Assembly: GCF_002865985.1 (NCBI RefSeq) | Contig: NZ_LNDD01000004.1 | Location: 62,001 to 126,000 of the forward strand | Reading direction: 5' to 3' | Source: Thermotoga sp. SG1 | GTDB lineage: Bacteria > Thermotogota > Thermotogae > Thermotogales > Thermotogaceae | DNA: 64,000 nt | In this document: positions 1 to 64,000 of the stretch, in pieces | How the letters are laid out: each line of letters starts with the position of its first letter | Numbering within the stretch: the first letter of the stretch is position 1 | Program-made: the position numbers and the translations under genes | Notes under the pieces: model-generated | What the model saw: the letters and a program-made list of their open reading frames with translations, nothing else | What the model was told of the DNA's origin: nothing | Database searches by the model: none

Positions 1-1
1 T

Positions 2-489
2 GTGAGAGAGGCTTTGAAGAAACACACGGCGAACTGGTTTTCTCTCTCCGGGTACGATGGGCCCATCTGGGAAGATGTGGAAAAGTACAACTATCCTAAT
101 CTTCCTCTGGTTGGTACGAAGATATTCAGAATAAAGCCTGGTCCATACAACGGCCCAGACGAGTTTGCAAACTTTGCCATCGCAAGAATACTCGTGGAAT
201 GCAGCATGGATTTCATCACAAAGGATGTTTCTCAGGCACTTCCGGGTGATATAGCGGTTTTCTTTCACCCTCAAGACGTTCAAATGCCTTACCACCTCAT
301 GATCTTTGTGGGAAACCTGAACACAGCAGAACACGAGGGATGGTTTGTGTATCACACAGGACCACTCGGTGAAAATCAGGGAGAACTCAGATTTGTCAGA
401 TACTCGGAACTCGTGAATTATGATCCATCCTGGGCTCCACTGGAGATCAACCCGCACTTTCTGGGATTCTACAGGTTTAAATTTTTGAA

Positions 490-493
<4 letters not shown>
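2..493 (+). CDS. DUF1175 (YfaT-like) family protein, 5' truncated by window edge
   Basis: The frame is open from the first bases, so the N-terminus, including any signal peptide, lies outside the window; the GTG at base 2 need not be the start. The visible 163 residues carry a conserved-looking core ([12 protein letters not shown], then [10 protein letters not shown] and YHTGP) that I recognise as the DUF1175 family, exported proteins often encoded beside alpha-2-macroglobulin-like genes in other bacteria. The fold suggests an NlpC-like cell-wall or processing role, but no function is established. The TAA stop overlaps the stop of the convergent AraC gene by a few bases. Family call moderately sure; function unknown. 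Confidence 0.6.
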
Positions 494-2525
<2,032 letters not shown>

Positions 2526-2538
2526 GGTGTGAGATTAT

Positions 2539-3744
2539 ATGAAGAGAATGGGAATCCTTCTTGGAATATGTCTTGGTCTCACCAGCCTATCGATACTCCA
2601 AGGATCGGTGTTTGGAGCAGTCCTTCCATCCGTTGTAGAAGAGTTCGGTGTGGACTGGAGTGCCATGGGAGTTGCAATGAGTACCTGGGCGGTCATTTCC
2701 GCCTTCTCCCCCATGTTTTTTGGGAGGTTCGTTCACGGATTGTCTCCGATGAACTCTATTGCCCTGATCATGGTGATGCTTTCAGTTCCCACCATCCTCG
2801 TTGCTTTCGTGAAAGACTTTTTCTCCCTAAATATTGTGAGAATAGTAGAAAGTCTGGCTGTTCCCTTTTCCTATCCACTCGCTGCAAAAGTGGTTGAGAT
2901 GTATGTGGATCCCAGAAAAAGAGGGATCGCAACAGCAATATACAACACAGGTTCAATGATAGGACTTGCACTCGGGTACGTTGTTGTCGCACTCGTGAAT
3001 GGTTCCTGGAAGAGTTCCATGATCGCTGGTGGGCTTCTCGGTGTTATCTACGTTCCAGTTGCGTACCTCTTGTGGAACGGTTTTCTGGAGGCAAAAACGC
3101 AAAGAAGAACAGAGTGGAGCGGTTCTCAAAAGAAAGCACACGCTACTTTCAGGCATGTGTTCACCATCGTGCTGTGGCTTTCCCTTGGTCATTTCTCCGC
3201 CGTTTACACCTGGAACCTGATGTTCAACTGGCTATCCACCTTCCTTGTTCGCGAAGTTCAGCTGGACTATGGTTTCATCGCACTCGTTCTTGGAATCATG
3301 GCTGTTGTATCTGGCACTCTGGAGATCTTCATAGGTCTGTGGTCTGACAGGGTGAGAGGAATACGTGGAAGAGTGATACCACTGTACGCTGGCTTGCTTC
3401 CGTCAGCAGTTCTTCTGATACTTTCCACTCTCTCCGTGAGTCCCTTTTTAACGGCCATTATGATGGGACTTTCTATTCTCTTTTGGAGACTTTCAACACC
3501 TTCTTTCTGGGCGATATTTGGTGATCTCATTTCACCGGAACACTTTGAAAGGGCAAGCAACATCTACGTGGGAGCGGTTATTTTCTCCGGTATCGTTTCT
3601 TCTCTTGTGAACGGATACATAGTCTCACTGACTGGTTCGATGAAGTACGCCATACTCCTTTCTGCCTTCATACTGATTCTTTCGCCGATCTTTTTCACAG
3701 TGGGTGCCAGGATGGGTTTAAAGGAGGAAGAACATGAAAGTTGA
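2539..3744 (+). CDS. MFS transporter
   Basis: 401 residues with about 12 hydrophobic segments, the pattern of a major facilitator. The N-terminal half holds the polar loop after TM2 (FFGRFVHG) and a second charged cytoplasmic loop DPRKRGIATAIYNTGS typical of the loop between TM4 and TM5 in MFS carriers of organic anions or sugars. A central charged loop (residues about 188 to 210) separates the two six-helix halves. The start follows GAGGTGTGAGATT. Its end overlaps the next gene by 11 bases, so the two are translationally coupled. Co-location with a hydrolase and two reductases suggests uptake of a small carbonyl or ester compound, but that is inference. Confidence 0.85.
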   Translation: MKRMGILLGICLGLTSLSILQGSVFGAVLPSVVEEFGVDWSAMGVAMSTWAVISAFSPMFFGRFVHGLSPMNSIALIMVMLSVPTILVAFVKDFFSLNIVRIVESLAVPFSYPLAAKVVEMYVDPRKRGIATAIYNTGSMIGLALGYVVVALVNGSWKSSMIAGGLLGVIYVPVAYLLWNGFLEAKTQRRTEWSGSQKKAHATFRHVFTIVLWLSLGHFSAVYTWNLMFNWLSTFLVREVQLDYGFIALVLGIMAVVSGTLEIFIGLWSDRVRGIRGRVIPLYAGLLPSAVLLILSTLSVSPFLTAIMMGLSILFWRLSTPSFWAIFGDLISPEHFERASNIYVGAVIFSGIVSSLVNGYIVSLTGSMKYAILLSAFILILSPIFFTVGARMGLKEEEHES

Positions 3745-4597
3745 AGTTATCAACTTAAGGGAAGACCGTCCGGTGACGCTAACCTCCTACATCGTAAATC
3801 GCTCGAAAGAAATTTCCTGGGAAAAGAGACCCGCCGTGGTGATCTGCCCGGGTGGTGCCTTTCTTTCCACATCGGACAGGGAGGCCGAACCTGTAGCTTT
3901 GAGATTTCTTTCAAGAGGTTACAACGCGTTCGTTCTGAGGTACACCACAGCCAGTATGGGGACAGAAAAGGTGTATCCGGATGTTCTGTACGATCTTGCC
4001 AGTGCCGTTGTCACAATCAGGAGGAGAGCAGAAGACTGGAACACCGATCCTGAGAAGGTCGTGATTGTCGGCTTTTCCGCTGGAGGAGCTCTGGCCTCTC
4101 TGTACAGTATCATGTGGCACAGAAAATGGTTTTCCGAAACGCTGGACGTTTCATCCAACGTCTTGAAACCATCAGCGGTCATTCTCGCCTATCCCGGGGT
4201 GGACTATGTAAAAATGTACGAGATTTTCAAAAAACAAAGTGGTCCGGCTTCGGAGATGTTTTTCAAATCGACCATCACGGTCCTCGGTACGGAGAGTTTC
4301 TCTGTAGAATCACTCGAAGAGATCTCCGCTACCTACCACGTTGACAAAAACGTTCCGCCCACGTTCATCTGGACCACATCAGACGATGAGTATGTTCCCG
4401 TGGAGAGTGTGATCACGTACGTTCAGGCTCTTGCACAGCATGGAGTTCCTTTTGAATTCCATGTTTTTGAAAAGGGTGGGCATGGTCTATCCCTTGCAGA
4501 CAAAACAACTGCTAGAACGGACGATCAGATTAACCCACACGTGGCAAAGTGGATAGATCTTGCCTTTGAGTGGCTCGAGGAGCATCTCTGGGGGTGA
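3734..4597 (+). CDS. Alpha/beta hydrolase, acetyl-esterase/BD-FAE type
   Basis: 287 residues, predicted cytoplasmic (no signal peptide). The oxyanion-hole segment is VVICPGGAF (residues about 35 to 43), the nucleophile elbow is IVGFSAGGALAS with Ser near residue 117, Asp is likely in WTTSDDEYVPVES and His in FEKGGHGLSL. This arrangement is typical of the acetylxylan-esterase-like / lipolytic family of small esterases (Esterase/lipase COG0657). The start ATG has a strong AAAGGAGGAAGAAC site lying inside the end of the MFS gene. Deacylation of an imported sugar or ester is plausible from its neighbours; substrate not determinable from sequence. Confidence 0.85.
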   Translation: MKVEVINLREDRPVTLTSYIVNRSKEISWEKRPAVVICPGGAFLSTSDREAEPVALRFLSRGYNAFVLRYTTASMGTEKVYPDVLYDLASAVVTIRRRAEDWNTDPEKVVIVGFSAGGALASLYSIMWHRKWFSETLDVSSNVLKPSAVILAYPGVDYVKMYEIFKKQSGPASEMFFKSTITVLGTESFSVESLEEISATYHVDKNVPPTFIWTTSDDEYVPVESVITYVQALAQHGVPFEFHVFEKGGHGLSLADKTTARTDDQINPHVAKWIDLAFEWLEEHLWG

Positions 4598-4601
4598 AAT
4601 C

Positions 4602-5009
4602 ATGTTCAGCGATCTCTTTGAAAAGGGCACAAAGGCATCGAGCGATTTCTTCACCGGAACAGTCTGGGTGAAGATGCTTGTTACAGACGAGGATGGTATT
4701 TTTGACACTCAGGTATACAACGTTGTTTTCGAACCTTCTTCCAGAACTCACTGGCATTCTCATCCAGGTGGACAGATCCTGATCGTGACAAGAGGAAAAG
4801 GCTTTTACCAGGAGAAGGGAAAACCCGCTCGACCTCTTAAACCAGGAGACGTAGTGGAGATCCCACCGAATGTGGTTCACTGGCACGGTGCTGCACCGGA
4901 TGAAGAATTCGCCCACATTGGTATGAGCACCAGGGTACACCTTGGTCCTACGAAGTGGTTCGGACCTGTTACAGATGAAGAGTATAAAAGCGCAGTTGAA
5001 GAAAAATAG
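4602..5009 (+). CDS. Small cupin-domain protein
   Basis: 135 residues forming one cupin barrel. Metal-binding cupin motif 1 is RTHWHSHPGGQILIVTRGKG (two His, one Gln and the following turn) and motif 2 is GDVVEIPPNVVHWHGA. The DEEFAHIGMST tail resembles cupins paired with carboxymuconolactone decarboxylases or reductases. ATG at 4602 follows GGGGGTGAAATC only 2 bases after the hydrolase stop, so it belongs to the same transcript. Thermotoga cupins of this size have solved structures with bound metal, but their reaction is generally unassigned; enzyme (oxygen-independent isomerase/lyase) or sensor are both possible. Confidence 0.85.
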   Translation: MFSDLFEKGTKASSDFFTGTVWVKMLVTDEDGIFDTQVYNVVFEPSSRTHWHSHPGGQILIVTRGKGFYQEKGKPARPLKPGDVVEIPPNVVHWHGAAPDEEFAHIGMSTRVHLGPTKWFGPVTDEEYKSAVEEK

Positions 5010-5021
5010 GAAGTGTTAATC

Positions 5022-6261
<1,240 letters not shown>

Positions 6262-6293
6262 GTCGTTTCGACATCTCGTTTTGGAGGTGGGGG

Positions 6294-8168
6294 ATGAAGA
6301 GAAGAGCAATTACGGTATTGATAATGTTTACGATATTTCTGGTCGTTGCCCACGGTAGAAATGTTATGATTCCAGAGAAACTAAAAGAAATTCCCGATGA
6401 GTATTTTAAACCTTCGAAACAACCTGGAACGCTGACAGAGTTATATTATGACACCTATGAATCTTTTTCTTATAGCGAAAAATCAAGACCAATTAGAAAA
6501 CGCGCAATTGTGTATCTTCCGTATGGATACAACGAAAACCAAAAATACGATGTGTTCTATCTTATGCATGGTGGTTGGGGTGATGAGACCTCTATGCTTG
6601 GAACTCCTGAGAAACCATCTCCCTTAAAAAATGTCATTGATAATGCAATTGCCGCAGGTGAGATCAAACCGTTGATCATAGTATGCCCAACTTATAACAA
6701 CACGAACGAGAATGGATTGGATTCTGCTAATTTTTCTCTTGCAATGCAATTGACGAGGAATTATCCTAATGAATTATTGAACGATTTGATCCCTGCAGTC
6801 GAAGGAACGTACAGCACTTACGCTGAAAGTACATCTAAAGAAAATTTGATCGCCTCCCGTGATCATCGTGGATTCGGTGGATTTTCTATGGGGGCGGTTG
6901 CAACGTGGAGGATATTCCGTTACGCTCTCGATTACTTTCGCTATTTCTTGCCAATGAGTTGTGGAACAACTCTGAACGATGAAGAAATTTTTGCTTCTGC
7001 CGAAGGACGTGATCCGAATGATTATTTTGTTTTTGTGATGACAGGAACCAACGACTTTGCGTATGCCTATGATAAAGCCAGAGTGGATCGTATGAGAAAA
7101 TCCCCTTATTTCATTGATTTCGATGAAAGTCCTGATGGTAATTTTGCGTTTCGCGTTAAGGATGGATATTCTCATGATATGCGAGCTGCAATGGAATACA
7201 TTTATAACGGATTGAAAGTATTCTGGGGAGGTGATGAAAAGACGCAGGAAAAACAAAGAGAAAATCGGCAAGTCTCGAAAAATGATCAATCCTTTAAACC
7301 TTTCACTACAGACACAAAAATTGAAGATGTGATAAAAGATCCGTCTTTTGGAAAGTTCGGAAGGCTTCTTTTCCCGACGGATAAAAGGTATTACAGTGGA
7401 GATACCCTTGGTGAGCTCTCCCTGACATGGTATGGCAAACTTAATCCGAATAAAACAGTGGAAATCGTTAATTACTTGAAAAAACGTGTCGAGTCAGGAG
7501 ATACAATTTTCTACGACATTTATTCAGATGAAGAAAAAGTCCGGGATCCTGACAAAGAGAACACGGGGTTGTTCTTCTTTCGCGGCAACAAGGGTGCAAA
7601 AACGGCCATCATCGTTGCGGGTGGTGGATTTGCGTATGTTGGTGCGATGCAGGACAGTTTTCCACATGCTCTTGAGCTCAGCAAAATGGGGTACAACGCG
7701 TTCGCTTTAATTTATCGTCCAGATCCGCAGGCAGCCTGTGAAGATCTTGCTCGGGCGATTGCTTTTTTGCATGAAAACGCCGGCGAAATCGGAATAGATA
7801 TGGAGGACTATTCTCTCTGGGGAGGATCTGCCGGAGCACGTGTGGTGGCGTGGGTAGGAAGTTACGGGACCGAAAGCTTTGGAGAAAAGAGATATCCGCA
7901 CCCAGCGATTGTTGTTATGCAGTATACTGCTCTGTCGGAAGTGACGGGAAGAGAACCTCCTACATTTGCAGTTGTGGGAACGAATGATGCGATCGTGCCA
8001 TATAAGACGATGGTAGATAGAATCAACAAGATTAAAGCAAATGGAACCGATGCGGAAATAACGATCTTTCCAGGACTTCCACATGGATTTGGTCTTGGGG
8101 AAGGAACTATCGCTGAAGGCTGGATATATGATGCTGTAAGGTTTTGGGAAAAACACATGACACGATGA
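6294..8168 (+). CDS. Secreted two-domain esterase (feruloyl-esterase-like plus acetyl-esterase-like)
   Basis: 624 residues from ATG 6294, preceded by GGAGGTGGGGG. Residues 1 to about 20 are a signal peptide (KRRAITVLIMFTIFLVVAHG). Domain 1 (about 55 to 330) is an esterase-D/feruloyl esterase fold: AIVYLPYGYNENQKYDVFYLMHGG, nucleophile elbow GFGGFSMGAVATW. Domain 2 (about 395 to 624) is a second alpha/beta hydrolase: AIIVAGGGFAYVG, elbow LWGGSAGARVVAW, and acid/His in VVGTNDAIVPY and LPHGFGLG. Both domains keep a serine elbow. The gene is visibly richer in A and T than its neighbours, which suggests acquisition. Likely removes ferulic or acetyl groups from plant polysaccharide outside the cytoplasm (inferred). 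Confidence 0.85.
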   Translation: MKRRAITVLIMFTIFLVVAHGRNVMIPEKLKEIPDEYFKPSKQPGTLTELYYDTYESFSYSEKSRPIRKRAIVYLPYGYNENQKYDVFYLMHGGWGDETSMLGTPEKPSPLKNVIDNAIAAGEIKPLIIVCPTYNNTNENGLDSANFSLAMQLTRNYPNELLNDLIPAVEGTYSTYAESTSKENLIASRDHRGFGGFSMGAVATWRIFRYALDYFRYFLPMSCGTTLNDEEIFASAEGRDPNDYFVFVMTGTNDFAYAYDKARVDRMRKSPYFIDFDESPDGNFAFRVKDGYSHDMRAAMEYIYNGLKVFWGGDEKTQEKQRENRQVSKNDQSFKPFTTDTKIEDVIKDPSFGKFGRLLFPTDKRYYSGDTLGELSLTWYGKLNPNKTVEIVNYLKKRVESGDTIFYDIYSDEEKVRDPDKENTGLFFFRGNKGAKTAIIVAGGGFAYVGAMQDSFPHALELSKMGYNAFALIYRPDPQAACEDLARAIAFLHENAGEIGIDMEDYSLWGGSAGARVVAWVGSYGTESFGEKRYPHPAIVVMQYTALSEVTGREPPTFAVVGTNDAIVPYKTMVDRINKIKANGTDAEITIFPGLPHGFGLGEGTIAEGWIYDAVRFWEKHMTR

Positions 8169-8199
8169 TCGTTCCAAACTGAAATGGGGAGATGAAAAT

Positions 8200-8679
8200 A
8201 TGAAAGCTCTTATAGTTTACTACAGCTGGTCTGGAAATACTCGCAAAATAGCAAGGTTAATCCAGGAAATAACAGGCGGAGACATCGTTGAACTAGTTCC
8301 TGAAAGGCCCTATCCTTCTTCTTACAGGGAAACTGTCGAGCAGGCAAAAGGAGAGATAAAAACAGGCTACAAACCTCCCTTGAAGACGAAAATTGAAGGT
8401 GTCGAAAAGTATGACGTCATCTTTCTTGGAACACCGAACTGGTGGGGAACGGTGGCACCACCTGTTGCCACGTTTCTTTCCCAGTACGATCTTTCTGGAA
8501 AGAAGATTGCTCCGTTCATCAGCCATGGAGGGGGAGGAAAACAGCGAATCGTGGAGGATATAAAGAGAATGTGCCCAGGTTCAAAGGTTCTGATGGAACT
8601 TGCTGTGTATTACGATGGGGGAAGAGATCTCGAAAGGGTAGTTTCAGACTGGGTCAGAAAGGTGCTAGAATCGAACTGA
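8200..8679 (+). CDS. Flavodoxin-like protein
   Basis: 159 residues. The N-terminal FMN phosphate loop is YYSWSGNTRKIARLIQE (residues about 7 to 23); the second flavin loop is GTPNWWGTVAPPVATFL with stacked Trp residues near 86 to 87; the third region is FISHGGGGKQRI. This is the flavodoxin_4/long-loop family found as electron carriers or as small NADPH-quinone/FMN reductases. GGGGAGATGAAAAT precedes the ATG. As last small gene of the carbonyl-reducing run it may deliver electrons, but no partner is identifiable by sequence alone. Confidence 0.88.
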   Translation: MKALIVYYSWSGNTRKIARLIQEITGGDIVELVPERPYPSSYRETVEQAKGEIKTGYKPPLKTKIEGVEKYDVIFLGTPNWWGTVAPPVATFLSQYDLSGKKIAPFISHGGGGKQRIVEDIKRMCPGSKVLMELAVYYDGGRDLERVVSDWVRKVLESN

Positions 8680-8702
8680 TGAACGCACCTGGGGGAACAA
8701 AA

Positions 8703-11228
8703 ATGATCAAAAGAACGTTTTTTCTGATGGCCTTTGTGCTTGTTGTTTCATCTTTTGCGGGTGTTCTTCACTTTGAACACGCCGACATCGTCTATCCGAA
8801 AGGATACTACGAGAATGCCGTTCTTGTTGGAAATATCTTTGAGACGATAAGACCGAAAGTGATAGAACTCGTCGGGAACGATCCCGGGCGGATAACGATC
8901 GTTCTCAAAGACAGGGGCACAGTCTCCAACGGCTACACGATGCCGTTTTTTCACAGAACGATCGTGATCTACCCGTGGCCACCAGAGGGCTGGAAGCACT
9001 TTCAACTTCCGCTCGAAGACTGGTACACCTACGTTCTGATCCACGAGTTCTCGCACATGTGCCATCTCACCTACCAGGGTGATCTGGAGAAAACTCTCAC
9101 AGAGCTCACAGGACTTCCCCTTTATCCACAACTTTTCAGTGGGTTGATCGAAGGAGTTACTCTTTTCAACGAGAGCTATTTTTCTCCCTCTTCCGGAAGA
9201 CTGAACAACCCTTTCTATTCGGATGGATTGTTTTATTACTCCCTTTCGAGTTTTCCCTCTCCTTCTTACAGTGAGATAGTACCAGAAGACGACTATCGGA
9301 GAGATCTTCTCTACTACAACTTCACCGGGGGGTTTTACGAGTACCTTGTAGAAACATATGGCCTTGAAAAGGTGAAGGAGTTCTTCCGTGAGTCGTCAAA
9401 GATAGCAAGTGGTGATGCCTATAGAAAGGTTTTCGGAAAGAGTTTGAACGAGATTTACACGGACTGGATCTTCTCCCTCACAGATCTCAGCTACGATCAG
9501 GGAGATCTGATTCACACAGCAGAGAACACAAGGCTTTACAAACTTGACCTCTTCGAAAACAACCTTGTGGTTTTGAGTGAAGAGTACGGTTCTTTCACCT
9601 CTTATACGGGAATGAAAAAAGAATCGCTCAGGTTCATCGATTTTGATGGAAAGAAAGCAAAGGAGATACCTCTGGAAAACGCAATCGATGTGAAGTACGA
9701 CGATGGAAGGATCTACGCCCTCTGCAAAGAACGTTCTTTTGATCGATACGAAAACGTTCTCTGGAATGTGACAGAGAAAAAGATCATCGAAAAAGGAAAC
9801 ATAAGCGCTTTTGCCGTTCAAAATGGCAGAGTTTATCTTTCTTTCTACGATACAGAATCGATGAAAAGCAGAATAAAAGGACCACAGTTTGAGTACGTGT
9901 TCGATGGGTTCATCAGGTACATGGACGCCTCTGAAGACTACATCGCACTTTTGACGCTCGACAACAAAATCATCGTTCTGGACAGAAAAACAAAAAGGGA
10001 AGTTTCAAAAATCAACACACCGGAGATGAAGGGACCGTACGTTCGCTTCTGGAGAGACGGTGTGATCTTCGTTCAGGTAAAAGGTGACTATACTATACCG
10101 TGCTACTACGATCTGAAGGAAAAAAGGCTGTATTCTCTGGCAGAGAAAACTCTTCTCAGTGATTTCCTGGTTGAAGGTGACACTCTTTACTACATCAGCT
10201 ATGTCCCGTATGGAAAAACAGGTGGAATGGGTGTGTACAGAAAGAGCCTGAAAATGAAACCCCTGAAAACAAGCAAAGAAGATTATCACTTTTCAAAGGA
10301 AGAGACTATCTTTACCGCCTCTGACGAAACTTCGTTCAGGATAAAGAAATTTCTCAGGCCCGTTCTACACGTGTCTCTGTACTTACCAGAAGTGAGAGAG
10401 AAAGAAGTGGTTCACAACTTTTCTTTTCTTCTCGGTTTTTCCAGCGTGGAAAACGATGTTCAGTTCTTTCTCATGCCGAACGTGAACTCGAAAGACGGAT
10501 TCAGCAAGTACGTCGGATTTTCTATGGTGAAGGATTCTTTCACGGCCTATGGAAGTTATGTCTATCCACACGGAATCTACAGCCTTGGACTCTCTGTAAA
10601 CGCTGGAAAGTTGATGCTTTCTCCATCTTCTGAACTGGAACTTGGTCTGGGAATGAGTTTTGACTCGATCGGCTCTGGTGTTTCAAACCCGCTGGACGTC
10701 ATTCCAAACGTGAAATCAAAGAACGTAGGAGCTGGTCTTGGGTTAAAAACGTATCTTTTTGATCTTCCAGTTTCTCTGAGGACTTACCTTACGTTCAGCT
10801 CGGAAGATATCGAAAATCTCTTTACACTGGACAGCCTTTACTCTTTCAACGAGCTGAAAATCGCCCTGGGGAAAGAAAGCAGTCTTTCTGTGAGATTTAA
10901 CCTTCAGCTGGCAGATCTGGACACTTTAAACTATGATATATCGCTGGCACAGACACTCTTTGAAGATCGTGCAGAACTCTTCAACGGACTTGTCCTTGTG
11001 AAAAACACCGGAAACACGATCGGTATAACATCTCTTGAACTGAATGGAGGCCAGAGAGTCAACGCTCTTTACGATCACATCTTTGTGGAGACCTACACGA
11101 AGGGCTTCAAATTCTATCTAACTGCCGGGGTGTTTCTCTCCTCTTCGATGAATCCAGCCTTCTACGTCGCTTTCAGTTTCAGCCCGAACGGATTTCCCTC
11201 CTTTCCGGTTTTCATCAATCTTAAGTGA
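8703..11228 (+). CDS. Large exported protein: HEFSH metallopeptidase-like domain, propeller-like region, barrel-like C-terminus
   Basis: 841 residues from ATG 8703 (the frame is open back to 8442 inside the flavodoxin gene, but only the 8703 start gives a signal peptide, KRTFFLMAFVLVVSSFAGVL). At about residue 115 the motif VLIHEFSHMCHL gives the zinc HExxH; a downstream FNESYF may supply a third ligand as in gluzincins. Residues about 285 to 560 contain repeated short beta motifs (RFIDFDGKK, NKIIVLDRKTKR) like a TolB-type propeller. The final 270 residues alternate hydrophobic and polar residues and end in aromatic-rich strands (FYVAFSFSPNGF), as in outer-membrane barrels. Thus a possible toga-anchored protease; function inferred. 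Confidence 0.7.
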   Translation: MIKRTFFLMAFVLVVSSFAGVLHFEHADIVYPKGYYENAVLVGNIFETIRPKVIELVGNDPGRITIVLKDRGTVSNGYTMPFFHRTIVIYPWPPEGWKHFQLPLEDWYTYVLIHEFSHMCHLTYQGDLEKTLTELTGLPLYPQLFSGLIEGVTLFNESYFSPSSGRLNNPFYSDGLFYYSLSSFPSPSYSEIVPEDDYRRDLLYYNFTGGFYEYLVETYGLEKVKEFFRESSKIASGDAYRKVFGKSLNEIYTDWIFSLTDLSYDQGDLIHTAENTRLYKLDLFENNLVVLSEEYGSFTSYTGMKKESLRFIDFDGKKAKEIPLENAIDVKYDDGRIYALCKERSFDRYENVLWNVTEKKIIEKGNISAFAVQNGRVYLSFYDTESMKSRIKGPQFEYVFDGFIRYMDASEDYIALLTLDNKIIVLDRKTKREVSKINTPEMKGPYVRFWRDGVIFVQVKGDYTIPCYYDLKEKRLYSLAEKTLLSDFLVEGDTLYYISYVPYGKTGGMGVYRKSLKMKPLKTSKEDYHFSKEETIFTASDETSFRIKKFLRPVLHVSLYLPEVREKEVVHNFSFLLGFSSVENDVQFFLMPNVNSKDGFSKYVGFSMVKDSFTAYGSYVYPHGIYSLGLSVNAGKLMLSPSSELELGLGMSFDSIGSGVSNPLDVIPNVKSKNVGAGLGLKTYLFDLPVSLRTYLTFSSEDIENLFTLDSLYSFNELKIALGKESSLSVRFNLQLADLDTLNYDISLAQTLFEDRAELFNGLVLVKNTGNTIGITSLELNGGQRVNALYDHIFVETYTKGFKFYLTAGVFLSSSMNPAFYVAFSFSPNGFPSFPVFINLK

Positions 11229-11283
11229 TAAAATATTTATTAGAAAAGACCCACAATGTCACAACGGAAAGGAGGCGGCAGGG

Positions 11284-13056
11284 ATGGTCATAACAAAGAG
11301 ACACGCCGTCGTTCTAAAGAGGCTCTACGAAAAGGGAGAGGAGTTCAGTGTGAGTGACTGGGAAGCTTTCGATAGAGGAACGCTGTGGCATCTTGAACTT
11401 GCCGGCCTGGTCAAACCCGTTGGTGTTAAGATGTACGATCTGACGTTCTCAGGAAACATCCTCGGGGAACTCCTCACGAACATGATCAAAGAAGGCGTTC
11501 TGAAAGATCCAGAGGAATGGGACGACTCGTTCAGATGGATCGGATCTGAAGTGATCTCCATGATCAGATACTCCAAACTTGCCCAGTCGAGGGTGAAGGG
11601 AGAGATTGCCGAGGCTCTGGAAGAGCGGGGATTTGTGAAGGAAGGAACCCTTACACCTCACGCTTATACGCTAGATGAGATCTACAACGCTTCCCAACCG
11701 AGGATCGTGGTGAATTCGCAAGTAGCGGAATATTTGAGAAAAATGGTGGAGGGACCTGGTGAGTCGAGTAAACTTCCAGTGGGCGAAAACGAACTCTTTC
11801 AACTTGAATCGATGAGGATGATCGCTTTTTCCGTTCCAAAATCTGATGTATACGCTCTCACCGGGCTCGGGCAGCAGATCAGAGCTGCTCTCAGGAAAGG
11901 ACTCGTTGTGACAGATGAAGTGATCCTCGATGAACTCGTTCTGGACACAGTTGCAAAAGCCTGCGAAGGAAAAGAATTGAGCGATTTCGAGAAAAACGTT
12001 CTTCTGGAAAGAGGACTCATTGACTGGACGGGAAGCCTTCATCCGATGGCAGAACACCTCTATCTTGCCTGGAAGATATACAGAAAAGGACCCTATCTGA
12101 TGACTCCAGCGTTCCAGATATCCGAAGATGAAGCACGACTGCTGATGTTGATCGAGAAGCTCTGGAAAAGGAACGAGCAAGACAGGGACGTGTTCCCGGA
12201 ACCAAAACAGATAGAGGAAGAAGTGGACTGGGAATGGAAAAGAAAAGATCTCACGGTGAAACTTGCACTTTACAACCTGGAGGGCTTTGGTCTTTTGAGA
12301 TCCAGAGAATACAGAGACGGTGCAAGAAGAACGCTCGTGTACGAGTTAACCAGTTACGGTGAAGAGGTACTCGAGGATCAGAAAAGGAAACTGAGGAGCA
12401 TTTCCGCCACCGGTGTAAAATCCATAACCATGACGAGAAAAGAATTCGCCGCGCCGAACGTGGAATGGTACGAACAGGCAAAAAAGGAAGGACTCGTCAG
12501 CGACGCTGCACCAACGTCTTCTGGCCTTCTCTACGCGAGACTTTCTGTGGAGGTGGAAAGAAAACCCCTCATAACGAATGTGGAGATGAAAGTCCTCAGG
12601 AAGGTACCTTACAAAGCGGGCATATTCGTTGAGGATCTCGATCTGTCCGAGGAAGAAAGGATCGCACTCGACAGCCTTGAAGCGAAGAATCTGGTGGAGA
12701 TTCTGCCCACCGGTCTTGTCACGCTTACAGACGCTGGTCAGCTTATGAAGAGAGCTCTGTCAGCCGCTTCTGATGACGTAGAAGCTCCTGTCACACCCCT
12801 TGTGATAAGACTTCTTCAGGCTATAAGAACGCACGGTGGTCTTCAGATGAGAGAAAAGAGGATCAGGATAAACCCGGAAAGCTGGAAGGCGGTGGAAGAA
12901 GAAGTCGGAGTTGATCCGGAAACCTTCGACGATGCGTTGAACCTTGCCAGGATATCCAGGTTCATCTCGGAAAATGCTCTGACTGAGGCAGGAGTAGCAC
13001 TTCTTCAGGCGGTTGATGAACTCGCAAAGAAAGAATATCCCTGGGCTGAATTTTAA
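11284..13056 (+). CDS. DUF505 family protein
   Basis: 590 residues, acidic and without membrane segments. It begins MVITKRHAVVLKRLYEKGEE after AAAGGAGGCGGCAGG, a convincing start. I recognise it as DUF505, a family restricted largely to Thermotogae and some archaea. The sequence is a string of repeated winged-helix-like units: similar patterns of a hydrophobic helix pair followed by GLV/LTxxG (for example LELAGLVKPVGVKMYDLTFSG, YNLEGFGLLRSREY, LVEILPTGLVTLTDAG) recur about every 100 residues, suggesting several tandem DNA- or protein-binding wHTH folds. Single-gene transcript ended by a strong hairpin. Biological role unknown. Confidence 0.75.
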   Translation: MVITKRHAVVLKRLYEKGEEFSVSDWEAFDRGTLWHLELAGLVKPVGVKMYDLTFSGNILGELLTNMIKEGVLKDPEEWDDSFRWIGSEVISMIRYSKLAQSRVKGEIAEALEERGFVKEGTLTPHAYTLDEIYNASQPRIVVNSQVAEYLRKMVEGPGESSKLPVGENELFQLESMRMIAFSVPKSDVYALTGLGQQIRAALRKGLVVTDEVILDELVLDTVAKACEGKELSDFEKNVLLERGLIDWTGSLHPMAEHLYLAWKIYRKGPYLMTPAFQISEDEARLLMLIEKLWKRNEQDRDVFPEPKQIEEEVDWEWKRKDLTVKLALYNLEGFGLLRSREYRDGARRTLVYELTSYGEEVLEDQKRKLRSISATGVKSITMTRKEFAAPNVEWYEQAKKEGLVSDAAPTSSGLLYARLSVEVERKPLITNVEMKVLRKVPYKAGIFVEDLDLSEEERIALDSLEAKNLVEILPTGLVTLTDAGQLMKRALSAASDDVEAPVTPLVIRLLQAIRTHGGLQMREKRIRINPESWKAVEEEVGVDPETFDDALNLARISRFISENALTEAGVALLQAVDELAKKEYPWAEF

Positions 13057-13085
13057 AGCCCCACCGTTCGGTGGGGCTTTTTTCA
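13055..13085. terminator. Bidirectional intrinsic terminator between DUF505 gene and gdhA
   Basis: AAAGCCCCACC (13055 to 13065), loop GTTC, GGTGGGGCTTT (13070 to 13080), followed by further T residues. The 11-bp stem with A run on one side and T run on the other serves both the plus-strand gene ending at 13056 and the minus-strand gene ending at 13083. Confidence 0.92.
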
Positions 13086-14333
13086 CGGATAGATTCCCCT
13101 CTTCCTCGTGGCGTAGGCCACTCTGTCTATGGCGAGAATGTAAGCCGCTGTTCTCATGTCGGTGCTGTACTTGTTCTTTGTTTTCATGACCTCACTGAAA
13201 GCCTCTTTCATCATCTTTTCCAGTGCGGTTCTTATCTGATCAAGATCCCAGAAGAACTCCTGAAGGTCCTGGACCCACTCGAAGTAGGAAACGGTAACAC
13301 CACCGGCGTTTGCAAGGATATCCGGAACAACGAGAACTCCTCGTCTGTTCAGAATTTCATCGGCCTCAGGTGTTGTGGGCCCGTTTGCTCCCTCCACCAC
13401 GATTTTTGCTTTTATCTTCTCTGCGTTTCCTTCATGAATGGCGTTCTCCAGGGCTGCAGGAACGAGAACATCAACGTCCAACTCCAGAAGTTCTTCGTTT
13501 GAGATCTTCTCACCCTTTGGATAGGTGGAAACGGTGCCTTCCTCGAGTTTGTACCTGATCAACTCTTCCACGTCAAACCCTTCTGGATTGTAAACACCAC
13601 CTTTGCTGTCACTCACCGCGACGACTTTTGAGCCAAGTTCTTGAGATATCAGGAGAGCAGCGTACTGTCCAACGTTTCCAAAACCCTGAACAGCAACGGT
13701 GGCTTTCTTTGGATCTATTCCCATAACATCCATTGAAAGTCCCGCACAAACCTTCACGCCACGTCCTGTTGCCTCTTCACGACCTTTTGAACCCCCAAGA
13801 TCCACAGGTTTTCCTGTAACCACACCAAGGGCGGTGTAGCCAACGTTCATACTGTAGGTGTCCATGTACCAGGCCATCACATCTGCATTCGTGTTCACGT
13901 CTGGTGCGGGAATGTCGTTGTGCGGTCCTATGATGATCTGAATCTCGGAGAAGTACCTTCTTGAGAGTCTCTCTAGTTCGCCTCTTGAAAGTTTCTTCGG
14001 ATCTACCCTAACGCCCCCTTTTCCACCTCCAAATGGAAGGTTCATCACGGCCGTTTTCCAGGTCATCCAGAACGCCAGAGCTTTAACTTCGTCTAGATTG
14101 GTGTCGGGATGGTATCTAATACCGCCTTTTGCCGGACCCCGTGCGATGTTGTGCTGCACTCGATATCCGGTAAAGACCTCAATGTGGCCATCGTCCATCC
14201 TCACAGGAAACTCGACGATCAGGACTCGTTTTGGCCTTCTCAAAACCTCTGCAATGTCTGGTTCTAGATCCATGAGGGAAGCAGCACGGTTGAACTGTTC
14301 AACTGCCATTTCGTAAAGGCTCTTTTTCGACAT
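13083..14333 (-). CDS. gdhA: Glutamate dehydrogenase
   Basis: 416 residues, the usual size for hexameric hyperthermophile enzymes. Catalyses reversible oxidative deamination of glutamate to 2-oxoglutarate and ammonia. Motifs: GPAKGGIRYHPD (substrate site), the active-site Lys in LPFGGGKGGVRVDP, GPHNDIPAPDVNTN, and the Rossmann fingerprint VAVQGFGNVGQYAA. ILANAGGVTVSYFEWVQ closes the family signature. The start is an ATG (MSKKSLYEMAVEQ) after AGAAGGAT-like/GGGGGAGAAGG bases. Single gene with its own promoter. Very secure by sequence. Confidence 0.97.
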   Translation of the reverse strand: MSKKSLYEMAVEQFNRAASLMDLEPDIAEVLRRPKRVLIVEFPVRMDDGHIEVFTGYRVQHNIARGPAKGGIRYHPDTNLDEVKALAFWMTWKTAVMNLPFGGGKGGVRVDPKKLSRGELERLSRRYFSEIQIIIGPHNDIPAPDVNTNADVMAWYMDTYSMNVGYTALGVVTGKPVDLGGSKGREEATGRGVKVCAGLSMDVMGIDPKKATVAVQGFGNVGQYAALLISQELGSKVVAVSDSKGGVYNPEGFDVEELIRYKLEEGTVSTYPKGEKISNEELLELDVDVLVPAALENAIHEGNAEKIKAKIVVEGANGPTTPEADEILNRRGVLVVPDILANAGGVTVSYFEWVQDLQEFFWDLDQIRTALEKMMKEAFSEVMKTKNKYSTDMRTAAYILAIDRVAYATRKRGIYP

Positions 14334-14382
14334 CCTTCTCCCCCTTTCATCTCAGTATGCGAGATACACCATATCGTTACCT

Positions 14383-14410
14383 ATTGTATCACTTTTCGAA
14401 ACAAAAGCAA
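14383..14410 (-). promoter_or_regulatory. Probable sigma-A promoter of gdhA
   Basis: On the minus strand TTGCTT (14410 to 14405), a 16-base spacer and TACAAT (14388 to 14383). It lies about 50 bases upstream of the gdhA start codon. Seen by eye; not tested. Confidence 0.55.
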
Positions 14411-14432
14411 AATATTTTTCGGGGGAGAAGGT

Positions 14433-15403
14433 TCAGACGGGTAAATTAATGTTCTGTACAGGATCTGGTCCTGGCCTTGCAAAAAGAAATCCCTACATCA
14501 ACTCGATACCAATCTTTTGCAAAGTTTCGTACTCTTCGGTTGTTTCAACACCTTCTGCTATCACCTGTATACCAGATTTGCTGGCAGCGGAGAACAGTGC
14601 CTCGATCATATGACGTTTCAGCCAGTCTTTATGAACGTTTCCGATAAGACTCATATCGATTTTTATAATATCCGGCCTCAATTCTGCTAATCTTTTCAAA
14701 GAGGAAAAACCAGTGCCAAAATCGTCTATGACTATCTTGAATCTTTTCTTTTTCAAATGTTCAACAACGGAAGTCTCCAGATGCTCCATTTCGCTTTCTA
14801 ATTCCAGTTTATCTGCTATTCTTCTGTAAAGGAAATCTGGATCGAGGAGGACACTGGGAGAGAGTTTTCTAGAGCTTTTTCAATAGCAAGTTCGCTCAAT
14901 TCGAGAAGTACATCCAGTCTTTTTGCCAGTTCAACCAGACGAACAGATGGTACCACTTGTCCATTCTAATCCACCCCCCTAGAAAGACACTCGTAGCTAT
15001 ATATTTCACCAGTTGAGGTGTTTACAATAGGTTGGAAGTAGGTCACAAGAGATTCGTTTTCCAGGACAAATCTCAGAATGTCAGCTTTTCTCAGATCAAG
15101 CCAATATTGGAATGTTCGCATCTTTTTCAAAGAGCGCAACGAGATCGTTTCATCCAGTTCTAGAGGGAGTATCATTATTCTTTGTTTTTCTAGTTCTGTA
15201 AATTCTTCTGAGGAAAGGGCAAGATCAATGAATTCATCGAATTTCATTTCGAAAGAGATGTTGTCTTCTGAGAAAGAAATCTCTACGTCGTGTTTAAAAA
15301 CTTCCTGGAACTTATGAAGGAGGTAATTGAGATAGTCGGCGTGAGGAACGAAAACGATGATTCTTTTCGCTGAAGAGGGGAAATTAGGGACAATTGATCC
15401 CAT
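14433..15403 (-). pseudogene. Broken EAL-domain (cyclic-di-GMP phosphodiesterase family) gene
   Basis: Start ATG 15403 (MGSIVPNFPSS) after GGGGGTG. An N-terminal region of about 115 residues of unknown type is followed by an EAL domain: TYFQPIVNTSTGEIYSYECLSR (ECL in place of EAL), later DDFGTGFSSLKRLAELRPDIIKID, VIAEGVET, and the closing GFLFARPGPDPV. The reading frame is interrupted by TAG after SRGVD (14966 to 14968), a frameshift with small loss near 14868 (AIEKALE / KLSPSVLLDPDF), and TAG in GIELM*GFLFARPGP (14493 to 14495). The intact protein would have been a c-di-GMP hydrolase or receptor. Now most likely inactive. Confidence 0.85.
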
Positions 15404-15439
15404 AATCAATCACCCCCTTCAAAAAGTTCAATATACGAC

Positions 15440-16522
15440 CTACTCTGTCAGAATCTTCTTGAAAACTGGGTCCACTATCGTGTAACCATTCTGCGTTTTT
15501 TCCACAAAGGCCATCTTTTCCAGAGTCTCAAGAATAGAGTAGAGACGAGAATCGCTGATAAAGTCGCCCTTTGCATGGAAGATGTTTTTCAACGCTGACC
15601 AGGTGTTTATTCCCTTCGCAATCTGTCTTAAAACGAACGGATATCTCTCACTTCTTCGCTTCAGTTCATCGAGTTCTTTTTCAAAAAGAGCCTTCACAGT
15701 ATGAAAAACTTCCTTTATGGCTTCATCTTTGTTTTTCTTCTCCAAATACTTTATGCCGAATAAAACCAGATACCCAACGATTCCATCTATTTCCCCCACC
15801 ACTTCTTCTGGATCGAAGTTTATTTTTTCTTCTAATTCTTTGAAACCCTCTATGAGAAAATCCACGGATTGCTCGAAAGAAAAAGGCCTAACGGTGAGAA
15901 AACCGATTCCTCTTCCGTGTAACGGAGAGTCGTAGCTGTCGAGTTTCAGAAAATCGTGGAGTACACCAACCTCGGATCCTGTCACTATGAAACGTACTCT
16001 TTCCAGACTATCGTAACAATAAGCGAAGAGTGCCAGTATATCTTTCCCTCCACGCGAACCGTAATACCTGAAATACTGAGCTTCATCAAAGAAGATCACC
16101 GTTTTTGTTTTTCTTTTTTTCGAAATCTCATCGAGCTTTTCTAGCAGATCCGAAAGGCTGAACTCTTTTGGATTTATCTGAAGAGAGGTCCCGCTGATGG
16201 AAATCCCGCGGACTCTTTTCAGAAGATTCAGAAGTTTCTGAGATCGGGAGATCCTGGAGAGTTCCTCTGCGAGAAATCTTGAAAGGTGTAAAGAGGTAAT
16301 GTTACCACCAGAACTCTCGTAAAGTTTTCTTCCATCTATCGTTATATGTGGAAGTTTTTTTTCGTTCAAAAAAACCTTCACGAGGGAGGACTTTCCCACT
16401 CGCCTCAAACCTGTTACCACAACGAGTGGGTAGGTTTCGACGAGCTTTTCAAGTTCTTTGAGTTCTCTTTCTCTGTCGAACAGGTCTTCCTTTCTGACCT
16501 TTGGTGTGAGAGAAAAAAGCAA
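15440..16522 (-). CDS. AAA ATPase of the archaeal ATPase_2 (PF01637) family
   Basis: 360 residues. It opens MLFSLTPKVRKEDLFDRERELKELEK with a probable TTG start 16522 behind AGAGGGGGGATTC. The Walker A motif is VVTGLRRVGKSSLVKVF (residues about 35 to 51); the Walker B segment is TVIFFDEAQYF; sensor-like RFIVTGSEVGVLHDFL follows, including GRGIGFLTVRPFSFEQSVDFL characteristic of the family. The last 90 residues look like a winged helix (SDSRLYSILETLEKMAFVEKTQNGYTIVDPVFKKIL). Such STAND-like ATPases are common in archaea and Thermotoga, in multiple copies of unknown function. Preceded by two palindromic sites, so probably specifically regulated. Confidence 0.88.
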   Translation of the reverse strand: MLFSLTPKVRKEDLFDRERELKELEKLVETYPLVVVTGLRRVGKSSLVKVFLNEKKLPHITIDGRKLYESSGGNITSLHLSRFLAEELSRISRSQKLLNLLKRVRGISISGTSLQINPKEFSLSDLLEKLDEISKKRKTKTVIFFDEAQYFRYYGSRGGKDILALFAYCYDSLERVRFIVTGSEVGVLHDFLKLDSYDSPLHGRGIGFLTVRPFSFEQSVDFLIEGFKELEEKINFDPEEVVGEIDGIVGYLVLFGIKYLEKKNKDEAIKEVFHTVKALFEKELDELKRRSERYPFVLRQIAKGINTWSALKNIFHAKGDFISDSRLYSILETLEKMAFVEKTQNGYTIVDPVFKKILTE

Positions 16523-16551
16523 AGAATCCCCCCTCTCTGGTTTATTTTATC

Positions 16552-16588
16552 ACTTCTGGTACCAGAAGTTACTTCCGGGATCAGAAGT
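16552..16588 (-). promoter_or_regulatory. Two tandem palindromes, probable operator of the ATPase gene
   Basis: ACTTCTGGTACCAGAAGT (16552 to 16569) is a perfect 18-bp palindrome. One base further, ACTTCCGGGATCAGAAGT (16571 to 16588) repeats the outer half sites with an imperfect centre; centres are 19 bases apart, close to two helical turns. On the minus strand a possible -10 (GATAAAAT) follows immediately before the ATPase start, so a dimer bound here would block its transcription. The regulator is not evident nearby. Confidence 0.6.
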
Positions 16589-17464
16589 TCATTTTCCCTC
16601 ATCGGATGATGCCTTTTTCCTGCGGACTGTTGAAACGAGTATAGAGACTATAATCAGCAACATTCCCAGCAATTGCTGGATTCCCACCCTTTCTCCTCTG
16701 AACAAAACACCCGCCATCACAGAGACCACGGTTGTGAAGTTGGAAAAGAGTGTGGTGATTATGGGAGAAACTCTCTTTATAGCGTAGTTGAGAAGAAAGA
16801 AGGCGAGTGTTGATGAGAGCACACCAAGATACAAAGCACCTGTTATCACATGGAAGTTAAAAACAGGTTTGAAATCTCCTGTTACAACGCTGAATATCGT
16901 AAAAAAGATTGCACCTGTCATCATCATGAAAAAGGTGATCTCGTTCGGTGTGAACTCTTTTGAGAGCTTTCTTGATAGAACACTGTACATTGCACCGGAA
17001 AGAACTGCGAGTAACATAAAGATCTTTCCAGAAACGTTTCCAGGTGTGATGTTGAACCCAACGATCAAGGAAACACCAAAAAAACCAAGGCCAACCAGAA
17101 GGTAGTGAGGCAGATCTCCTTTTTCTTTCAGAAGGAAGATCGCAAGTACGTTCACAACGACTGGAATCAGAGCGATGATCATTCCGGCTTCCGAGGAATT
17201 TATTCTCTGAACACCGTAGGTTTCAAACAGAAAGTAAAGCACAGGCTGAAACAGAACAAGTTTCCACAGTTTCCAGTAAGGTTTTCTTTGAAGCCTTATG
17301 AAGCCAAAAGACATTAAAAAGAGATAACTTAGAAAAGCCACGATAAAACGAAGAGAAAGAAACGTTAAAGGCGAGACATGATCGAGTGCGTTCTTTGTGA
17401 ACAGAAAAGAAAATCCAAAGATAGTAGAATAGAGTAGCCCGGCTATGATGACCCTCAGTGGCAT
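16589..17464 (-). CDS. EamA/DMT-family permease
   Basis: 291 residues from ATG 17464, which has a clear GAGGAGGAATTGT site; the open frame extends further upstream without coding character. Ten hydrophobic segments in two EamA repeats: ILLYST-like start LLYSTIFGFSFLFTKNALDHVSPLTFLSLRF (first repeat, TM1 to TM2), GVQRINSSEAGMIIALIPVVV, then second repeat AVLSGAMYSVLSRKLSKEFTPNEITFFMMMTGA. The tail is charged (RRKKASSDEGK). Members export amino acids, nucleobases or metabolites; substrate unknown. Its end abuts the palindromes in front of the ATPase gene. Confidence 0.88.
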   Translation of the reverse strand: MPLRVIIAGLLYSTIFGFSFLFTKNALDHVSPLTFLSLRFIVAFLSYLFLMSFGFIRLQRKPYWKLWKLVLFQPVLYFLFETYGVQRINSSEAGMIIALIPVVVNVLAIFLLKEKGDLPHYLLVGLGFFGVSLIVGFNITPGNVSGKIFMLLAVLSGAMYSVLSRKLSKEFTPNEITFFMMMTGAIFFTIFSVVTGDFKPVFNFHVITGALYLGVLSSTLAFFLLNYAIKRVSPIITTLFSNFTTVVSVMAGVLFRGERVGIQQLLGMLLIIVSILVSTVRRKKASSDEGK

Positions 17465-17683
17465 ACAATTCCTCCTCGCATCGTTAATTCGATTTTTCTT
17501 TCCACACTCGAAGAGTGTTTCTCTACGATTTTCTGATGCCGATGGAACTGTTTTTTCACGCTCGCTGGAGCCACCGGGATGATCGTTTTTGAACATACTT
17601 TCTCAGATTCACGTCGAGTTCTCAGGTGTTCATGATCTTTATGATAGTAGTTTTTGTGATCCTTCAGCGTCTTCTCGGCTTTC

Positions 17684-18976
17684 TCACAGCTGTTGAGGGC
17701 TTTGTGATGTTGAAGAAGCTCTGGCAAGTTCCATCATAGCTTTCTGGAGTCTTTCCACATCCTTCGAGAAATAAAACACCAGAGCAAAGAGCAAAACGGC
17801 ACAGATGAGCCAGAAATAAGCGGAGGTCTTCAAAGCAGTCCCAAGGGAGCCAAGGGCAACAGACATCATACCACCTGCGAACTTTCCAAAGCCCGTTCCC
17901 AACGAATCTGTGAGGTTGAATATGGAAAAAATCCTTCCTCTGTCCTGTGGTTCGTTCACGTTCAAAAGCATAAACTTCACGTTTGGGCCCGTAAGACTTG
18001 CCGTGAAAGAGGCAACAAATCCAAGAATCATCAGAACTGCAAGATTTCCAGTGTAGTCCAGGGTGAACACAGTGAAAAGAACACCAAGAGCGGTTGTTAC
18101 TGAACAGAACAAAGGAAGTGAAGGTTTCGCCCTTGCGTACAGGTTAGCTCCCCACATACCCCCCAGGATGATCCCAACGATGTTTCCAAGACCAAACACC
18201 AGAAAAACAAGTGTTGCGGTTTCAACGGAGAGGGCTCTTTCTCTTCTGAAGAATTCCACCAGAAAGTACGGAATGGCACCCCAGGGAATGGTTCCGGCTA
18301 TTCCTTGAAGGAAGAGAAGAAGGTTCGTCTTCACTTTTACGAGTTTCGCATAATCGGAGATCTTTGGTGCTTTTGGATAAGTGTATCCAGACTGAACAAG
18401 TTCTCCAATTCCCTTCTCAAAGGCACCTCTTTTTGGCTCTTTCAGAATGAAAATGGATAAGATAGCAAGAACGATGTTGGGAACAGAAACTGCGATAAAC
18501 GGAACTCTCCAGCCATACTTTGGTCCCAAAAAACCTCCAACAATCATGCCAAGTACACTTCCTATGGAGATGGCAGAGGATATGAGTGCTACGACCTTTC
18601 CTCTTTTCACCTCGTCGAACATGTCTCCGATCATGGAATACACTATGGGAAAGGATGCTCCAACACCTATCCCTGTGAGCGCTTTCCAGAAAAACAACTC
18701 TCCGTAAGAACCAGAAAAAGCGCTCATGAGACACGGAATCTCTCCGACGAGTATGGAGTATATGAGAAGGTTTTTTCTGCTGTATTTGTCTGCTAGATAC
18801 CCCCACACAAGACTCACAAGAGCACCTATTATCGTGAATGAAGATGCAACAAGTCCTATCTGTGCATCGGTGATGCCAAACTCTTTTTCTATTGCACCGA
18901 TGTTTGGAGACATCACCATCTGGTCCGCGTTGAGAAGAACCATGAGGATGAGAATGAAAAACACAGCCATCATCAT
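17684..18976 (-). CDS. MFS transporter
   Basis: 430 residues, 12 hydrophobic segments. The loop between TM2 and TM3 is GYLADKYSRKNLLIYS (the MFS signature DRxxRR-like), with TM4/5 loop EVKRGKVVALISSAISIGS. The arrangement resembles the anionic/organic acid or spinster-like subfamily. The ATG start overlaps the stop of the upstream hydrolase (ATGA), so the two are translationally coupled. After its stop, about 219 bases (17465 to 17683) carry no convincing gene; a short dyad ACACTC-GAA-GAGTGT at 17504 to 17518 may end the transcript. Confidence 0.85.
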   Translation of the reverse strand: MMMAVFFILILMVLLNADQMVMSPNIGAIEKEFGITDAQIGLVASSFTIIGALVSLVWGYLADKYSRKNLLIYSILVGEIPCLMSAFSGSYGELFFWKALTGIGVGASFPIVYSMIGDMFDEVKRGKVVALISSAISIGSVLGMIVGGFLGPKYGWRVPFIAVSVPNIVLAILSIFILKEPKRGAFEKGIGELVQSGYTYPKAPKISDYAKLVKVKTNLLLFLQGIAGTIPWGAIPYFLVEFFRRERALSVETATLVFLVFGLGNIVGIILGGMWGANLYARAKPSLPLFCSVTTALGVLFTVFTLDYTGNLAVLMILGFVASFTASLTGPNVKFMLLNVNEPQDRGRIFSIFNLTDSLGTGFGKFAGGMMSVALGSLGTALKTSAYFWLICAVLLFALVFYFSKDVERLQKAMMELARASSTSQSPQQL

Positions 18977-19734
18977 TCCCCCTTCAGCCAGTTTATGACT
19001 GCCTTTGTAACATCCTCTTTTTCCACATCGTTGCTCAGAACATGACCGGACCTTTCAAAAACGAGGAGTTTTCTTTTTTCTGATCTGATGTTGTTGTAGA
19101 TAAATTCAGCCGCCTTCATGGGAACCATATTGTCGTTTCTTGCTGCAACAACGAGCGTATCGGATGTGATCTTTGCAACACTTTTTCTTGCAAGTTTCAT
19201 GAGTTTGTAGAGTTCTGCTGCCTGTTTTGGCCAGTTGTAGGACCAGTATTCTTTCCTTAAGTACTCGATATCTGGATCGTCGTATTTTTCTGTGTTTTCC
19301 CTTGGCATCTTCTTTGAAAAGAATTTCAGAAGGGGTGTGAGGGCTATCTTTTTGTCAAAAACATGTGTTGCAGCAGCAAGTGTGACCAGTTTTGGAGGGC
19401 TCATCTGAGAAGCAAGGATCAGAGCGATCACACCACCCATCGAAAGCCCCACGACGTGTACCCTCTCGCAGATCGCACTAAGATCGTAATACGCATCGAA
19501 CGCCCGTCTTAACCAGTCCTTTGCGGTCGATATGAGAAAGTCCTCACCGCACGTTCCGTGCCCTGGAAGCCTCGGTACGGAAACCGTGAAACCTGCTCTG
19601 TTCACCTCTTTTGCCATGTATTCAAAATCGTGGGGAGAGCCCGTGAAACCGTGGATGAAGAGAACCCCTTCACTTCCTCCTTCAAGGAAAATGGGAAGGG
19701 ATTTTTTCACGGTTTTACAGCGAGGAAAGTCCAC
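18973..19734 (-). CDS. Alpha/beta hydrolase, carboxylesterase/monoacylglycerol lipase type
   Basis: 253 residues from GTG 19734, chosen because AAGGAGGTG lies 8 bases before it; the frame opens earlier. Oxyanion strand and HG motif: VLFIHGFTGSPHDFEYMA; lid region GHGTCGEDF; nucleophile elbow VHVVGLSMGGVIALILA (Ser near residue 95); acid in VVAARNDNMVP and His in VFERSGHVLSND. This is the Est30/YvaK carboxylesterase pattern. No signal peptide, so likely cytoplasmic hydrolysis of short acyl or monoglyceride esters. Co-transcribed with the MFS permease. Confidence 0.88.
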   Translation of the reverse strand: MDFPRCKTVKKSLPIFLEGGSEGVLFIHGFTGSPHDFEYMAKEVNRAGFTVSVPRLPGHGTCGEDFLISTAKDWLRRAFDAYYDLSAICERVHVVGLSMGGVIALILASQMSPPKLVTLAAATHVFDKKIALTPLLKFFSKKMPRENTEKYDDPDIEYLRKEYWSYNWPKQAAELYKLMKLARKSVAKITSDTLVVAARNDNMVPMKAAEFIYNNIRSEKRKLLVFERSGHVLSNDVEKEDVTKAVINWLKGE

Positions 19735-19832
19735 GAGGGACACCTCCTTCGATGTTTTTGAAGACAACAATATTTTAACATTTATTTATCAAAGATGGAA
19801 AGCGATGATAAAATCTCATACGAGGTGGTAGT

Positions 19833-20330
19833 GTGAGAAAGATCCTTCCGTTCCTTTTGATTTCGATCTGGGTAGGACTGGTTTTTTACTTTTCTTCTCA
19901 GTCTCCCGATGTTTCTGGAAGGCAATCCAGAAGCGTTTATTTGATTCTCAAAAGACTGGACAACGCTTTGGATTTCACTCAAACGGAATGGTACAGGAAT
20001 TTGAGAAATTTCCTTGAAAGATAGTGGTTCCCCGAAAAGAAACCCTCTGGAGAGGATCTTGTGAGAAAGTTTGCCCATTTTGGTTTGTACTTCATCATGG
20101 GTGTGCTTTCTTTTGTGCTCAGTTACTCCTACATCGAAAAGTACGTGTTTTCTATATTGATGGGAGTTTCTTTTCCTACGCTGATAGCCGTTCTGGACGA
20201 GTACAATCAGAGTTTCCATAACAGGGGTTCTTCTCTTTATGATGTGATCATCGACATGAACGGGGCGATGTTCGGGGTGTTTTTTTCTCTTCTGGTGTGG
20301 TTTGTCATGAAGTTGACCGTAAAGAAATAA
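19833..20330 (+). pseudogene. VanZ-like membrane protein gene interrupted by one in-frame TAG
   Basis: GTG 19833 behind CGAGGTGG starts MRKILPFLLISIWVGLVFYFSSQSPDVSG, the typical VanZ N-terminus (FSSQxP). After FLER a TAG (20022 to 20024) stops translation; the same frame continues as WFPEKKPSGEDLVRKFAHFGLYFIMG with the family's RKxAHFxxY and DEYNQSF motifs and three further membrane helices to 20330. With one sense codon the gene would be a normal 165-residue VanZ-like protein. A restart at 20061 lacks the first helix. Either a recent nonsense mutation or a base error; VanZ relatives confer teicoplanin resistance in Gram-positives, function here unknown. Confidence 0.8.
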
Positions 20331-20348
20331 CGGTAAGGGGGAGATAGT

Positions 20349-20958
20349 ATGAAGATGGCCGGTGTTCTGATCATCCTTGTAATAGCTGTTGCCTGTTTTT
20401 CCCAAACAGATCTTTCGCTCCTTCTTCCAGGAGAATACCCTGTTCCTGAGTGGGTCAAACCTGGCCTGGTCGTGGTCTATCAGCACGAAGGTGGCATCAG
20501 TTCTGCTTTATATCGACTGGCCAGCTATCGAAGGCTTTCCCCCTGTTTCCCAGGAAAACCACACCTACAACATTTACGTTTCTGCATATGAAATGATCAC
20601 TCCCGCAGGCAGTGTCAGCTACGAACTTTTGAACGCACAGGGAAGTATTTTGATCTACAGACTCATTCAGTATTCTTCCGGGATGTCCATGCCCGCTGAG
20701 ATAATGGGAGTTCCTTCTTTTGGTCCTTTCTACATACATCCAAAACTTCTGGAAAAAGATGTGATCCTGGAAATCTCGGAGATTGATTTTGTCTGGCAAA
20801 ACGAGCAGGGTGAGTACGGTGTAGATAGCGTTGTTTACTTCAACGGTCAGGAGTGTTTCAGAGCCACATTGAATGAAAGAGGACTGATGATTGGAGTGCA
20901 GTACCTTCAGGGAGGCTTTGTTATCATGACGGAACTTGTCGAATCAAAAAGGGGGTGA
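20349..20958 (+). pseudogene. Secreted hypothetical protein, frameshifted
   Basis: ATG 20349 after AAGGGGGAGATAGT gives a signal peptide (KMAGVLIILVIAVACFSQ) and mature start TDLSLLLPGEYPVPEWVKPGLV. Around 20480 to 20510 the coding signal moves into the next frame, which continues LLYIDWPAIEGFPPV ... NIYVSAYEMITPAGSVSYELL to a TGA at 20958 that sits in the loop of a terminator. A single base change in length would join them into a product of about 200 residues. I do not recognise the family. The gene follows the VanZ-like gene by 18 bases and was probably co-transcribed with it. Confidence 0.65.
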
Positions 20959-20973
20959 CCCCCTTTTTGATTC
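20941..20973. terminator. Perfect bidirectional terminator, loop is a stop codon
   Basis: GAATCAAAAAGGGGG (20941 to 20955), loop TGA, CCCCCTTTTTGATTC (20959 to 20973): a 15-bp perfect stem. The TGA loop is the stop of the plus-strand gene and the outer arm contains most of the stop of the minus-strand chemotaxis gene, so both convergent genes end inside the hairpin. Confidence 0.93.
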
Positions 20974-22969
20974 ATTCCACCTTCAATCTGCTTACAGATT
21001 CAACGAGTCTTTCGGCCATTTCATCGAGATTTTCGGCAGTTTTTGCTATGTTCACTATAGTTTCTGCTTGCTGCCTTACAGACTCTGTTACCTCGTTCAT
21101 TTGATCGACGATGTTCAGCATGGACTTACTGGCACCGTCCATTGCGCTACTCATTTCCTCAGAAGCCGCACTCTGCTCCTGAGCGCTGGCAGCAAGGCTT
21201 TCTATCATATGAGACATGTTGGTGATACTTTCGAGGATCATATTGAACTTTTCGCTCACAATCTCAGACTGCTGAGAAGCCTGCTCAACTATTTGCACTG
21301 TCTCATCTGTTGCGGATTTTGCCTGTAAACTCTCATCCATTATACCTTTGAGTATCTCTGTTATGTTCTGGGTGGCATTCCTACTTTCTTCAGCAAGTTT
21401 TCTGATTTCATCTGCAACTACCGCAAAACCTCTTCCGGCTTCTCCTGCACGTGCTGCCTCTATTGCTGCGTTCAGAGCAAGGAGATTCGTCTGTTCTGCT
21501 ATGGAATTTATTGTTTCGACTATTTCACCTATGTTCTTCGCGCTTTCAGAGAGCCTGTCAACTACACTTGAGGTTGTGTTGGCTTTTTCTCTGGTCTGGG
21601 ATATGATGTTCGATATGTTCTCAATGGCCTTCTGTCCTTCTTTGATCAACTCATTCACTTTGCTTGCCTCTTCGTTGAGGCGCTGAGAGGAGTTGGCAAC
21701 GTTCTGAGCACTCGCTGCCACTTCTTCCACACCGCTCGTCATTTCTTCTATTGCAGCAGAAGCGTTGTTCACGTTGGAGTTCACCGTGTCTATTTGGGCA
21801 GAAAGTTCTTCTACAGTTGCGCTTGTTTCTTCAGATGCAGCCGCAACTTGTGAGGCAGTGTCCTTTAGGAGTTTGGCTTCATCGTGAATTTGAGTTACAA
21901 GTCCCTTCAAAGCACCCACCATGTGGTTCAGAGAGTTGGCCAACTTTCCTAATTCATCACGACCTTTGTAATCGATCTGGACTGTGAGATCTCCAGACGC
22001 GATTTTTTCCGAAATTTTGGCCATCTGGGATATGGGATAGGCAATATATCTTCTTGAAATCGTTATAGCAAGGATCAGAACAACTATGATGATTCCGGCA
22101 ACGACAACAGATGTTGTTAAAATATCTCTGTTCACACTGGACATCAGAATATTTTCAGATACGATGTTGAAAAAGATCCAGCCGTTTTCGAGTCTTCTGA
22201 AACCCGCCATCAAATAATCCGAACTGAATTTTTCATACCTGAACCTTGAAACACCACGTTCTCCTTTTGATAACCAGTTCTTGTAGAAATCTGTGCCAGA
22301 AACATCGAGCCCAACCAGCTCTGGATTTGAGTGGAGAACAACTATTCCTCTCTCGTTTATCACACCGCTTTCATAACCGAGTCTTTTTGAATTCGCAAAA
22401 ATCGTTTCGGAGAGTTTTGAGATGTCAAAGTCGATTCCAACCACGCCGACAACGTTGCCATCTGTTTTAATGGCTTTGGCAACGGTTATTATTGTCTGGC
22501 CGGTGGCAGCATCTGCGTATGGATCGGTTATCACCACTCTATCAGGATTGGAAACAGCGCTTCTGTACCATGGTCTTTGAGTTGGATCGTACCCTGCCGG
22601 GAGTTCGGTTTCTGGTATGAGGTACATTCTTTTGTCCCTATACCCAGCGTAAACAAAAGTAATGTCAGGGTAGGACTTCACAACAGATCTGAACAACTTT
22701 ATCATCCACTCTTCTTCGTTGTTTACATTTTCAAAAGCGCCCTTCACGTTTTCATTGTTTGCAATCAGGTTGGCAAGCTGCGTATAGCCACGTATGAAAT
22801 TCCAAAATATATCGGCACTGTTCACAGCCTGTGACAGGAGGGTGTTTTCAGATGATTTCATGGTGCGTGCTCTTTTGTCGAGGATAAAATAGGTGGAAAC
22901 ACCTACCAGAACAACTATGATCAGGAGTATCGAGAGAAAAATCTTCCAGAAAACCGGCATGTTTTTCAT
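20972..22969 (-). CDS. Methyl-accepting chemotaxis protein
   Basis: 665 residues from ATG 22969 ([16 protein letters not shown]); AGGAGGTG lies 11 bases upstream. TM1 near residues 7 to 28; an extracellular dCache-type sensor (about 30 to 275, with [12 protein letters not shown] and [13 protein letters not shown] typical of amino-acid-binding dCache_1); TM2 near 280 to 300; HAMP ([24 protein letters not shown]); then the coiled signalling domain with the conserved hairpin tip around [20 protein letters not shown]. Methylation-type Glu/Gln/Ala patterns flank it. It should relay binding of a small ligand to CheA/CheW; the ligand is unknown. No C-terminal CheR pentapeptide. Confidence 0.95.
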
Positions 22970-23135
22970 AATCGAATCACACCTCCTCTGTTGATATGTA
23001 TGCCGCGACAAAAAAACATCTTCTCAAAATTAGGAAAGAAAGACAAACGACAGAATGATCATTCTACGCATAAGAATCCCCCCTCGGATGTGAGTGACTG
23101 TATTCTACTCCTTTGATAACAAAAAACAAAAGATA

Positions 23136-23144
23136 TGTTATAAT
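23136..23144 (+). promoter_or_regulatory. Extended -10 promoter of the lipoprotein gene
   Basis: TGTTATAAT (23136 to 23144) is an extended -10 element with perfect TATAAT, 29 bases before the GTG start at 23173. A TTGATA at 23113 is 20 bases away, long for a -35, so the extended -10 probably carries the promoter. Confidence 0.5.
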
Positions 23145-23172
23145 TGACCAAACTAACAGGGGGGTGTTTCCC

Positions 23173-23718
23173 GTGCGAAAAAATTTGTTGATCACCGTTA
23201 CGGCTTTTCTGATAGTCCTTGTTGGATGTACAGGTGTTGTAGGTATAATCGTGCAAGAAGGAATTAAACAGAAAGCACAAGAGCTAATTGATCAGGCTAT
23301 GTACATTCTGGAAACTAGTTCTGTTGATTACTATCATTTGAGAGAGGTTATCTACGTTCCAGATAGCGATGAAACCGATTCAGAAGTAGTAAATACGGTC
23401 CTGGATAGCAGTATGATATTGCTCTGCGGTTTCATGGTACCTTCCACACTCACTAGTTGCAACGTAGTTTCTGTGAACGAACTGAACAGCAAAGCCATTC
23501 CCTGGGATTTGACTAACAAACCTGATTTCGTGGAGAATGTTTACGCGCTGACGATCGAAGGAACAACAGAAGATGGAAAAAAGACGTTCTTTTCTCTTCC
23601 AATGATAGAGGTTTCTGGACAGGAGTACTTCTGGTCAGTCTATATCTACATGGCAAAAGATGTCGTTATAGCGCCCGCTACTGAGGTCAGGATGTACCCG
23701 CAGTTTTTGTTTTACTGA
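23173..23718 (+). CDS. Putative lipoprotein of unknown function
   Basis: 181 residues from GTG 23173, chosen because CAGGGGGGTG precedes it. The N-terminus (KNLLITVTAFLIVLVGCTG) is a lipoprotein signal with lipobox LVGC, so the mature protein would be lipid-anchored from Cys near residue 16. The remainder is mixed alpha/beta, acidic, with no motif I know (YYHLREVIYVPDSDE, DSSMILLCGFMVP, TEVRMYPQFLFY). It sits alone between the divergent chemotaxis receptor and the ABC exporter, so it might be a periplasmic partner of the receptor, but nothing in the sequence proves this. Confidence 0.65.
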   Translation: MRKNLLITVTAFLIVLVGCTGVVGIIVQEGIKQKAQELIDQAMYILETSSVDYYHLREVIYVPDSDETDSEVVNTVLDSSMILLCGFMVPSTLTSCNVVSVNELNSKAIPWDLTNKPDFVENVYALTIEGTTEDGKKTFFSLPMIEVSGQEYFWSVYIYMAKDVVIAPATEVRMYPQFLFY

Positions 23719-23765
23719 ACACTCCTTCACTGTTTTTGAGAGCAGGTCAATTTTCACTCTTGAGA

Positions 23766-23813
23766 TTGACTCATCAGTCAATTTATGATACAATATGACT
23801 GACCAGTCAGTCA
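23766..23813 (+). promoter_or_regulatory. Promoter and two TetR-type operators of the ABC/TetR operon
   Basis: TTGACT (23766 to 23771), 17-base spacer, TACAAT (23789 to 23794). The -35 is part of a dyad TTGACT-CATC-AGTCAA (23766 to 23781). Between the -10 and the ribosome binding site lies TGACTGAC-CA-GTCAGTCA (23796 to 23813), an 18-bp near-perfect palindrome sharing the GACT/AGTC half sites. Its last bases run into AGGAGGTG. A TetR-family gene ends the same operon, so autorepression is the natural reading. Confidence 0.75.
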
Positions 23814-23826
23814 GGAGGTGTGAACG

Positions 23827-25497
23827 ATGTCTGTCATTGAAACAGAAAATCTCACCAAGTACTACGGAAAATCTCGTGGTATTGAAGATGTGACGTTTTC
23901 GGTTGAAGAAGGAGAGATCTTCGGTTTTATCGGACCAAACGGTGCCGGGAAGACCACGACGATAAGGTTACTCCTTGGTTTGATCTTTCCAACCTCCGGT
24001 CGAGCACGCATATTTGGGAAAGACGTTTTGAAAGAAGGCAAAGAAATCAGAAAGAAAGTGGGTTACATCCCTGGAGAAGTGAGTTTTTATTCTGAGGTAA
24101 CGGTGGAAGAGTTTCTCAGATATTCTTCGAATTTCTACGAAAAGGTGGATGAAAACTACGTGAGGAAGTTATGCAGTCTTTTCTCTCTTGATACGAAAAA
24201 ACGTATCAGAGAACTCTCCATGGGGAACAAAAAGAAGGTAGCAATTGTTCAAGCCTTGATGCACAGACCAAAACTTCTCATTCTGGACGAGCCAACGAAC
24301 GGGCTCGACCCTATTGTTCAGAACATGTTCTTTGAGATTTTGAAAAATGAAAAGGATAGGGGAACTACGATCTTCTTCTCTTCCCATATCCTGAGTGAGG
24401 TGGAAAGACTCTGCGATCGGGTTGCGATGATAAAGGACGGTAGGATACTCAGGGTGGAGAGTGTGGAAGGTCTAAAAAAAGAAAAGTACAAGATAGTGCG
24501 GGTCAGAGGGAAAAAGCTTGAAGCGTTGAAAAAGCTACCTGAAGTGAGTCGTTTGAAGTTCGAAAATGGAATGGCTGAGTTTCTCTTCTCTGGACCAACC
24601 GAAAGGCTCATTGAAATCCTTCACGAGCTGAAACCATCTGATTTCTGGGTGGAGGAACCTTCTCTTGAAGAGATCTTCATGTCCTATTACAGGGAGGGAG
24701 AAAAAATGAATGTCCTCAGATGGGATTTGAAGAGATACATAAAAAGTACACTCGCATGGACAATTGTCTTGATACTTCTTCAGTTCATGTACGCTGCGTT
24801 CTATCCAAGCATGGCAAAAGAAACAGAACTCATAACCAAGTGGATGAAAGTCATGCCGAAGGCCTTTGTGAAACTTTTCGGACTGGAGGATATGGACTTT
24901 TCCAACATCATGAACTATCTTGCGATGGTTTCCAGTATCTATGTGACACTCGTTGGAGGAGTTTTTGCATCTCTGACCGGGGTGAGAAGTATCTCAAGAG
25001 AGGAAAGCGAGAAAACCATTGAATTTCTGCTTTCAAAACCGGTCTCAAGATCTGAGGTTGTTTTTTCGAAATTTCTCTCGTCATTGATTCATGTTCTCAT
25101 CTTCGACGCACTTTTGTTTGTGAGTTTATTCTTCTTTGCGAACGTCTACAGTTCATCTCCCATTGAAATGGATAAATTCATCGTGTTCGCTCTCAGTCAG
25201 ACTGTCCTTCACATCACTCTCATGAACATTTCTTTTCTTGTGGGCACCCTGAGATCAGACAGTGCTCTCTCGTTTGGTCTTGGTACAACCTTCGTTCTGT
25301 ATGTACTGAATATGATATCAAAACTCACAGATTCTGCGGAGTTTCTGAAGTACTTCACACCTTTTTCTTACACAGATCCTTCAAATATCATAAGGCACGG
25401 GTTTCCGGAGTACTCTGGACTTTTCTTTGTGTTGGTGAATGCATCACTTCTGATCGTCTCGATCGTTTCGTTCTCACGAAAAGACATTCTTGTTTGA
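23827..25497 (+). CDS. ABC exporter, ATPase and permease fused in one frame
   Basis: 556 residues. The first about 290 are an ABC-2-type ATPase: Walker A IGPNGAGKTTTIRLLLG, Q-loop region GYIPGEVSF, signature LSMGNKKKVAIVQAL (LSMG variant), Walker B LLILDEPTNGLDP, H-loop SSHILSEVE. At residue 294 an internal ATG (24706), with AGGGAGGGAG just before it, begins a membrane protein with about six hydrophobic segments (MNVLRWDLKRYIKSTLAW ... FSRKDILV), the usual ABC-2 permease. The junction is GAG GGA GAA AAA ATG: one A fewer would give the normal TGA/ATG overlap of two genes. Either a real fusion or translation from both starts. Probably drug or lipid efflux. Confidence 0.85.
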   Translation: MSVIETENLTKYYGKSRGIEDVTFSVEEGEIFGFIGPNGAGKTTTIRLLLGLIFPTSGRARIFGKDVLKEGKEIRKKVGYIPGEVSFYSEVTVEEFLRYSSNFYEKVDENYVRKLCSLFSLDTKKRIRELSMGNKKKVAIVQALMHRPKLLILDEPTNGLDPIVQNMFFEILKNEKDRGTTIFFSSHILSEVERLCDRVAMIKDGRILRVESVEGLKKEKYKIVRVRGKKLEALKKLPEVSRLKFENGMAEFLFSGPTERLIEILHELKPSDFWVEEPSLEEIFMSYYREGEKMNVLRWDLKRYIKSTLAWTIVLILLQFMYAAFYPSMAKETELITKWMKVMPKAFVKLFGLEDMDFSNIMNYLAMVSSIYVTLVGGVFASLTGVRSISREESEKTIEFLLSKPVSRSEVVFSKFLSSLIHVLIFDALLFVSLFFFANVYSSSPIEMDKFIVFALSQTVLHITLMNISFLVGTLRSDSALSFGLGTTFVLYVLNMISKLTDSAEFLKYFTPFSYTDPSNIIRHGFPEYSGLFFVLVNASLLIVSIVSFSRKDILV

Positions 25498-25507
25498 TGG
25501 AGGGATC

Positions 25508-26113
25508 GTGTTGACGAAAAAAGAAGCGATATTGAAAGCGGCGATAGAAGTGTTTGGGAAAAAAGGGTACGAAAGAGCCACAACGGATGAGATAGCAGAG
25601 AAGGCCAGGGTGGCTAAGGGATTGATCTTTCATTACTTCAGGAACAAAGAAGGACTTTACTACCAAGCCTACTGTAAGGTGGTGGAAAAACTTCAGAGAG
25701 AGTTTGAAAACTTCATGAGAAAGAACAAAAACAGAGATATCTTCGATTTCATGGAAAGGTGGTTGGAGAAAAAACTTGAGTATTCCATAAATCATCCTGA
25801 AGAAACTAGCTTTCTGGTGACGCTCGTTGGTGTAAAAGAGGACCTGAGAAGAAGGATCCTCACTGATCTTGAAAAGACACAGGGAAAATTTTTCAATTTT
25901 GTGAGAGAGAAGCTGAAGGAGCTGAAACTGGCAGAAGGTGTGAATGAGGAAACGGCACTGAAGTTTCTAATGTGGTTCTTCAAGGGGTTCGAAGAGATGT
26001 ACATCAGAACCTATCAGGGAAGGCCGGATCAGTTGAAGAAGGATGCCCAAAACCTCGTTGAAGAAGTGAAGGTGATGCTGAAGATCGTAAAGAGGGGTAT
26101 GTTGAAAGAGTGA
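25508..26113 (+). CDS. TetR-family transcriptional regulator
   Basis: 201 residues from GTG 25508 (VLTKKEAILKAAIEVFGKKGYERATTDEIA); a TTG one codon later is equally spaced from GGAGGG. The N-terminal helix-turn-helix is TTDEIAEKARVAKGLIFHYFRNKEGLYYQAY, the standard TetR pattern. The C-terminal helical ligand domain is rich in Phe and Leu (FLMWFFKGFEEMY). I recall a close T. maritima homologue, TM1030, with a solved structure. It overlaps the end of the exporter frame region by spacing of 10 bases and should repress its own operon through the palindromes at 23766 to 23813. Confidence 0.92.
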   Translation: MLTKKEAILKAAIEVFGKKGYERATTDEIAEKARVAKGLIFHYFRNKEGLYYQAYCKVVEKLQREFENFMRKNKNRDIFDFMERWLEKKLEYSINHPEETSFLVTLVGVKEDLRRRILTDLEKTQGKFFNFVREKLKELKLAEGVNEETALKFLMWFFKGFEEMYIRTYQGRPDQLKKDAQNLVEEVKVMLKIVKRGMLKE

Positions 26114-26133
26114 AGCGGGGATGCCCCCGCTTC
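26112..26133. terminator. Hairpin between tetR and the redoxin gene
   Basis: GAAGCGGGG (26112 to 26120), loop ATGC, CCCCGCTTC (26125 to 26133). It overlaps the TetR stop and precedes the end of the convergent minus-strand gene at 26135. T runs are short, so termination strength is uncertain. Confidence 0.65.
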
Positions 26134-26134
26134 T

Positions 26135-26377
26135 TCAGGATATTCCAAGGAGTCTGTCGATCTTTGCTTTGTCGAATCCGATGACTATTTTGTTTCCAAT
26201 TTCGATCACGGGAACTCCCATCTGTCCGGTCTTTTTCACCATTAGTTCTGCCTCTTTTGGATTTTTCGTCACATCTACCTCTTTGAATTTCAATCCCAGG
26301 GATCTGAAGTATTCTTTCGCCTTTCTGCAGTATGGACAGGTCGGTGTTGTGTAGATTTTGATTTTCAGGTGCTGCAC
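26135..26377 (-). CDS. Glutaredoxin/NrdH-like redox protein
   Basis: 80 residues, one thioredoxin fold. The active site is CPYC in YTTPTCPYCRKAKEYFRSLG; cis-proline motif GVPVIEIGN (TVPxv-like) and the closing IVIGFDKAKIDRLL. The lack of glutathione-binding residues and the presence of the xGFDK motif points to the NrdH/glutaredoxin-like family, reduced by thioredoxin reductase and donating electrons to ribonucleotide reductase or other disulfides. ATG 26377 follows GGAGGTGAGAAGGTGCAGC. Stand-alone gene with no ribonucleotide reductase nearby. Confidence 0.9.
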   Translation of the reverse strand: MQHLKIKIYTTPTCPYCRKAKEYFRSLGLKFKEVDVTKNPKEAELMVKKTGQMGVPVIEIGNKIVIGFDKAKIDRLLGIS

Positions 26378-26519
26378 CTTCTCACCTCCATTTTCTACCT
26401 ATTTGGTCTAAATTTATTCTACTACAAACTGGAGATACTTTCAACTGTTTCTCACAGAATCGAAAGGTTCTGAATGCGAATTATCATGCTACAATCTTTC
26501 CTGTGCAAGGAGGGATTCT

Positions 26520-27629
26520 GTGAGATACAGACTCATGTCGATAGAATTTCTCGTGTACGGATCGATGGCGGTTTATTCGCTTTTGAGTCAATTTCTTGCA
26601 AGTGAGGGACTTACAAAATCCCAGATCGGTCTTTTGATGGCAATCATGCCCATCTCTTCTCTTTATGCAAACCATTTGAACTTCGAGATCGCCTCCGCTG
26701 CTGGAAGGGTGAACTGGTTGAAGAAGGTGGTTTTCTTTGCTGGATTTCTTCTGTGGGGGCTGTTTCTTTTCGAAGATTTCTATGTGAAACTTCTCTTCAT
26801 GGCGGTTTTTGCCTTTTTCTTTTCAGCGACGGCACCTCTTGCAGAGTCTGTGATCGTGGACATCACACACCAGTCGAGGATGAACTACGGCAGGATCAGA
26901 CTCTTTGGAACGTTTGGTTTTTCCTTCACGGCACTGTTGATGAGTGCCCTGATCAGGATTGGATACGTCATGATATTCATGGTCTTCACTTTGCTCATGA
27001 TACTCACATTTTTCACCCTGAAGAAGGTAGATGAGGTTGAGCTGGGAGATGAGGAAAAGAGCAGGAGCAGAAAGCCCCTGCCGGTCTTCTTCTGGTTACT
27101 TCTTCCGGTGGTGATCTTTGGTATAGCTGTGAACAATTTCAACTTCGTTTTTCTGCCCGTTCTAATAGAAGAGAGAGGTTACGACATTTCTCTTGCGAGT
27201 CTGGCACTCTCTTTGATGGCTATCACAGAGACACCGTTTCTTCTCTGGGCCGATGAGATCGTGGGAAAATTCGGTGTGGGGGTTTTGCTTTCGTCGGGAG
27301 TGTTTGTTGTTGGCCTTAGAAATCTACTCGTGACCATGGCAGATTCTCCGTTTTCTCTTTTGCTGGTTCAGTTGCTTCAGGGCTGGACCTACATCGTGAT
27401 CTATTACTCCATGATGTCGCTCATTCGTATGTTCGGCCCTGCAAGAATCAGAGCACAAAAATACTTCTGGGTCGCTATGGGAATAGGACCGTTCGTTGGA
27501 TCGTCCATCGGTGGAATTTTTGCAGAGAGCCTCGGTCTCATCAACACTTACAGAATCTTTGGTCTGGTTCCGATGATCGTCTCTCTTTTCGTCTTTCTCT
27601 TTCTCAGGAGGTACGAAAGAGCTTCCTGA
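26520..27629 (+). CDS. MFS-type permease
   Basis: 369 residues with about 10 to 12 hydrophobic segments, beginning MRYRLMSIEFLVYGSMAVYSLLSQFLAS at a GTG preceded by AAGGAGGGATTCT. The length and the GRIRLFGTFGFSFTALLMSAL segment match the nucleoside/sugar:H+ symporter (LacY-like) part of the MFS (pattern YGRIRLxGSxG). Central loop KKVDEVELGDEEKSRSRKP separates the halves. TACAAT about 30 bases upstream is a likely -10. The 3' end overlaps the convergent manC gene by 26 bases. Substrate unknown. Confidence 0.85.
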   Translation: MRYRLMSIEFLVYGSMAVYSLLSQFLASEGLTKSQIGLLMAIMPISSLYANHLNFEIASAAGRVNWLKKVVFFAGFLLWGLFLFEDFYVKLLFMAVFAFFFSATAPLAESVIVDITHQSRMNYGRIRLFGTFGFSFTALLMSALIRIGYVMIFMVFTLLMILTFFTLKKVDEVELGDEEKSRSRKPLPVFFWLLLPVVIFGIAVNNFNFVFLPVLIEERGYDISLASLALSLMAITETPFLLWADEIVGKFGVGVLLSSGVFVVGLRNLLVTMADSPFSLLLVQLLQGWTYIVIYYSMMSLIRMFGPARIRAQKYFWVAMGIGPFVGSSIGGIFAESLGLINTYRIFGLVPMIVSLFVFLFLRRYERAS

Positions 27630-28611
27630 CAACTTCTCTCACCTTCTGTGCGTGTTCTTCTTTGCAGATCAGTATCCCATTGGGAGAATCGATCACGATC
27701 ACATCTGAAAGTCCCACGATGGCTACTGGTTTGTCGTGTATCTTCACAAAAACACGTTCACTGTCCACAAGTACCACATTCTCTGATTCTTCTGTGTAAC
27801 CCTCTATCTCTCTCACCGAAGACCAGTTCCCAACGTCGGACCACTCAAAATTTGCTTTCACAACGCGAACCTTTCTTGACCTTTCCATGACCGCATAATC
27901 TACACTGATCGACGGGACTTTCTCGTAGGCTTTCTTCATCGCTTCGAAATCCCTCGGATCCACATCCTTCAGGTGTTCGTATATGGCAGGCTCACAAACC
28001 TTTACCTCCTCGATGAATTCTTTTGCCTTCCAGAGAAACATCCCACTGTTCCAGAGGAATCTTCCACTTTCCAGGAATCTCTTTGCAGTATTAAGATCGG
28101 GCTTTTCCCTGAACTGAACAACCTCGTGCACACCATCTTCCAGTTCTTCCCCAGCTTCTATGTATCCGTAACCTGTCTCTGGCCTTGTCGGAACGATACC
28201 GAACGTGAAAAGACCACCGTACTTTTCCAGAGCATTGAGAGCTTTCTTAACCGTGTTCCAGAATTCTTCCACATCTGGTATTCTGTGATCTGCCGGCAGG
28301 ACCAGAACAGGCTCATCATCTTCGGCAAGTTTTGTTCCAACAAAGCACGCAGGGGCGGTGTTTTTCTTCTGTGGTTCTGCGATGATGTTCTCCGGTGGAA
28401 GTTCTGGAAGTTCTTCCTTTGTTCTTTCAACGTAATCTCTGTGGGTTACAACGATCACGTCTTTCGGGTTGAGCCTTTTCAAAACGCGCTCGAAGGTCCA
28501 CCTTATGAGACTTTTGTCATCAAAGAGTTTGAGGAACTGTTTTGGAGTTTCCGGTGTGGAAAACGGCCAGAATCTTTCTCCAGATCCCCCAGCCAGGATC
28601 AGTGCTTTCAT
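27604..28611 (-). CDS. manC: Mannose-1-phosphate guanylyltransferase
   Basis: 335 residues. Converts mannose-1-phosphate and GTP to GDP-mannose for glycan synthesis. The nucleotidyltransferase loop is ALILAGGSGERFWPFSTPETPKQF; the substrate motif is VVQFREKPDLNTAKRFLESG; FEWSDVGNWSSV is the conserved C-terminal catalytic-domain signature. The cupin-type phosphomannose isomerase domain of longer bifunctional enzymes is absent, as in Thermotoga where I recall a structure of this short form. The last about 60 residues (ENVVLVDSERVFVKIHDKPVAIVG) form a left-handed beta helix-like tail. It is divergent from wecB, another sugar-nucleotide gene. Confidence 0.95.
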   Translation of the reverse strand: MKALILAGGSGERFWPFSTPETPKQFLKLFDDKSLIRWTFERVLKRLNPKDVIVVTHRDYVERTKEELPELPPENIIAEPQKKNTAPACFVGTKLAEDDEPVLVLPADHRIPDVEEFWNTVKKALNALEKYGGLFTFGIVPTRPETGYGYIEAGEELEDGVHEVVQFREKPDLNTAKRFLESGRFLWNSGMFLWKAKEFIEEVKVCEPAIYEHLKDVDPRDFEAMKKAYEKVPSISVDYAVMERSRKVRVVKANFEWSDVGNWSSVREIEGYTEESENVVLVDSERVFVKIHDKPVAIVGLSDVIVIDSPNGILICKEEHAQKVREVVRKLFRTS

Positions 28612-28654
28612 CGTTTCACCTCCTCGTGTACAATTTTAACAGGAGGTGTAGAAT

Positions 28655-29791
28655 GTGATCAGAGTTCTCAGCATCTTCGGCACAAGACCCGAGGCAATAA
28701 AGATGGCCCCACTGGTGAAAAGACTCGAGGAAGAAACGAGCGTGGAGAGCGTGGTCTGTGTGACGGCCCAGCACAGAGAGATGCTCGATCAGGTGCTTGA
28801 GGTCTTCAACATAAAACCAGACTACGACCTGAACATCATGAAAGAAAGGCAGACCCTCTCCGATATAACGGTGAACGCTCTTTCTGGTCTCTACAATCTG
28901 ATCGAAAAAGTAAAACCCGATATCGTTCTGGTTCAGGGAGACACAACGACCACGTTCGTTGGGGCGCTTGCAGCCTTCTACCACAGAATACCTGTTGGCC
29001 ATGTCGAAGCAGGACTGAGAACGAACGACAGGTACTCACCTTTTCCGGAGGAGATCAACAGAAGGCTCACCGGTGTCCTCGCGACCCTTCATTTTGCTCC
29101 CACAAAGAGGAACAGAGAGAATCTTTTGAAGGAAAACGTTATGGGAAAGATCTACGTGACGGGAAACACGGTGATCGATGCCCTCAGATACACCGTGAAG
29201 AACGATTACGTCTTTGAAAATCCTGTTCTCAGAAATGAGGATTTCTCTTCCGCAAGGTACATTCTCCTTACCTCACACAGAAGAGAAAACATAGGAGAGC
29301 CCCTGAAAAACATATGCAAGGCGGTGAAGAGGATCGTTGAGAGGTTCGACGACGTGAAGGTGATCTATCTGGTTCACATGAACCCCGCCGTCAGGGAGAT
29401 CGTGTTCCCAATCCTCGAAGACACGGAAAGGGTGCTTTTGATCGACCCGGTGAACGTGATAGACATGCATAACCTGATGGCAAGGTGCTATCTCATCATG
29501 ACAGATTCTGGTGGAATACAGGAAGAAGCCCCGGCCCTTGGAAAGCCGGTCATCGTACTTCGAAGAGAGACAGAAAGGCCCGAAGCCATAGAGGCAGGTG
29601 TTGCCGTCCTCGGTGGTGTAGAAGAAGAAGGGATATTCGAAATCACAGAACAACTCCTCACCGATGAAAAACTCTACCAGAAGATGGCACGGGCGGTGAA
29701 CCCTTTTGGGGACGGAAAAGCCTCAGATCGTATCGTGAAGGCGATTTTGCACGAGTTTGGACTTTCCGATCCTCCGGAAGAGTTCGGCTGA
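28655..29791 (+). CDS. wecB: UDP-N-acetylglucosamine 2-epimerase (non-hydrolysing)
   Basis: 378 residues. Interconverts UDP-GlcNAc and UDP-ManNAc. GT-B fold signatures: SIFGTRPEAIKMAPLVKRLE at the N-terminus, VCVTAQHREMLDQVLEVF, LVQGDTTTTFVGALAAFYH, GHVEAGLRTNDRYSPFPEE, and the UDP-binding LIMTDSGGIQEEAPALGKPV with the conserved Glu pair. Starts at GTG 28655 behind GGAGGTGTAGAAT. With manC on the opposite strand it points to envelope polysaccharide synthesis, although no glycosyltransferases are in the window. Confidence 0.95.
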   Translation: MIRVLSIFGTRPEAIKMAPLVKRLEEETSVESVVCVTAQHREMLDQVLEVFNIKPDYDLNIMKERQTLSDITVNALSGLYNLIEKVKPDIVLVQGDTTTTFVGALAAFYHRIPVGHVEAGLRTNDRYSPFPEEINRRLTGVLATLHFAPTKRNRENLLKENVMGKIYVTGNTVIDALRYTVKNDYVFENPVLRNEDFSSARYILLTSHRRENIGEPLKNICKAVKRIVERFDDVKVIYLVHMNPAVREIVFPILEDTERVLLIDPVNVIDMHNLMARCYLIMTDSGGIQEEAPALGKPVIVLRRETERPEAIEAGVAVLGGVEEEGIFEITEQLLTDEKLYQKMARAVNPFGDGKASDRIVKAILHEFGLSDPPEEFG

Positions 29792-30382
29792 TCACTTTCT
29801 TCTCTTTTCCAGTTCCTTCATCACATCCTGAACGGTGATCCCCGCCTCGACCATGAGGACTGTGAGATGATAGATCATATCGGCTATCTCCCAGACGAGA
29901 TTTTCCCTGTCGTCTTGAAGATAGCCAGTTATCACCTCGACTGCTTCTTCTCCGAACTTTTTTGCGATCTTTCCCTTTCCTTCTTTAAAGAGTTTTGCGG
30001 TGTAGGATCCCTCTGGCATCTCTTCTTTTCTTTTTCTCACCAGCCTGTACAGTTCGAGCCAGAAGGTGGGAGAGCCTGTTTCTTCGAATCTGTGTTCCAC
30101 CTTGAAGAAACAAGATCTGTTTCCCGTGTGACACGCCACCTTTTCTTTTGGAAAGTCGACGATATAAAGGTACGCATCGTCATCGCAGTCTCTCCTTATT
30201 TCCACAACCTTCATGGTGTTTCCCGAGGTTTCTCCCTTTTTCCAGATCTTTTGTCTTTCTCTGGAGAAAAAGTGAGCGTATCCCGTTTTCTTTGTGAGTT
30301 CCAGTGCTTCTTTGTTCGCGTAGGCCAGCATCAACACCTCGCCGGTTGTTCTCTCCTGAACCACCACGGGATAGAGCTCCAT
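29792..30382 (-). CDS. hisIE: Bifunctional phosphoribosyl-AMP cyclohydrolase / phosphoribosyl-ATP pyrophosphatase
   Basis: 196 residues; steps 2 and 3 of histidine synthesis. The HisI half (1 to about 105) has the Mg/Zn motifs RRDCDDDAYLY and ACHTGNRSCFF; the HisE half (about 110 to 196) has the NTP-pyrophosphatase helices with KKFGEEAVEVITGYLQ and WEIADMIYHLTVLM. ATG 30382 is preferred over GTG 30385, which would sit too close to GGAGGGA. It overlaps the hisF stop, and is the last gene of the operon, convergent with wecB by one base. Confidence 0.95.
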   Translation of the reverse strand: MELYPVVVQERTTGEVLMLAYANKEALELTKKTGYAHFFSRERQKIWKKGETSGNTMKVVEIRRDCDDDAYLYIVDFPKEKVACHTGNRSCFFKVEHRFEETGSPTFWLELYRLVRKRKEEMPEGSYTAKLFKEGKGKIAKKFGEEAVEVITGYLQDDRENLVWEIADMIYHLTVLMVEAGITVQDVMKELEKRRK

Positions 30383-31143
30383 CACATTCCCTCCAATCTC
30401 ACGTTCACACCCTTTTCTTTGAGAAATCTTTTGAGTTCCATCACATCGATCTCTCTGAAATGAAACACAGATGCCGCGAGGGCAGCATCTGCTCCAGCTT
30501 GGAACGCTTCAAGAAAGTGTTCCATCTTTCCTGCACCACCAGAGGCAATGATGGGAAGGTTCGTCAGCGGTCTTACGAATCTGATCATCTCCGTGTCGTA
30601 TCCCATTTTCGTGCCGTCTCTGTCGATGCTGGTGAGAAGTATCTCTCCGGCTCCCCTCCTTTCCACCTCGTGAACCCAGTCCGAGAGGAGAATACCGGTG
30701 TTTTTCTTCCCTGAGTAGGTGAAGACGATAAATTCACCGTCCACCCTCTTTGCATCTATCGCCACAACGACCGCCTGACTTCCAAAGGTTTCGGCGATCC
30801 TGGTGATGAGATCTGGTTTTTCCACCGCAGCGGTGTTGATACTCACTTTGTCTGCGCCTCTGAGGATGAGTTCCGATGCCGTTTCGAAATCGTGTATTCC
30901 GCCACCCACGGTGAAGGGGATGTCGATCTGTTCTGCTACCTTCTCCACCAGTTCGAGCATCGTTTTTCTCTTTTCCACAGATGCGGTGATGTCCAGAAAA
31001 ACGAGTTCGTCTATTCCTATCTCGGAGTAGAGCTTTCCGAGTTCGACGGGATCTCCACTGTCTCTGAGGTTTTCAAAGTTCGTACCCTTCACCACTCGAC
31101 CGTCTTTCACATCAAGACACGCTATTATTCTTTTGGCAAGCAT
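30382..31143 (-). CDS. hisF: Imidazole glycerol phosphate synthase, cyclase subunit
   Basis: 253 residues, TIM barrel. With HisH it converts PRFAR and glutamine-derived ammonia to IGP and AICAR. Catalytic Asp residues are in [13 protein letters not shown] (Asp 11) and VVAIDAKRV (Asp 130 region). Phosphate-binding loops: [10 protein letters not shown] and [12 protein letters not shown]; half-barrel repeats are visible. T. maritima HisF is a well-studied enzyme and this sequence matches it closely from memory. ATG start [11 protein letters not shown] overlaps the hisA end by 32 bases. Confidence 0.98.
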
Positions 31144-31858
31144 ACCTTTTCATCACCTCGACTGTGAGGGTGCCTCCCAAAAACGCCCTTCCCACGATCA
31201 CACCCTTCAAAAGACCGTTCGTTCTTCTGTGAACCTCAAGGGCCTCCTTCAGGGAACGCTCTGAAGAAATGCCACCCGCTGCTATTACCTTCACACCCGT
31301 TCCCAGGGCGATCCTTTCTGTCAGAGAAAAATCGTGCTCTTCGAGGGTGCCGTCCTTTTCTATCTCTGTATGGATGATCTCTTCAAGGCCAAACTCCTTC
31401 AGTTTGTTCACAAGAAAAACAGGATCGATATCTTTTTCATCCAGCCAGCCCCTGAACGCTACCTTTCCTTCTCTTGTGTCGAGACTGAAGACTGGGCTCA
31501 CTCCGATTTCTTTTAAGCTCTTCAGGAAGGAGGGATCTTCCAGCACCTTTGAGCTCACGATCTGTCTTCTGAACCCCATTCCGAGGAGTCTTTTTGCATA
31601 CTCCAGTGTCCTTATTCCACCGCCGATTTGAATGTGATCGGCGTAAGACGAGAGTTTCTCCAGAACCGCCAGGTTTTCATCGCTTTCTTCTATGGCTCTT
31701 GAAAGATCCACCACGTGGATGAGGGGAAAGCCTTCTTCGACGAGTTTTTTTACCAGCTCGAAAGGATCTTTTTCATAGAATATCGTGTTTTCCTTTTTGC
31801 CCTTGACCATCCTCACGACTTTTTTTCTGTACAGATCTATGGCAGGGATAACGAGCAT
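31112..31858 (-). CDS. hisA: ProFAR isomerase
   Basis: 248 residues, TIM barrel; catalyses the Amadori rearrangement of ProFAR to PRFAR. Catalytic Asp in [15 protein letters not shown] (Asp 8) and general acid in [14 protein letters not shown] (near 127); Thr/Gly phosphate loops [12 protein letters not shown] and [11 protein letters not shown]. Homologous to HisF, with the same half-barrel repeat. It extends past the start of hisF by 32 bases in another frame and overlaps the hisH end by 22 bases. Confidence 0.97.
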
Positions 31859-32442
31859 TCAATCACCTTCCTGAGGAGTTTTTTTCCTACCTTCGAACTC
31901 TTTTCTGGGTGGAACTGAAAACCGAGTATCCTTCCTTTTCTGACGGATGAGGGGAAGATCTCCCCATCGTACTCTGTCGTTCCCAAAACGCAGTCCTCTT
32001 CACACACGACCCTGTAAGTGTGAACGAAGTAATAATATCCGCTCGGGAAGGTATCCTTGAAGATCACCTCGTTCCATCCCATGTGGGGAAGCCTTTTGCT
32101 TTTCAACTTCACAACGTTTCCTTCTATCAGGGAAAGACCTTTCACGCCCGGTGCCTCTTCGCTTTCTTCGAACAGAAGCTGCATTCCAAGACAAACTCCG
32201 ACAACGTACTTTCCGCTTTCCACGTGTTCTTCTATGAAGTCGATCAGGCCACTTTCTTTCAGTCTTTTCATTCCCTCACCGAAGTGTCCCACACCGGGAA
32301 TGAAAAGAAGATCATACAGGTCTTTCTGAGGGTTTTCTACCAGAACTATGGAGACGTTTTCAAGGCCCTCGGCCGCTCTTTTCACTCCACGGTAGAGGTT
32401 CATGATGTTGCCAGGACCAACGGCTATTATTCCGACCCTCAA
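31837..32442 (-). CDS. hisH: Imidazole glycerol phosphate synthase, glutaminase subunit
   Basis: 201 residues, class I glutamine amidotransferase. Triad: Cys in [14 protein letters not shown] (near residue 84) with His and Glu in [11 protein letters not shown] (near 178 and 180). The N-terminus [20 protein letters not shown] is the family start. Produces ammonia that travels through the HisF barrel. ATG start overlaps the last four bases of hisB (ATGA). Confidence 0.97.
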
Positions 32443-33026
32443 TCTATCACTCCCTTGGTGGTTTTGGTGTCCGATCTTTCCAGTGCACGGGCGATTGCAA
32501 GCCCGAAGGACTTCATGGCAGATTCAGAGATGTGGTGGTCGTTCTTTCCAAAGAACTTGAAGAAGTGAACGGTAATCCTTGCGTGGTTGACAAAGCCGTT
32601 CATGAACTCTTCGAAACCTTCAACTGGCATGTCCTCTATATTCTCCACGGAGAATTCGAAATTCTTCTGAAAGAAAGGCCTTCCAGAAAGATCCACATAG
32701 CATCCGATGAGCGCCTCGTTCATAGGAACGGTGGCCTCACCGAACCTTCTCACCTTCGTGTAGTCGAAGAGCTCCCTGAACGCCTGTCCCAGGGAGATTC
32801 CAAAGTCCTCTATCAGATGGTGAAGGATACCATCTTTGCTCTCACAGGTGCTTACCCTGAGGCCCAGTCCCGAGTAGTGACAGAAAGTGTTCAGGAGATG
32901 ATCGAAGAAGTTCACACCGGTGCTTCCTTCGAGTTTTCCGTGAACCGTGTCCAGTGTTATGGAAATCTCTATCTCCTTCGTGTTTCTTTGAACGATAACG
33001 CCGTTTTCTATCCTTTCCACCGTCAT
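32439..33026 (-). CDS. hisB: Imidazoleglycerol-phosphate dehydratase
   Basis: 195 residues, monofunctional (no histidinol-phosphatase domain). Mn-binding motifs: [77 protein letters not shown] with the DHHxxE cluster. Catalyses dehydration of IGP to imidazole acetol phosphate. Overlaps hisC and hisH by 4 bases each. Confidence 0.97.
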
Positions 33027-34030
33027 CTGAACACCTCCAGTTCCTTCAGAATGGTTTCGTTCTCTTCTCTTTTTCCGATAGTGATTCTAACACCTTCTCT
33101 GAAACTTCGAACTGCTATGTTCTTCCATCGAAGTTGCTCTACCAGTCTGTCCCGTTCTCTTTTGTCCATGAAGATGAAAACGAAGTTTCCACGCGAGTCG
33201 GAAATGGAGTAGTTCAGCTCCTTCAGTGCTTTTTTCATTCTCTCTCTCTCCGAGACGATGTATTCTATCCGCTCTTTGAAAATACCGATGTGTTCCAGTG
33301 CCACCTTGGCAAAAGTCTGAGAAACGTAACTCACGTTGAACGGCAGTCTCACTCTGTTGTACGCGTCGATGAACTTTTCAGAGGAGATGACGTATCCGAT
33401 TCTCTGAGCAGCGAGAGAAAACGCCTTGGAAAATGTCCTGATGATGGCAAGATTTTCGTACTCTTTCAAAAGATCGATGTAGCTTTCTCCGTGGAATTCG
33501 TAGTAGGCTTCGTCCAAAGCAACGAACGCCCCTTTTTTCAGGATTTTTTTGATCTCCTCTTTTTCGAAGATATGACCCGTCGGGTTGTTGGGATTTGGGA
33601 TGAAGACAACGTCTCCTTCTCCAACTTCGATTTCGGGTATTTTCAGATCCTTTGTGAGAGGAACCTCGAGGTACTTTGCACCAACCGCCTTCGCGAAGAT
33701 CCTATAGCAACTGTAGGTGGGGGGGAAGAAAACTGCTCGATCGAACATGATCATCATCACGTATATGATCTCGTCAGCACCGTTTCCGATCGACACGTTA
33801 TTCTCTCTCAAAAAATCGGTGTCGAGATATTCAAGGATCTTTTCGATGAGTTCTTTGTCCGGAGAGTCGTAGTATATTCTCATCTTGTCGCCGTCAAGTC
33901 TTCTGAAGACTTCCTTTGTGAGTTCTTCCGGAAAAGGGAATGGATTTTCGTTCAGGGCGAGGTAGATCCTGTCTCTCTTCTCTGTTTCGTACGGGTAAGC
34001 CCTCCTTATGATCAGATCAACGGGATTCAC
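33023..34030 (-). CDS. hisC: Histidinol-phosphate aminotransferase
   Basis: 335 residues, PLP fold-type I. The PLP Lys is in [17 protein letters not shown] (near residue 202); phosphate and ring contacts in [24 protein letters not shown] and [11 protein letters not shown]; Arg for substrate carboxylate in [13 protein letters not shown] structure of the T. maritima enzyme exists. Begins [30 protein letters not shown]. Overlaps hisD and hisB by 4 bases each. Confidence 0.97.
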
Positions 34031-35313
34031 AGCGACTCCCTCCTCACGTCCACGGCCCTCGCGTGCGCCTCAAAGCCTTCCCATCGTGCCATTTTGGAGT
34101 AGAGCACACCTTTCTTTTTGAAGTCTTCTTCAGAAAAGTGGGTGATGAAGATCTTCTTTGTGAAATCAGAAACCCTGAGTCCAGAGGAGAACCTTGCGGA
34201 TCTGAACGTGGGAAGCACATGGTTCGGCCCCACACCGTAGTCTCCCACGGATTCGCAGGTGTATTTTCCAAGGAACACGGAACCTGCGTTCTTTACATAA
34301 CCCAGAACTTCGAAGGGTTTTTCCACGAGTATTTCCAGGTGTTCGGGGGCAATGAGATTGGAGATCTCAAAGGCCCTCTTCAGATTCTCAATGAGTATGA
34401 TGGTTCCGAAGTTGCTCGTGGATATCTCAGCGGTTTTCCGTCTCTCATCGGGAAGAGATCGAAGATGTTCTTCTATGACCTCCGGAAGTTTCTCGAAAAC
34501 TTCTTTCGAGGTCGTTATGACCACGCTCATGGCGTTTTCATCGTGTTCTGCCTGAGACAGGAAATCCGCCGCCACAAAGTCCAAAGGAACGCTTCCGTCC
34601 GTGATTATCGTGATCTCACTTGGTCCCGCTATGGAATCGATCCCCACGTCTCCGTAAACGAGTTTCTTTGCGAGGGTAACAAAAACTCCACCCGGTCCCA
34701 CGATCTTGTCAACAGGTCTCACCGTCTCTGTTCCGTAGGAGAGAGCGGCAATCGCATGTGCTCCTCCCATCTTGTAGATCTCTTTCAGACCAAGCATTTC
34801 ACACACCTTCAGAATGTAGGGGGATACTTTTCCGTTCTCATCGGGTGGAGTGGTGACGACGATCCTTTCAACGCCTGCCACGATGGCTGGAACGGCACAC
34901 ATGAGAAGGGTGGAAAAGTACGGAACTTTTCCTCCAGGAACGTATATTCCAACGCTCTCAAGAGGGACCACCATCTCACCAAGAAAACTTCCACCATCGG
35001 TTGTGAAGAAAAAGGAAGTCTCTTTCTGCCTCTGATGGAACTCTTTTAGATCCTCTATCACGACTTTCACGGTTTCGATGAAATCCCTCTCTACGCTCGC
35101 TTGTGCTATTTCTTCTTCCGAAACAAGAAGATCTTTCACACTCAGGGGGTATTTTTCAAAGCGCTTCAGATACTCTTCAAGAGCCCTGTCCCCCTCACTT
35201 TTTACCCTTTTGATGATCTCCTTGACAGCCTCTTCCACTTTTGAGGCGGCCTTCATTCTTCTTTCAAGGAGTTTCAGAACGTCCTCATCGGCTGGATTTC
35301 TCATGATTATCAT
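34027..35313 (-). CDS. hisD: Histidinol dehydrogenase
   Basis: 428 residues; oxidises L-histidinol to histidine in two NAD-dependent steps with Zn. Motifs: [67 protein letters not shown] (Zn/His base), [12 protein letters not shown], and [22 protein letters not shown] 35313 is favoured over a later ATG because AGGAGGTG lies 8 bases before it. It overlaps hisG by 29 bases. Confidence 0.97.
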
Positions 35314-35911
35314 CTTTCATCACCTCCTGGAGTTTTTCCAGAAAGGAGATTACCTCTTCTCTTTTCGTTCTGTAACTCACGGGATTCACCACAACGTGGG
35401 TTCTTATGACGAATATCTCATCGAGGACTTCAAGATCGTTCTCCCGGAGAGTTCTTCCTGTTTCTGTGATATCGACGATGAGATCGGAAAGCCCGGCTAT
35501 TGGTGCAAGTTCCACGGATCCCTTCAACGGTATGATCTTGCAGTGCCAACCCTTGGATTCGCAGTACCTTCTTGTGATGTTTGGAAACTTGGTGGCTATT
35601 CTCTTTTCTCCCTCTGGAATCTTCTTTCCTCTCGGCCCTGCCAGCACCATCCTGCTCACGTTCGTTGGGATGAAAAACGGCTGTATGAGGTTTGTTTCCT
35701 TCTCAAGGAGCACGTCTGTGCCACAAAACCCCACGTCCGCCACTCCGTAGACGAGATACGTTGGAACATCAAACGGTCTCACCATGAAGCAGGTTACGTC
35801 TTCTCCTTCACGAAGGATGGAGGACTCTTTTTTGAAGGTGTATCCTGCTTTTTTGAGTAACTCCATTACCTTTTCTTCAAGTCTCCCTTTTGGAATCACG
35901 AGTTTCAACAT
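35285..35911 (-). CDS. hisG: ATP phosphoribosyltransferase, short catalytic subunit
   Basis: 208 residues, the short HisG form that needs HisZ. Catalyses the first and committed step, PRPP + ATP to PR-ATP. PRPP loop SDLIVDITETGRTLRENDL; DVGFCGTDVLLE and AGPRGKKIPEGEKRIATKFPNITRRY are family signatures. The C-terminal histidine-sensing domain of long HisG is absent, so feedback control must run through HisZ. It overlaps hisZ by 7 bases. Confidence 0.96.
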   Translation of the reverse strand: MLKLVIPKGRLEEKVMELLKKAGYTFKKESSILREGEDVTCFMVRPFDVPTYLVYGVADVGFCGTDVLLEKETNLIQPFFIPTNVSRMVLAGPRGKKIPEGEKRIATKFPNITRRYCESKGWHCKIIPLKGSVELAPIAGLSDLIVDITETGRTLRENDLEVLDEIFVIRTHVVVNPVSYRTKREEVISFLEKLQEVMKDDNHEKSSR

Positions 35912-36738
35912 GTTTTCCCCTCCAGAAAGATGGATCCTCCCACACCCTTTTCTCCGTTTATCGAGTACTCACCACCAGCTGCTACGAGTTTGGAGTCTGA
36001 CGTGTCGTAGATAGTGAAGATCACACCGCTGTACTCTTCTATGGTTCTTGCCAGAGTGAGGTCCACTTCAACAAGAACATCTGGAAATCTTCCCTGAAGG
36101 AAGGAAGAAACGGAAAGAAGATCTTCTTTCACAGAAGAGGGAAGATTCATTCCCTCTAGGTTTTCGGGAGATCGTCTGTATATGCTGTCCTCTATGATCT
36201 TTTCTATTCGAGAAAGATCGATCCCTTTCATTCGAGAGAGGAACTCTATCTCCGCAAGATTTTTCGTGTCGATCAGATTAAGCACCTTCTCATGGATATC
36301 CTTTGGGACGGATCTCAGCAGATCTTCGTAAACCTTCGTGTGGCCTATTTCCACTATCAGTGGTCCGGTGAACATCTCAAGCACACTTTCTGTTATGATC
36401 TCGAGCACCTCGAACGTATCGTTGAGGGATTCTCTTGGAATGTTTTCAAGGCCGAGTTGATACTCCGCCACCATCTCTTCTCCGAAATATCTGTAGACGA
36501 AGTCCGCATACCACACTTTCATTTTGGAAGTGAAGGCCTGCTTTTTTCTATGATTTAAAACAGATTTCGTGAAATCACTTCGCACACGATAGAGATTTCC
36601 TTTTCTGTCAAGGAAAAAATCTCTCTCACCGGACACATCTTCCATTTTTTCAAAAGCAGGAGAGAAAAAGGGTGTGTAACCAGCTTTTGATGCTCTTCTG
36701 TAGAAGGAAACTACCTTTTCGAAATCCAAGAAGTCCAC
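35905..36738 (-). CDS. hisZ: ATP phosphoribosyltransferase regulatory subunit, HisRS paralogue
   Basis: 277 residues, class II aminoacyl-tRNA synthetase fold without anticodon domain. It starts MDFLDFEKVVSFYRRASKAGYTPFFSPAFEKME; motif 2 region LYRVRSDFTKSVLNHR, and YFGEEMVAEYQLGLENIPR resembles the HisRS histidine-binding QxGxE segment. HisZ completes the HisG8-Z4 (or similar) complex and senses histidine. First structural gene of the operon, after AAGGAGGTGGACTTC. I recall a T. maritima HisG-HisZ structure. Confidence 0.93.
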   Translation of the reverse strand: MDFLDFEKVVSFYRRASKAGYTPFFSPAFEKMEDVSGERDFFLDRKGNLYRVRSDFTKSVLNHRKKQAFTSKMKVWYADFVYRYFGEEMVAEYQLGLENIPRESLNDTFEVLEIITESVLEMFTGPLIVEIGHTKVYEDLLRSVPKDIHEKVLNLIDTKNLAEIEFLSRMKGIDLSRIEKIIEDSIYRRSPENLEGMNLPSSVKEDLLSVSSFLQGRFPDVLVEVDLTLARTIEEYSGVIFTIYDTSDSKLVAAGGEYSINGEKGVGGSIFLEGKTC

Positions 36739-36757
36739 CTCCTTCGAATAAACAAAA

Positions 36758-36782
36758 GGGCCACGTCTTTTCGACGTGGCCC
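36758..36782 (-). terminator. Attenuator terminator in the his leader
   Basis: On the minus strand GGGCCACGTC (36782 to 36773), loop GAAAA, GACGTGGCCC (36767 to 36758), then TTTTGTTT. A 10-bp GC-rich stem placed 35 bases after the leader stop-codon start and only about 20 bases before hisZ. It would stop transcription before the operon unless prevented. A competing pair GGCCCG (36828 to 36823) with CGGGCC (36783 to 36778) would break its first arm. Confidence 0.85.
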
Positions 36783-36792
36783 GTACGATTTC

Positions 36793-36888
36793 TCACCGCC
36801 AAACTCCCGGTGGAGAAACCGCCGGGCCAAAGCGGTGATGATGGTGTATAGAAACAAACATTTTTATGATTCTCTTTTGAATCCTCAT
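36793..36888 (-). CDS. hisL: His operon leader peptide with four consecutive His codons
   Basis: 31 codons, ATG 36888 with AAGGGAG 9 bases upstream, TGA at 36793. It encodes a short basic N-terminal part followed by S-I-H-H-H-H-R-F-G-P (His codons CAC CAT CAT CAC at 36846 to 36835). A later in-frame ATG at 36861 gives a shorter version. The codon cluster just before alternative hairpins and a terminator is the classic design of histidine attenuators, where ribosome stalling at uncharged His codons allows transcription of the operon. Named by analogy; not recorded by me elsewhere. Confidence 0.82.
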   Translation of the reverse strand: MRIQKRIIKMFVSIHHHHRFGPAVSPPGVWR

Positions 36889-36911
36889 GCCTCTTCGCTC
36901 CCTTGAGTCTT

Positions 36912-36917
36912 ATTCTA
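36912..36917 (-). promoter_or_regulatory. Candidate -10 of the his operon
   Basis: TAGAAT on the minus strand (36917 to 36912) lies about 24 bases before the leader ATG. No good -35 is visible at 16 to 18 bases (GGTGAA is the best match). The opposite strand has its own TAGAAT at 36973 to 36978 for the permease gene, so two promoters diverge here. Confidence 0.4.
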
Positions 36918-37004
36918 CCATCTTTGTTAGGAAATTCACCGTTTTGAATAATTCTTTTAAAAAAACCGGTGCTAGAATAATCCCATGTCAAGGAGGCGAA
37001 GAAG

Positions 37005-38270
37005 ATGAACGAAGCATTACTTGTGCTAATGTTCGCGATTCTTGCCTATTATTTCATCATATTCGGGAAAGTTGCCAGATCCGTTGTGACCTTCCTTATA
37101 GCGCTCGTTCTCATGGCCATACGCATTGTTGAGGGCCTGGATCTTCGAAACATAGGCGAAGTCGTCGATTTCAACACACTGGGACTCCTTCTTGGCATGA
37201 TGATCATCGTTCACATCCTGAAAGGAACAGGATTTTTCGAGTACCTGGCCATCTCCGCCATCAGGATCTCGAGGGGAAGGTTCTGGCTTTTGTTTACCTT
37301 TCTCATGATACTCACCGCCCTGACATCCGCCTTCCTCGACAATCTGATCACCATCATCCTTCTTTCACCTGTTCTTTTCTTGATCCTCGACACGATGGAA
37401 GTGAACCCTGTTCCGTTCTTCCTCTTTGCGATATTCGTTGACAACATCGGTGGGATGTCCACGCTCATTGGTAGCCCACTGAACATCGTCCTTGGATCGA
37501 TCAGTGGTTTGAGCTTCAACGATTTTCTGAAGAACATGGGGCCTGTTGCTGTCTTTGTTTTTGTGATCGTTTTCTTCCTGTTCAAAAGGTACACACACAT
37601 CGATGAAAAGGCAAAAGAGAAACTGAAAAACCTCATGAACGTCGATCCAAAGAGGTCGATAACAGATCCTGCGGTTCTTAAAAAATCTTTGATCGTCTTT
37701 CTTGCAACTCTTGTTATGTTCGGACTACACTCCGTTGTAGAGGTGGAGCTTTCCCTGATCGCTCTCATCGCTGCCTGTGTCCTTCTTCTTCTACTTGGGA
37801 AGAATTTTGAAAAGGTATCTGAGGGTGTGGACTGGGATTCACTATTTTTCTACGTGGGACTTTTCATCATCTCTTACTCTCTGGAGAAGATAGGAGCCAT
37901 GGAAGCGCTGGCCAATTTCTTCAAAATCTTTTCCTTCAACAAGTATCTCTTCGTTCTCGTTGCAGTCTGGCTTTCCATTTTCGCCAACGCTTTCTTGAGT
38001 GCCGTTCCCGCCACTCTGATCCTTGCCCCCACGTTGAAAATCCTCATCTCGCAGGGATTTCCCGCATCGCTTTGGTGGGTGTACGCCATTGCGGCAAACC
38101 TTGGAACGAACCTGACCCCCCTCGGAGCCGTCCAGAACATAGTCGGACTTTCTCTTCTAGAAAGGTACACGCACCATACTGTGGGTTTCAAGGAGTTTTT
38201 GAAGACGGCGTGGGGTTACATGTTCATACCTTTCATCGTTGCAACACTTTACTCATTCATCATCTTTTAA
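37005..38270 (+). CDS. ArsB/NhaD-type ion permease
   Basis: 421 residues with 11 or so hydrophobic segments, of the ion transporter superfamily (CitMHS/ArsB/NhaD). Conserved cores: TALTSAFLDNLITIILLSPVLFLI and IFVDNIGGMSTLIGSPLNIVLGS in the first half, with LSIFANAFLSAVPATLILAPTLK and ANLGTNLTPLGAVQNIVGLSLLE in the second, the two inverted-repeat substrate loops. ATG follows CAAGGAGGCGAAGAAG. Could exchange Na+ for H+ or export an oxyanion such as arsenite; no ars genes are nearby. Its end overlaps the convergent hydrolase by 18 bases. Confidence 0.88.
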   Translation: MNEALLVLMFAILAYYFIIFGKVARSVVTFLIALVLMAIRIVEGLDLRNIGEVVDFNTLGLLLGMMIIVHILKGTGFFEYLAISAIRISRGRFWLLFTFLMILTALTSAFLDNLITIILLSPVLFLILDTMEVNPVPFFLFAIFVDNIGGMSTLIGSPLNIVLGSISGLSFNDFLKNMGPVAVFVFVIVFFLFKRYTHIDEKAKEKLKNLMNVDPKRSITDPAVLKKSLIVFLATLVMFGLHSVVEVELSLIALIAACVLLLLLGKNFEKVSEGVDWDSLFFYVGLFIISYSLEKIGAMEALANFFKIFSFNKYLFVLVAVWLSIFANAFLSAVPATLILAPTLKILISQGFPASLWWVYAIAANLGTNLTPLGAVQNIVGLSLLERYTHHTVGFKEFLKTAWGYMFIPFIVATLYSFIIF

Positions 38271-39110
38271 AAAGCGAACCACTTTCCTTGCGATGTATCG
38301 TCTGAAAAAGTAAGAACTCTTGTGACCTGCCGGCAGAAAGACGGTCCTCTTGTTTCTCAGAAGACTGTGAAGAGTCGCATAAGACCGATACGGTATCACA
38401 CGATCAAACAGCGCCCAGAAAAAGAGAACTTTTTGGTCAACAAAGGGAGCGAAAGAAGCAGGATCGTAGAAGTAACAGGAAACGGGGGGCTTCCTCCTGA
38501 TGTCTTCGATGGATTCAAAACTTTTTATCACTTCCAGGGCATTTCCCCTGTTTTTGATGCAGTCTTTCTCGGATCTGCAACCAAACTCGTTTCCCTTCCC
38601 TCTGTAAAGTTCTCTCAGTTTTTTCGTGTACGGAGAGTACCAGTTTATCCAGCGCCAGTCTCCGCCGGAGCAGCAGATGATACCTTTTTCTATGCGCTTT
38701 TCCCGTGCAAGGGCAATGGTTGCTATCATACCACCGAAACTGAATCCCATCGTTGATATGGGTCTGTCGTTTTCTTTCCTTATCAGGTTCACCAGATCGA
38801 TTACATCCTGGACTGCCTCATCGAACCTCTCAACACAGTAGGCCGGTGATGGATGATAGAAAGGTTCACCACCGGTCCACTCCTTCGGTGCTCTCTTTTC
38901 GTGATAGGGAAGAACGAGGAACCAGGTCTTTATGCCGTGTTCCTTGAACCTTTCTCCAAACCAGAGAAGATACGGAATGTTTCCGTTTCCGATGCCGTGA
39001 AGAAAGATCAGGTTGTGATCTACCCTTTCTGGCTCGAAAACATAAACCCGCACGGTTTTGCTTTCTTCAACAACGGGATTGTAAGAAGCTTGGAACGTGA
39101 CGAGTTTCAC
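38253..39110 (-). CDS. Alpha/beta hydrolase of unknown substrate
   Basis: 285 residues, predicted cytoplasmic. HG oxyanion motif LIFLHGIGNGNIPYLLWFGERF, then LPYHEKRAPKEW and YCVERFDEAVQDVIDLV; nucleophile elbow STMGFSFGGMIATIALA (Ser near residue 151); the Asp candidate is in FWALFDRVIPYRSY and His in FLPAGHKSSYFFRR. The cap is short. It resembles dienelactone hydrolase/YqiA-like proteins rather than lipases. It stands alone on its strand, opposite minC. Confidence 0.85.
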   Translation of the reverse strand: MKLVTFQASYNPVVEESKTVRVYVFEPERVDHNLIFLHGIGNGNIPYLLWFGERFKEHGIKTWFLVLPYHEKRAPKEWTGGEPFYHPSPAYCVERFDEAVQDVIDLVNLIRKENDRPISTMGFSFGGMIATIALAREKRIEKGIICCSGGDWRWINWYSPYTKKLRELYRGKGNEFGCRSEKDCIKNRGNALEVIKSFESIEDIRRKPPVSCYFYDPASFAPFVDQKVLFFWALFDRVIPYRSYATLHSLLRNKRTVFLPAGHKSSYFFRRYIARKVVRFLKDDE

Positions 39111-39169
39111 GTTTCAACACCTCCGATTAATATTTTAAACGTGATAGAATCTAAAGATGAGGTGAGAGC

Positions 39170-39802
39170 ATGATAGATTTCAAGATGACGAAAGAAGGGC
39201 TCATCCTCCTGATCAGAGATTATCAGAATCTCGAAGAGGTACTGAACGAAATCACCTCGCGCGTCACCCAGATGGGGGGGTTCTTTGCGAAAGGAGACAG
39301 AATATCCCTCATGATCGAAAACCACAGCAAACACTCTCAGGACATACCGAAGATCGTTTCTTGCCTCAGAGAACTCGGCCTTGAGGTCTCACAAATACTG
39401 GTCGGAAGCACCGTTGAGGGAAAAGAGAACGATGTTAGGGTAGAGTCCAGGACCACCGTGGAGAGTACGGGAAAGGTGATAAAAAGAAACATCAGATCCG
39501 GCCAAACAGTTGTTCACTCCGGTGATGTGATCGTGTTCGGAAATGTCAACAAAGGAGCAGAGATCCTCGCCGGTGGCTCTGTGGTGGTCTTCGGAAAAGC
39601 TCAAGGTAACATAAGGGCCGGCCTGAACGAGGGAGAACAGGCGGTTGTTGCTGCTCTTGATCTTCAGACCTCTCTCATCCAGATAGCGGGTTTCATCACC
39701 CACTCAAAAGGTGAAGAAAACGTTCCATCTATCGCCCATGTGAAAGGAAACCGTATCGTGATTGAACCGTTCGATAGAGTGGATTTTGAAAGGAGTGAAT
39801 GA
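39170..39802 (+). CDS. minC: Septum site-determining protein MinC
   Basis: 210 residues. The N-terminal domain (1 to about 100: DFKMTKEGLILLIRDYQNLEEVLNEI) inhibits FtsZ; the C-terminal right-handed beta helix (about 105 to 205) has the MinC repeats IRSGQTVVHSGDVIVFGNVNKGAEILAGGSVVVFGKAQGNIRAG. Acts with MinD to keep division away from the poles. No minD or minE lies next to it, so the system is scattered. First gene of a run with three M42 peptidases. A T. maritima MinC structure is known. Confidence 0.96.
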   Translation: MIDFKMTKEGLILLIRDYQNLEEVLNEITSRVTQMGGFFAKGDRISLMIENHSKHSQDIPKIVSCLRELGLEVSQILVGSTVEGKENDVRVESRTTVESTGKVIKRNIRSGQTVVHSGDVIVFGNVNKGAEILAGGSVVVFGKAQGNIRAGLNEGEQAVVAALDLQTSLIQIAGFITHSKGEENVPSIAHVKGNRIVIEPFDRVDFERSE

Positions 39803-39803
39803 G

Positions 39804-40802
39804 TTGACGACGAAGGAACTTTTGATGAAACTCTCGGATCTCGATGGTCCTTCGGGTTACGAAGACAGTGTTGTTTCCTACATCGAATCACTCATAAAAC
39901 CCTTTGTGGATGAGACGAAAATCACAGGACATGGGAGTCTGGTTGGATACAAAAAGGGAGAAGGAAAGGGGAAACTTGCCTTTTTTGCACACGTCGATGA
40001 GATAGGTTTTGTTGTTTCGAAGGTAGAGGGAGAGTTTGCACGTCTTGAGCCGGTTGGTGGGATCGATCCAAAAGTGGTCTGTGCTTCGAGGGTGCGCGTT
40101 CATACCAGGGAAGGTGTTACTTTAGGTGTGATCGGAATGCTTGCACCACATCTTCAGTCACCAGATTCCAGAGGGAAGGTTCCATCCTTCGATGAACTTT
40201 TCCTCGATCTTTCCCTTTCCGATCGCGCCGTTCGAATCGGTGATGTAGCGGTGATAGACCAGAAATCCTTCGAAGCCGCTGGGAAAGTGGTCGGGAAAGC
40301 ACTTGACAACAGGGCAAGCTGTGCTTCTTTGATAAAAACGCTGGAGTTTCTCAAAAGGTATTCCCATCCGTGGGATGTTTACTTTGTTTTCTCCGTTCAG
40401 GAGGAAACGGGATGTCTTGGGGCGCTCACGGAGGCTTACAGAATAAACCCGGATGTTGCCGTTGTGATGGACGTCACGTTCGCTTCAGAACCGCCCTCTC
40501 ATGATCACATAGAACTCGGGAAGGGACCGGTAATTGGTCTTGGGCCAGTTGTGGACAAGAGCCTTGTTCAGAAGATTTTGCAGATCGCAAAGAAGCACAA
40601 CGTTACTCTTCAGAATGAAGTAGTGGGAGGAAGATCGGGAACGGAAACAGACTTTGCTCAACTTGTGCGGGCAGGTGTGAGGACCGCTCTGATCTCGATT
40701 CCTCTTAAATACATGCACACACCGGTGGAGATGGTTGATCCAAGAGATGTCGAAGAACTGGCAAGATTGCTTTCCATCATCGCAGTCGAACTGGAGGTGT
40801 AG
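39804..40802 (+). CDS. M42 family metallo-aminopeptidase (first of three)
   Basis: 332 residues from TTG 39804, spaced 8 bases from AGGAG; the stop of minC is one base before. Binuclear Zn/Co sites: His in LAFFAHVDEIGFVVSK, Asp in GKALDNRASCASL, Glu pair in VQEETGCLGAL, Asp in VVMDVTFASEP and the final His in LKYMHTPVEMVD. The SGTETDFAQL segment is the usual GG/SGTxxD loop. Tetrahedral M42 aminopeptidases (TET, FrvX) trim peptides after proteolysis and were long annotated as endoglucanases. Three paralogues in a row suggest hetero-complexes or complementary specificities. Confidence 0.93.
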   Translation: MTTKELLMKLSDLDGPSGYEDSVVSYIESLIKPFVDETKITGHGSLVGYKKGEGKGKLAFFAHVDEIGFVVSKVEGEFARLEPVGGIDPKVVCASRVRVHTREGVTLGVIGMLAPHLQSPDSRGKVPSFDELFLDLSLSDRAVRIGDVAVIDQKSFEAAGKVVGKALDNRASCASLIKTLEFLKRYSHPWDVYFVFSVQEETGCLGALTEAYRINPDVAVVMDVTFASEPPSHDHIELGKGPVIGLGPVVDKSLVQKILQIAKKHNVTLQNEVVGGRSGTETDFAQLVRAGVRTALISIPLKYMHTPVEMVDPRDVEELARLLSIIAVELEV

Positions 40803-40805
40803 GTG

Positions 40806-41825
40806 ATGTACCTCAGAGAACTTTCCACCATACCCGGAGTTTCCGGAGACGAAGAAAGAGTCAGAGAGTTCATAAGGTCAAAGATAGAAAACTTCGTGGA
40901 CGATCTCTTCGGCGATAGGATGGGAAACCTCATCGCTTTCAAAAAAGGGAAGGATTCTTCCAGAAGACTTCTTGTTTCTGCCCACATGGACGAAGTGGGA
41001 CTGATCGTGAGCAAGATAGAGAAAGATGGAAAAGCGGCGTTTCTACCCGTTGGTGGTGTGGATCCTCGAATCCTCCCAGGAAAGGTCGTTCAGGTGAAAG
41101 ATCTGAAGGGAGTCATAGGCTACAAACCTGTACACCTTCAGGACAGGGAAGGAAAAACACCCCCCAAATTTGAGAATCTGAGGATCGATTTTGGATTTTC
41201 TTCGAAGGAAGAGGCAGAAAAACACATCTCTGTGGGAGATTACGTTTCTTTCGTGAGTGATTATGTGGAGGGAAACGGAAGGGTAGCGGGGAAGGCCTTC
41301 GATGACAGGGCAGGTTGTTCTCTTCTCATTGACGTTCTTGAAGAGGGAGTAGAACCTGCTTATGACACTTACTTTGCCTTCACTGTCCAGGAGGAGACGG
41401 GTCTTCGCGGAAGTGCCGTGGTGGTGGAACAGATAAATCCAAATTGTGCCTTGGTCGTGGAAACGACAACGGCTGGGGACAACCCGGAACTGGAAAAGCA
41501 AAGGTGGGCAACCCACCTGGGTGACGGTCCTGCGATCACCTTCTACCACAGAGGCTATGTGATACCGGGAAAGATCTTCCGGACCATCGTGGACACAGCG
41601 AAGGCAATGGGGATTCCATTCCAGATGAAGAGAAGAAGTGCCGGTGGAACGGATGCTGCTCGCTATGCAAGAACCGCCTATGGGGTTCCAGCCGGTGTCG
41701 TGTCCGTTCCGGCAAGGTACATTCACAGTCCACAGTCGGTTTTGGATCTGAACGATTACAGAAACACCATGAAACTCGTGAAGGTTCTTGTCGAAGAAGG
41801 AAAGATCGTGGAGGTGATTCGATGA
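40806..41825 (+). CDS. M42 family metallo-aminopeptidase (second of three)
   Basis: 339 residues from ATG 40806 after GGAGGTGTAGGTG. Metal ligands in LVSAHMDEVGLIVSKI, GKAFDDRAGCSLLI, VQEETGLRGSAV, ALVVETTTAGDNP and RYIHSPQSVLD; loop SAGGTDAARYARTA. Compared with its neighbours it carries a Glu instead of Asp in the fourth ligand segment (VVETTTAGD), which is within the range for the family. It overlaps the next gene by 4 bases (ATGA). Confidence 0.93.
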   Translation: MYLRELSTIPGVSGDEERVREFIRSKIENFVDDLFGDRMGNLIAFKKGKDSSRRLLVSAHMDEVGLIVSKIEKDGKAAFLPVGGVDPRILPGKVVQVKDLKGVIGYKPVHLQDREGKTPPKFENLRIDFGFSSKEEAEKHISVGDYVSFVSDYVEGNGRVAGKAFDDRAGCSLLIDVLEEGVEPAYDTYFAFTVQEETGLRGSAVVVEQINPNCALVVETTTAGDNPELEKQRWATHLGDGPAITFYHRGYVIPGKIFRTIVDTAKAMGIPFQMKRRSAGGTDAARYARTAYGVPAGVVSVPARYIHSPQSVLDLNDYRNTMKLVKVLVEEGKIVEVIR

Positions 41826-42817
41826 AGGATCTGATCAAAAGGTTAACGGAGGCATTTGGACCAAGTGGACGAGAAGAAGAAGTGAAAAAGATCTTGCTGG
41901 AAGAACTCGAAGGGTACATAGATGGTTACAGGGAGGACGGACTTGGAAACCTCATCGTCTGGAAAGGATCAGGGGAGAAGAAGGTGATTCTTGACGCACA
42001 CATCGATGAAATAGGTGTGGCAGTCACGAACATAGATGAGAAGGGCTTTCTGATGATAGAACCCGTTGGAGGCCTTTCTCCCTACATGCTTCTTGGAAAG
42101 AGGATCCGTTTCGAAAGCGGTGCCGTTGGTGTCGTTGGTATGGAAGGAGAGACTCTCGAGGAAAGACAGGAAAACGTGAAGAAGCTCTCTTTCGACAAAC
42201 TCTTCGTGGACGTTGGAGCAAAATCTCGGGAGGATGCAGAGAGGATCTGTCCGATAGGTAGTTTTGGAGTCTATGACAGTGGATTTGCAGAAGTATCCGG
42301 AAAGTACGTCTCAAAAGCAATGGATGACAGGATAGGGTGTGCGGTTATCGTGGAGGTTTTCAGAAGGATCAAGCCGTCTGTTACCCTCTACGGGGTTTTC
42401 AGCGTCCAGGAAGAAGATGGTATCGTTGGTGCCTCCGTTGCCGGATACAACATACCAGCAAGCGAAGCCATCGTCGTAGACGTAACCGATTCTGCAGACA
42501 CTCCAAAAGCGATGAAAAGACACGCCATGAAACTCTCTGGAGGACCTGCTCTGAAGGTGAAAGACAGAGCGTCCATAAGCAACAGAAAGATCCTTGAAAA
42601 ACTCGTTGAGACCGCTGAAAGATTCAACATAAAATACCAGATGGAAGTTCTGACCTTTGGAGGAACGAACGCCATGGGATATCAGAGAACAAGAGAAGGT
42701 ATCCCTTCAGTGACCGTATCCATTCCCACACGGTACGTTCATTCACCGAGCGAGATGGTCTGTCCAGAAGATGTGGAGGGGACGGTGGAACTTCTGATCA
42801 GATATCTGGGGGAGTGA
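41822..42817 (+). CDS. M42 family metallo-aminopeptidase (third of three)
   Basis: 331 residues. Ligand segments: LDAHIDEIGVAVTN, SKAMDDRIGCAVIV, VQEEDGIVGASV, IVVDVTDSADTP, and TRYVHSPSEMV; loop FGGTNAMGYQRT has Asn where the usual motif has Asp (GGTD), which may change specificity. The start overlaps the second peptidase. The next gene follows after 3 bases. Together the three share clear similarity throughout, consistent with tandem duplication followed by divergence. Confidence 0.93.
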   Translation: MKDLIKRLTEAFGPSGREEEVKKILLEELEGYIDGYREDGLGNLIVWKGSGEKKVILDAHIDEIGVAVTNIDEKGFLMIEPVGGLSPYMLLGKRIRFESGAVGVVGMEGETLEERQENVKKLSFDKLFVDVGAKSREDAERICPIGSFGVYDSGFAEVSGKYVSKAMDDRIGCAVIVEVFRRIKPSVTLYGVFSVQEEDGIVGASVAGYNIPASEAIVVDVTDSADTPKAMKRHAMKLSGGPALKVKDRASISNRKILEKLVETAERFNIKYQMEVLTFGGTNAMGYQRTREGIPSVTVSIPTRYVHSPSEMVCPEDVEGTVELLIRYLGE

Positions 42818-42820
42818 AAG

Positions 42821-43522
42821 ATGGCAAGGGTAACCCTCTCTGAGGGACAGTCCCGGTTTCTCTTCTGGCTCATAGTTGTGATATTTTCCGCCGTCATAGC
42901 CCTTATATCTTACAACCTGTATCTGAAGTGGCAACTCAAAAACGTGAAGGTGGAGATCGTAGAGATAAAGCCCGTTGAGGTGAACATACCGGAAGAACTC
43001 AAGGTACCGGTTGAAGTCACACCCCCACCCACTCCTCTTCTTGTGGAATTCGAAGAATTCGACTACGAGAAATTGAGAAACGAAATGGCCGATTTCGTCT
43101 CCGAGGACCAGACCGTTTCCTCCTTTGTTGTGAAGAAAGACGACGCCCTGAGGATAATCAGAAGGGCAAAACTTCCCTATCTGATCACTCCTGTGTCCAC
43201 AGACACGTACTCTGTGGTTCTCCTCGGAGAGTTCGACGACTTTTCCCAGGTTGCCCAAAAATCCCTCTACGGAGTTTTTGTGATAACGACCGTATCAGAA
43301 AATCTCTCAAAGGAACTCGCCTACGACCTGAGAGTGGCGGGGTATCCCTCTTACGTTTATGCCTTCACGAAGGGCGGAAAGAACTATTACTCCGTCGTGA
43401 TGGGGGCGTTTCCTACTCGCAGACTGGCAATGGAGTACTTTGAAAAACTCAACTGGGATGACATCATGAAAAGGATCGGGACAAACAGCCCTGGATACGC
43501 CGGGGGGTTGATCTCTCCTTGA
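42821..43522 (+). CDS. Membrane-anchored SPOR-like protein
   Basis: 233 residues. A single N-terminal membrane segment (FLFWLIVVIFSAVIALISYNL, residues about 12 to 32), a Pro-rich periplasmic stretch (KVPVEVTPPPTPLLVEFEEF), and two repeats that resemble SPOR-type alpha/beta units (SVVLLGEFDDFSQVAQKSLYGVFV and YYSVVMGAFPTRRLAMEYFEKL). SPOR domains bind denuded peptidoglycan at division sites, which would fit with minC in the same run, but the match is by pattern only. Confidence 0.6.
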   Translation: MARVTLSEGQSRFLFWLIVVIFSAVIALISYNLYLKWQLKNVKVEIVEIKPVEVNIPEELKVPVEVTPPPTPLLVEFEEFDYEKLRNEMADFVSEDQTVSSFVVKKDDALRIIRRAKLPYLITPVSTDTYSVVLLGEFDDFSQVAQKSLYGVFVITTVSENLSKELAYDLRVAGYPSYVYAFTKGGKNYYSVVMGAFPTRRLAMEYFEKLNWDDIMKRIGTNSPGYAGGLISP

Positions 43523-44064
43523 AGATCAAACGAGAACACCAGAGGATGGCACTGCTTCTGACACTCGTGTTCTTCATCCTTCTGGGAATAGTCGTGGAAC
43601 GAAACAGAGCACCAGAAGAAAAAGATGTTCCGCCTCAAAAGGTTACATCCTTTCCTATTGACCTGAACAGTGCGTCCATTGAGGATCTTATGAGCATTCC
43701 GGGGATAGGCCCTGTGAAAGCTCAAAGGATCGTTGAGTACAGAGAATCACATGGAAGATTTTCGACCGTCGAGGAATTAACAAACGTTTCCGGCATCGGT
43801 GAAAAGACGTTGGAGAAGATCTCAAAGTACGTGATCGTCGAGGGAGTTGAACAACCTTCCAGAAATGAAGTCACAAAACTGAATGTCAACACGGCGTCTC
43901 TGGAAGAACTGAAAACATTGCCCTACATCGGAGAGGTAAAGGCAAGAGCCATAATCGAATATCGCGAAGAACACGGCCCATTCTCTTCTCCCGAGGACCT
44001 TTTGAACGTTCCCGGAATCGGTGAGAAAACGCTGGAAAAAATCAGAGGAAAAATCACATTTTGA
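43519..44064 (+). CDS. Tandem ComEA-like helix-hairpin-helix protein
   Basis: 181 residues. One N-terminal membrane helix (MALLLTLVFFILLGIVVE), then two ComEA-type units: DLNSASIEDLMSIPGIGPVKAQRIVEYRE ... VSGIGEKTLEKI (about 50 to 112) and LNVNTASLEELKTLPYIGEVKARAIIEYREEHG ... VPGIGEKTLEKI (about 120 to 180). ComEA binds incoming DNA on the outer face of the membrane in natural transformation. The duplicated unit is unusual; normal ComEA has one. Overlaps the flanking genes by 4 bases. Confidence 0.9.
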   Translation: MKIKREHQRMALLLTLVFFILLGIVVERNRAPEEKDVPPQKVTSFPIDLNSASIEDLMSIPGIGPVKAQRIVEYRESHGRFSTVEELTNVSGIGEKTLEKISKYVIVEGVEQPSRNEVTKLNVNTASLEELKTLPYIGEVKARAIIEYREEHGPFSSPEDLLNVPGIGEKTLEKIRGKITF

Positions 44065-44078
44065 AAGGAGGAAAAGGT

Positions 44079-44555
44079 ATGAAGAAGCTGTTTTTGCCTT
44101 TTGTCCTGGTGGGAGTTCTTCTTGCGACACTCCTTGTTTCCCAAAGTTCCACAGGATCTCTCAGAGTGGCGTACGTGGATATTGAAAAGGCAACCGAGAA
44201 CTACCAGAAGTGGAAGGATCTGAACGAGAAATACAGGCGCGATTACTCTTTCTATCAGAATAAACTCAAGGAGATGGAAAGCGAACTGAAAAAGATGCAG
44301 GAAGAAGGAAGATCCCAGGAGGAAATCCAGGCGAAACAGAAAGAAATCCTCGCAAAAAAGACTGAGTACGAGAACCTCCTCAAGTCGGAGTACCAGCCAA
44401 AAATCCAGGAAATCATGAACGAAGTCGTCAAAAAGATCCAGGAGTACGCAAGCGTCATGGGGTATGACCTTGTCTTCACGAATCAGGTGGTCGTTTACGG
44501 AAATCCTGCCCTCGACATCACGGAACAGGTGATCGCTTACATAAACCAGCAATGA
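44079..44555 (+). CDS. OmpH/Skp-like periplasmic chaperone
   Basis: 158 residues from ATG 44079, with AAAGGAGGAAAAG. Signal peptide (KKLFLPFVLVGVLLATLLVSQ), then VAYVDIEKATENYQKWKDLNEKYRRDYSFYQ, a long coiled coil rich in Glu, Lys and Gln (about 45 to 115), and the terminal beta segment YDLVFTNQVVVYGNPALDITEQVI. This is the Skp pattern: tentacle-like helices escorting outer membrane proteins. Its presence next to lptB fits a diderm envelope such as the Thermotoga toga. Confidence 0.9.
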   Translation: MKKLFLPFVLVGVLLATLLVSQSSTGSLRVAYVDIEKATENYQKWKDLNEKYRRDYSFYQNKLKEMESELKKMQEEGRSQEEIQAKQKEILAKKTEYENLLKSEYQPKIQEIMNEVVKKIQEYASVMGYDLVFTNQVVVYGNPALDITEQVIAYINQQ

Positions 44556-45259
44556 TTTTGAGATGCGTGAATCTCACAAAGAGGTTTGGAAGAAGAGTTG
44601 TGGTCGATCGGGTGAACCTTGAGTTCAATCAGGGTGAGGTCACTGGTCTTCTCGGACCAAATGGTGCCGGGAAGACCACTATTTTCAACATGATACTCGG
44701 TGTTGTGGTCCCATCGTCTGGAAAGATCCTCTTTGAAGACACGGACATAACGAGATTTCCGGTCTACAAGAGAGCAAGACTTGGAATCACGTACCTTCAG
44801 CAGGAAACGTCTGTTTTCGGTGGGCTCACCGTCAGGGAGAACATAGAACTTGTACTTCGGTTCTTCGAAAAAGACAGTGAAAAGAGAGAAGAAAAGATCG
44901 AGCAGCTCCTCCACGAGTTCCATCTGAAACCCCTTGAAAACCAGCCGGCGAGTTTTCTTTCCGGTGGTGAAAAGAGAAAATTGGAACTTGCAAGGATGAT
45001 GTGTCTGAACCCATCTTTTGTCCTTCTGGACGAGCCCTTCAGCGGGATAGATCCAAAGACCGTCAAGGAAATACAGAAGATGGTTCTTGAACTGAAACAA
45101 AGGAATTTTGGAGTGGTTGTCACCGATCACAACGTGGACGAACTTGCAGAGATCGCGGACAGGATATACGTCATCTACAAGGGAAAGATCCTCGCTGAGG
45201 GAAGACCGGAGGAGGTTCTGGAAGACGAAACTGTGAAGGAGGTGTACCTCGGATCGTGA
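44552..45259 (+). CDS. lptB: LPS-export-type ABC ATPase LptB
   Basis: 235 residues. Walker A GLLGPNGAGKTTIFNMILG; Q-loop TYLQQETSVFGGLTVREN; signature ASFLSGGEKRKLELARMM; Walker B FVLLDEPFSGIDP; H-loop VVTDHNVDELAEIAD. The combination FGGLTVREN and VTDHNV is diagnostic of LptB within ABC ATPases. In diderms LptB powers lipopolysaccharide transport by LptFG; T. maritima has no classical LPS, so the cargo may be another lipid or glycolipid. ATG overlaps skp by 4 bases. Confidence 0.9.
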   Translation: MILRCVNLTKRFGRRVVVDRVNLEFNQGEVTGLLGPNGAGKTTIFNMILGVVVPSSGKILFEDTDITRFPVYKRARLGITYLQQETSVFGGLTVRENIELVLRFFEKDSEKREEKIEQLLHEFHLKPLENQPASFLSGGEKRKLELARMMCLNPSFVLLDEPFSGIDPKTVKEIQKMVLELKQRNFGVVVTDHNVDELAEIADRIYVIYKGKILAEGRPEEVLEDETVKEVYLGS

Positions 45260-45771
45260 AACGAGTCGGTGTGGTGGGATACTCCGGTCCTATCGACAGA
45301 CCTCCCGTGTCGGATCTCAGAGAGCTCTGTCTTGACCTTGGAATGAAACTCGCTGAAAAGGGCTTTTTGATCTTCAACGGTGGAAGAGACGGTGTGATGG
45401 AACTGGTGTCTCAGGGTGCCAGAGAATCGGGCGGCACGGTGGTGGGAATACTTCCTGATGAAGAAACGGGAAATCCTCATCTGTCCGTTGCTGTAAAGAC
45501 GGGGCTTGATTTTCAGATGAGGTCTTTCGTTCTTTTAAGAAACGTGGACGTTGTTGCTTCGATCGGTGGGGAAATAGGAACGGCGATAGAGATACTGGGT
45601 GCCTACGCCCTTGGAAAGCCTGTGATCCTGCTTAGGGGAACTGGTGGCTGGACGGACAGGATCGCTCAGGTGCTGATAGAAGGAAAATACCTGGACAACA
45701 GGAAAATCGTGGAGGTCCACCAGGCCTGGACGGTGGAGGAAGCCGTAAGGATCATCGAACAGATTCTGTAA
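45256..45771 (+). CDS. Rossmann-fold protein of the LOG-related TIGR00725 family
   Basis: 171 residues. Motifs: VGVVGYSGPIDRPPVSDL, LAEKGFLIFNGGRDGVMELVSQGARESGG, GGEIGTAIEILGAYALGKPVILL. The GGxxGxMxA-like pattern is that of lysine-decarboxylase-like (LOG) proteins; in bacteria these are nucleotide-binding proteins of uncertain reaction, perhaps phosphoribohydrolases. The family has a T. maritima structure. Overlaps lptB by 4 bases and converges with cutA by 20 bases. Confidence 0.88.
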   Translation: MKRVGVVGYSGPIDRPPVSDLRELCLDLGMKLAEKGFLIFNGGRDGVMELVSQGARESGGTVVGILPDEETGNPHLSVAVKTGLDFQMRSFVLLRNVDVVASIGGEIGTAIEILGAYALGKPVILLRGTGGWTDRIAQVLIEGKYLDNRKIVEVHQAWTVEEAVRIIEQIL

Positions 45772-46057
45772 GCCAGTTCAGATATTCGGGAAGAACGTTT
45801 TCTACCTTCAGTGTGAATATCGCTGGAACTTCATAAGGGTGAAGTTTTTTCAGTTCCTCGTAAACCTTTTTTTCGTTCTCCTCAGTGGTCTTGAAGAGGG
45901 CTGCCCATTCTCTGTCTTCAACGATCTCACCCTTCCACCAGTACCCTGATCTGATCTCAAACGCGTTGAAACAGGCGATCAGTTTCTTTTCAAGGAGTTT
46001 TCTTCCAATCTCAAGGGCTTTTTCTTCGCTTGGAAAGGTGGAGTACACGATCACCAT
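45752..46057 (-). CDS. cutA: CutA-like divalent-ion tolerance/trimeric PII-fold protein
   Basis: 101 residues. VIVYSTFPSEEKALEIGRKLLEKKLIACFN at the N-terminus, YWWKGEIVEDREWAALFKTT in the middle and LHPYEVPAIFTLKVE near the end are the CutA1 signature. CutA forms very stable trimers with a PII-like fold; the cellular role (metal tolerance or signalling) is unsettled. ATG 46057 follows GAGGAGGGATAGC just inside the end of the K+ channel gene, so both genes are one transcript. Confidence 0.95.
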   Translation of the reverse strand: MVIVYSTFPSEEKALEIGRKLLEKKLIACFNAFEIRSGYWWKGEIVEDREWAALFKTTEENEKKVYEELKKLHPYEVPAIFTLKVENVLPEYLNWLTESVR

Positions 46058-46058
46058 G

Positions 46059-47060
46059 CTATCCCTCCTCGATCAGCTTGTGGAGTTTTTCAAAGTGATC
46101 GCTCTTTCCAACCACCATCAGTCTGTCTTCGGGAAGTATCCTCGTGTCTCCAGTTGGGTTGAAGATCACTTCTCCACCACGCCTTATCGCTATGACGATG
46201 GTGCCGGCTCTTTTTGAGAGGTTTATCTCTCCGAGCGTCTTGCCCGCTATGGGACTCTCAGGGGGAATCATCACTTCTTCTATTCTGAAAGACTCTTCAC
46301 CGAACGAGAGAATGTCCAGAAAACTTATGGTGGTGGGATTGAGTGCCATCTGAGCAAGCCTCACTCCTGCAAGTTCCGAGGTGGCTATTACCTTGTCAGC
46401 TCCGGCGTAGACGAGCTTGCTGAGGGCCTTCATATCAGAAACCCTCGAGACGATCTCGAGGTTGGGATTCAGAGATTTTGCGGTGAGGACAACAAAAGTG
46501 CTCTTTGCATCGTCGGGAAGAGTGACGATAAGAGACCTTGCCCTCTCCACACCTGCTCTCATGAGCACCTCTTCTTCCACGGCATCTCCCACAACGTAGG
46601 GGAATTCTTCCCCAAGGAAATCTTCCAGCCTTTTGATTGCTTCTTCAGAAACGTCTATCACGACAAAAGGTCTTCTGGATTTCATTATCTCGAGGGTTGT
46701 GTGTCTTCCAGTTCTTCCTGCCCCCACCACTATGAAATGATCTCTCAGTTTGTCTATCATTTTCTTTATCCTCCTGTTTTTGAAGTATTCTCGGACATGC
46801 CCTTCGATTATCAAAGACGTGATCGAGGTGAATCCATAAAGTACGATCGTCACGCCAGCTCCTATGAGAATAGAGGCGATCACCTTCCCTACAGGAGAGA
46901 TACCCTCTGGAAGAGAATATCCCACTGTGGAAATGGTGATCAGGGTGAAGAAAAACGAGTCAAAAAGATTCCATCCTTCTGTCAGATGAAACGCCACGGT
47001 CCCAAACACAAAGATAAAAGCTATTGCAGACACCAGAACGGTGATGTTCTTTCTTATCAC
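46059..47060 (-). CDS. Potassium channel with TrkA-N/TrkA-C (RCK) domains
   Basis: 333 residues from GTG 47060, which follows GAGGTGG (6 bases); the frame opens at 47099, but TAATAT there looks like a promoter. Two membrane helices flank a pore loop with FFTLITISTVGYSLPEG (selectivity filter TVGYS). After this lies a Rossmann RCK domain (HFIVVGAGRTGRHTTLEIMK, VIDVSEEAIKRL, VVGDAVEEEVL) and a TrkA-C domain near the end (IPPESPIAGKTLGEINL). A tetrameric MthK-like channel, gated by cytoplasmic ligand. Similar channels occur in all Thermotoga genomes I know. Confidence 0.92.
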   Translation of the reverse strand: MIRKNITVLVSAIAFIFVFGTVAFHLTEGWNLFDSFFFTLITISTVGYSLPEGISPVGKVIASILIGAGVTIVLYGFTSITSLIIEGHVREYFKNRRIKKMIDKLRDHFIVVGAGRTGRHTTLEIMKSRRPFVVIDVSEEAIKRLEDFLGEEFPYVVGDAVEEEVLMRAGVERARSLIVTLPDDAKSTFVVLTAKSLNPNLEIVSRVSDMKALSKLVYAGADKVIATSELAGVRLAQMALNPTTISFLDILSFGEESFRIEEVMIPPESPIAGKTLGEINLSKRAGTIVIAIRRGGEVIFNPTGDTRILPEDRLMVVGKSDHFEKLHKLIEEG

Positions 47061-47184
47061 TTCATACCACCTCAGGATAAATATTACACCATATTTCATC
47101 GTTTTTTATCAGTTGGTTTTTGATATAATAACCTATGAATATTCCATAAATAAGCATAAAAATACCTGACAAGGGGGGATTGTT

Positions 47185-48783
47185 GTGGGAAACCTGAGAA
47201 GGCCGAATGCAAACGAGGCAACCGGAACATTCAACCGTTCGAGGGATGTTGTTCCTGTATCTGGAATATGTTCCAGATGTATCGATGGCTGCACAGGAGG
47301 CTGTGAGATCTGGCTTGCGTCGTTCAGAGGAAGGGAAGTACTCTATCCGGGGCCGTTCGGTGAGATCACAGCGGGAGCAGTTAAGGATTATCCTGTAGAT
47401 TACTCTCATCTGAACATTCTTGGATACGCCCACGGCGCAGAGGGCCTTCCCGAGGGTGTGGAACCGGGACCTGATACAGCGGTGTTCACAAACGTTGATA
47501 CAACCACCGAGTACGGCTGGGACATCAAAGTGAAAATGAAAGTTCCTATCTTCACCGGTGCACTCGGATCAACAGAGATAGCCAGGAAAAACTGGGAACA
47601 CATAGCTGTGGGAGCTGCCATCAGTGGGATAACGGTTGTCTGCGGAGAGAACGTGGCTGGAGTCGATCCGGATCTGGAACTGGACAGCAACGGAAAGGTG
47701 AAGAAATCTCCGGAACTGGACAGGAGGATAGAGATCTACAAAAGATATCACGATGGAGAATACGGCGAGATACTGATCCAGATGAACGTCGAGGACACCA
47801 GATTGGGAGTGGCTGAGTACGTGATAAACAAACACGGTATTGAAACGATAGAACTCAAGTGGGGCCAGGGTGCTAAGAGCATCGGTGGTGAAATAAAGGT
47901 GAGATCCCTTGAGGATGCTCTTGAGTTGAAGAGAAGAGGTTATATTGTCCTGCCAGATCCCGAGCTTCCTGAGGTTCAGCAGGCCTTCAAAGAAGGCGAG
48001 ATCAGAGAATTCGAAAGGCACTCAAGACTTGGTTTCGTTTCAAAGGAATCTTTCCTGAAGGAAGTAGAGAGATTGAGAAGTCTTGGTTTCAAGAGGATCA
48101 CATTGAAGACGGGTGCGTACTCTGCTGTGGATCTTGCGATGGCTCTCAGATACGGAGCCGAAGCGAAGGTGGATCTGATCACCGTGGATGGTGCACCGGG
48201 TGGAACGGGTATGAGCCCCTGGCCGATGATGAACGAGTGGGGCATTCCGACGTTCTATCTTGAATCTCTGACTTATCAATTCGCTGAAAAACTCAGCAAG
48301 AGAGGAATTCGGGTTCCCGATATTGCCATAGCCGGTGGTTTTTCCACGGAGGACGCCGTTCTCAAAGCATTGATGATGGGATCTCCTTATGTGAAGGCAG
48401 TTTGTATGGGAAGAGCTTTGATGATACCAGCGATGGTGGGAAAGAACATAGGAGAATGGCTCAAAAAGGGAGAACTTCCCAGAACGGTTTCAAAGTACGG
48501 AAAAACGGTGGAAGAGATCTTCATCACCTACGAAGAGCTGAAGAACAGATTCGGAGCAGAAGAGGTAAAGAAACTACCACTCGGTGCCATAGGTGTCTAC
48601 ACGTTCGTTCAGAAGTTCAAAACGGGTCTGCAACAACTCATGGCAGGTGCGAGAAAGTTCAGTCTGTCTGTTCTCTCCAGAAGAGATCTCATCGCACTCA
48701 CGAAGGAAGCGGCGGAGATTTCTGGTATTCCATATGTTATGGAATCCTACAGAGAAGAAGCAGAGAAAATTCTCGAAGAATGA
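47185..48783 (+). CDS. Glutamate synthase-like FMN protein (archaeal type, GltB domain 2)
   Basis: 532 residues from GTG 47185 after AAGGGGGGATT. The N-terminus holds an iron-sulfur type cysteine group (CSRCIDGCTGGC, residues about 34 to 45). The FMN/glutamate synthase barrel follows: PIFTGALGSTEIARKNWEHIAVGAAISGI, IELKWGQGAKSIGGEIK, LITVDGAPGGTGMSPWPM, DIAIAGGFSTEDAVLKALMMGS and VCMGRALMIPAMVGKNI. Equivalent to the archaeal GltB-domain-2 proteins that act without the large glutaminase subunit. It probably transfers reducing equivalents to 2-oxoglutarate with glutamine or ammonia as nitrogen donor, with partner subunits elsewhere. Confidence 0.9.
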   Translation: MGNLRRPNANEATGTFNRSRDVVPVSGICSRCIDGCTGGCEIWLASFRGREVLYPGPFGEITAGAVKDYPVDYSHLNILGYAHGAEGLPEGVEPGPDTAVFTNVDTTTEYGWDIKVKMKVPIFTGALGSTEIARKNWEHIAVGAAISGITVVCGENVAGVDPDLELDSNGKVKKSPELDRRIEIYKRYHDGEYGEILIQMNVEDTRLGVAEYVINKHGIETIELKWGQGAKSIGGEIKVRSLEDALELKRRGYIVLPDPELPEVQQAFKEGEIREFERHSRLGFVSKESFLKEVERLRSLGFKRITLKTGAYSAVDLAMALRYGAEAKVDLITVDGAPGGTGMSPWPMMNEWGIPTFYLESLTYQFAEKLSKRGIRVPDIAIAGGFSTEDAVLKALMMGSPYVKAVCMGRALMIPAMVGKNIGEWLKKGELPRTVSKYGKTVEEIFITYEELKNRFGAEEVKKLPLGAIGVYTFVQKFKTGLQQLMAGARKFSLSVLSRRDLIALTKEAAEISGIPYVMESYREEAEKILEE

Positions 48784-48789
48784 AGAACA

Positions 48790-48811
48790 AAGGGGAGCTC
48801 TTGCTCCCCTT
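48790..48811. terminator. Shared terminator of the glutamate synthase and spoVS genes
   Basis: AAGGGGAGC (48790 to 48798), loop TCTT, GCTCCCCTT (48803 to 48811), followed on the plus strand by CAGCTTTTT. It separates two convergent genes. Confidence 0.85.
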
Positions 48812-49074
48812 CAGCTTTTTGGGAAGACAATGAACTTGATGGCGGTTCTCTTTTCGTTTTCGATCTCCACATCTGTGAAGGCAGGAACAAATACGAGGTC
48901 GATACCACTCGGTGCGAGATACCCCCGAGCGATGGCAATGGCCTTCACTGCCTGGTTCACTGCACCTGCTCCAATGGCCTGAATCTCCGCCCTTCCGTGT
49001 TCCCTCACCACACCAGCGATGGCTCCAGCAACTTTGTTGGGATCTGACTTCGACGATACCTTAAGTACTTCCAT
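48811..49074 (-). CDS. spoVS: Stage V sporulation protein S homologue
   Basis: 87 residues: EVLKVSSKSDPNKVAGAIAGVVREHGRA, then IQAIGAGAVNQAVKAIAIARGYLAPSGIDLVFVPAFTDVEI, the SpoVS (Alba-like) fold. In Bacillus SpoVS affects coat assembly and cell division; Thermotoga does not sporulate, and the protein is conserved in many non-sporulating thermophiles, where it may bind nucleic acid. ATG 49074 follows GGGGGTAAGTCAC. Alone on its strand, downstream of the MFS gene region. Confidence 0.95.
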   Translation of the reverse strand: MEVLKVSSKSDPNKVAGAIAGVVREHGRAEIQAIGAGAVNQAVKAIAIARGYLAPSGIDLVFVPAFTDVEIENEKRTAIKFIVFPKS

Positions 49075-49122
49075 GTGACTTACCCCCTTCGTTGTATGAT
49101 CTCAATCGTATTTTACCATGTA

Positions 49123-50460
49123 TCAACGCTTCCTTTTGAAAATGTTCAGAGTGTTCAGCCTTTCTCTTAACCATGGAACAACACTCGTGAAGAAGGATTC
49201 CCTGACCATCTGAACCAGGCTGACTTTCTGAGGGGTTCCAAGATCCATTCTGGAAATCCTGTACGCTGCAAAAGCCCTCAGGAAGAAAGAAATGATCATT
49301 GTGAGCCTTATGGCAGATATTCCAAAGGGGAGGGTGATGTTTTCAAGAACGGAGACGATGACACCTGAAATCAGAGAACCTGCAAACAGCATGAGATTGG
49401 ATAGACTATTGAACACGGAAAACGCCTCCGCACTGAGTGAAGAAGGAACGCTGTACATGAGCGTGTAGAAAATGAGTTGACTCGTTCCTGCTGTCACGAA
49501 GATACCGATGATAACCTGAAGGAAGAAAACGTACAAGAAGGATCTGGGAGTGAGTGCCCAGAGCAGGATGATAGCTGCATGAACCCACAGACAGACTTTG
49601 AGAAAGTACTGAAAACCGTACTTGTCACCCAGTTTTCCCCAGAACGGTTGAAAGAGCGTGCCTATAAACATCCCAACCGCGTTCAGAACACTTATCTGAA
49701 AGTAACTGAACTGAACCTCCTTCAGGAGCATGACGTTTATGTAGACAGTTCCAACACCAACAGCAAAGTTCCAGAGGGCAAAGCCCAGAAGAAGATTCTT
49801 ATAATGTTCTTCTTTCAGCAAGATCCTAATCACTTTTGTTAACCCAAGAGAAGCCTCTCTTGGTTTGTAAGGAGGTTCGTACTGGATTTTCAAGAAGTAT
49901 CCGTTTAGAAACCCTAGAGCACCTGCTATGAGAAACAGCGTGCTGAAACCTTTCCAGTTTTCCCCCAAAGAATCCAGAATCGCTCCCGCAGCGAACATGG
50001 CAGGTATCTGAACCACTCCGTGAATCAAATTTCTGAAACCAAAATAGCTTCCTATCATGTTTTTGGGTACAAGGTCTGACATCCAGCTTTGCCAGAGTGG
50101 AGCAGACAGAGCACCGGCGATCTGTATGTAAAAGTACAGAATGTACGCCAGAAACAGCCCGTGTTTGATGAGAGGAAACAGAGCAAACAGCATGATCGAT
50201 GTTCTAGCAATCCACATCAAAGGAACTATCAGCTGTTTTCTGCTTTTCAGTCTGTTTGAGAAATAAACGGTAACGATCTGGAGGGCATTCGCCAGAAAGG
50301 GAATGGATCCAAAAAGTCCTATGAAGAAGCTGGAAGCTCCTATCCAGAGAAAGTATCCCGTCAGGTAAGGTCCTCCGAAGAACTGGTTGATGAGGACAGC
50401 GAGTGCTCCCTCTATTATGGAAATGTTCAGGGCTTTTTTTACCTTCGGATCCAACCACAT
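49123..50460 (-). CDS. MFS transporter
   Basis: 445 residues, 12 hydrophobic segments. N-terminus MWLDPKVKKALNISIIEGALAVLINQFFGGPYLTGYFLWIG; the MFS loop between TM2 and TM3 is NRLKSRKQLIVPLMW, and GKLGDKYGFQYFLKVCLWVHA in the second half is the equivalent loop. A late loop AYRISRMDLGTPQKVSLVQMV and basic tail are cytoplasmic. ATG 50460 has CACAAGGAGGAA. Family resembles permeases of unknown substrate conserved in Thermotogae. Downstream is a 476-base non-coding gap. Confidence 0.85.
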   Translation of the reverse strand: MWLDPKVKKALNISIIEGALAVLINQFFGGPYLTGYFLWIGASSFFIGLFGSIPFLANALQIVTVYFSNRLKSRKQLIVPLMWIARTSIMLFALFPLIKHGLFLAYILYFYIQIAGALSAPLWQSWMSDLVPKNMIGSYFGFRNLIHGVVQIPAMFAAGAILDSLGENWKGFSTLFLIAGALGFLNGYFLKIQYEPPYKPREASLGLTKVIRILLKEEHYKNLLLGFALWNFAVGVGTVYINVMLLKEVQFSYFQISVLNAVGMFIGTLFQPFWGKLGDKYGFQYFLKVCLWVHAAIILLWALTPRSFLYVFFLQVIIGIFVTAGTSQLIFYTLMYSVPSSLSAEAFSVFNSLSNLMLFAGSLISGVIVSVLENITLPFGISAIRLTMIISFFLRAFAAYRISRMDLGTPQKVSLVQMVRESFFTSVVPWLRERLNTLNIFKRKR

Positions 50461-50936
50461 TTCCTCCTTGTGATGTTTTCGACTTCAGACATAGTATCAC
50501 TGAGAAATTAATGGATTTATTCTGTGGGTTTTAATGTGTGTTAATCTTCCAACGCCCTGTCCGAGTGTATATCCTCTCCTTCCCACACCTTTTTACTCGT
50601 CCACTTTTCACAGGGCTCTTTCCAAAAAGGATCAGAGGGTGGAAAGAGATGGCTGAGAGCCTATCAGTCCTATTCTCAATCAGCCGTTTTCGTTGAAAGT
50701 AGTGGGATATTCAAAGATTCTTTTGAGAACGGCAGTGAGGGCACATCTGACCTGGGCAGGAGAAAGCACTGGTGGAAGTAGGCGAAGAAGAGAAAGCTGG
50801 CTCAAGAGATGGAAAACTCCTGTCTTGTATAAGAATCCTCCCCGAATTTTCCAGTCGATCGGAGGCGCAAAGTTCTAGAGGTTTTTCACAGATCTTTTGA
50901 AGAAGCAAAATCCAGTAACGGCGAACATCGAACATT
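50461..50936. other. Non-coding gap with possible TnpB-like scrap
   Basis: No gene of normal quality lies here. A plus-strand frame from 50693 to 50878 ends RAHLTWAGESTGGSRRRRES, which faintly resembles the C-terminal tail that follows the last zinc/catalytic motif in IS200/IS605 TnpB proteins. The supporting Cys-ribbon and DED motifs upstream are absent in all frames I read, so this would be at most a terminal fragment. The region otherwise contains A/T-rich and pyrimidine-rich stretches without a clear promoter or hairpin. Confidence 0.3.
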
Positions 50937-52628
50937 TCAAATTTCACCCCACAACTTCTTCAACACATGAGCGACCAGTTTTGGTTGTCTGTCTCTTGTG
51001 AAAACACCTTTGTAGTTGAGAATAGGTCTTCTCACATTCTGAGGAGTCTTGAAGTCTGCAAACGCCCAAACGTGCATTCCTACAATGTAATCTTTTTTCA
51101 TCAAAAGTTTTATCGTTTTTTCGACGAGTTCAGCCTGGTACTCTTCGGAGAACATCTGGGGTGGATCGTAGTGGAGGCCTGCTATCGCATCCGCTCCAAA
51201 CTCCGTAACGAAGATGGGTTTTCTGTGCCTTCTGTAGAGTTCCTCCAAGTCCTCTTCTAGCGCCTTCAATCCCTCGTCTATCCTTCCCTGGTAGATGTAC
51301 CAGCCATAGTACCTGTTCACACAAACGATGTCGAAGTAATTCAAAGCCACATCTCTTGTCCTCTCGTCCGGCATGTCCATCATGCTCACCATGACAACAG
51401 GACGTGTTCTGTCCATCTTCTTTGCCGTCTCATAGAGGGCCTTGAAGAACCCTTCAGCATCGGGATGGTTGGATTCCGGTTCGTTCGCCACACTCCACAT
51501 GATCACACTGGGATGGTTCTTGTCTCTGTCTATCATCTTTTTCACGTTTTCTTCAGCGATTTTCTGTGTCTGTGGATTGTAATGGTATTTTGTGATACCA
51601 ACGTGGGGAGCTTCGTCTATCACAAGAATTCCCAATCGATCCGCAAGATCTAACCACTCTTCACTGTAGGGATAGTGTGAGGTTCTAAAAGAGTTCGCAT
51701 TGATCCATTTCAGAAGGTTGAAGTCTTTCACCATCATGGGATAGAACGTTCCCTGTCCCAGAACAGGAAATTCCTCGTGCTTTCCAAAACCCTTCAGAAA
51801 GATCGGCTTTCCATTCAGATAAAGCTTTCTTTCGTCCCAATTGATCGTTCGAATTCCAACGTCCAGAGTGTACTCGTCCTTTTCGAGTTCTATTTTGAGA
51901 GTGTAAAGATACGGATCTTCCAGACTCCAAAATCTGGCATCTTCAAAGGTGAATTCTTCTTCGACAATTCTGTCTGTCACCTTGATCCTTTTTTCCTTTC
52001 CTCCAAGTTCGATCTTCATCTCTTCTCCTACTGCTTCTTCTGATACTTCAACCTTTACCTGCACCTTTCCAAGTCTCTTTTCCGGTTCAGACTTGCTTGT
52101 GTCCACCCAGATATCCAGGATCCTCGAGTGATCAGTGAACTCCACAAGAACCGGTCTTATGATTCCACCGTATGGAAAGAAGTCGAAATTTGCAGGTGGG
52201 AAACTTCCGAAAAATCCCACGGTGTGCGTGCCGCTGTCTGGAACCTTCGATGGAAAACCTCCTACTTTCAACTCGTTCTTCACAATCACTTTAAGTTCGT
52301 TCTTTCCTGCCCTCACCTTCCCTGTCACGTCTATCTCGAAGGGAAGATAGCCGATGTGGTTTTCCCCCACTTTCTCTTCGTTCAGATAGACTTCACAGTC
52401 TGTGTTCACCGCAGCAAAGTAAAGTCTGACGTGTTTTTGTGAAAGTTCCTTCGGAACGTAGAAGGTGGTTTTGTAGGTGAAGGGTCCTTCTTCGTAGCAC
52501 AGATCCTGATACTGCTCGTTCCAGCTCCCGGGAACGGCTATCGGCCTTTTCTCTTTCCCCACTTCGAGAAACCAGAGACTAGACAAGTTTATAACAGTCC
52601 TTTTTGCATTTTGTTGAGATCTCAACAC
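50937..52628 (-). CDS. uidA: Beta-glucuronidase (GH2)
   Basis: 563 residues from GTG 52628, preceded by AAGGAGG 8 bases upstream; the frame is open 18 codons further, but these read from the end of the preceding pseudogene. Layout: jelly-roll sugar-binding domain (about 20 to 180, RPIAVPGSWNEQYQDLCYEEG), immunoglobulin-like domain (about 180 to 265) and TIM barrel. Acid/base Glu in IMWSVANEPESNHPD and nucleophile Glu in IFVTEFGADAIAG. GH2 beta-glucuronidase of T. maritima (TM1062) has this size and start. Predicted cytoplasmic; hydrolyses beta-glucuronides imported by the neighbouring transporter. Confidence 0.95.
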   Translation of the reverse strand: MLRSQQNAKRTVINLSSLWFLEVGKEKRPIAVPGSWNEQYQDLCYEEGPFTYKTTFYVPKELSQKHVRLYFAAVNTDCEVYLNEEKVGENHIGYLPFEIDVTGKVRAGKNELKVIVKNELKVGGFPSKVPDSGTHTVGFFGSFPPANFDFFPYGGIIRPVLVEFTDHSRILDIWVDTSKSEPEKRLGKVQVKVEVSEEAVGEEMKIELGGKEKRIKVTDRIVEEEFTFEDARFWSLEDPYLYTLKIELEKDEYTLDVGIRTINWDERKLYLNGKPIFLKGFGKHEEFPVLGQGTFYPMMVKDFNLLKWINANSFRTSHYPYSEEWLDLADRLGILVIDEAPHVGITKYHYNPQTQKIAEENVKKMIDRDKNHPSVIMWSVANEPESNHPDAEGFFKALYETAKKMDRTRPVVMVSMMDMPDERTRDVALNYFDIVCVNRYYGWYIYQGRIDEGLKALEEDLEELYRRHRKPIFVTEFGADAIAGLHYDPPQMFSEEYQAELVEKTIKLLMKKDYIVGMHVWAFADFKTPQNVRRPILNYKGVFTRDRQPKLVAHVLKKLWGEI

Positions 52629-52678
52629 AATATCTACCTCCTTCGAATATCTGTTCACTTTACATGTGTTCCAGAATT

Positions 52679-54965
52679 TCACGGGATAAATTTGATCGTA
52701 TGTTTGCCAGGTGACAGACCGGTGATTCTACAAAGCGTTCTCTTTGAACCATTATCAATCCCTTCCACGTCTATTCTTCTCGCTTTTCTACCATCAATAA
52801 AGATATCTGCTTTTACCTGACCATTTGGAATATTTCCCACAATGTTTATACCTGTACCTTCGAAGGTATATTCAAAAGAAGAAGTCCCATCACCATTTGT
52901 TTCGCTAGGGGTGCGTTGATAATCAGAATAAGAGGCTGAAATGTGGCTTCACTGGCCAACATACTTAATGGATGAATCTTTGTCGTCAATTTTTCGGACG
53001 TATACAGGAATATCGTTTCTACAGGCTCCACCAACACTTCATCAAATATAGCTTTATGGTATCCGCTACCTAAAACAACTAAGCCACTCGAGATACCCCC
53101 TACTTCATCATTGTAATAGCACAAATTCGTGTTATCCAAGAATACCTTAATCTCAGAGTACTTAAAACTTATTTTAATATGATGCCATTTCGTAGCATCA
53201 AAATCTTTGATATTTCCTTTAAGCAAAGTAGTTGTATGTCTCTTAAATTCTCAAAAACCATTGCCATGGATCTTCAAATAATAACCAACAGGAGGATTCT
53301 CATTACATGGAGAATCGATAACTCTTCCACCAATCATCACATAAGCAGTTTCAATATCCTGTCCTTTCAGATTTACCCAACAACTCACACTGTAATTTGC
53401 TCAATCGATATCGCCAAAAATAGTGTAAGGATCTGGTGTTCTTCTATATACCCAATCAATGGGTTTTATGTCTCTTGTTATCACTTGACATAATCCTTTT
53501 CCTTGAAATCCCCTTTCGCATACTTCAAACGCTCCTCCCTGGTCGCAAAAATACCTAGGTTGAGATCTATTTGTATATTCGTCGAAGGTTTCACGATAAG
53601 GTAGCTTCAGATGGCGAAAAGGAGGAGGTTCAAATTCTCCTTTCCTTTGCCCTGTAGTGGTTGTTATAGAATAAATAGAAAACGGTTCTATTTCTACAAT
53701 GAAAACCCCATTCTCAGGTGTAATACTTTTGGAATATGCAAATTTCTCCCTCTCTGTCGATTTCCAAACGTGAACCCTCTTACTCGATGCTTCCCCATCG
53801 TTTACCACGAATTCATATACCAGCGATTTCTCCGAGGGATTTACAATAATTTTGAGAAGTAGGATCACATGCTGTCAGACAGTAGAAGGGTTTTGAAAAC
53901 ATACTTGCTTTGTCGAGGATTTTCCAACCTGGTTTTATGAATTGCGTAAAATGAGCTACAATCCAAACACCATTCGTTATTTCGCAATGACCACACCACG
54001 GAGTATTAGCAATTAGGCAACCTTTTGTGTTGTAAGGAACTACTGGATAGTACGCTTCCACGAAAGGATTCATTATGTATGCTTGCATTTTTGCTTTCAC
54101 AAAGGTTTCAATGATAGTTTTTGCAAAATCGAGCCCTCCTGGAGGTACCTCTTTCCAACTTTTGCTCCACATAAGCGGCCATGCTTCACTATGCCATATT
54201 GGTTTCCCGCAATATAAAGCTTTCACTGGACTTTTCAGTGTATAATGAACTCCTACAACATCAATGATTTTTTGAAGTTCTTTATCGGAATTTAAAAGAG
54301 TGATAATACGCCATGGATTAGATACAGCATCTGCCGCAATAAACTTTACCTCATCAAATCTATTTTCGTTCAGTTTATTCCTAAAAAACTTCACCTATTT
54401 TCTATCGAATTCTCCTTCATTTTGATCAGGACCTAGATAGTCAAATTTGAGATCGAAAATTTCTTTATCTTATTAAAGATAATTTTTTATAGAAGAAATA
54501 TTTATCTTCATAACTTCTAATCCAAGATGATGTTCCCCATCTTAAAGTACTCAACGTCAAATCTGGATTCACTCCTTTTGCCATTTTTGCGAATTTCAGC
54601 AGAAAAATTCTTGAAATATTATAATCATCTTTACTCCGCATGTGAGAAGGAATGGTTCCGGAAGAAGAATTTGCATCGGAACCAATTTCCAATTTCAGAT
54701 GTTGAAGACTTGCCCCAAAATTTGGTTCAAACATTATTCGAAGAATTTGTTGGAGTATTTCCTTTGGATAATCCATTAACAATCGGATAGAGGTTTCTGC
54801 GGTTGTTCCTATTCCCATGAAAATTCTTCCTTCTTCAGAAAGATCGATTATTATCTTTTCATAGCAGTGCTGATGATTCATGGTAGCTCCTCCTGTTAGA
54901 AATATGAATGTGAGAGATACGAAAAATGATACCAAAAAAAGTGATTCTTTTATTTGAAGCCTCAT
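52679..54965 (-). pseudogene. Decayed GH59 (galactocerebrosidase family) glycosidase
   Basis: ATG 54965 overlaps the oppF stop (TAAATG) and gives a signal peptide. Fragments match the GH59 order: GRIFMGIGTTAETSIRLLMDYP, NFGASLQHLKLEIGSDANSSSGT, acid/base segment YLGPDQNEGEFDRK, KPIWHSEAWPLMW (nucleophile Glu in HSE), CGHCEITNGVWIVAHFTQF, then SIYSITTTTGQRKGEFEPPP, DQGGAF and KWHHIKISF of the lectin-like part, and a terminal beta domain GTGINIVGNIPNGQVKADIF. Damage: frameshift near 54470, TAG 54395, frameshift near 53850, TGA 53401, TGA 53251, frameshift near 52905. The three stops stand where Trp is expected. Inactive. Confidence 0.88.
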
Positions 54966-55984
54966 TTAACACTCACTCCTTCCAAACTCAATGAATCTGC
55001 GAAATGACATGCGACGAGGTGAGGATTTTCATCAGTGCCGATGTTTCTAAGCTCGGGGTAGACCTCTTTACAGACAGCTTTTGCGTAAGGACATCTTGGG
55101 TGGAAGTAGCAACCAGAAGGTGGGTTCGATGGATCTGGAACCTCACCTGTGAGATGCACCTTCTTTCTCTTTCTCTTTGGATCGGGCTTTGGAACAGCAG
55201 AAAGGAGAGCCTCCGTGTAGGGGTGCTTTGGAGAAGAAAAGAGCTCTTCAGTCTCTGCAAGCTCCACGATCCTTCCCACGTACATCACGGCCACCCTGTT
55301 TGTGATGTGCTCCACCACACCGAGATCGTGAGAGATGAACAGATAGGTGAGGTGGTACTCTTTTTGAAGATCCTTGAGAAGATTTATGATCTGAGCCTGA
55401 ACGGACACATCCAGAGCGGAAGTTGGCTCATCACACAGAACAAGCTTTGGCTTCAAAGCGATCGCACGTGCGATGGCAATTCTCTGTCTCTGCCCACCCG
55501 AGAAAGCATGGGGATATCTTTGCATGTACTCTGGCCTCAGACCAACAGCCCTCAAAAGATCTGAGACGATCTGATCTATCTCTTCCTTTGACTTCACCAG
55601 CCTGTTTACAACAAGGGGCTCTGCTATGATATCCCGCACAGTCATTCTTGGGTTCAAAGAAGAGTAAGGATCCTGGAAGATCATTTGAAGAAACCTTCTT
55701 ACCCCTTTTTCCCTGAGCTCTCTCTCGGACAACCTGGTGATATCGATCTTTTCGTTCATGTTTAAAATGATCTCACCCTCTGTTGGCTCGATCCCTCTCA
55801 TGATGAGCTTTGCTGTTGTGGTCTTACCACAACCACTCTCACCAACAAGACCCAAGGTCTCTCCTTCCTCTATGTGGAAAGAGATACCATCCACCGCCTT
55901 GAGATAGCCAACCACTTTCCTTCTAAAGCCACGCTTTACAATGGGAAAGTACTTCTTCAAGTTCTTCACCTCAAGAAGCGCCAT
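54962..55984 (-). CDS. Oligosaccharide/oligopeptide ABC transporter ATPase, OppF type
   Basis: 340 residues from ATG 55984 behind TGGAGGGACAGAAG. Walker [20 protein letters not shown]-loop [14 protein letters not shown], signature [17 protein letters not shown], Walker [16 protein letters not shown]-loop [12 protein letters not shown]. The C-terminal oligopeptide-binding extension has [24 protein letters not shown] with the Cys cluster typical of OppD/F (Fe-S in some). Couples ATP hydrolysis to import. It overlaps oppD by 14 bases. Confidence 0.93.
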
Positions 55985-56966
55985 CTTCTGTCCCTCCATA
56001 GAGAAAACAACTCACTTTGTGTTTTGATCCAACCTCAACCTCAACCAGCTCCCTCTCATCACAGACTCCCTTCATCCTGTAAGGACACCTTGGATGGAAC
56101 CTGCAACCTTTTGGCATGTTCCTTGGATCTGGAACGTCTCCTTCTATCACCTCGAGCCTTTCTACTCTTTTTCCCACAACGGGAATGGACCTCAAAAGAA
56201 GCGACGTGTAAGGGTGTTTTGGATTGTAAAAAAGCTCTTCAACGGGTGCACTCTCCACCACCCTCCCAAGGTACATCACCACCACATGATCCGACATCTC
56301 CGCAACAACTCCCATGTTGTGTGTGATCATCATGATCGACATGTTGTACTCTGCCTGAAGCTCCCTCAAAAGATCAAGAACCTGAGCCTGTATCGTCACA
56401 TCAAGAGCTGTAGTTGGCTCGTCTGCGATCAGAAGACGAGGATTACACGAAAGAGCCATTGCGATCATCGCACGCTGCCTCATACCACCCGAGTACTCGA
56501 ACGGATAAGCGTCTATCATCTTCTCTGGCTTTGGAATACCAACTCTTCTTAAGAGTTCTATCGCACGCTCTCTTGCCTCTTCCCTTGACATCTTGAAGTG
56601 ATAAACCATACCTTCTATGATCTGATCTCCCACCGTGTAGACAGGAGAAAAGGCAGCCATCGGCTCTTGGAAGATCATCGCTATGTGTCTTCCTCTGATC
56701 TTTCTGATCTCCTCTTTTGAGAACTTTGCAAGATCCACCACCTTCCCGTCCATGTTGTAGAGGATCTCTCCTGAGACTATCCTTCCTGTTGTGCCAAGAA
56801 GCTTTATGATTGACCTTGCTGTCACACTCTTTCCACAGCCACTCTCACCAACAACACCCAGTGTCTTTCCTTCCTCTATCTCAAAACTCACCCCATCGAC
56901 CGCCTTCACAATGCCTTCATCTGTAAAAAAGTAGGTCTTCAGGTTCTTCACCTCAAGAAGTGCCAT
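55971..56966 (-). CDS. Oligosaccharide/oligopeptide ABC transporter ATPase, OppD type
   Basis: 331 residues from ATG 56966, with GTAGGAGGGAAGAAG; the open frame beyond it is inside the permease gene. Walker [23 protein letters not shown]-loop [19 protein letters not shown], signature [17 protein letters not shown], Walker [16 protein letters not shown]-loop [16 protein letters not shown]-terminal [15 protein letters not shown] cluster. Partner of the OppF-type ATPase; the two share the [10 protein letters not shown] start and appear to be paralogues of one duplication typical for the family. Confidence 0.93.
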
Positions 56967-56977
56967 CTTCTTCCCTC

Positions 56978-58081
56978 CTACATGTTCGCATACGGATCTG
57001 CCGCATCCCTGAGTCCGTCCCCAACGAAGTTGAAGCACAGAACGGTTGTGATCACAAACGCAACGGGGATCAAAAGCCATGGATACAAAGCAACTACCGT
57101 CAAATTCTGTGCCTCCTGGAGTAACACTCCCCAGCTGATCACTGGTGGTCTCAGACCAAGCCCAAGAAAACTAAGACTCGTCTCACCAAGTATCATCCCG
57201 GGAATGGAAAGTGTGATGCTTGCTATCAGATGACTCATGAAAGAAGGAAGCATGTGCCGGAAGATGATCCTTGCCTCCGATGCTCCCATAAACCTTGCTG
57301 CCATAACAAAGTCTTCTTCCCTCAAGGACAAAAATCTGCTTCTTACTACTCTTGCCAAATCTGTCCATCCCGTCAATGAAAGAATAATCAATATAACAAA
57401 ATAAACTCTAAGCGGAGGCCAGTTTTGCGGAAGAGCAGCACTTAGAGCTAACCATAATGGAATTGTAGGAATACTTTTTATAATCTCTATCGTTCTCTGG
57501 ATGAAGTTGTCCACCGCTCCTCCAAAGTATCCCGAGATGCCCCCTATGGTGATACCAAGAACAAAGCTCAGAAAGACTCCTATCAGACCTATCGATGTGG
57601 AGATACGAGCACCGTAGATGATCCTGGAGAGCATGTCTCTTCCCAAACTGTCCGTTCCAAGAAGAAACATGTAGCCATCTTCTACTCCAATGAAGTGTAT
57701 GTTCGTCTTCCAGATACCCCACAGTTTGTACTCGTCTCCTCGAACAAAAAACTTTATCCTGAAGATCTTGCTTTTGTCTTCTTTGTAGATCCTCCTCAAA
57801 GTCTCAAGGTCTACCGTGGAAGTGTAGCCGTACACGAACGGCCCAATGAACTTTCCCTCGTGGAAAAAGTGTATCCTCTGTGGCGGTGCGTAGGGAAACC
57901 TGTAGTTGTATTTGTTTGGATCGTACGGCGCAAAAAACTCACAAAAGATTGCAAGAATGTAGATTATTAAAAGCACCACCCCTCCTACCACGGCAAGTTT
58001 GTGCCTTTTGAACCTCCACCAGATGAGCTGCCACTGCGATGCGTAATAGAACTTCTCTTCCATCTGTTCTTTCTTCTTCAT
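56978..58081 (-). CDS. ABC transporter permease, DppC/OppC type
   Basis: 367 residues. N-terminal cytoplasmic helix region and first membrane helix ([20 protein letters not shown], about 30 to 50), then a long extracytoplasmic insert of about 110 residues ([23 protein letters not shown] ... EYKLWGIW), and five helices with [21 protein letters not shown] and the EAA loop [18 protein letters not shown] contacting the ATPases. The insert is longer than in classical OppC but is usual for the Thermotoga family. Ends shortly before oppD. Confidence 0.93.
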
Positions 58082-58091
58082 GCTTTCCCTC

Positions 58092-59075
58092 CTACTCGAA
58101 CCTGATCCTCGGATCTACCCACGCAAGAAGTATGTCTGATATCAACGTCCCTATCACAGTGAAAAAGCTCAAAAACATCACCAAACTCCCAGCAAGGTAC
58201 ATGTCTTGATTCTTCAATGCGTTCAGAAGTAATGGTCCTACTGAGGGTAAATTCAAAACGATTGCAGTTATTGTAGCACCTGAAAAGATCCAAGGTAACG
58301 ACCATCCCACCGTGCTGATGAACGGTATCATCGCTATCCTCAAAGGATACTTCCAGAACACTTTGTTCTCTGGAAGTCCTTTGGAGAGTGCCGCCTCTAC
58401 ATAGGGCTTGTGAAGCTCATCTAAAAGGTTTGCCCTCAGTGTCCTGATGAGCCCTGCCATACCCGAGGTTCCCAAAACCAACACAGGTATCCAGAGATGC
58501 TTCAGGATATCCAAAAATTTTTCGAAATTCATAGGAATGTTTAGATACTTTATGGAATACAAACCACTTAAATTTTCTTCTGTCAGTGTGTAAATTCCCC
58601 ACAACAAAACAAGAGCTAAGAGGAAATTGGGAACTGCTAGACCAATGTATCCAAGAACAGTCGCTAAATAATCTCCTATGGAATAAGGGTGGACTGCTGA
58701 ATACATACCAATGATGAATCCGAAACACCAGCTAAATATAAGTGATAATACGGCTACTAAAACCGTTATCCCTAATCTGTTCCAGAGTAATTCATTCACG
58801 GGTTTTTTCCATGAGAATGAGTATCCAAAATCTCCGTGCAATATTCCCCAGATCCATTTTAAATATTGAATATAAATGGGTTTATCTAATCCGTATTGTT
58901 TCCTCAATGCTTCCACAGTAGCTAAATCAATATCTTCACCGGAGACTCTCAATTGTGCAATATAAGATGTCAAAAAATCTCCAGGAGGAAGTTGAATAAT
59001 AGCGAAAGAAATGACAGAGATGACAAATAATGTTATAAGTGCATTTATTAACCTCCTGATGATGTATATTATCAT
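58092..59075 (-). CDS. ABC transporter permease, DppB/OppB type
   Basis: 327 residues, six membrane helices. N-terminus IIYIIRRLINALITLFVISVISFAIIQLPPGDFL (ends with PGD typical of DppB), YGLDKPIYIQYLKWIWGILHGDFGYS, and the EAA-like loop LPENKVFWKYPLRIAMIPFISTVGW. With the DppC-type permease it forms the channel. Three codons before the gene lies a stem-loop and beyond that the gene for the binding protein. The codon content is more A/T-rich than the ATPases. Confidence 0.93.
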   Translation of the reverse strand: MIIYIIRRLINALITLFVISVISFAIIQLPPGDFLTSYIAQLRVSGEDIDLATVEALRKQYGLDKPIYIQYLKWIWGILHGDFGYSFSWKKPVNELLWNRLGITVLVAVLSLIFSWCFGFIIGMYSAVHPYSIGDYLATVLGYIGLAVPNFLLALVLLWGIYTLTEENLSGLYSIKYLNIPMNFEKFLDILKHLWIPVLVLGTSGMAGLIRTLRANLLDELHKPYVEAALSKGLPENKVFWKYPLRIAMIPFISTVGWSLPWIFSGATITAIVLNLPSVGPLLLNALKNQDMYLAGSLVMFLSFFTVIGTLISDILLAWVDPRIRFE

Positions 59076-59123
59076 TAGATGTTCACCTCACCCACTGAGA
59101 TTTATAAAAATGGTGGTTTTGAC

Positions 59124-59149
59124 AAAAGGGGAGGATTCCCTCCCCTTTT
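59124..59149 (-). terminator. Stem-loop between binding-protein and permease genes
   Basis: AAAAGGGGAGG (59124 to 59134), loop ATTC, CCTCCCCTTTT (59139 to 59149) on the plus strand. On the transcribed minus strand it follows the solute-binding protein stop directly and ends in TTTTGTC. It may partly end transcription or protect the upstream part of the message, giving more binding protein than permease, as common in ABC operons. Confidence 0.65.
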
Positions 59150-59150
59150 T

Positions 59151-61118
59151 TTATTTTTCGAAATAGAATTGTTCTGGCCTGAGATTTTTTGGACTTCTTA
59201 TAAGTGGGAAATCCCAAAGCAAACCTTGTGGAACATTTTTCATGTTATTCTTTACGACAATTGGTTGTGGGAGAGCTCCTACAAAACCAACCATCCAAAT
59301 GTTCTTCTTATGGAGATTTATTACCTCTTTCATTAATTCATCGCGTTTTTTTGAGTCAACTTCTTTGACAAGCTGATCCCATATTTCGAAAAGTTTCCAT
59401 AGATCTGTTCCCTCTTTGGGTGGCATGCCTGTCTTTTTGCCAGTGTTGTACCATTGCCATGTAAGAGGTGCCCATTGACTACCAAGGATATGAGCTGGAT
59501 CTCCAACAGGATCTACATTTCTGTCGAATTCCCATACACCTATTTGTAGTTGCCCAGCCTCTAATCTTGTGACATACAGTGATCTGTCAATAGGTTTTAA
59601 AACAACGCTTATACCAACCTTTTCAAGATATGATTTAACCATTTCCATAGTTTTTTCTCTTGTTTGAGTTGGAGTTGTATATTCGATAACAATTTCAAGT
59701 TTTTTGCCATCAGGTCTTAGTCTATAGGAGTGTGAGGGATCCCATTTAAGACCCATCTCATCAAGGAGTTCGTTTGCTTTGTCAGGATTATATTCTGCAA
59801 ACGCTTTTTCCCATTCAGGGTCATAATATTTGACGCCTTTTACAAAAGATGCTTGGCGCGGCTCTCCAAGTCCTTGGTAAACCAACTGCCAAATTTCTTC
59901 TCTGTTCACTGCTAGAGACAAGGCCTGTCTAAATTTGGGCTCTCTCAGAATTTCACCAATTACAGGATCATCTGTATAATTCTGATTTATCATGAGGGTA
60001 TCAGCACTTCCTACAGCTTGTCTAGCAAGAATTATCTTGTAACCTCCCTTTTCTCTGTTGGAAGCAAGAATTGAATAGTCAGCAATTGTCAAATGCCTAC
60101 CTTGCATATCAATTTCTCCTGATATTGCTTTCATCAGTAACATCTGTTGATTTTCAACATAATGAAATACTATTCTGTCAATGTAAGGAAGTTGATTCCC
60201 TTCAGGATCAATTTTGAAGTAAAACGGATTTCTTTCGAGTATGAGAGCTCTCTCTGAAGAATCCTTGGATAATTTCCATGGAAAAAGAACCGGTAGATCG
60301 GGATTGACAAGCCAAGAATTTGACTGAAGGCATTTGTCCTTTACAAATTGGTACCACGTATTATATCCGTTATTTTTTGCTATTTCATTTGCTCTTTCTA
60401 GACCAACGTATTTTGGATGGAATTTTTTTATGTAATGTGATGGGACAACGAATTCAAGACCAGCTCTTCCTCCATCTCCAGCCAGAGCAAATGGGAATAA
60501 CGGATAAGGTTCTTTGAAGATTACTTTGAAAGTATAATCATCAATGATTTCCAGACTGAAAACTTCTCCACCCGGTTGGAAGACAGAAGGCACAGATGGG
60601 GTCAATTCTTTGTTTAGAAGAACATCATAGTACCAGAATCTTACGTCTTCTGCAGTTACTGGTTCACCATCAGACCACTTCAAACCCTCTCTGATTTTCA
60701 TAACATATTCTCTGCCATCTTCCGAAACCTGTAGACTTTCAAGAATATCAGGCAACAGTTCCTTACCAGCTTTGTCTGAAATTAACATAAATTCATAACA
60801 AATACGACCCGCATTCCACTCGTCTGAAAGCCCATACCATGCTCTGTTCCAAGTACCGCCGTATTTTCCTACATCTTCGTATGGAACTACCACAACAGGA
60901 TTCCTTGGCAGCCTCTCTTCAATCGGTGGTAACAATCCTTTCTCAACCATCTCTTTCAGCATAGGAGCTTCGTTGAATTTTGTGATCTTCTTTCCTGTCA
61001 GCCGCTCGTAATCGGTGAGATTGTAATACTCTCCAGGAACAATCTCGTTGAGTCCAATGGCAAGAATCTGAACCACAAAGATTGCAATGATAAAACCCCA
61101 TAAAAACTTTCTCAGCAT
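59151..61118 (-). CDS. Family 5 solute-binding protein (oligosaccharide/oligopeptide)
   Basis: 655 residues from ATG 61118 behind GGGAGGAGGTGGTACG. Signal peptide RKFLWGFIIAIFVVQILAIGLNEIV, then the SBP_bac_5 core: ESLQVSEDGREYVMKIREGLKWSDGEPVTAEDVRFWYYDV, GNQLPYIDRIVFHYVENQQML, FRQALSLAVNREEI, and the C-terminal YLEKVGISVVLKPIDRS. The 650-residue length and RDYRF-like N-terminus match Thermotoga family-5 proteins that bind oligosaccharides rather than peptides. Expected to hand a glucuronic-acid-containing sugar to the permeases (inferred from operon). Confidence 0.9.
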   Translation of the reverse strand: MLRKFLWGFIIAIFVVQILAIGLNEIVPGEYYNLTDYERLTGKKITKFNEAPMLKEMVEKGLLPPIEERLPRNPVVVVPYEDVGKYGGTWNRAWYGLSDEWNAGRICYEFMLISDKAGKELLPDILESLQVSEDGREYVMKIREGLKWSDGEPVTAEDVRFWYYDVLLNKELTPSVPSVFQPGGEVFSLEIIDDYTFKVIFKEPYPLFPFALAGDGGRAGLEFVVPSHYIKKFHPKYVGLERANEIAKNNGYNTWYQFVKDKCLQSNSWLVNPDLPVLFPWKLSKDSSERALILERNPFYFKIDPEGNQLPYIDRIVFHYVENQQMLLMKAISGEIDMQGRHLTIADYSILASNREKGGYKIILARQAVGSADTLMINQNYTDDPVIGEILREPKFRQALSLAVNREEIWQLVYQGLGEPRQASFVKGVKYYDPEWEKAFAEYNPDKANELLDEMGLKWDPSHSYRLRPDGKKLEIVIEYTTPTQTREKTMEMVKSYLEKVGISVVLKPIDRSLYVTRLEAGQLQIGVWEFDRNVDPVGDPAHILGSQWAPLTWQWYNTGKKTGMPPKEGTDLWKLFEIWDQLVKEVDSKKRDELMKEVINLHKKNIWMVGFVGALPQPIVVKNNMKNVPQGLLWDFPLIRSPKNLRPEQFYFEK

Positions 61119-61199
61119 CGTACCACCTCCTCCCAGTTTTGAAATTGACATCGTCAAAAATCACAAAAAGCAAACTAAAATCATCCAAAGTATGTCAAT

Positions 61200-61277
61200 A
61201 TGGTATCAATAAATGAGCAATTAAGTCAAACAATTTTGATACTAAATAACCTTGATATCTATCAATTGGTACTAAAT
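61200..61277 (-). promoter_or_regulatory. Possible promoter and 30-base spaced direct repeats before the binding-protein gene
   Basis: On the minus strand TTGACT (61229 to 61224), 18-base spacer, TACCAT (61205 to 61200) resembles a promoter. Upstream, the plus-strand text TTGATACTAAAT (ends 61247) and TTGGTACTAAAT (ends 61277) repeat 30 bases apart, near three helical turns, suggesting paired binding by a regulator. Also a half site ATCACAAA at 61160 to 61167 matches the arms of the palindrome in front of deoR. Confidence 0.4.
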
Positions 61278-61339
61278 ATTTACGATTACATTTGATTATT
61301 TTACGTTTTCTTTCCTTTACAACTTCTTACAACAAAAAA

Positions 61340-61359
61340 GCGCCCCCATAAAGGGGCGC
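61340..61359 (-). terminator. Intrinsic terminator after the GH4 gene
   Basis: On the minus strand GCGCCCC, loop, GGGGGCGC followed by TTTTTTG; on the plus strand 61340 to 61359. It lies directly after the GH4 stop (61382). It separates a deoR-GH4 transcript from the transport genes, which must then start from the promoter at 61200. Confidence 0.8.
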
Positions 61360-61381
61360 CAGAGTTTTTCGAGAGAATAAC

Positions 61382-62782
61382 TCATCCAGAATAATGCTTT
61401 TTCATTTCCTCGTTGAAGGGCAAGTTGAGGATATCATCGATGACAGCAACAGCCTGTTCGTAGGATTTTGTTCTCGGGTCTCTTATGAGAATCTCCTCAA
61501 GAACTCTCCTGTCACCACTGATGAACGCCTCAAACGCCCATTCCATCCTGAGTATCCTCGGAAGAAGATAGAACTTCTTGATCCTCTCTGTAAGATCAGG
61601 CTCTATCTTCTCTGGATGTATCCCCTCTTTGTCCACTATCACCGGCACCTCCACCACAACATCGTCTGGTATCCCTCTTATCACCCCTCTGTTCTCCACG
61701 TTCAACACTAACCTTACCCTCTTCCCATTCACCAGAGCGTTTATGAACGGTATGTGCTGCTCTACACTTTCACTTCCTGTTGTGAACACCTCAGGCCACA
61801 CCTTCGTGAGTTCTAGACTCGGATCTTTCTCCACTTCCTTTGCAAGTTCCATCAGCCTCCTCCTTTGCTTCCTCAAACCCTCGTAGAACTTCGGCCTTTC
61901 CGCCTCGTTGTCTATTCCTCCATACTTTCCATACCATCTCTTCTTCGTCTCAAGATCGTAGTGGTACTTCCACGTCCCATTCCTCACCGTGTCCCCTATC
62001 GGATACATCCCATAAAACCTGTACATGTCTATCGCAGCAGGTGAAAAGTCCACGTCCCATGGACTCTTCGGCTCCCAACTCGATGCGTTCTTCTCTATCC
62101 ACTCCTCAAGCCTGGGATAGAGGTCTTCTCCTTTCCACCTGAACCTGTTCAGCCATATTGCATGGTTTACCCCTGCTACCTGCCAGTCAAGTTCTTCTGG
62201 TTCTACCCCAACTACCTTTGCAAGGTGGAACACGTGTGCATATCCATGACAGAATCCTACTATCTTCGCCTTCGTCAGCCTCTTTACAAGCTGGGTGATC
62301 TCAAAAACGGGATTTGCCGTCTGCAGTATCCACGCATCCGGTGAGATCTTCTCCACAGCTTTTGCTATATCAAGGCTCATCTTCAGATGGTTGTAGTTGC
62401 TCAGGGTGTAGTAGTCAGATACCATGTTCAGCTCTTGGCTGTCTATCCCCCTGTAGTAGCCGTGCCTTTCTCCTACCTCCCTCATGATCTCGTAGTGCAC
62501 GTATCCGTCTTCATGCCCAGGTGCCCTGTAGAGTGCTGTGTTGATCACAAAGTCTGCTCCTTCAAGTGCCTTCTCAAGGCTCGTCGTCTGTTCCACTTCG
62601 TACTCTGCCTTCAACTCCTTCAGGTACTTCGTGACGAGAATGTGCGTTGCCTTCAGCCTCTCTTCGTCGATGTCCATCAAAACCAGTCTTGACCCATAAA
62701 GCTCCTTCGTCTTTGCCAGGTCCCCTACCAACTTTATCGTGTACCTCACACTCCCTGCACCTACAAATACAATGTTGGACAT
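61382..62782 (-). CDS. GH4 glycosidase, probable alpha-glucuronidase
   Basis: 466 residues from ATG 62782, with AAAGGAGGTAGTAAC. NAD-binding Rossmann start SNIVFVGAGSVRYTIKLVGDL, metal-site Cys/His in VGFCHGYAHVFHLAK (CHGY) and NPVFEITQLVKR. GH4 enzymes use NAD, Mn2+ and a redox elimination mechanism. The tetrad CHGx, rather than CHEx, CHSx or CNxP, is reported for the alpha-glucuronidase subgroup; I recall T. maritima TM1068 being placed there. This fits the neighbouring beta-glucuronidase. Deposited annotations may say alpha-glucosidase. Confidence 0.9.
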   Translation of the reverse strand: MSNIVFVGAGSVRYTIKLVGDLAKTKELYGSRLVLMDIDEERLKATHILVTKYLKELKAEYEVEQTTSLEKALEGADFVINTALYRAPGHEDGYVHYEIMREVGERHGYYRGIDSQELNMVSDYYTLSNYNHLKMSLDIAKAVEKISPDAWILQTANPVFEITQLVKRLTKAKIVGFCHGYAHVFHLAKVVGVEPEELDWQVAGVNHAIWLNRFRWKGEDLYPRLEEWIEKNASSWEPKSPWDVDFSPAAIDMYRFYGMYPIGDTVRNGTWKYHYDLETKKRWYGKYGGIDNEAERPKFYEGLRKQRRRLMELAKEVEKDPSLELTKVWPEVFTTGSESVEQHIPFINALVNGKRVRLVLNVENRGVIRGIPDDVVVEVPVIVDKEGIHPEKIEPDLTERIKKFYLLPRILRMEWAFEAFISGDRRVLEEILIRDPRTKSYEQAVAVIDDILNLPFNEEMKKHYSG

Positions 62783-62786
62783 GTTA

Positions 62787-63557
62787 CTACCTCCTTTCAG
62801 TGAATATAATTTCCACACCTTTTTCCCTGAATATTTCGTATTGATTTTCAGGGGGTTTTCTCTCCGTGATCAGATAGTCAATCCTCTCTGTGGGTATCAG
62901 ATGTGCCAGCGATCTTTTTCCTATCTTGCTGAAGTCGGCAAGAACGAAGATCTCTTCTGCTTTCTCAACGAAGATCCCCTTTATCCCCATCTCCATCGTG
63001 TTTATTTCGTAGGTTCCCTCTTCTGCGGTCACGCCTCTACATGAGACAAACGCTTTTTTCACAGAGAACTTCTTTCCACACTCTATCGTCAAAGAGCCTT
63101 CCACCGCTAAGTTCTCCGGATTCACCTTTCCTGTAAGCAGAACGACGCTTATACCGGGGTTTTTCGAGAGTTCCATGGCGGTGAGAAGGTTGTTCGTGAT
63201 GACGTGAACTGACTTTTGAGATGAAGCCAGGTGTTTTGCGAAGATATGAGCGGTGGTGCTTGCGTCTAGGAAGATGATGTCGTTGTCCTCTACAAAGTCC
63301 AGAGCAAGCTGGGCGATCTTTTCTTTTGCCTCCCTGTTTATCGAGAGCCTTCTCATGAAATCTGTTTCCTTCTCGAAGTAGTTCACTTTTCTGATGCCAC
63401 CGTGGACTTTTCTCACCAAATTTCTTTTCACCAGTTCTGCTACATCTCTTCTCACGGTGATCATCGAAACACCGAGTTTCTCCTGAAGATCTTTCATGCT
63501 GACAAAGCCGTTTTTGTCAACTATATCGAGGATTTCCTTCAATCTTTCCTCTTTCAT
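62787..63557 (-). CDS. DeoR-family repressor
   Basis: 256 residues. N-terminal winged helix RLKEILDIVDKNGFVSMKDLQEKLGVSMITVRRDVAELVKRNLVRKVHGG, the DeoR signature. The sugar-phosphate sensing domain (about 75 to 250) has IIFLDASTTAHIFAKHL, ITNNLLTAMELSKNPGISVVLLTGKVNPENLAVEG and AFVSCRGVTAEEGTYEIN. Divergent from the ASRT-like gene; co-directional with the GH4 gene 4 bases downstream. It probably represses the glucuronide operon and is released by a phosphorylated intermediate. Confidence 0.93.
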   Translation of the reverse strand: MKEERLKEILDIVDKNGFVSMKDLQEKLGVSMITVRRDVAELVKRNLVRKVHGGIRKVNYFEKETDFMRRLSINREAKEKIAQLALDFVEDNDIIFLDASTTAHIFAKHLASSQKSVHVITNNLLTAMELSKNPGISVVLLTGKVNPENLAVEGSLTIECGKKFSVKKAFVSCRGVTAEEGTYEINTMEMGIKGIFVEKAEEIFVLADFSKIGKRSLAHLIPTERIDYLITERKPPENQYEIFREKGVEIIFTERR

Positions 63558-63589
63558 ATCATCACCCTCCTTTCCTTTCGAGAGATTTT

Positions 63590-63616
63590 ATCACAAACAT
63601 CGTTGACTTTTGTGAT
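63590..63616. promoter_or_regulatory. Inverted repeat in the deoR / ASRT-like divergent region
   Basis: ATCACAAA (63590 to 63597), 11-base spacer, TTTGTGAT (63609 to 63616): perfect 8-bp arms. The spacer contains TTGACT (63603 to 63608), a -35 for the plus-strand gene, and the left arm overlaps GATAAAAT, a -10 for deoR on the minus strand. A likely operator for the DeoR protein, controlling both directions. Confidence 0.55.
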
Positions 63617-63666
63617 TAATTTATGATAAATTTATGTTTGAATTCATATCCACGAGGTGATGAAGA

Positions 63667-64000
63667 ATGAACGGTGCAAGAAAGTGGTTCTTCCCCGATG
63701 GTTACATTCCACGTGGTAAGAGGGGCTATCTTGTCTCCCACGAGTCGCTGTGTATCATGAACGCGGGTGAGGAAGCAGCAAGGATAAAGATTTGGTTCTT
63801 CTTTGAAGATAGAGATCCCATTGTTCATGAGGTGGAAGTACCAGCGAGAAGAAGCCTTCATCTCAGGCTGGACAAACTCGGTATCCCACGATGCAAACCC
63901 TACAGTATCATGGCAGAGAGCACCACACCTGTTGTTATGCAACTTTCACGACTTGATGTCGGAAAGAATCATCATACCCTCATGACAACCATCGGTTATT
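63667..64000 (+). CDS. Anabaena sensory rhodopsin transducer-like protein (partial at window end)
   Basis: 111 residues visible, frame open at 64000. ATG 63667 behind CGAGGTGATGAAG. The pattern RKWFFPDGYIPRGKRGYLVSHESLCIMNAGEEAARI and YSIMAESTTPVVMQLSRLDVG matches the PF07100 family (ASRT), of which T. maritima TM1070 has a known structure. In cyanobacteria the protein binds sensory rhodopsin; Thermotoga has no rhodopsin, so here it is likely a carbohydrate- or nucleotide-binding protein, consistent with its location beside sugar genes. Confidence 0.85.
   Translation, partial: MNGARKWFFPDGYIPRGKRGYLVSHESLCIMNAGEEAARIKIWFFFEDRDPIVHEVEVPARRSLHLRLDKLGIPRCKPYSIMAESTTPVVMQLSRLDVGKNHHTLMTTIGY

Follow-up and report, generated by a model that had tools for sequence, protein, structure and literature searches.

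A likely gluzincin-type zinc peptidase joined to a propeller and a predicted outer-membrane barrel in Thermotoga sp. SG1

What kind of protein would carry a zinc peptidase motif near its N-terminus, a propeller in its middle and a membrane barrel at its end, and what would such a protein do in the envelope of a bacterium? The question is raised by the open reading frame at 8703..11228 (+) of the window, the stretch of 64,000 nucleotides from Thermotoga sp. SG1 that was analyzed here. The frame encodes a protein of 841 aa (P0001) followed by a stop codon. A GTG at 8442 would give a longer frame, but the ATG at 8703 is favored because a GGGGG stretch resembling a ribosome site precedes it, the protein then opens like a signal peptide, and the alignments with close relatives begin at residue 1. 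This signal-peptide-like segment (residues 1-19; 8703..8759, +) was recognized by eye, with hydrophobic N-termini also found in the relatives, and by eye no lipobox cysteine was seen at the N-terminus of P0001.

Searched as a single sequence, P0001 returned nothing useful from Pfam, NCBIfam, PDB sequences, PADLOC or plasmids, and the best Pfam E-value for its propeller was 0.096. As these searches were uninformative, the domains were detected through profiles. The family profile, A1, is an alignment of 48 in-phylum rows including P0001; 47 of these are 767-896 aa long and the remaining row is truncated at 645 aa. A second profile, A7, holds 49 peptidase domains drawn from 80 aligned rows (the 48 in-phylum rows and 32 from outside the phylum). 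Averaged across the remaining 47 rows of A1, identity to P0001 is 0.47 in the peptidase domain, 0.30 in the propeller and 0.23 in the barrel, which makes the peptidase the most constrained part of the protein and the barrel the least.

The first domain (residues 20-262; 8760..9488, +) is likely, judging from these alignments, to be an active zinc peptidase of the gluzincin type. Its HEFSH motif at residues 114-118 (9042..9056, +) supplies two predicted zinc-ligand histidines and the general base glutamate, and the HE..H pattern is invariant in 48/48 in-phylum and 32/32 outside rows. By chance, an HExxH appears in 1.3% of 20,000 shuffles of P0001. E150 (9150..9152, +) is the predicted third zinc ligand and Y205 (9315..9317, +) the predicted catalytic tyrosine, and the complete set of H114, E115, H118, E150 and Y205 is retained in all 80 rows. 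Gluzincins of clan MA are characterized by an HExxH together with a downstream glutamate as third ligand, and the family of P0001 has both, the second histidine and the glutamate being separated by 30-35 residues in every row of A1 (48/48).

Comparison of A7 with solved gluzincins points the same way. The chain of the cold-active M1-like aminopeptidase 3cia was matched at E 8.3e-5, and collagenase G at E 0.003. The 'EG' motif of A7, which contains E150, aligns with the 'NEG' of 3cia, and Y205 aligns with the tyrosine of its 'PYVKG'; the tyrosine of the 'PY' motif has a catalytic role in M1 enzymes such as 3cia. In the alignment with A7, the HExxH part of 3cia stands apart from the rest and scores close to zero, since its spacing differs from that in A7. 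Pfam Peptidase_MA_2 matches 20/49 members of A7 at E 0.1, with a best value of 4.2e-12; P0001 itself has no match to this family at the same threshold. The peptidase region is poorly modeled by AlphaFold2 from 10 sequences, with block means of 22-48 over residues 1-210. The original prediction had read HEFSH as a peptidase motif, as the invariant residues now bear out, and had proposed structure prediction as its check. That check returned a barrel, as anticipated, and placed the zinc-site region at pLDDT <50 (residues 9-131 and 137-210).

Following the peptidase is a β-propeller (residues 263-519; 9489..10259, +), and here the model is confident: from residue 271 to 520, 19 of 25 ten-residue blocks reach a pLDDT of at least 80. 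The modeled domain superimposes on the solved propeller 7nyq_A with Z 18.1 and rmsd 3.2 over 228 aligned residues. At the same position the A1 profile matches PH0594 (4hxe, E 3.4e-8) and TolB (7mx5, E 1.7e-4). Together these matches uphold the TolB-like repeats of the original prediction. The outside relatives give stronger propeller matches than A1, with their profile reaching the WD-40 repeat protein 2ymu at 1.6e-61 and TolB (1crz) at 4.1e-34; the NCBIfam TolB model is found in 26/32 of them (E 0.01) and Pfam PD40 in 23/32 (E 0.001). TolB, with which P0001 shares this type of propeller, is a soluble protein that has neither a peptidase nor a barrel.

The C-terminal part (residues about 553-841; 10359..11225, +) is predicted to be a 16-strand outer-membrane barrel. 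AlphaFold2 was run on the full P0001 (10 sequences) and on the C-terminal part alone (9 sequences), and both runs gave 16 strands with modest confidence, in agreement with the barrel-like end of the original prediction. The barrel was folded alone because propeller proteins dominate the Foldseek top 50 for the full model; the resulting model has a mean pLDDT of 63.4 and a pTM of 0.46, with 2 of the 16 strands within a stretch below 50. The C-terminus was also said to end in aromatic residues, which is imprecise: the tail is aromatic-rich and ends ...FPVFINLK, and 17/48 rows of A1 have F or Y as their final residue. A reading of P0001 as a TonB-type receptor was set aside, as no evidence for it was found.

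Structural searches place this barrel among outer-membrane proteins of several classes, and the information they yield is torn between an Omp85-type barrel and one that has no kinship with Omp85 and is simply an anchor or porin-like, in which case P0001 would be a barrel-tethered peptidase. We regard the latter as improbable. The first Foldseek hit of the barrel model is the porin OccD1/OprD (E 4.6e-3), and the top 50 also hold Occ porins, Vibrio OmpT, autotransporters and a mitochondrial Tom complex, with no match at E <0.001. Against this, about 21 of the same 50 are BamA, TamA, FhaC or CdiB by title. In VIA-align the three leading structures are BamA barrels (best 7nrf_A, Z 9.6, rmsd 3.7, 114 aligned residues, which cover about half of the P0001 barrel), yet the autotransporter EspP (2qom_A) ties with them at Z 9.4, rmsd 4.9 and 155 aligned residues, so that the ranking is tied across barrel classes. 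In these alignments residue 423-426 of BamA, which we take to be its first barrel strand, falls on the first strand of the P0001 barrel model.

Compared directly, the sequences give no link between the in-phylum barrels and BamA. PF01103 (Omp85) matches 0/48 members of A1 at E 0.1, and the motif [VILMF]RG[YFLHW] occurs in the last 260 residues of 1/48 of them vs 21/32 outside relatives; the conserved sequence by which Omp85 barrels are recognized is absent from P0001. Porin_5 is weakly matched by 1/48 members of A1 (E 0.068), a further point for an unrelated barrel. A BamA would combine POTRA domains with an Omp85 barrel. The Pfam listings of P0001, A1 and the outside set A4 contain no POTRA family, and the one Omp85 match of the genome lies in another gene (G000:C3:21479-22345). 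Such a match is present in 88/103 phylum genomes.

The outside relatives, which follow the same gene plan, have a recognizable Omp85 barrel in the same place. Pfam PF01103 is found in 7/32 of them (E 0.001) and NCBIfam Omp85_fam in 9/32 (E 0.01), and their profile matches the solved structures of BamA (8xnb, E 3.6e-10) and TamA (8us4, E 7.7e-7). A model built on the outside barrels finds 15/61 in-phylum members at E <0.01, the best of 93 reversed controls being 0.053; the barrel of P0001 alone is not matched (E 0.77). Moreover, profile intermediates bridge the two groups. Non-overlapping sets with no shared rows, five of them from within the phylum, were compared in local and global modes with reversed controls. 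In global mode, the own group of P0001 links to the L021-L030 group at a probability of 98.3, the L021-L030 group to the outside barrels at 82.1, and the outside barrels to Thermotogota BamA at 99.6, the reversed controls staying at 0.3 for every link. Compared directly, the own-group barrels reach the outside barrels at 0.6 locally and 0.0 globally and BamA at 0.5 and 0.0; the other four in-phylum sets reach BamA at 3.0 at most. A Thermosipho-type set links to the own group only (65.0), and a deep in-phylum set is joined to the outside barrels at 96.0 and weakly to the own group at 15.4. A weak positive between A1 and outside barrels (50.2 global, 13.6 local) was dropped, since the A1 profile held L044 and other deep members, and the comparison of the deep set with A1 barrels went unused as the two shared rows. 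The barrel of P0001 is thus likely to descend, with much divergence, from an Omp85 barrel, the in-phylum barrels being reached solely in steps.

How widely is the gene found? A single-sequence search with P0001 matches 56/103 phylum genomes at E 0.001, its own included, and a scan of named genomes (nine loci) places relatives in Fervidobacterium, Thermosipho, Kosmotogaceae and other Thermotogota. The A1 profile at E 1e-5 matches 219/390 genomes, made up of 99/103 in the phylum and 120/287 outside it, the weaker rows including some that may rest on the propeller alone. A single match is present in 80 of the 99 phylum genomes and two or three in the other 19. A scan of viral contigs gave no relative of P0001. 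The 32 outside proteins were picked among the higher-ranking matches and so do not sample the 120 at random; all of these top-ranking proteins carry the complete catalytic set, and 4/32 match Peptidase_MA_2 (E 0.001). As a group, their sequences indicate the same gene plan of catalytic residues, TolB-type propeller and Omp85-type barrel.

When the 80 peptidase domains are arranged in a tree, P0001 belongs to an in-phylum clade of 39 rows (100/99). The 9 other in-phylum rows sit among the outside rows, and several branches are long. The phylum therefore holds more than one lineage, and to call the gene almost universal is to speak of all of them together. Rows from the genus of P0001 group with another family of the order (f3) and not with the other genera of their own family (f1), as if, on the sequences, the gene had moved between the genus and f3. 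A broken piece of the peptidase domain, 74% identical, lies at about 85186-85812 of G060:C9 (L020), in a genome that belongs to a different family of the order, and may be a transferred remnant; the same genome has a separate divergent copy at G060:C1:789534-791459. Another genome holds two copies of the family, at G071:C1:1228255-1230819 and 1233473-1236076 (L052 and L015), about 2.7 kb apart from end to start.

The domain order had been put forward as that of no described family, which holds only in part. A TolB-like propeller on an Omp85 barrel was defined as the WD40-Omp85 subfamily in 2014 by Heinz and Lithgow (PMC4104836), so the order is not without precedent. P0001 likewise has a TolB-like propeller N-terminal to a predicted C-terminal barrel and no POTRA, and the available text of that paper accepts Omp85 subfamilies that lack POTRA. 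Two differences set P0001 apart: its barrel can no longer be recognized as Omp85 by sequence, and its propeller is preceded by a gluzincin domain, a domain of which the accessible main text makes no mention, words beginning with 'peptidase' being absent from it. The same text ties a 'Metallo' subfamily to PF00149, a domain different from the gluzincin of P0001, and notes that in early-branching phyla, Thermotogae among them, one BamA is often the sole Omp85 member encoded (PMC4104836).

Other systems resemble P0001 in part. PlpD, a patatin-like Omp85 protein, joins a hydrolase at its N-terminus to an outer-membrane barrel of 16 strands, much as is predicted for P0001, and its enzyme domain is kept in the periplasm (PMC11116518); unlike P0001 it has a patatin-like domain, is an accepted Omp85 protein and, in the available part of the source, has no named propeller. 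BepA is a periplasmic M48 zinc peptidase that, according to the accessible text, acts on LptD at BAM (PMC8423444). It shares with P0001 a link between a zinc peptidase and outer-membrane protein quality control, proposed in our case, and it is a separate protein, whereas P0001 has peptidase, propeller and barrel in the same chain. On the plasmid pSR116 of Salinibacter ruber, the 'basic secretory protein-like protein' WP_118831798.1 (L171:3878-5779; a CDS of 1,902 bases, 633 aa) is matched by the outside relative L125 over residues 64-568, peptidase and propeller; by its size it probably lacks a barrel. No description of the three-part plan of gluzincin, propeller and Omp85-type barrel was found in a literature search drawn mostly from outside subscription journals. 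The available text of a study of the toga lists six porin candidates and contains neither 'peptidase' nor 'proteas' (PMC3387000). One candidate name for the counterpart in T. maritima is TM1013, an identity that we do not claim, and a literature search on that name found no paper.

As far as sequence and prediction go, the domains and their order support an outer-membrane-anchored peptidase; the original prediction had proposed a peptidase or assembly factor anchored in the toga. As to its function, we see an even chance that P0001 is a zinc peptidase anchored in the outer membrane, facing the periplasm and engaged in processing or quality control of envelope proteins. The protein would be exported and its barrel inserted into the outer membrane, with peptidase and propeller lying beneath it in the periplasm, a placement suggested by analogy with PlpD. 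The propeller would bind or gate client polypeptides, and the peptidase would, by analogy with BepA, cut those clients of the envelope that are misfolded or need processing. The barrel, as a diverged Omp85 relative, would place the enzyme at the site of outer-membrane protein insertion. P0001 might then be the one-chain counterpart of a BepA-like zinc protease, a BamB- or TolB-like propeller and an Omp85 barrel. A stand-alone housekeeping role fits the presence of the gene in 99/103 phylum genomes, mostly in one copy, and the retention of the neighbors tested only within the genus. A broader and more tentative claim, to which we lean less than to its converse, is that many bacterial families and nearly all Thermotogota share a self-contained outer-membrane protease, one chain joining an active gluzincin to a propeller gate of the TolB/BamB type and a barrel derived from Omp85, that serves BepA-type quality control in the Thermotogota envelope. 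If true, the Omp85 scaffold would have one more use in addition to insertion, secretion and lipid enzymes of the PlpD type, and many Omp85-linked proteins treated as propeller-barrel fusions would really be outer-membrane zinc peptidases. The toga-bearing phylum, in which little is understood of how the envelope is assembled, would also gain an almost universal candidate for a quality-control protease.

The peptidase may instead face outward. It could be exposed at the surface or on the toga and feed on proteins, with the barrel anchoring or exporting it and the propeller gating substrate in the manner of prolyl oligopeptidases. Among the outside relatives, 12/32 match the propeller model DPPIV_N and 3/32 Peptidase_S9_N (E 0.001), and the accessible text on a Fervidobacterium describes keratin degradation by cell contact with membrane-associated proteases (PMC13157175). 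The families named there are others (M16, M23, M32, M38, M42, M48, M55, S8 and S16), and the enzyme domain of PlpD lies on the inner, periplasmic side, which by analogy speaks against exposure of the peptidase. A near-universal gene, single in most of the genomes that have it, is moreover unlike a niche enzyme, and we consider a role in feeding unlikely. Least probable is that P0001 is chiefly an assembly factor of the BamA/TamA type, with the propeller in place of POTRA and the peptidase only trimming or serving as scaffold, since the BamA-BamB fusion of which WD40-Omp85 is called reminiscent (PMC4104836, available text) and the tied lead of BamA barrels in the structural ranking are set against a separate Omp85 gene in the genome and a pattern of conservation, peptidase highest and barrel lowest, that runs opposite to the one expected if the barrel carried out insertion.

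The surroundings of the gene were compared across 72 in-phylum loci, mostly with only about 1.5 kb of flank, and no gene neighborhood pointing to outer-membrane protein assembly was found. The flavodoxin ORF (8200-8679) stands beside the gene in 1/72 loci (L003), a glutamate-dehydrogenase-like ORF in 2/72, both of the same genus, and the 590-aa ORF that follows the gene (11284-13056) in 5/72, all of the same genus. The 636-aa ORF (6258-8168, +) has no match beside the gene in the 72 loci; it lies just upstream of the flavodoxin and by eye looks like two fused esterase/hydrolase domains. Elsewhere in the genome, a separate frame of 417 codons also has propeller matches. In a genome of the same genus, the counterpart of the 590-aa ORF is in several pieces (L003:168-1438), as if broken or mis-assembled. 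Finally, two short ORFs on the reverse strand of the window, 14493-14789 and 14966-15409 (-), both match one 370-aa ORF of a same-genus genome (L008:4088-5200), and the region 14493-15409 (-) looks like a split gene of the EAL type, the EAL domain being recognized by eye.
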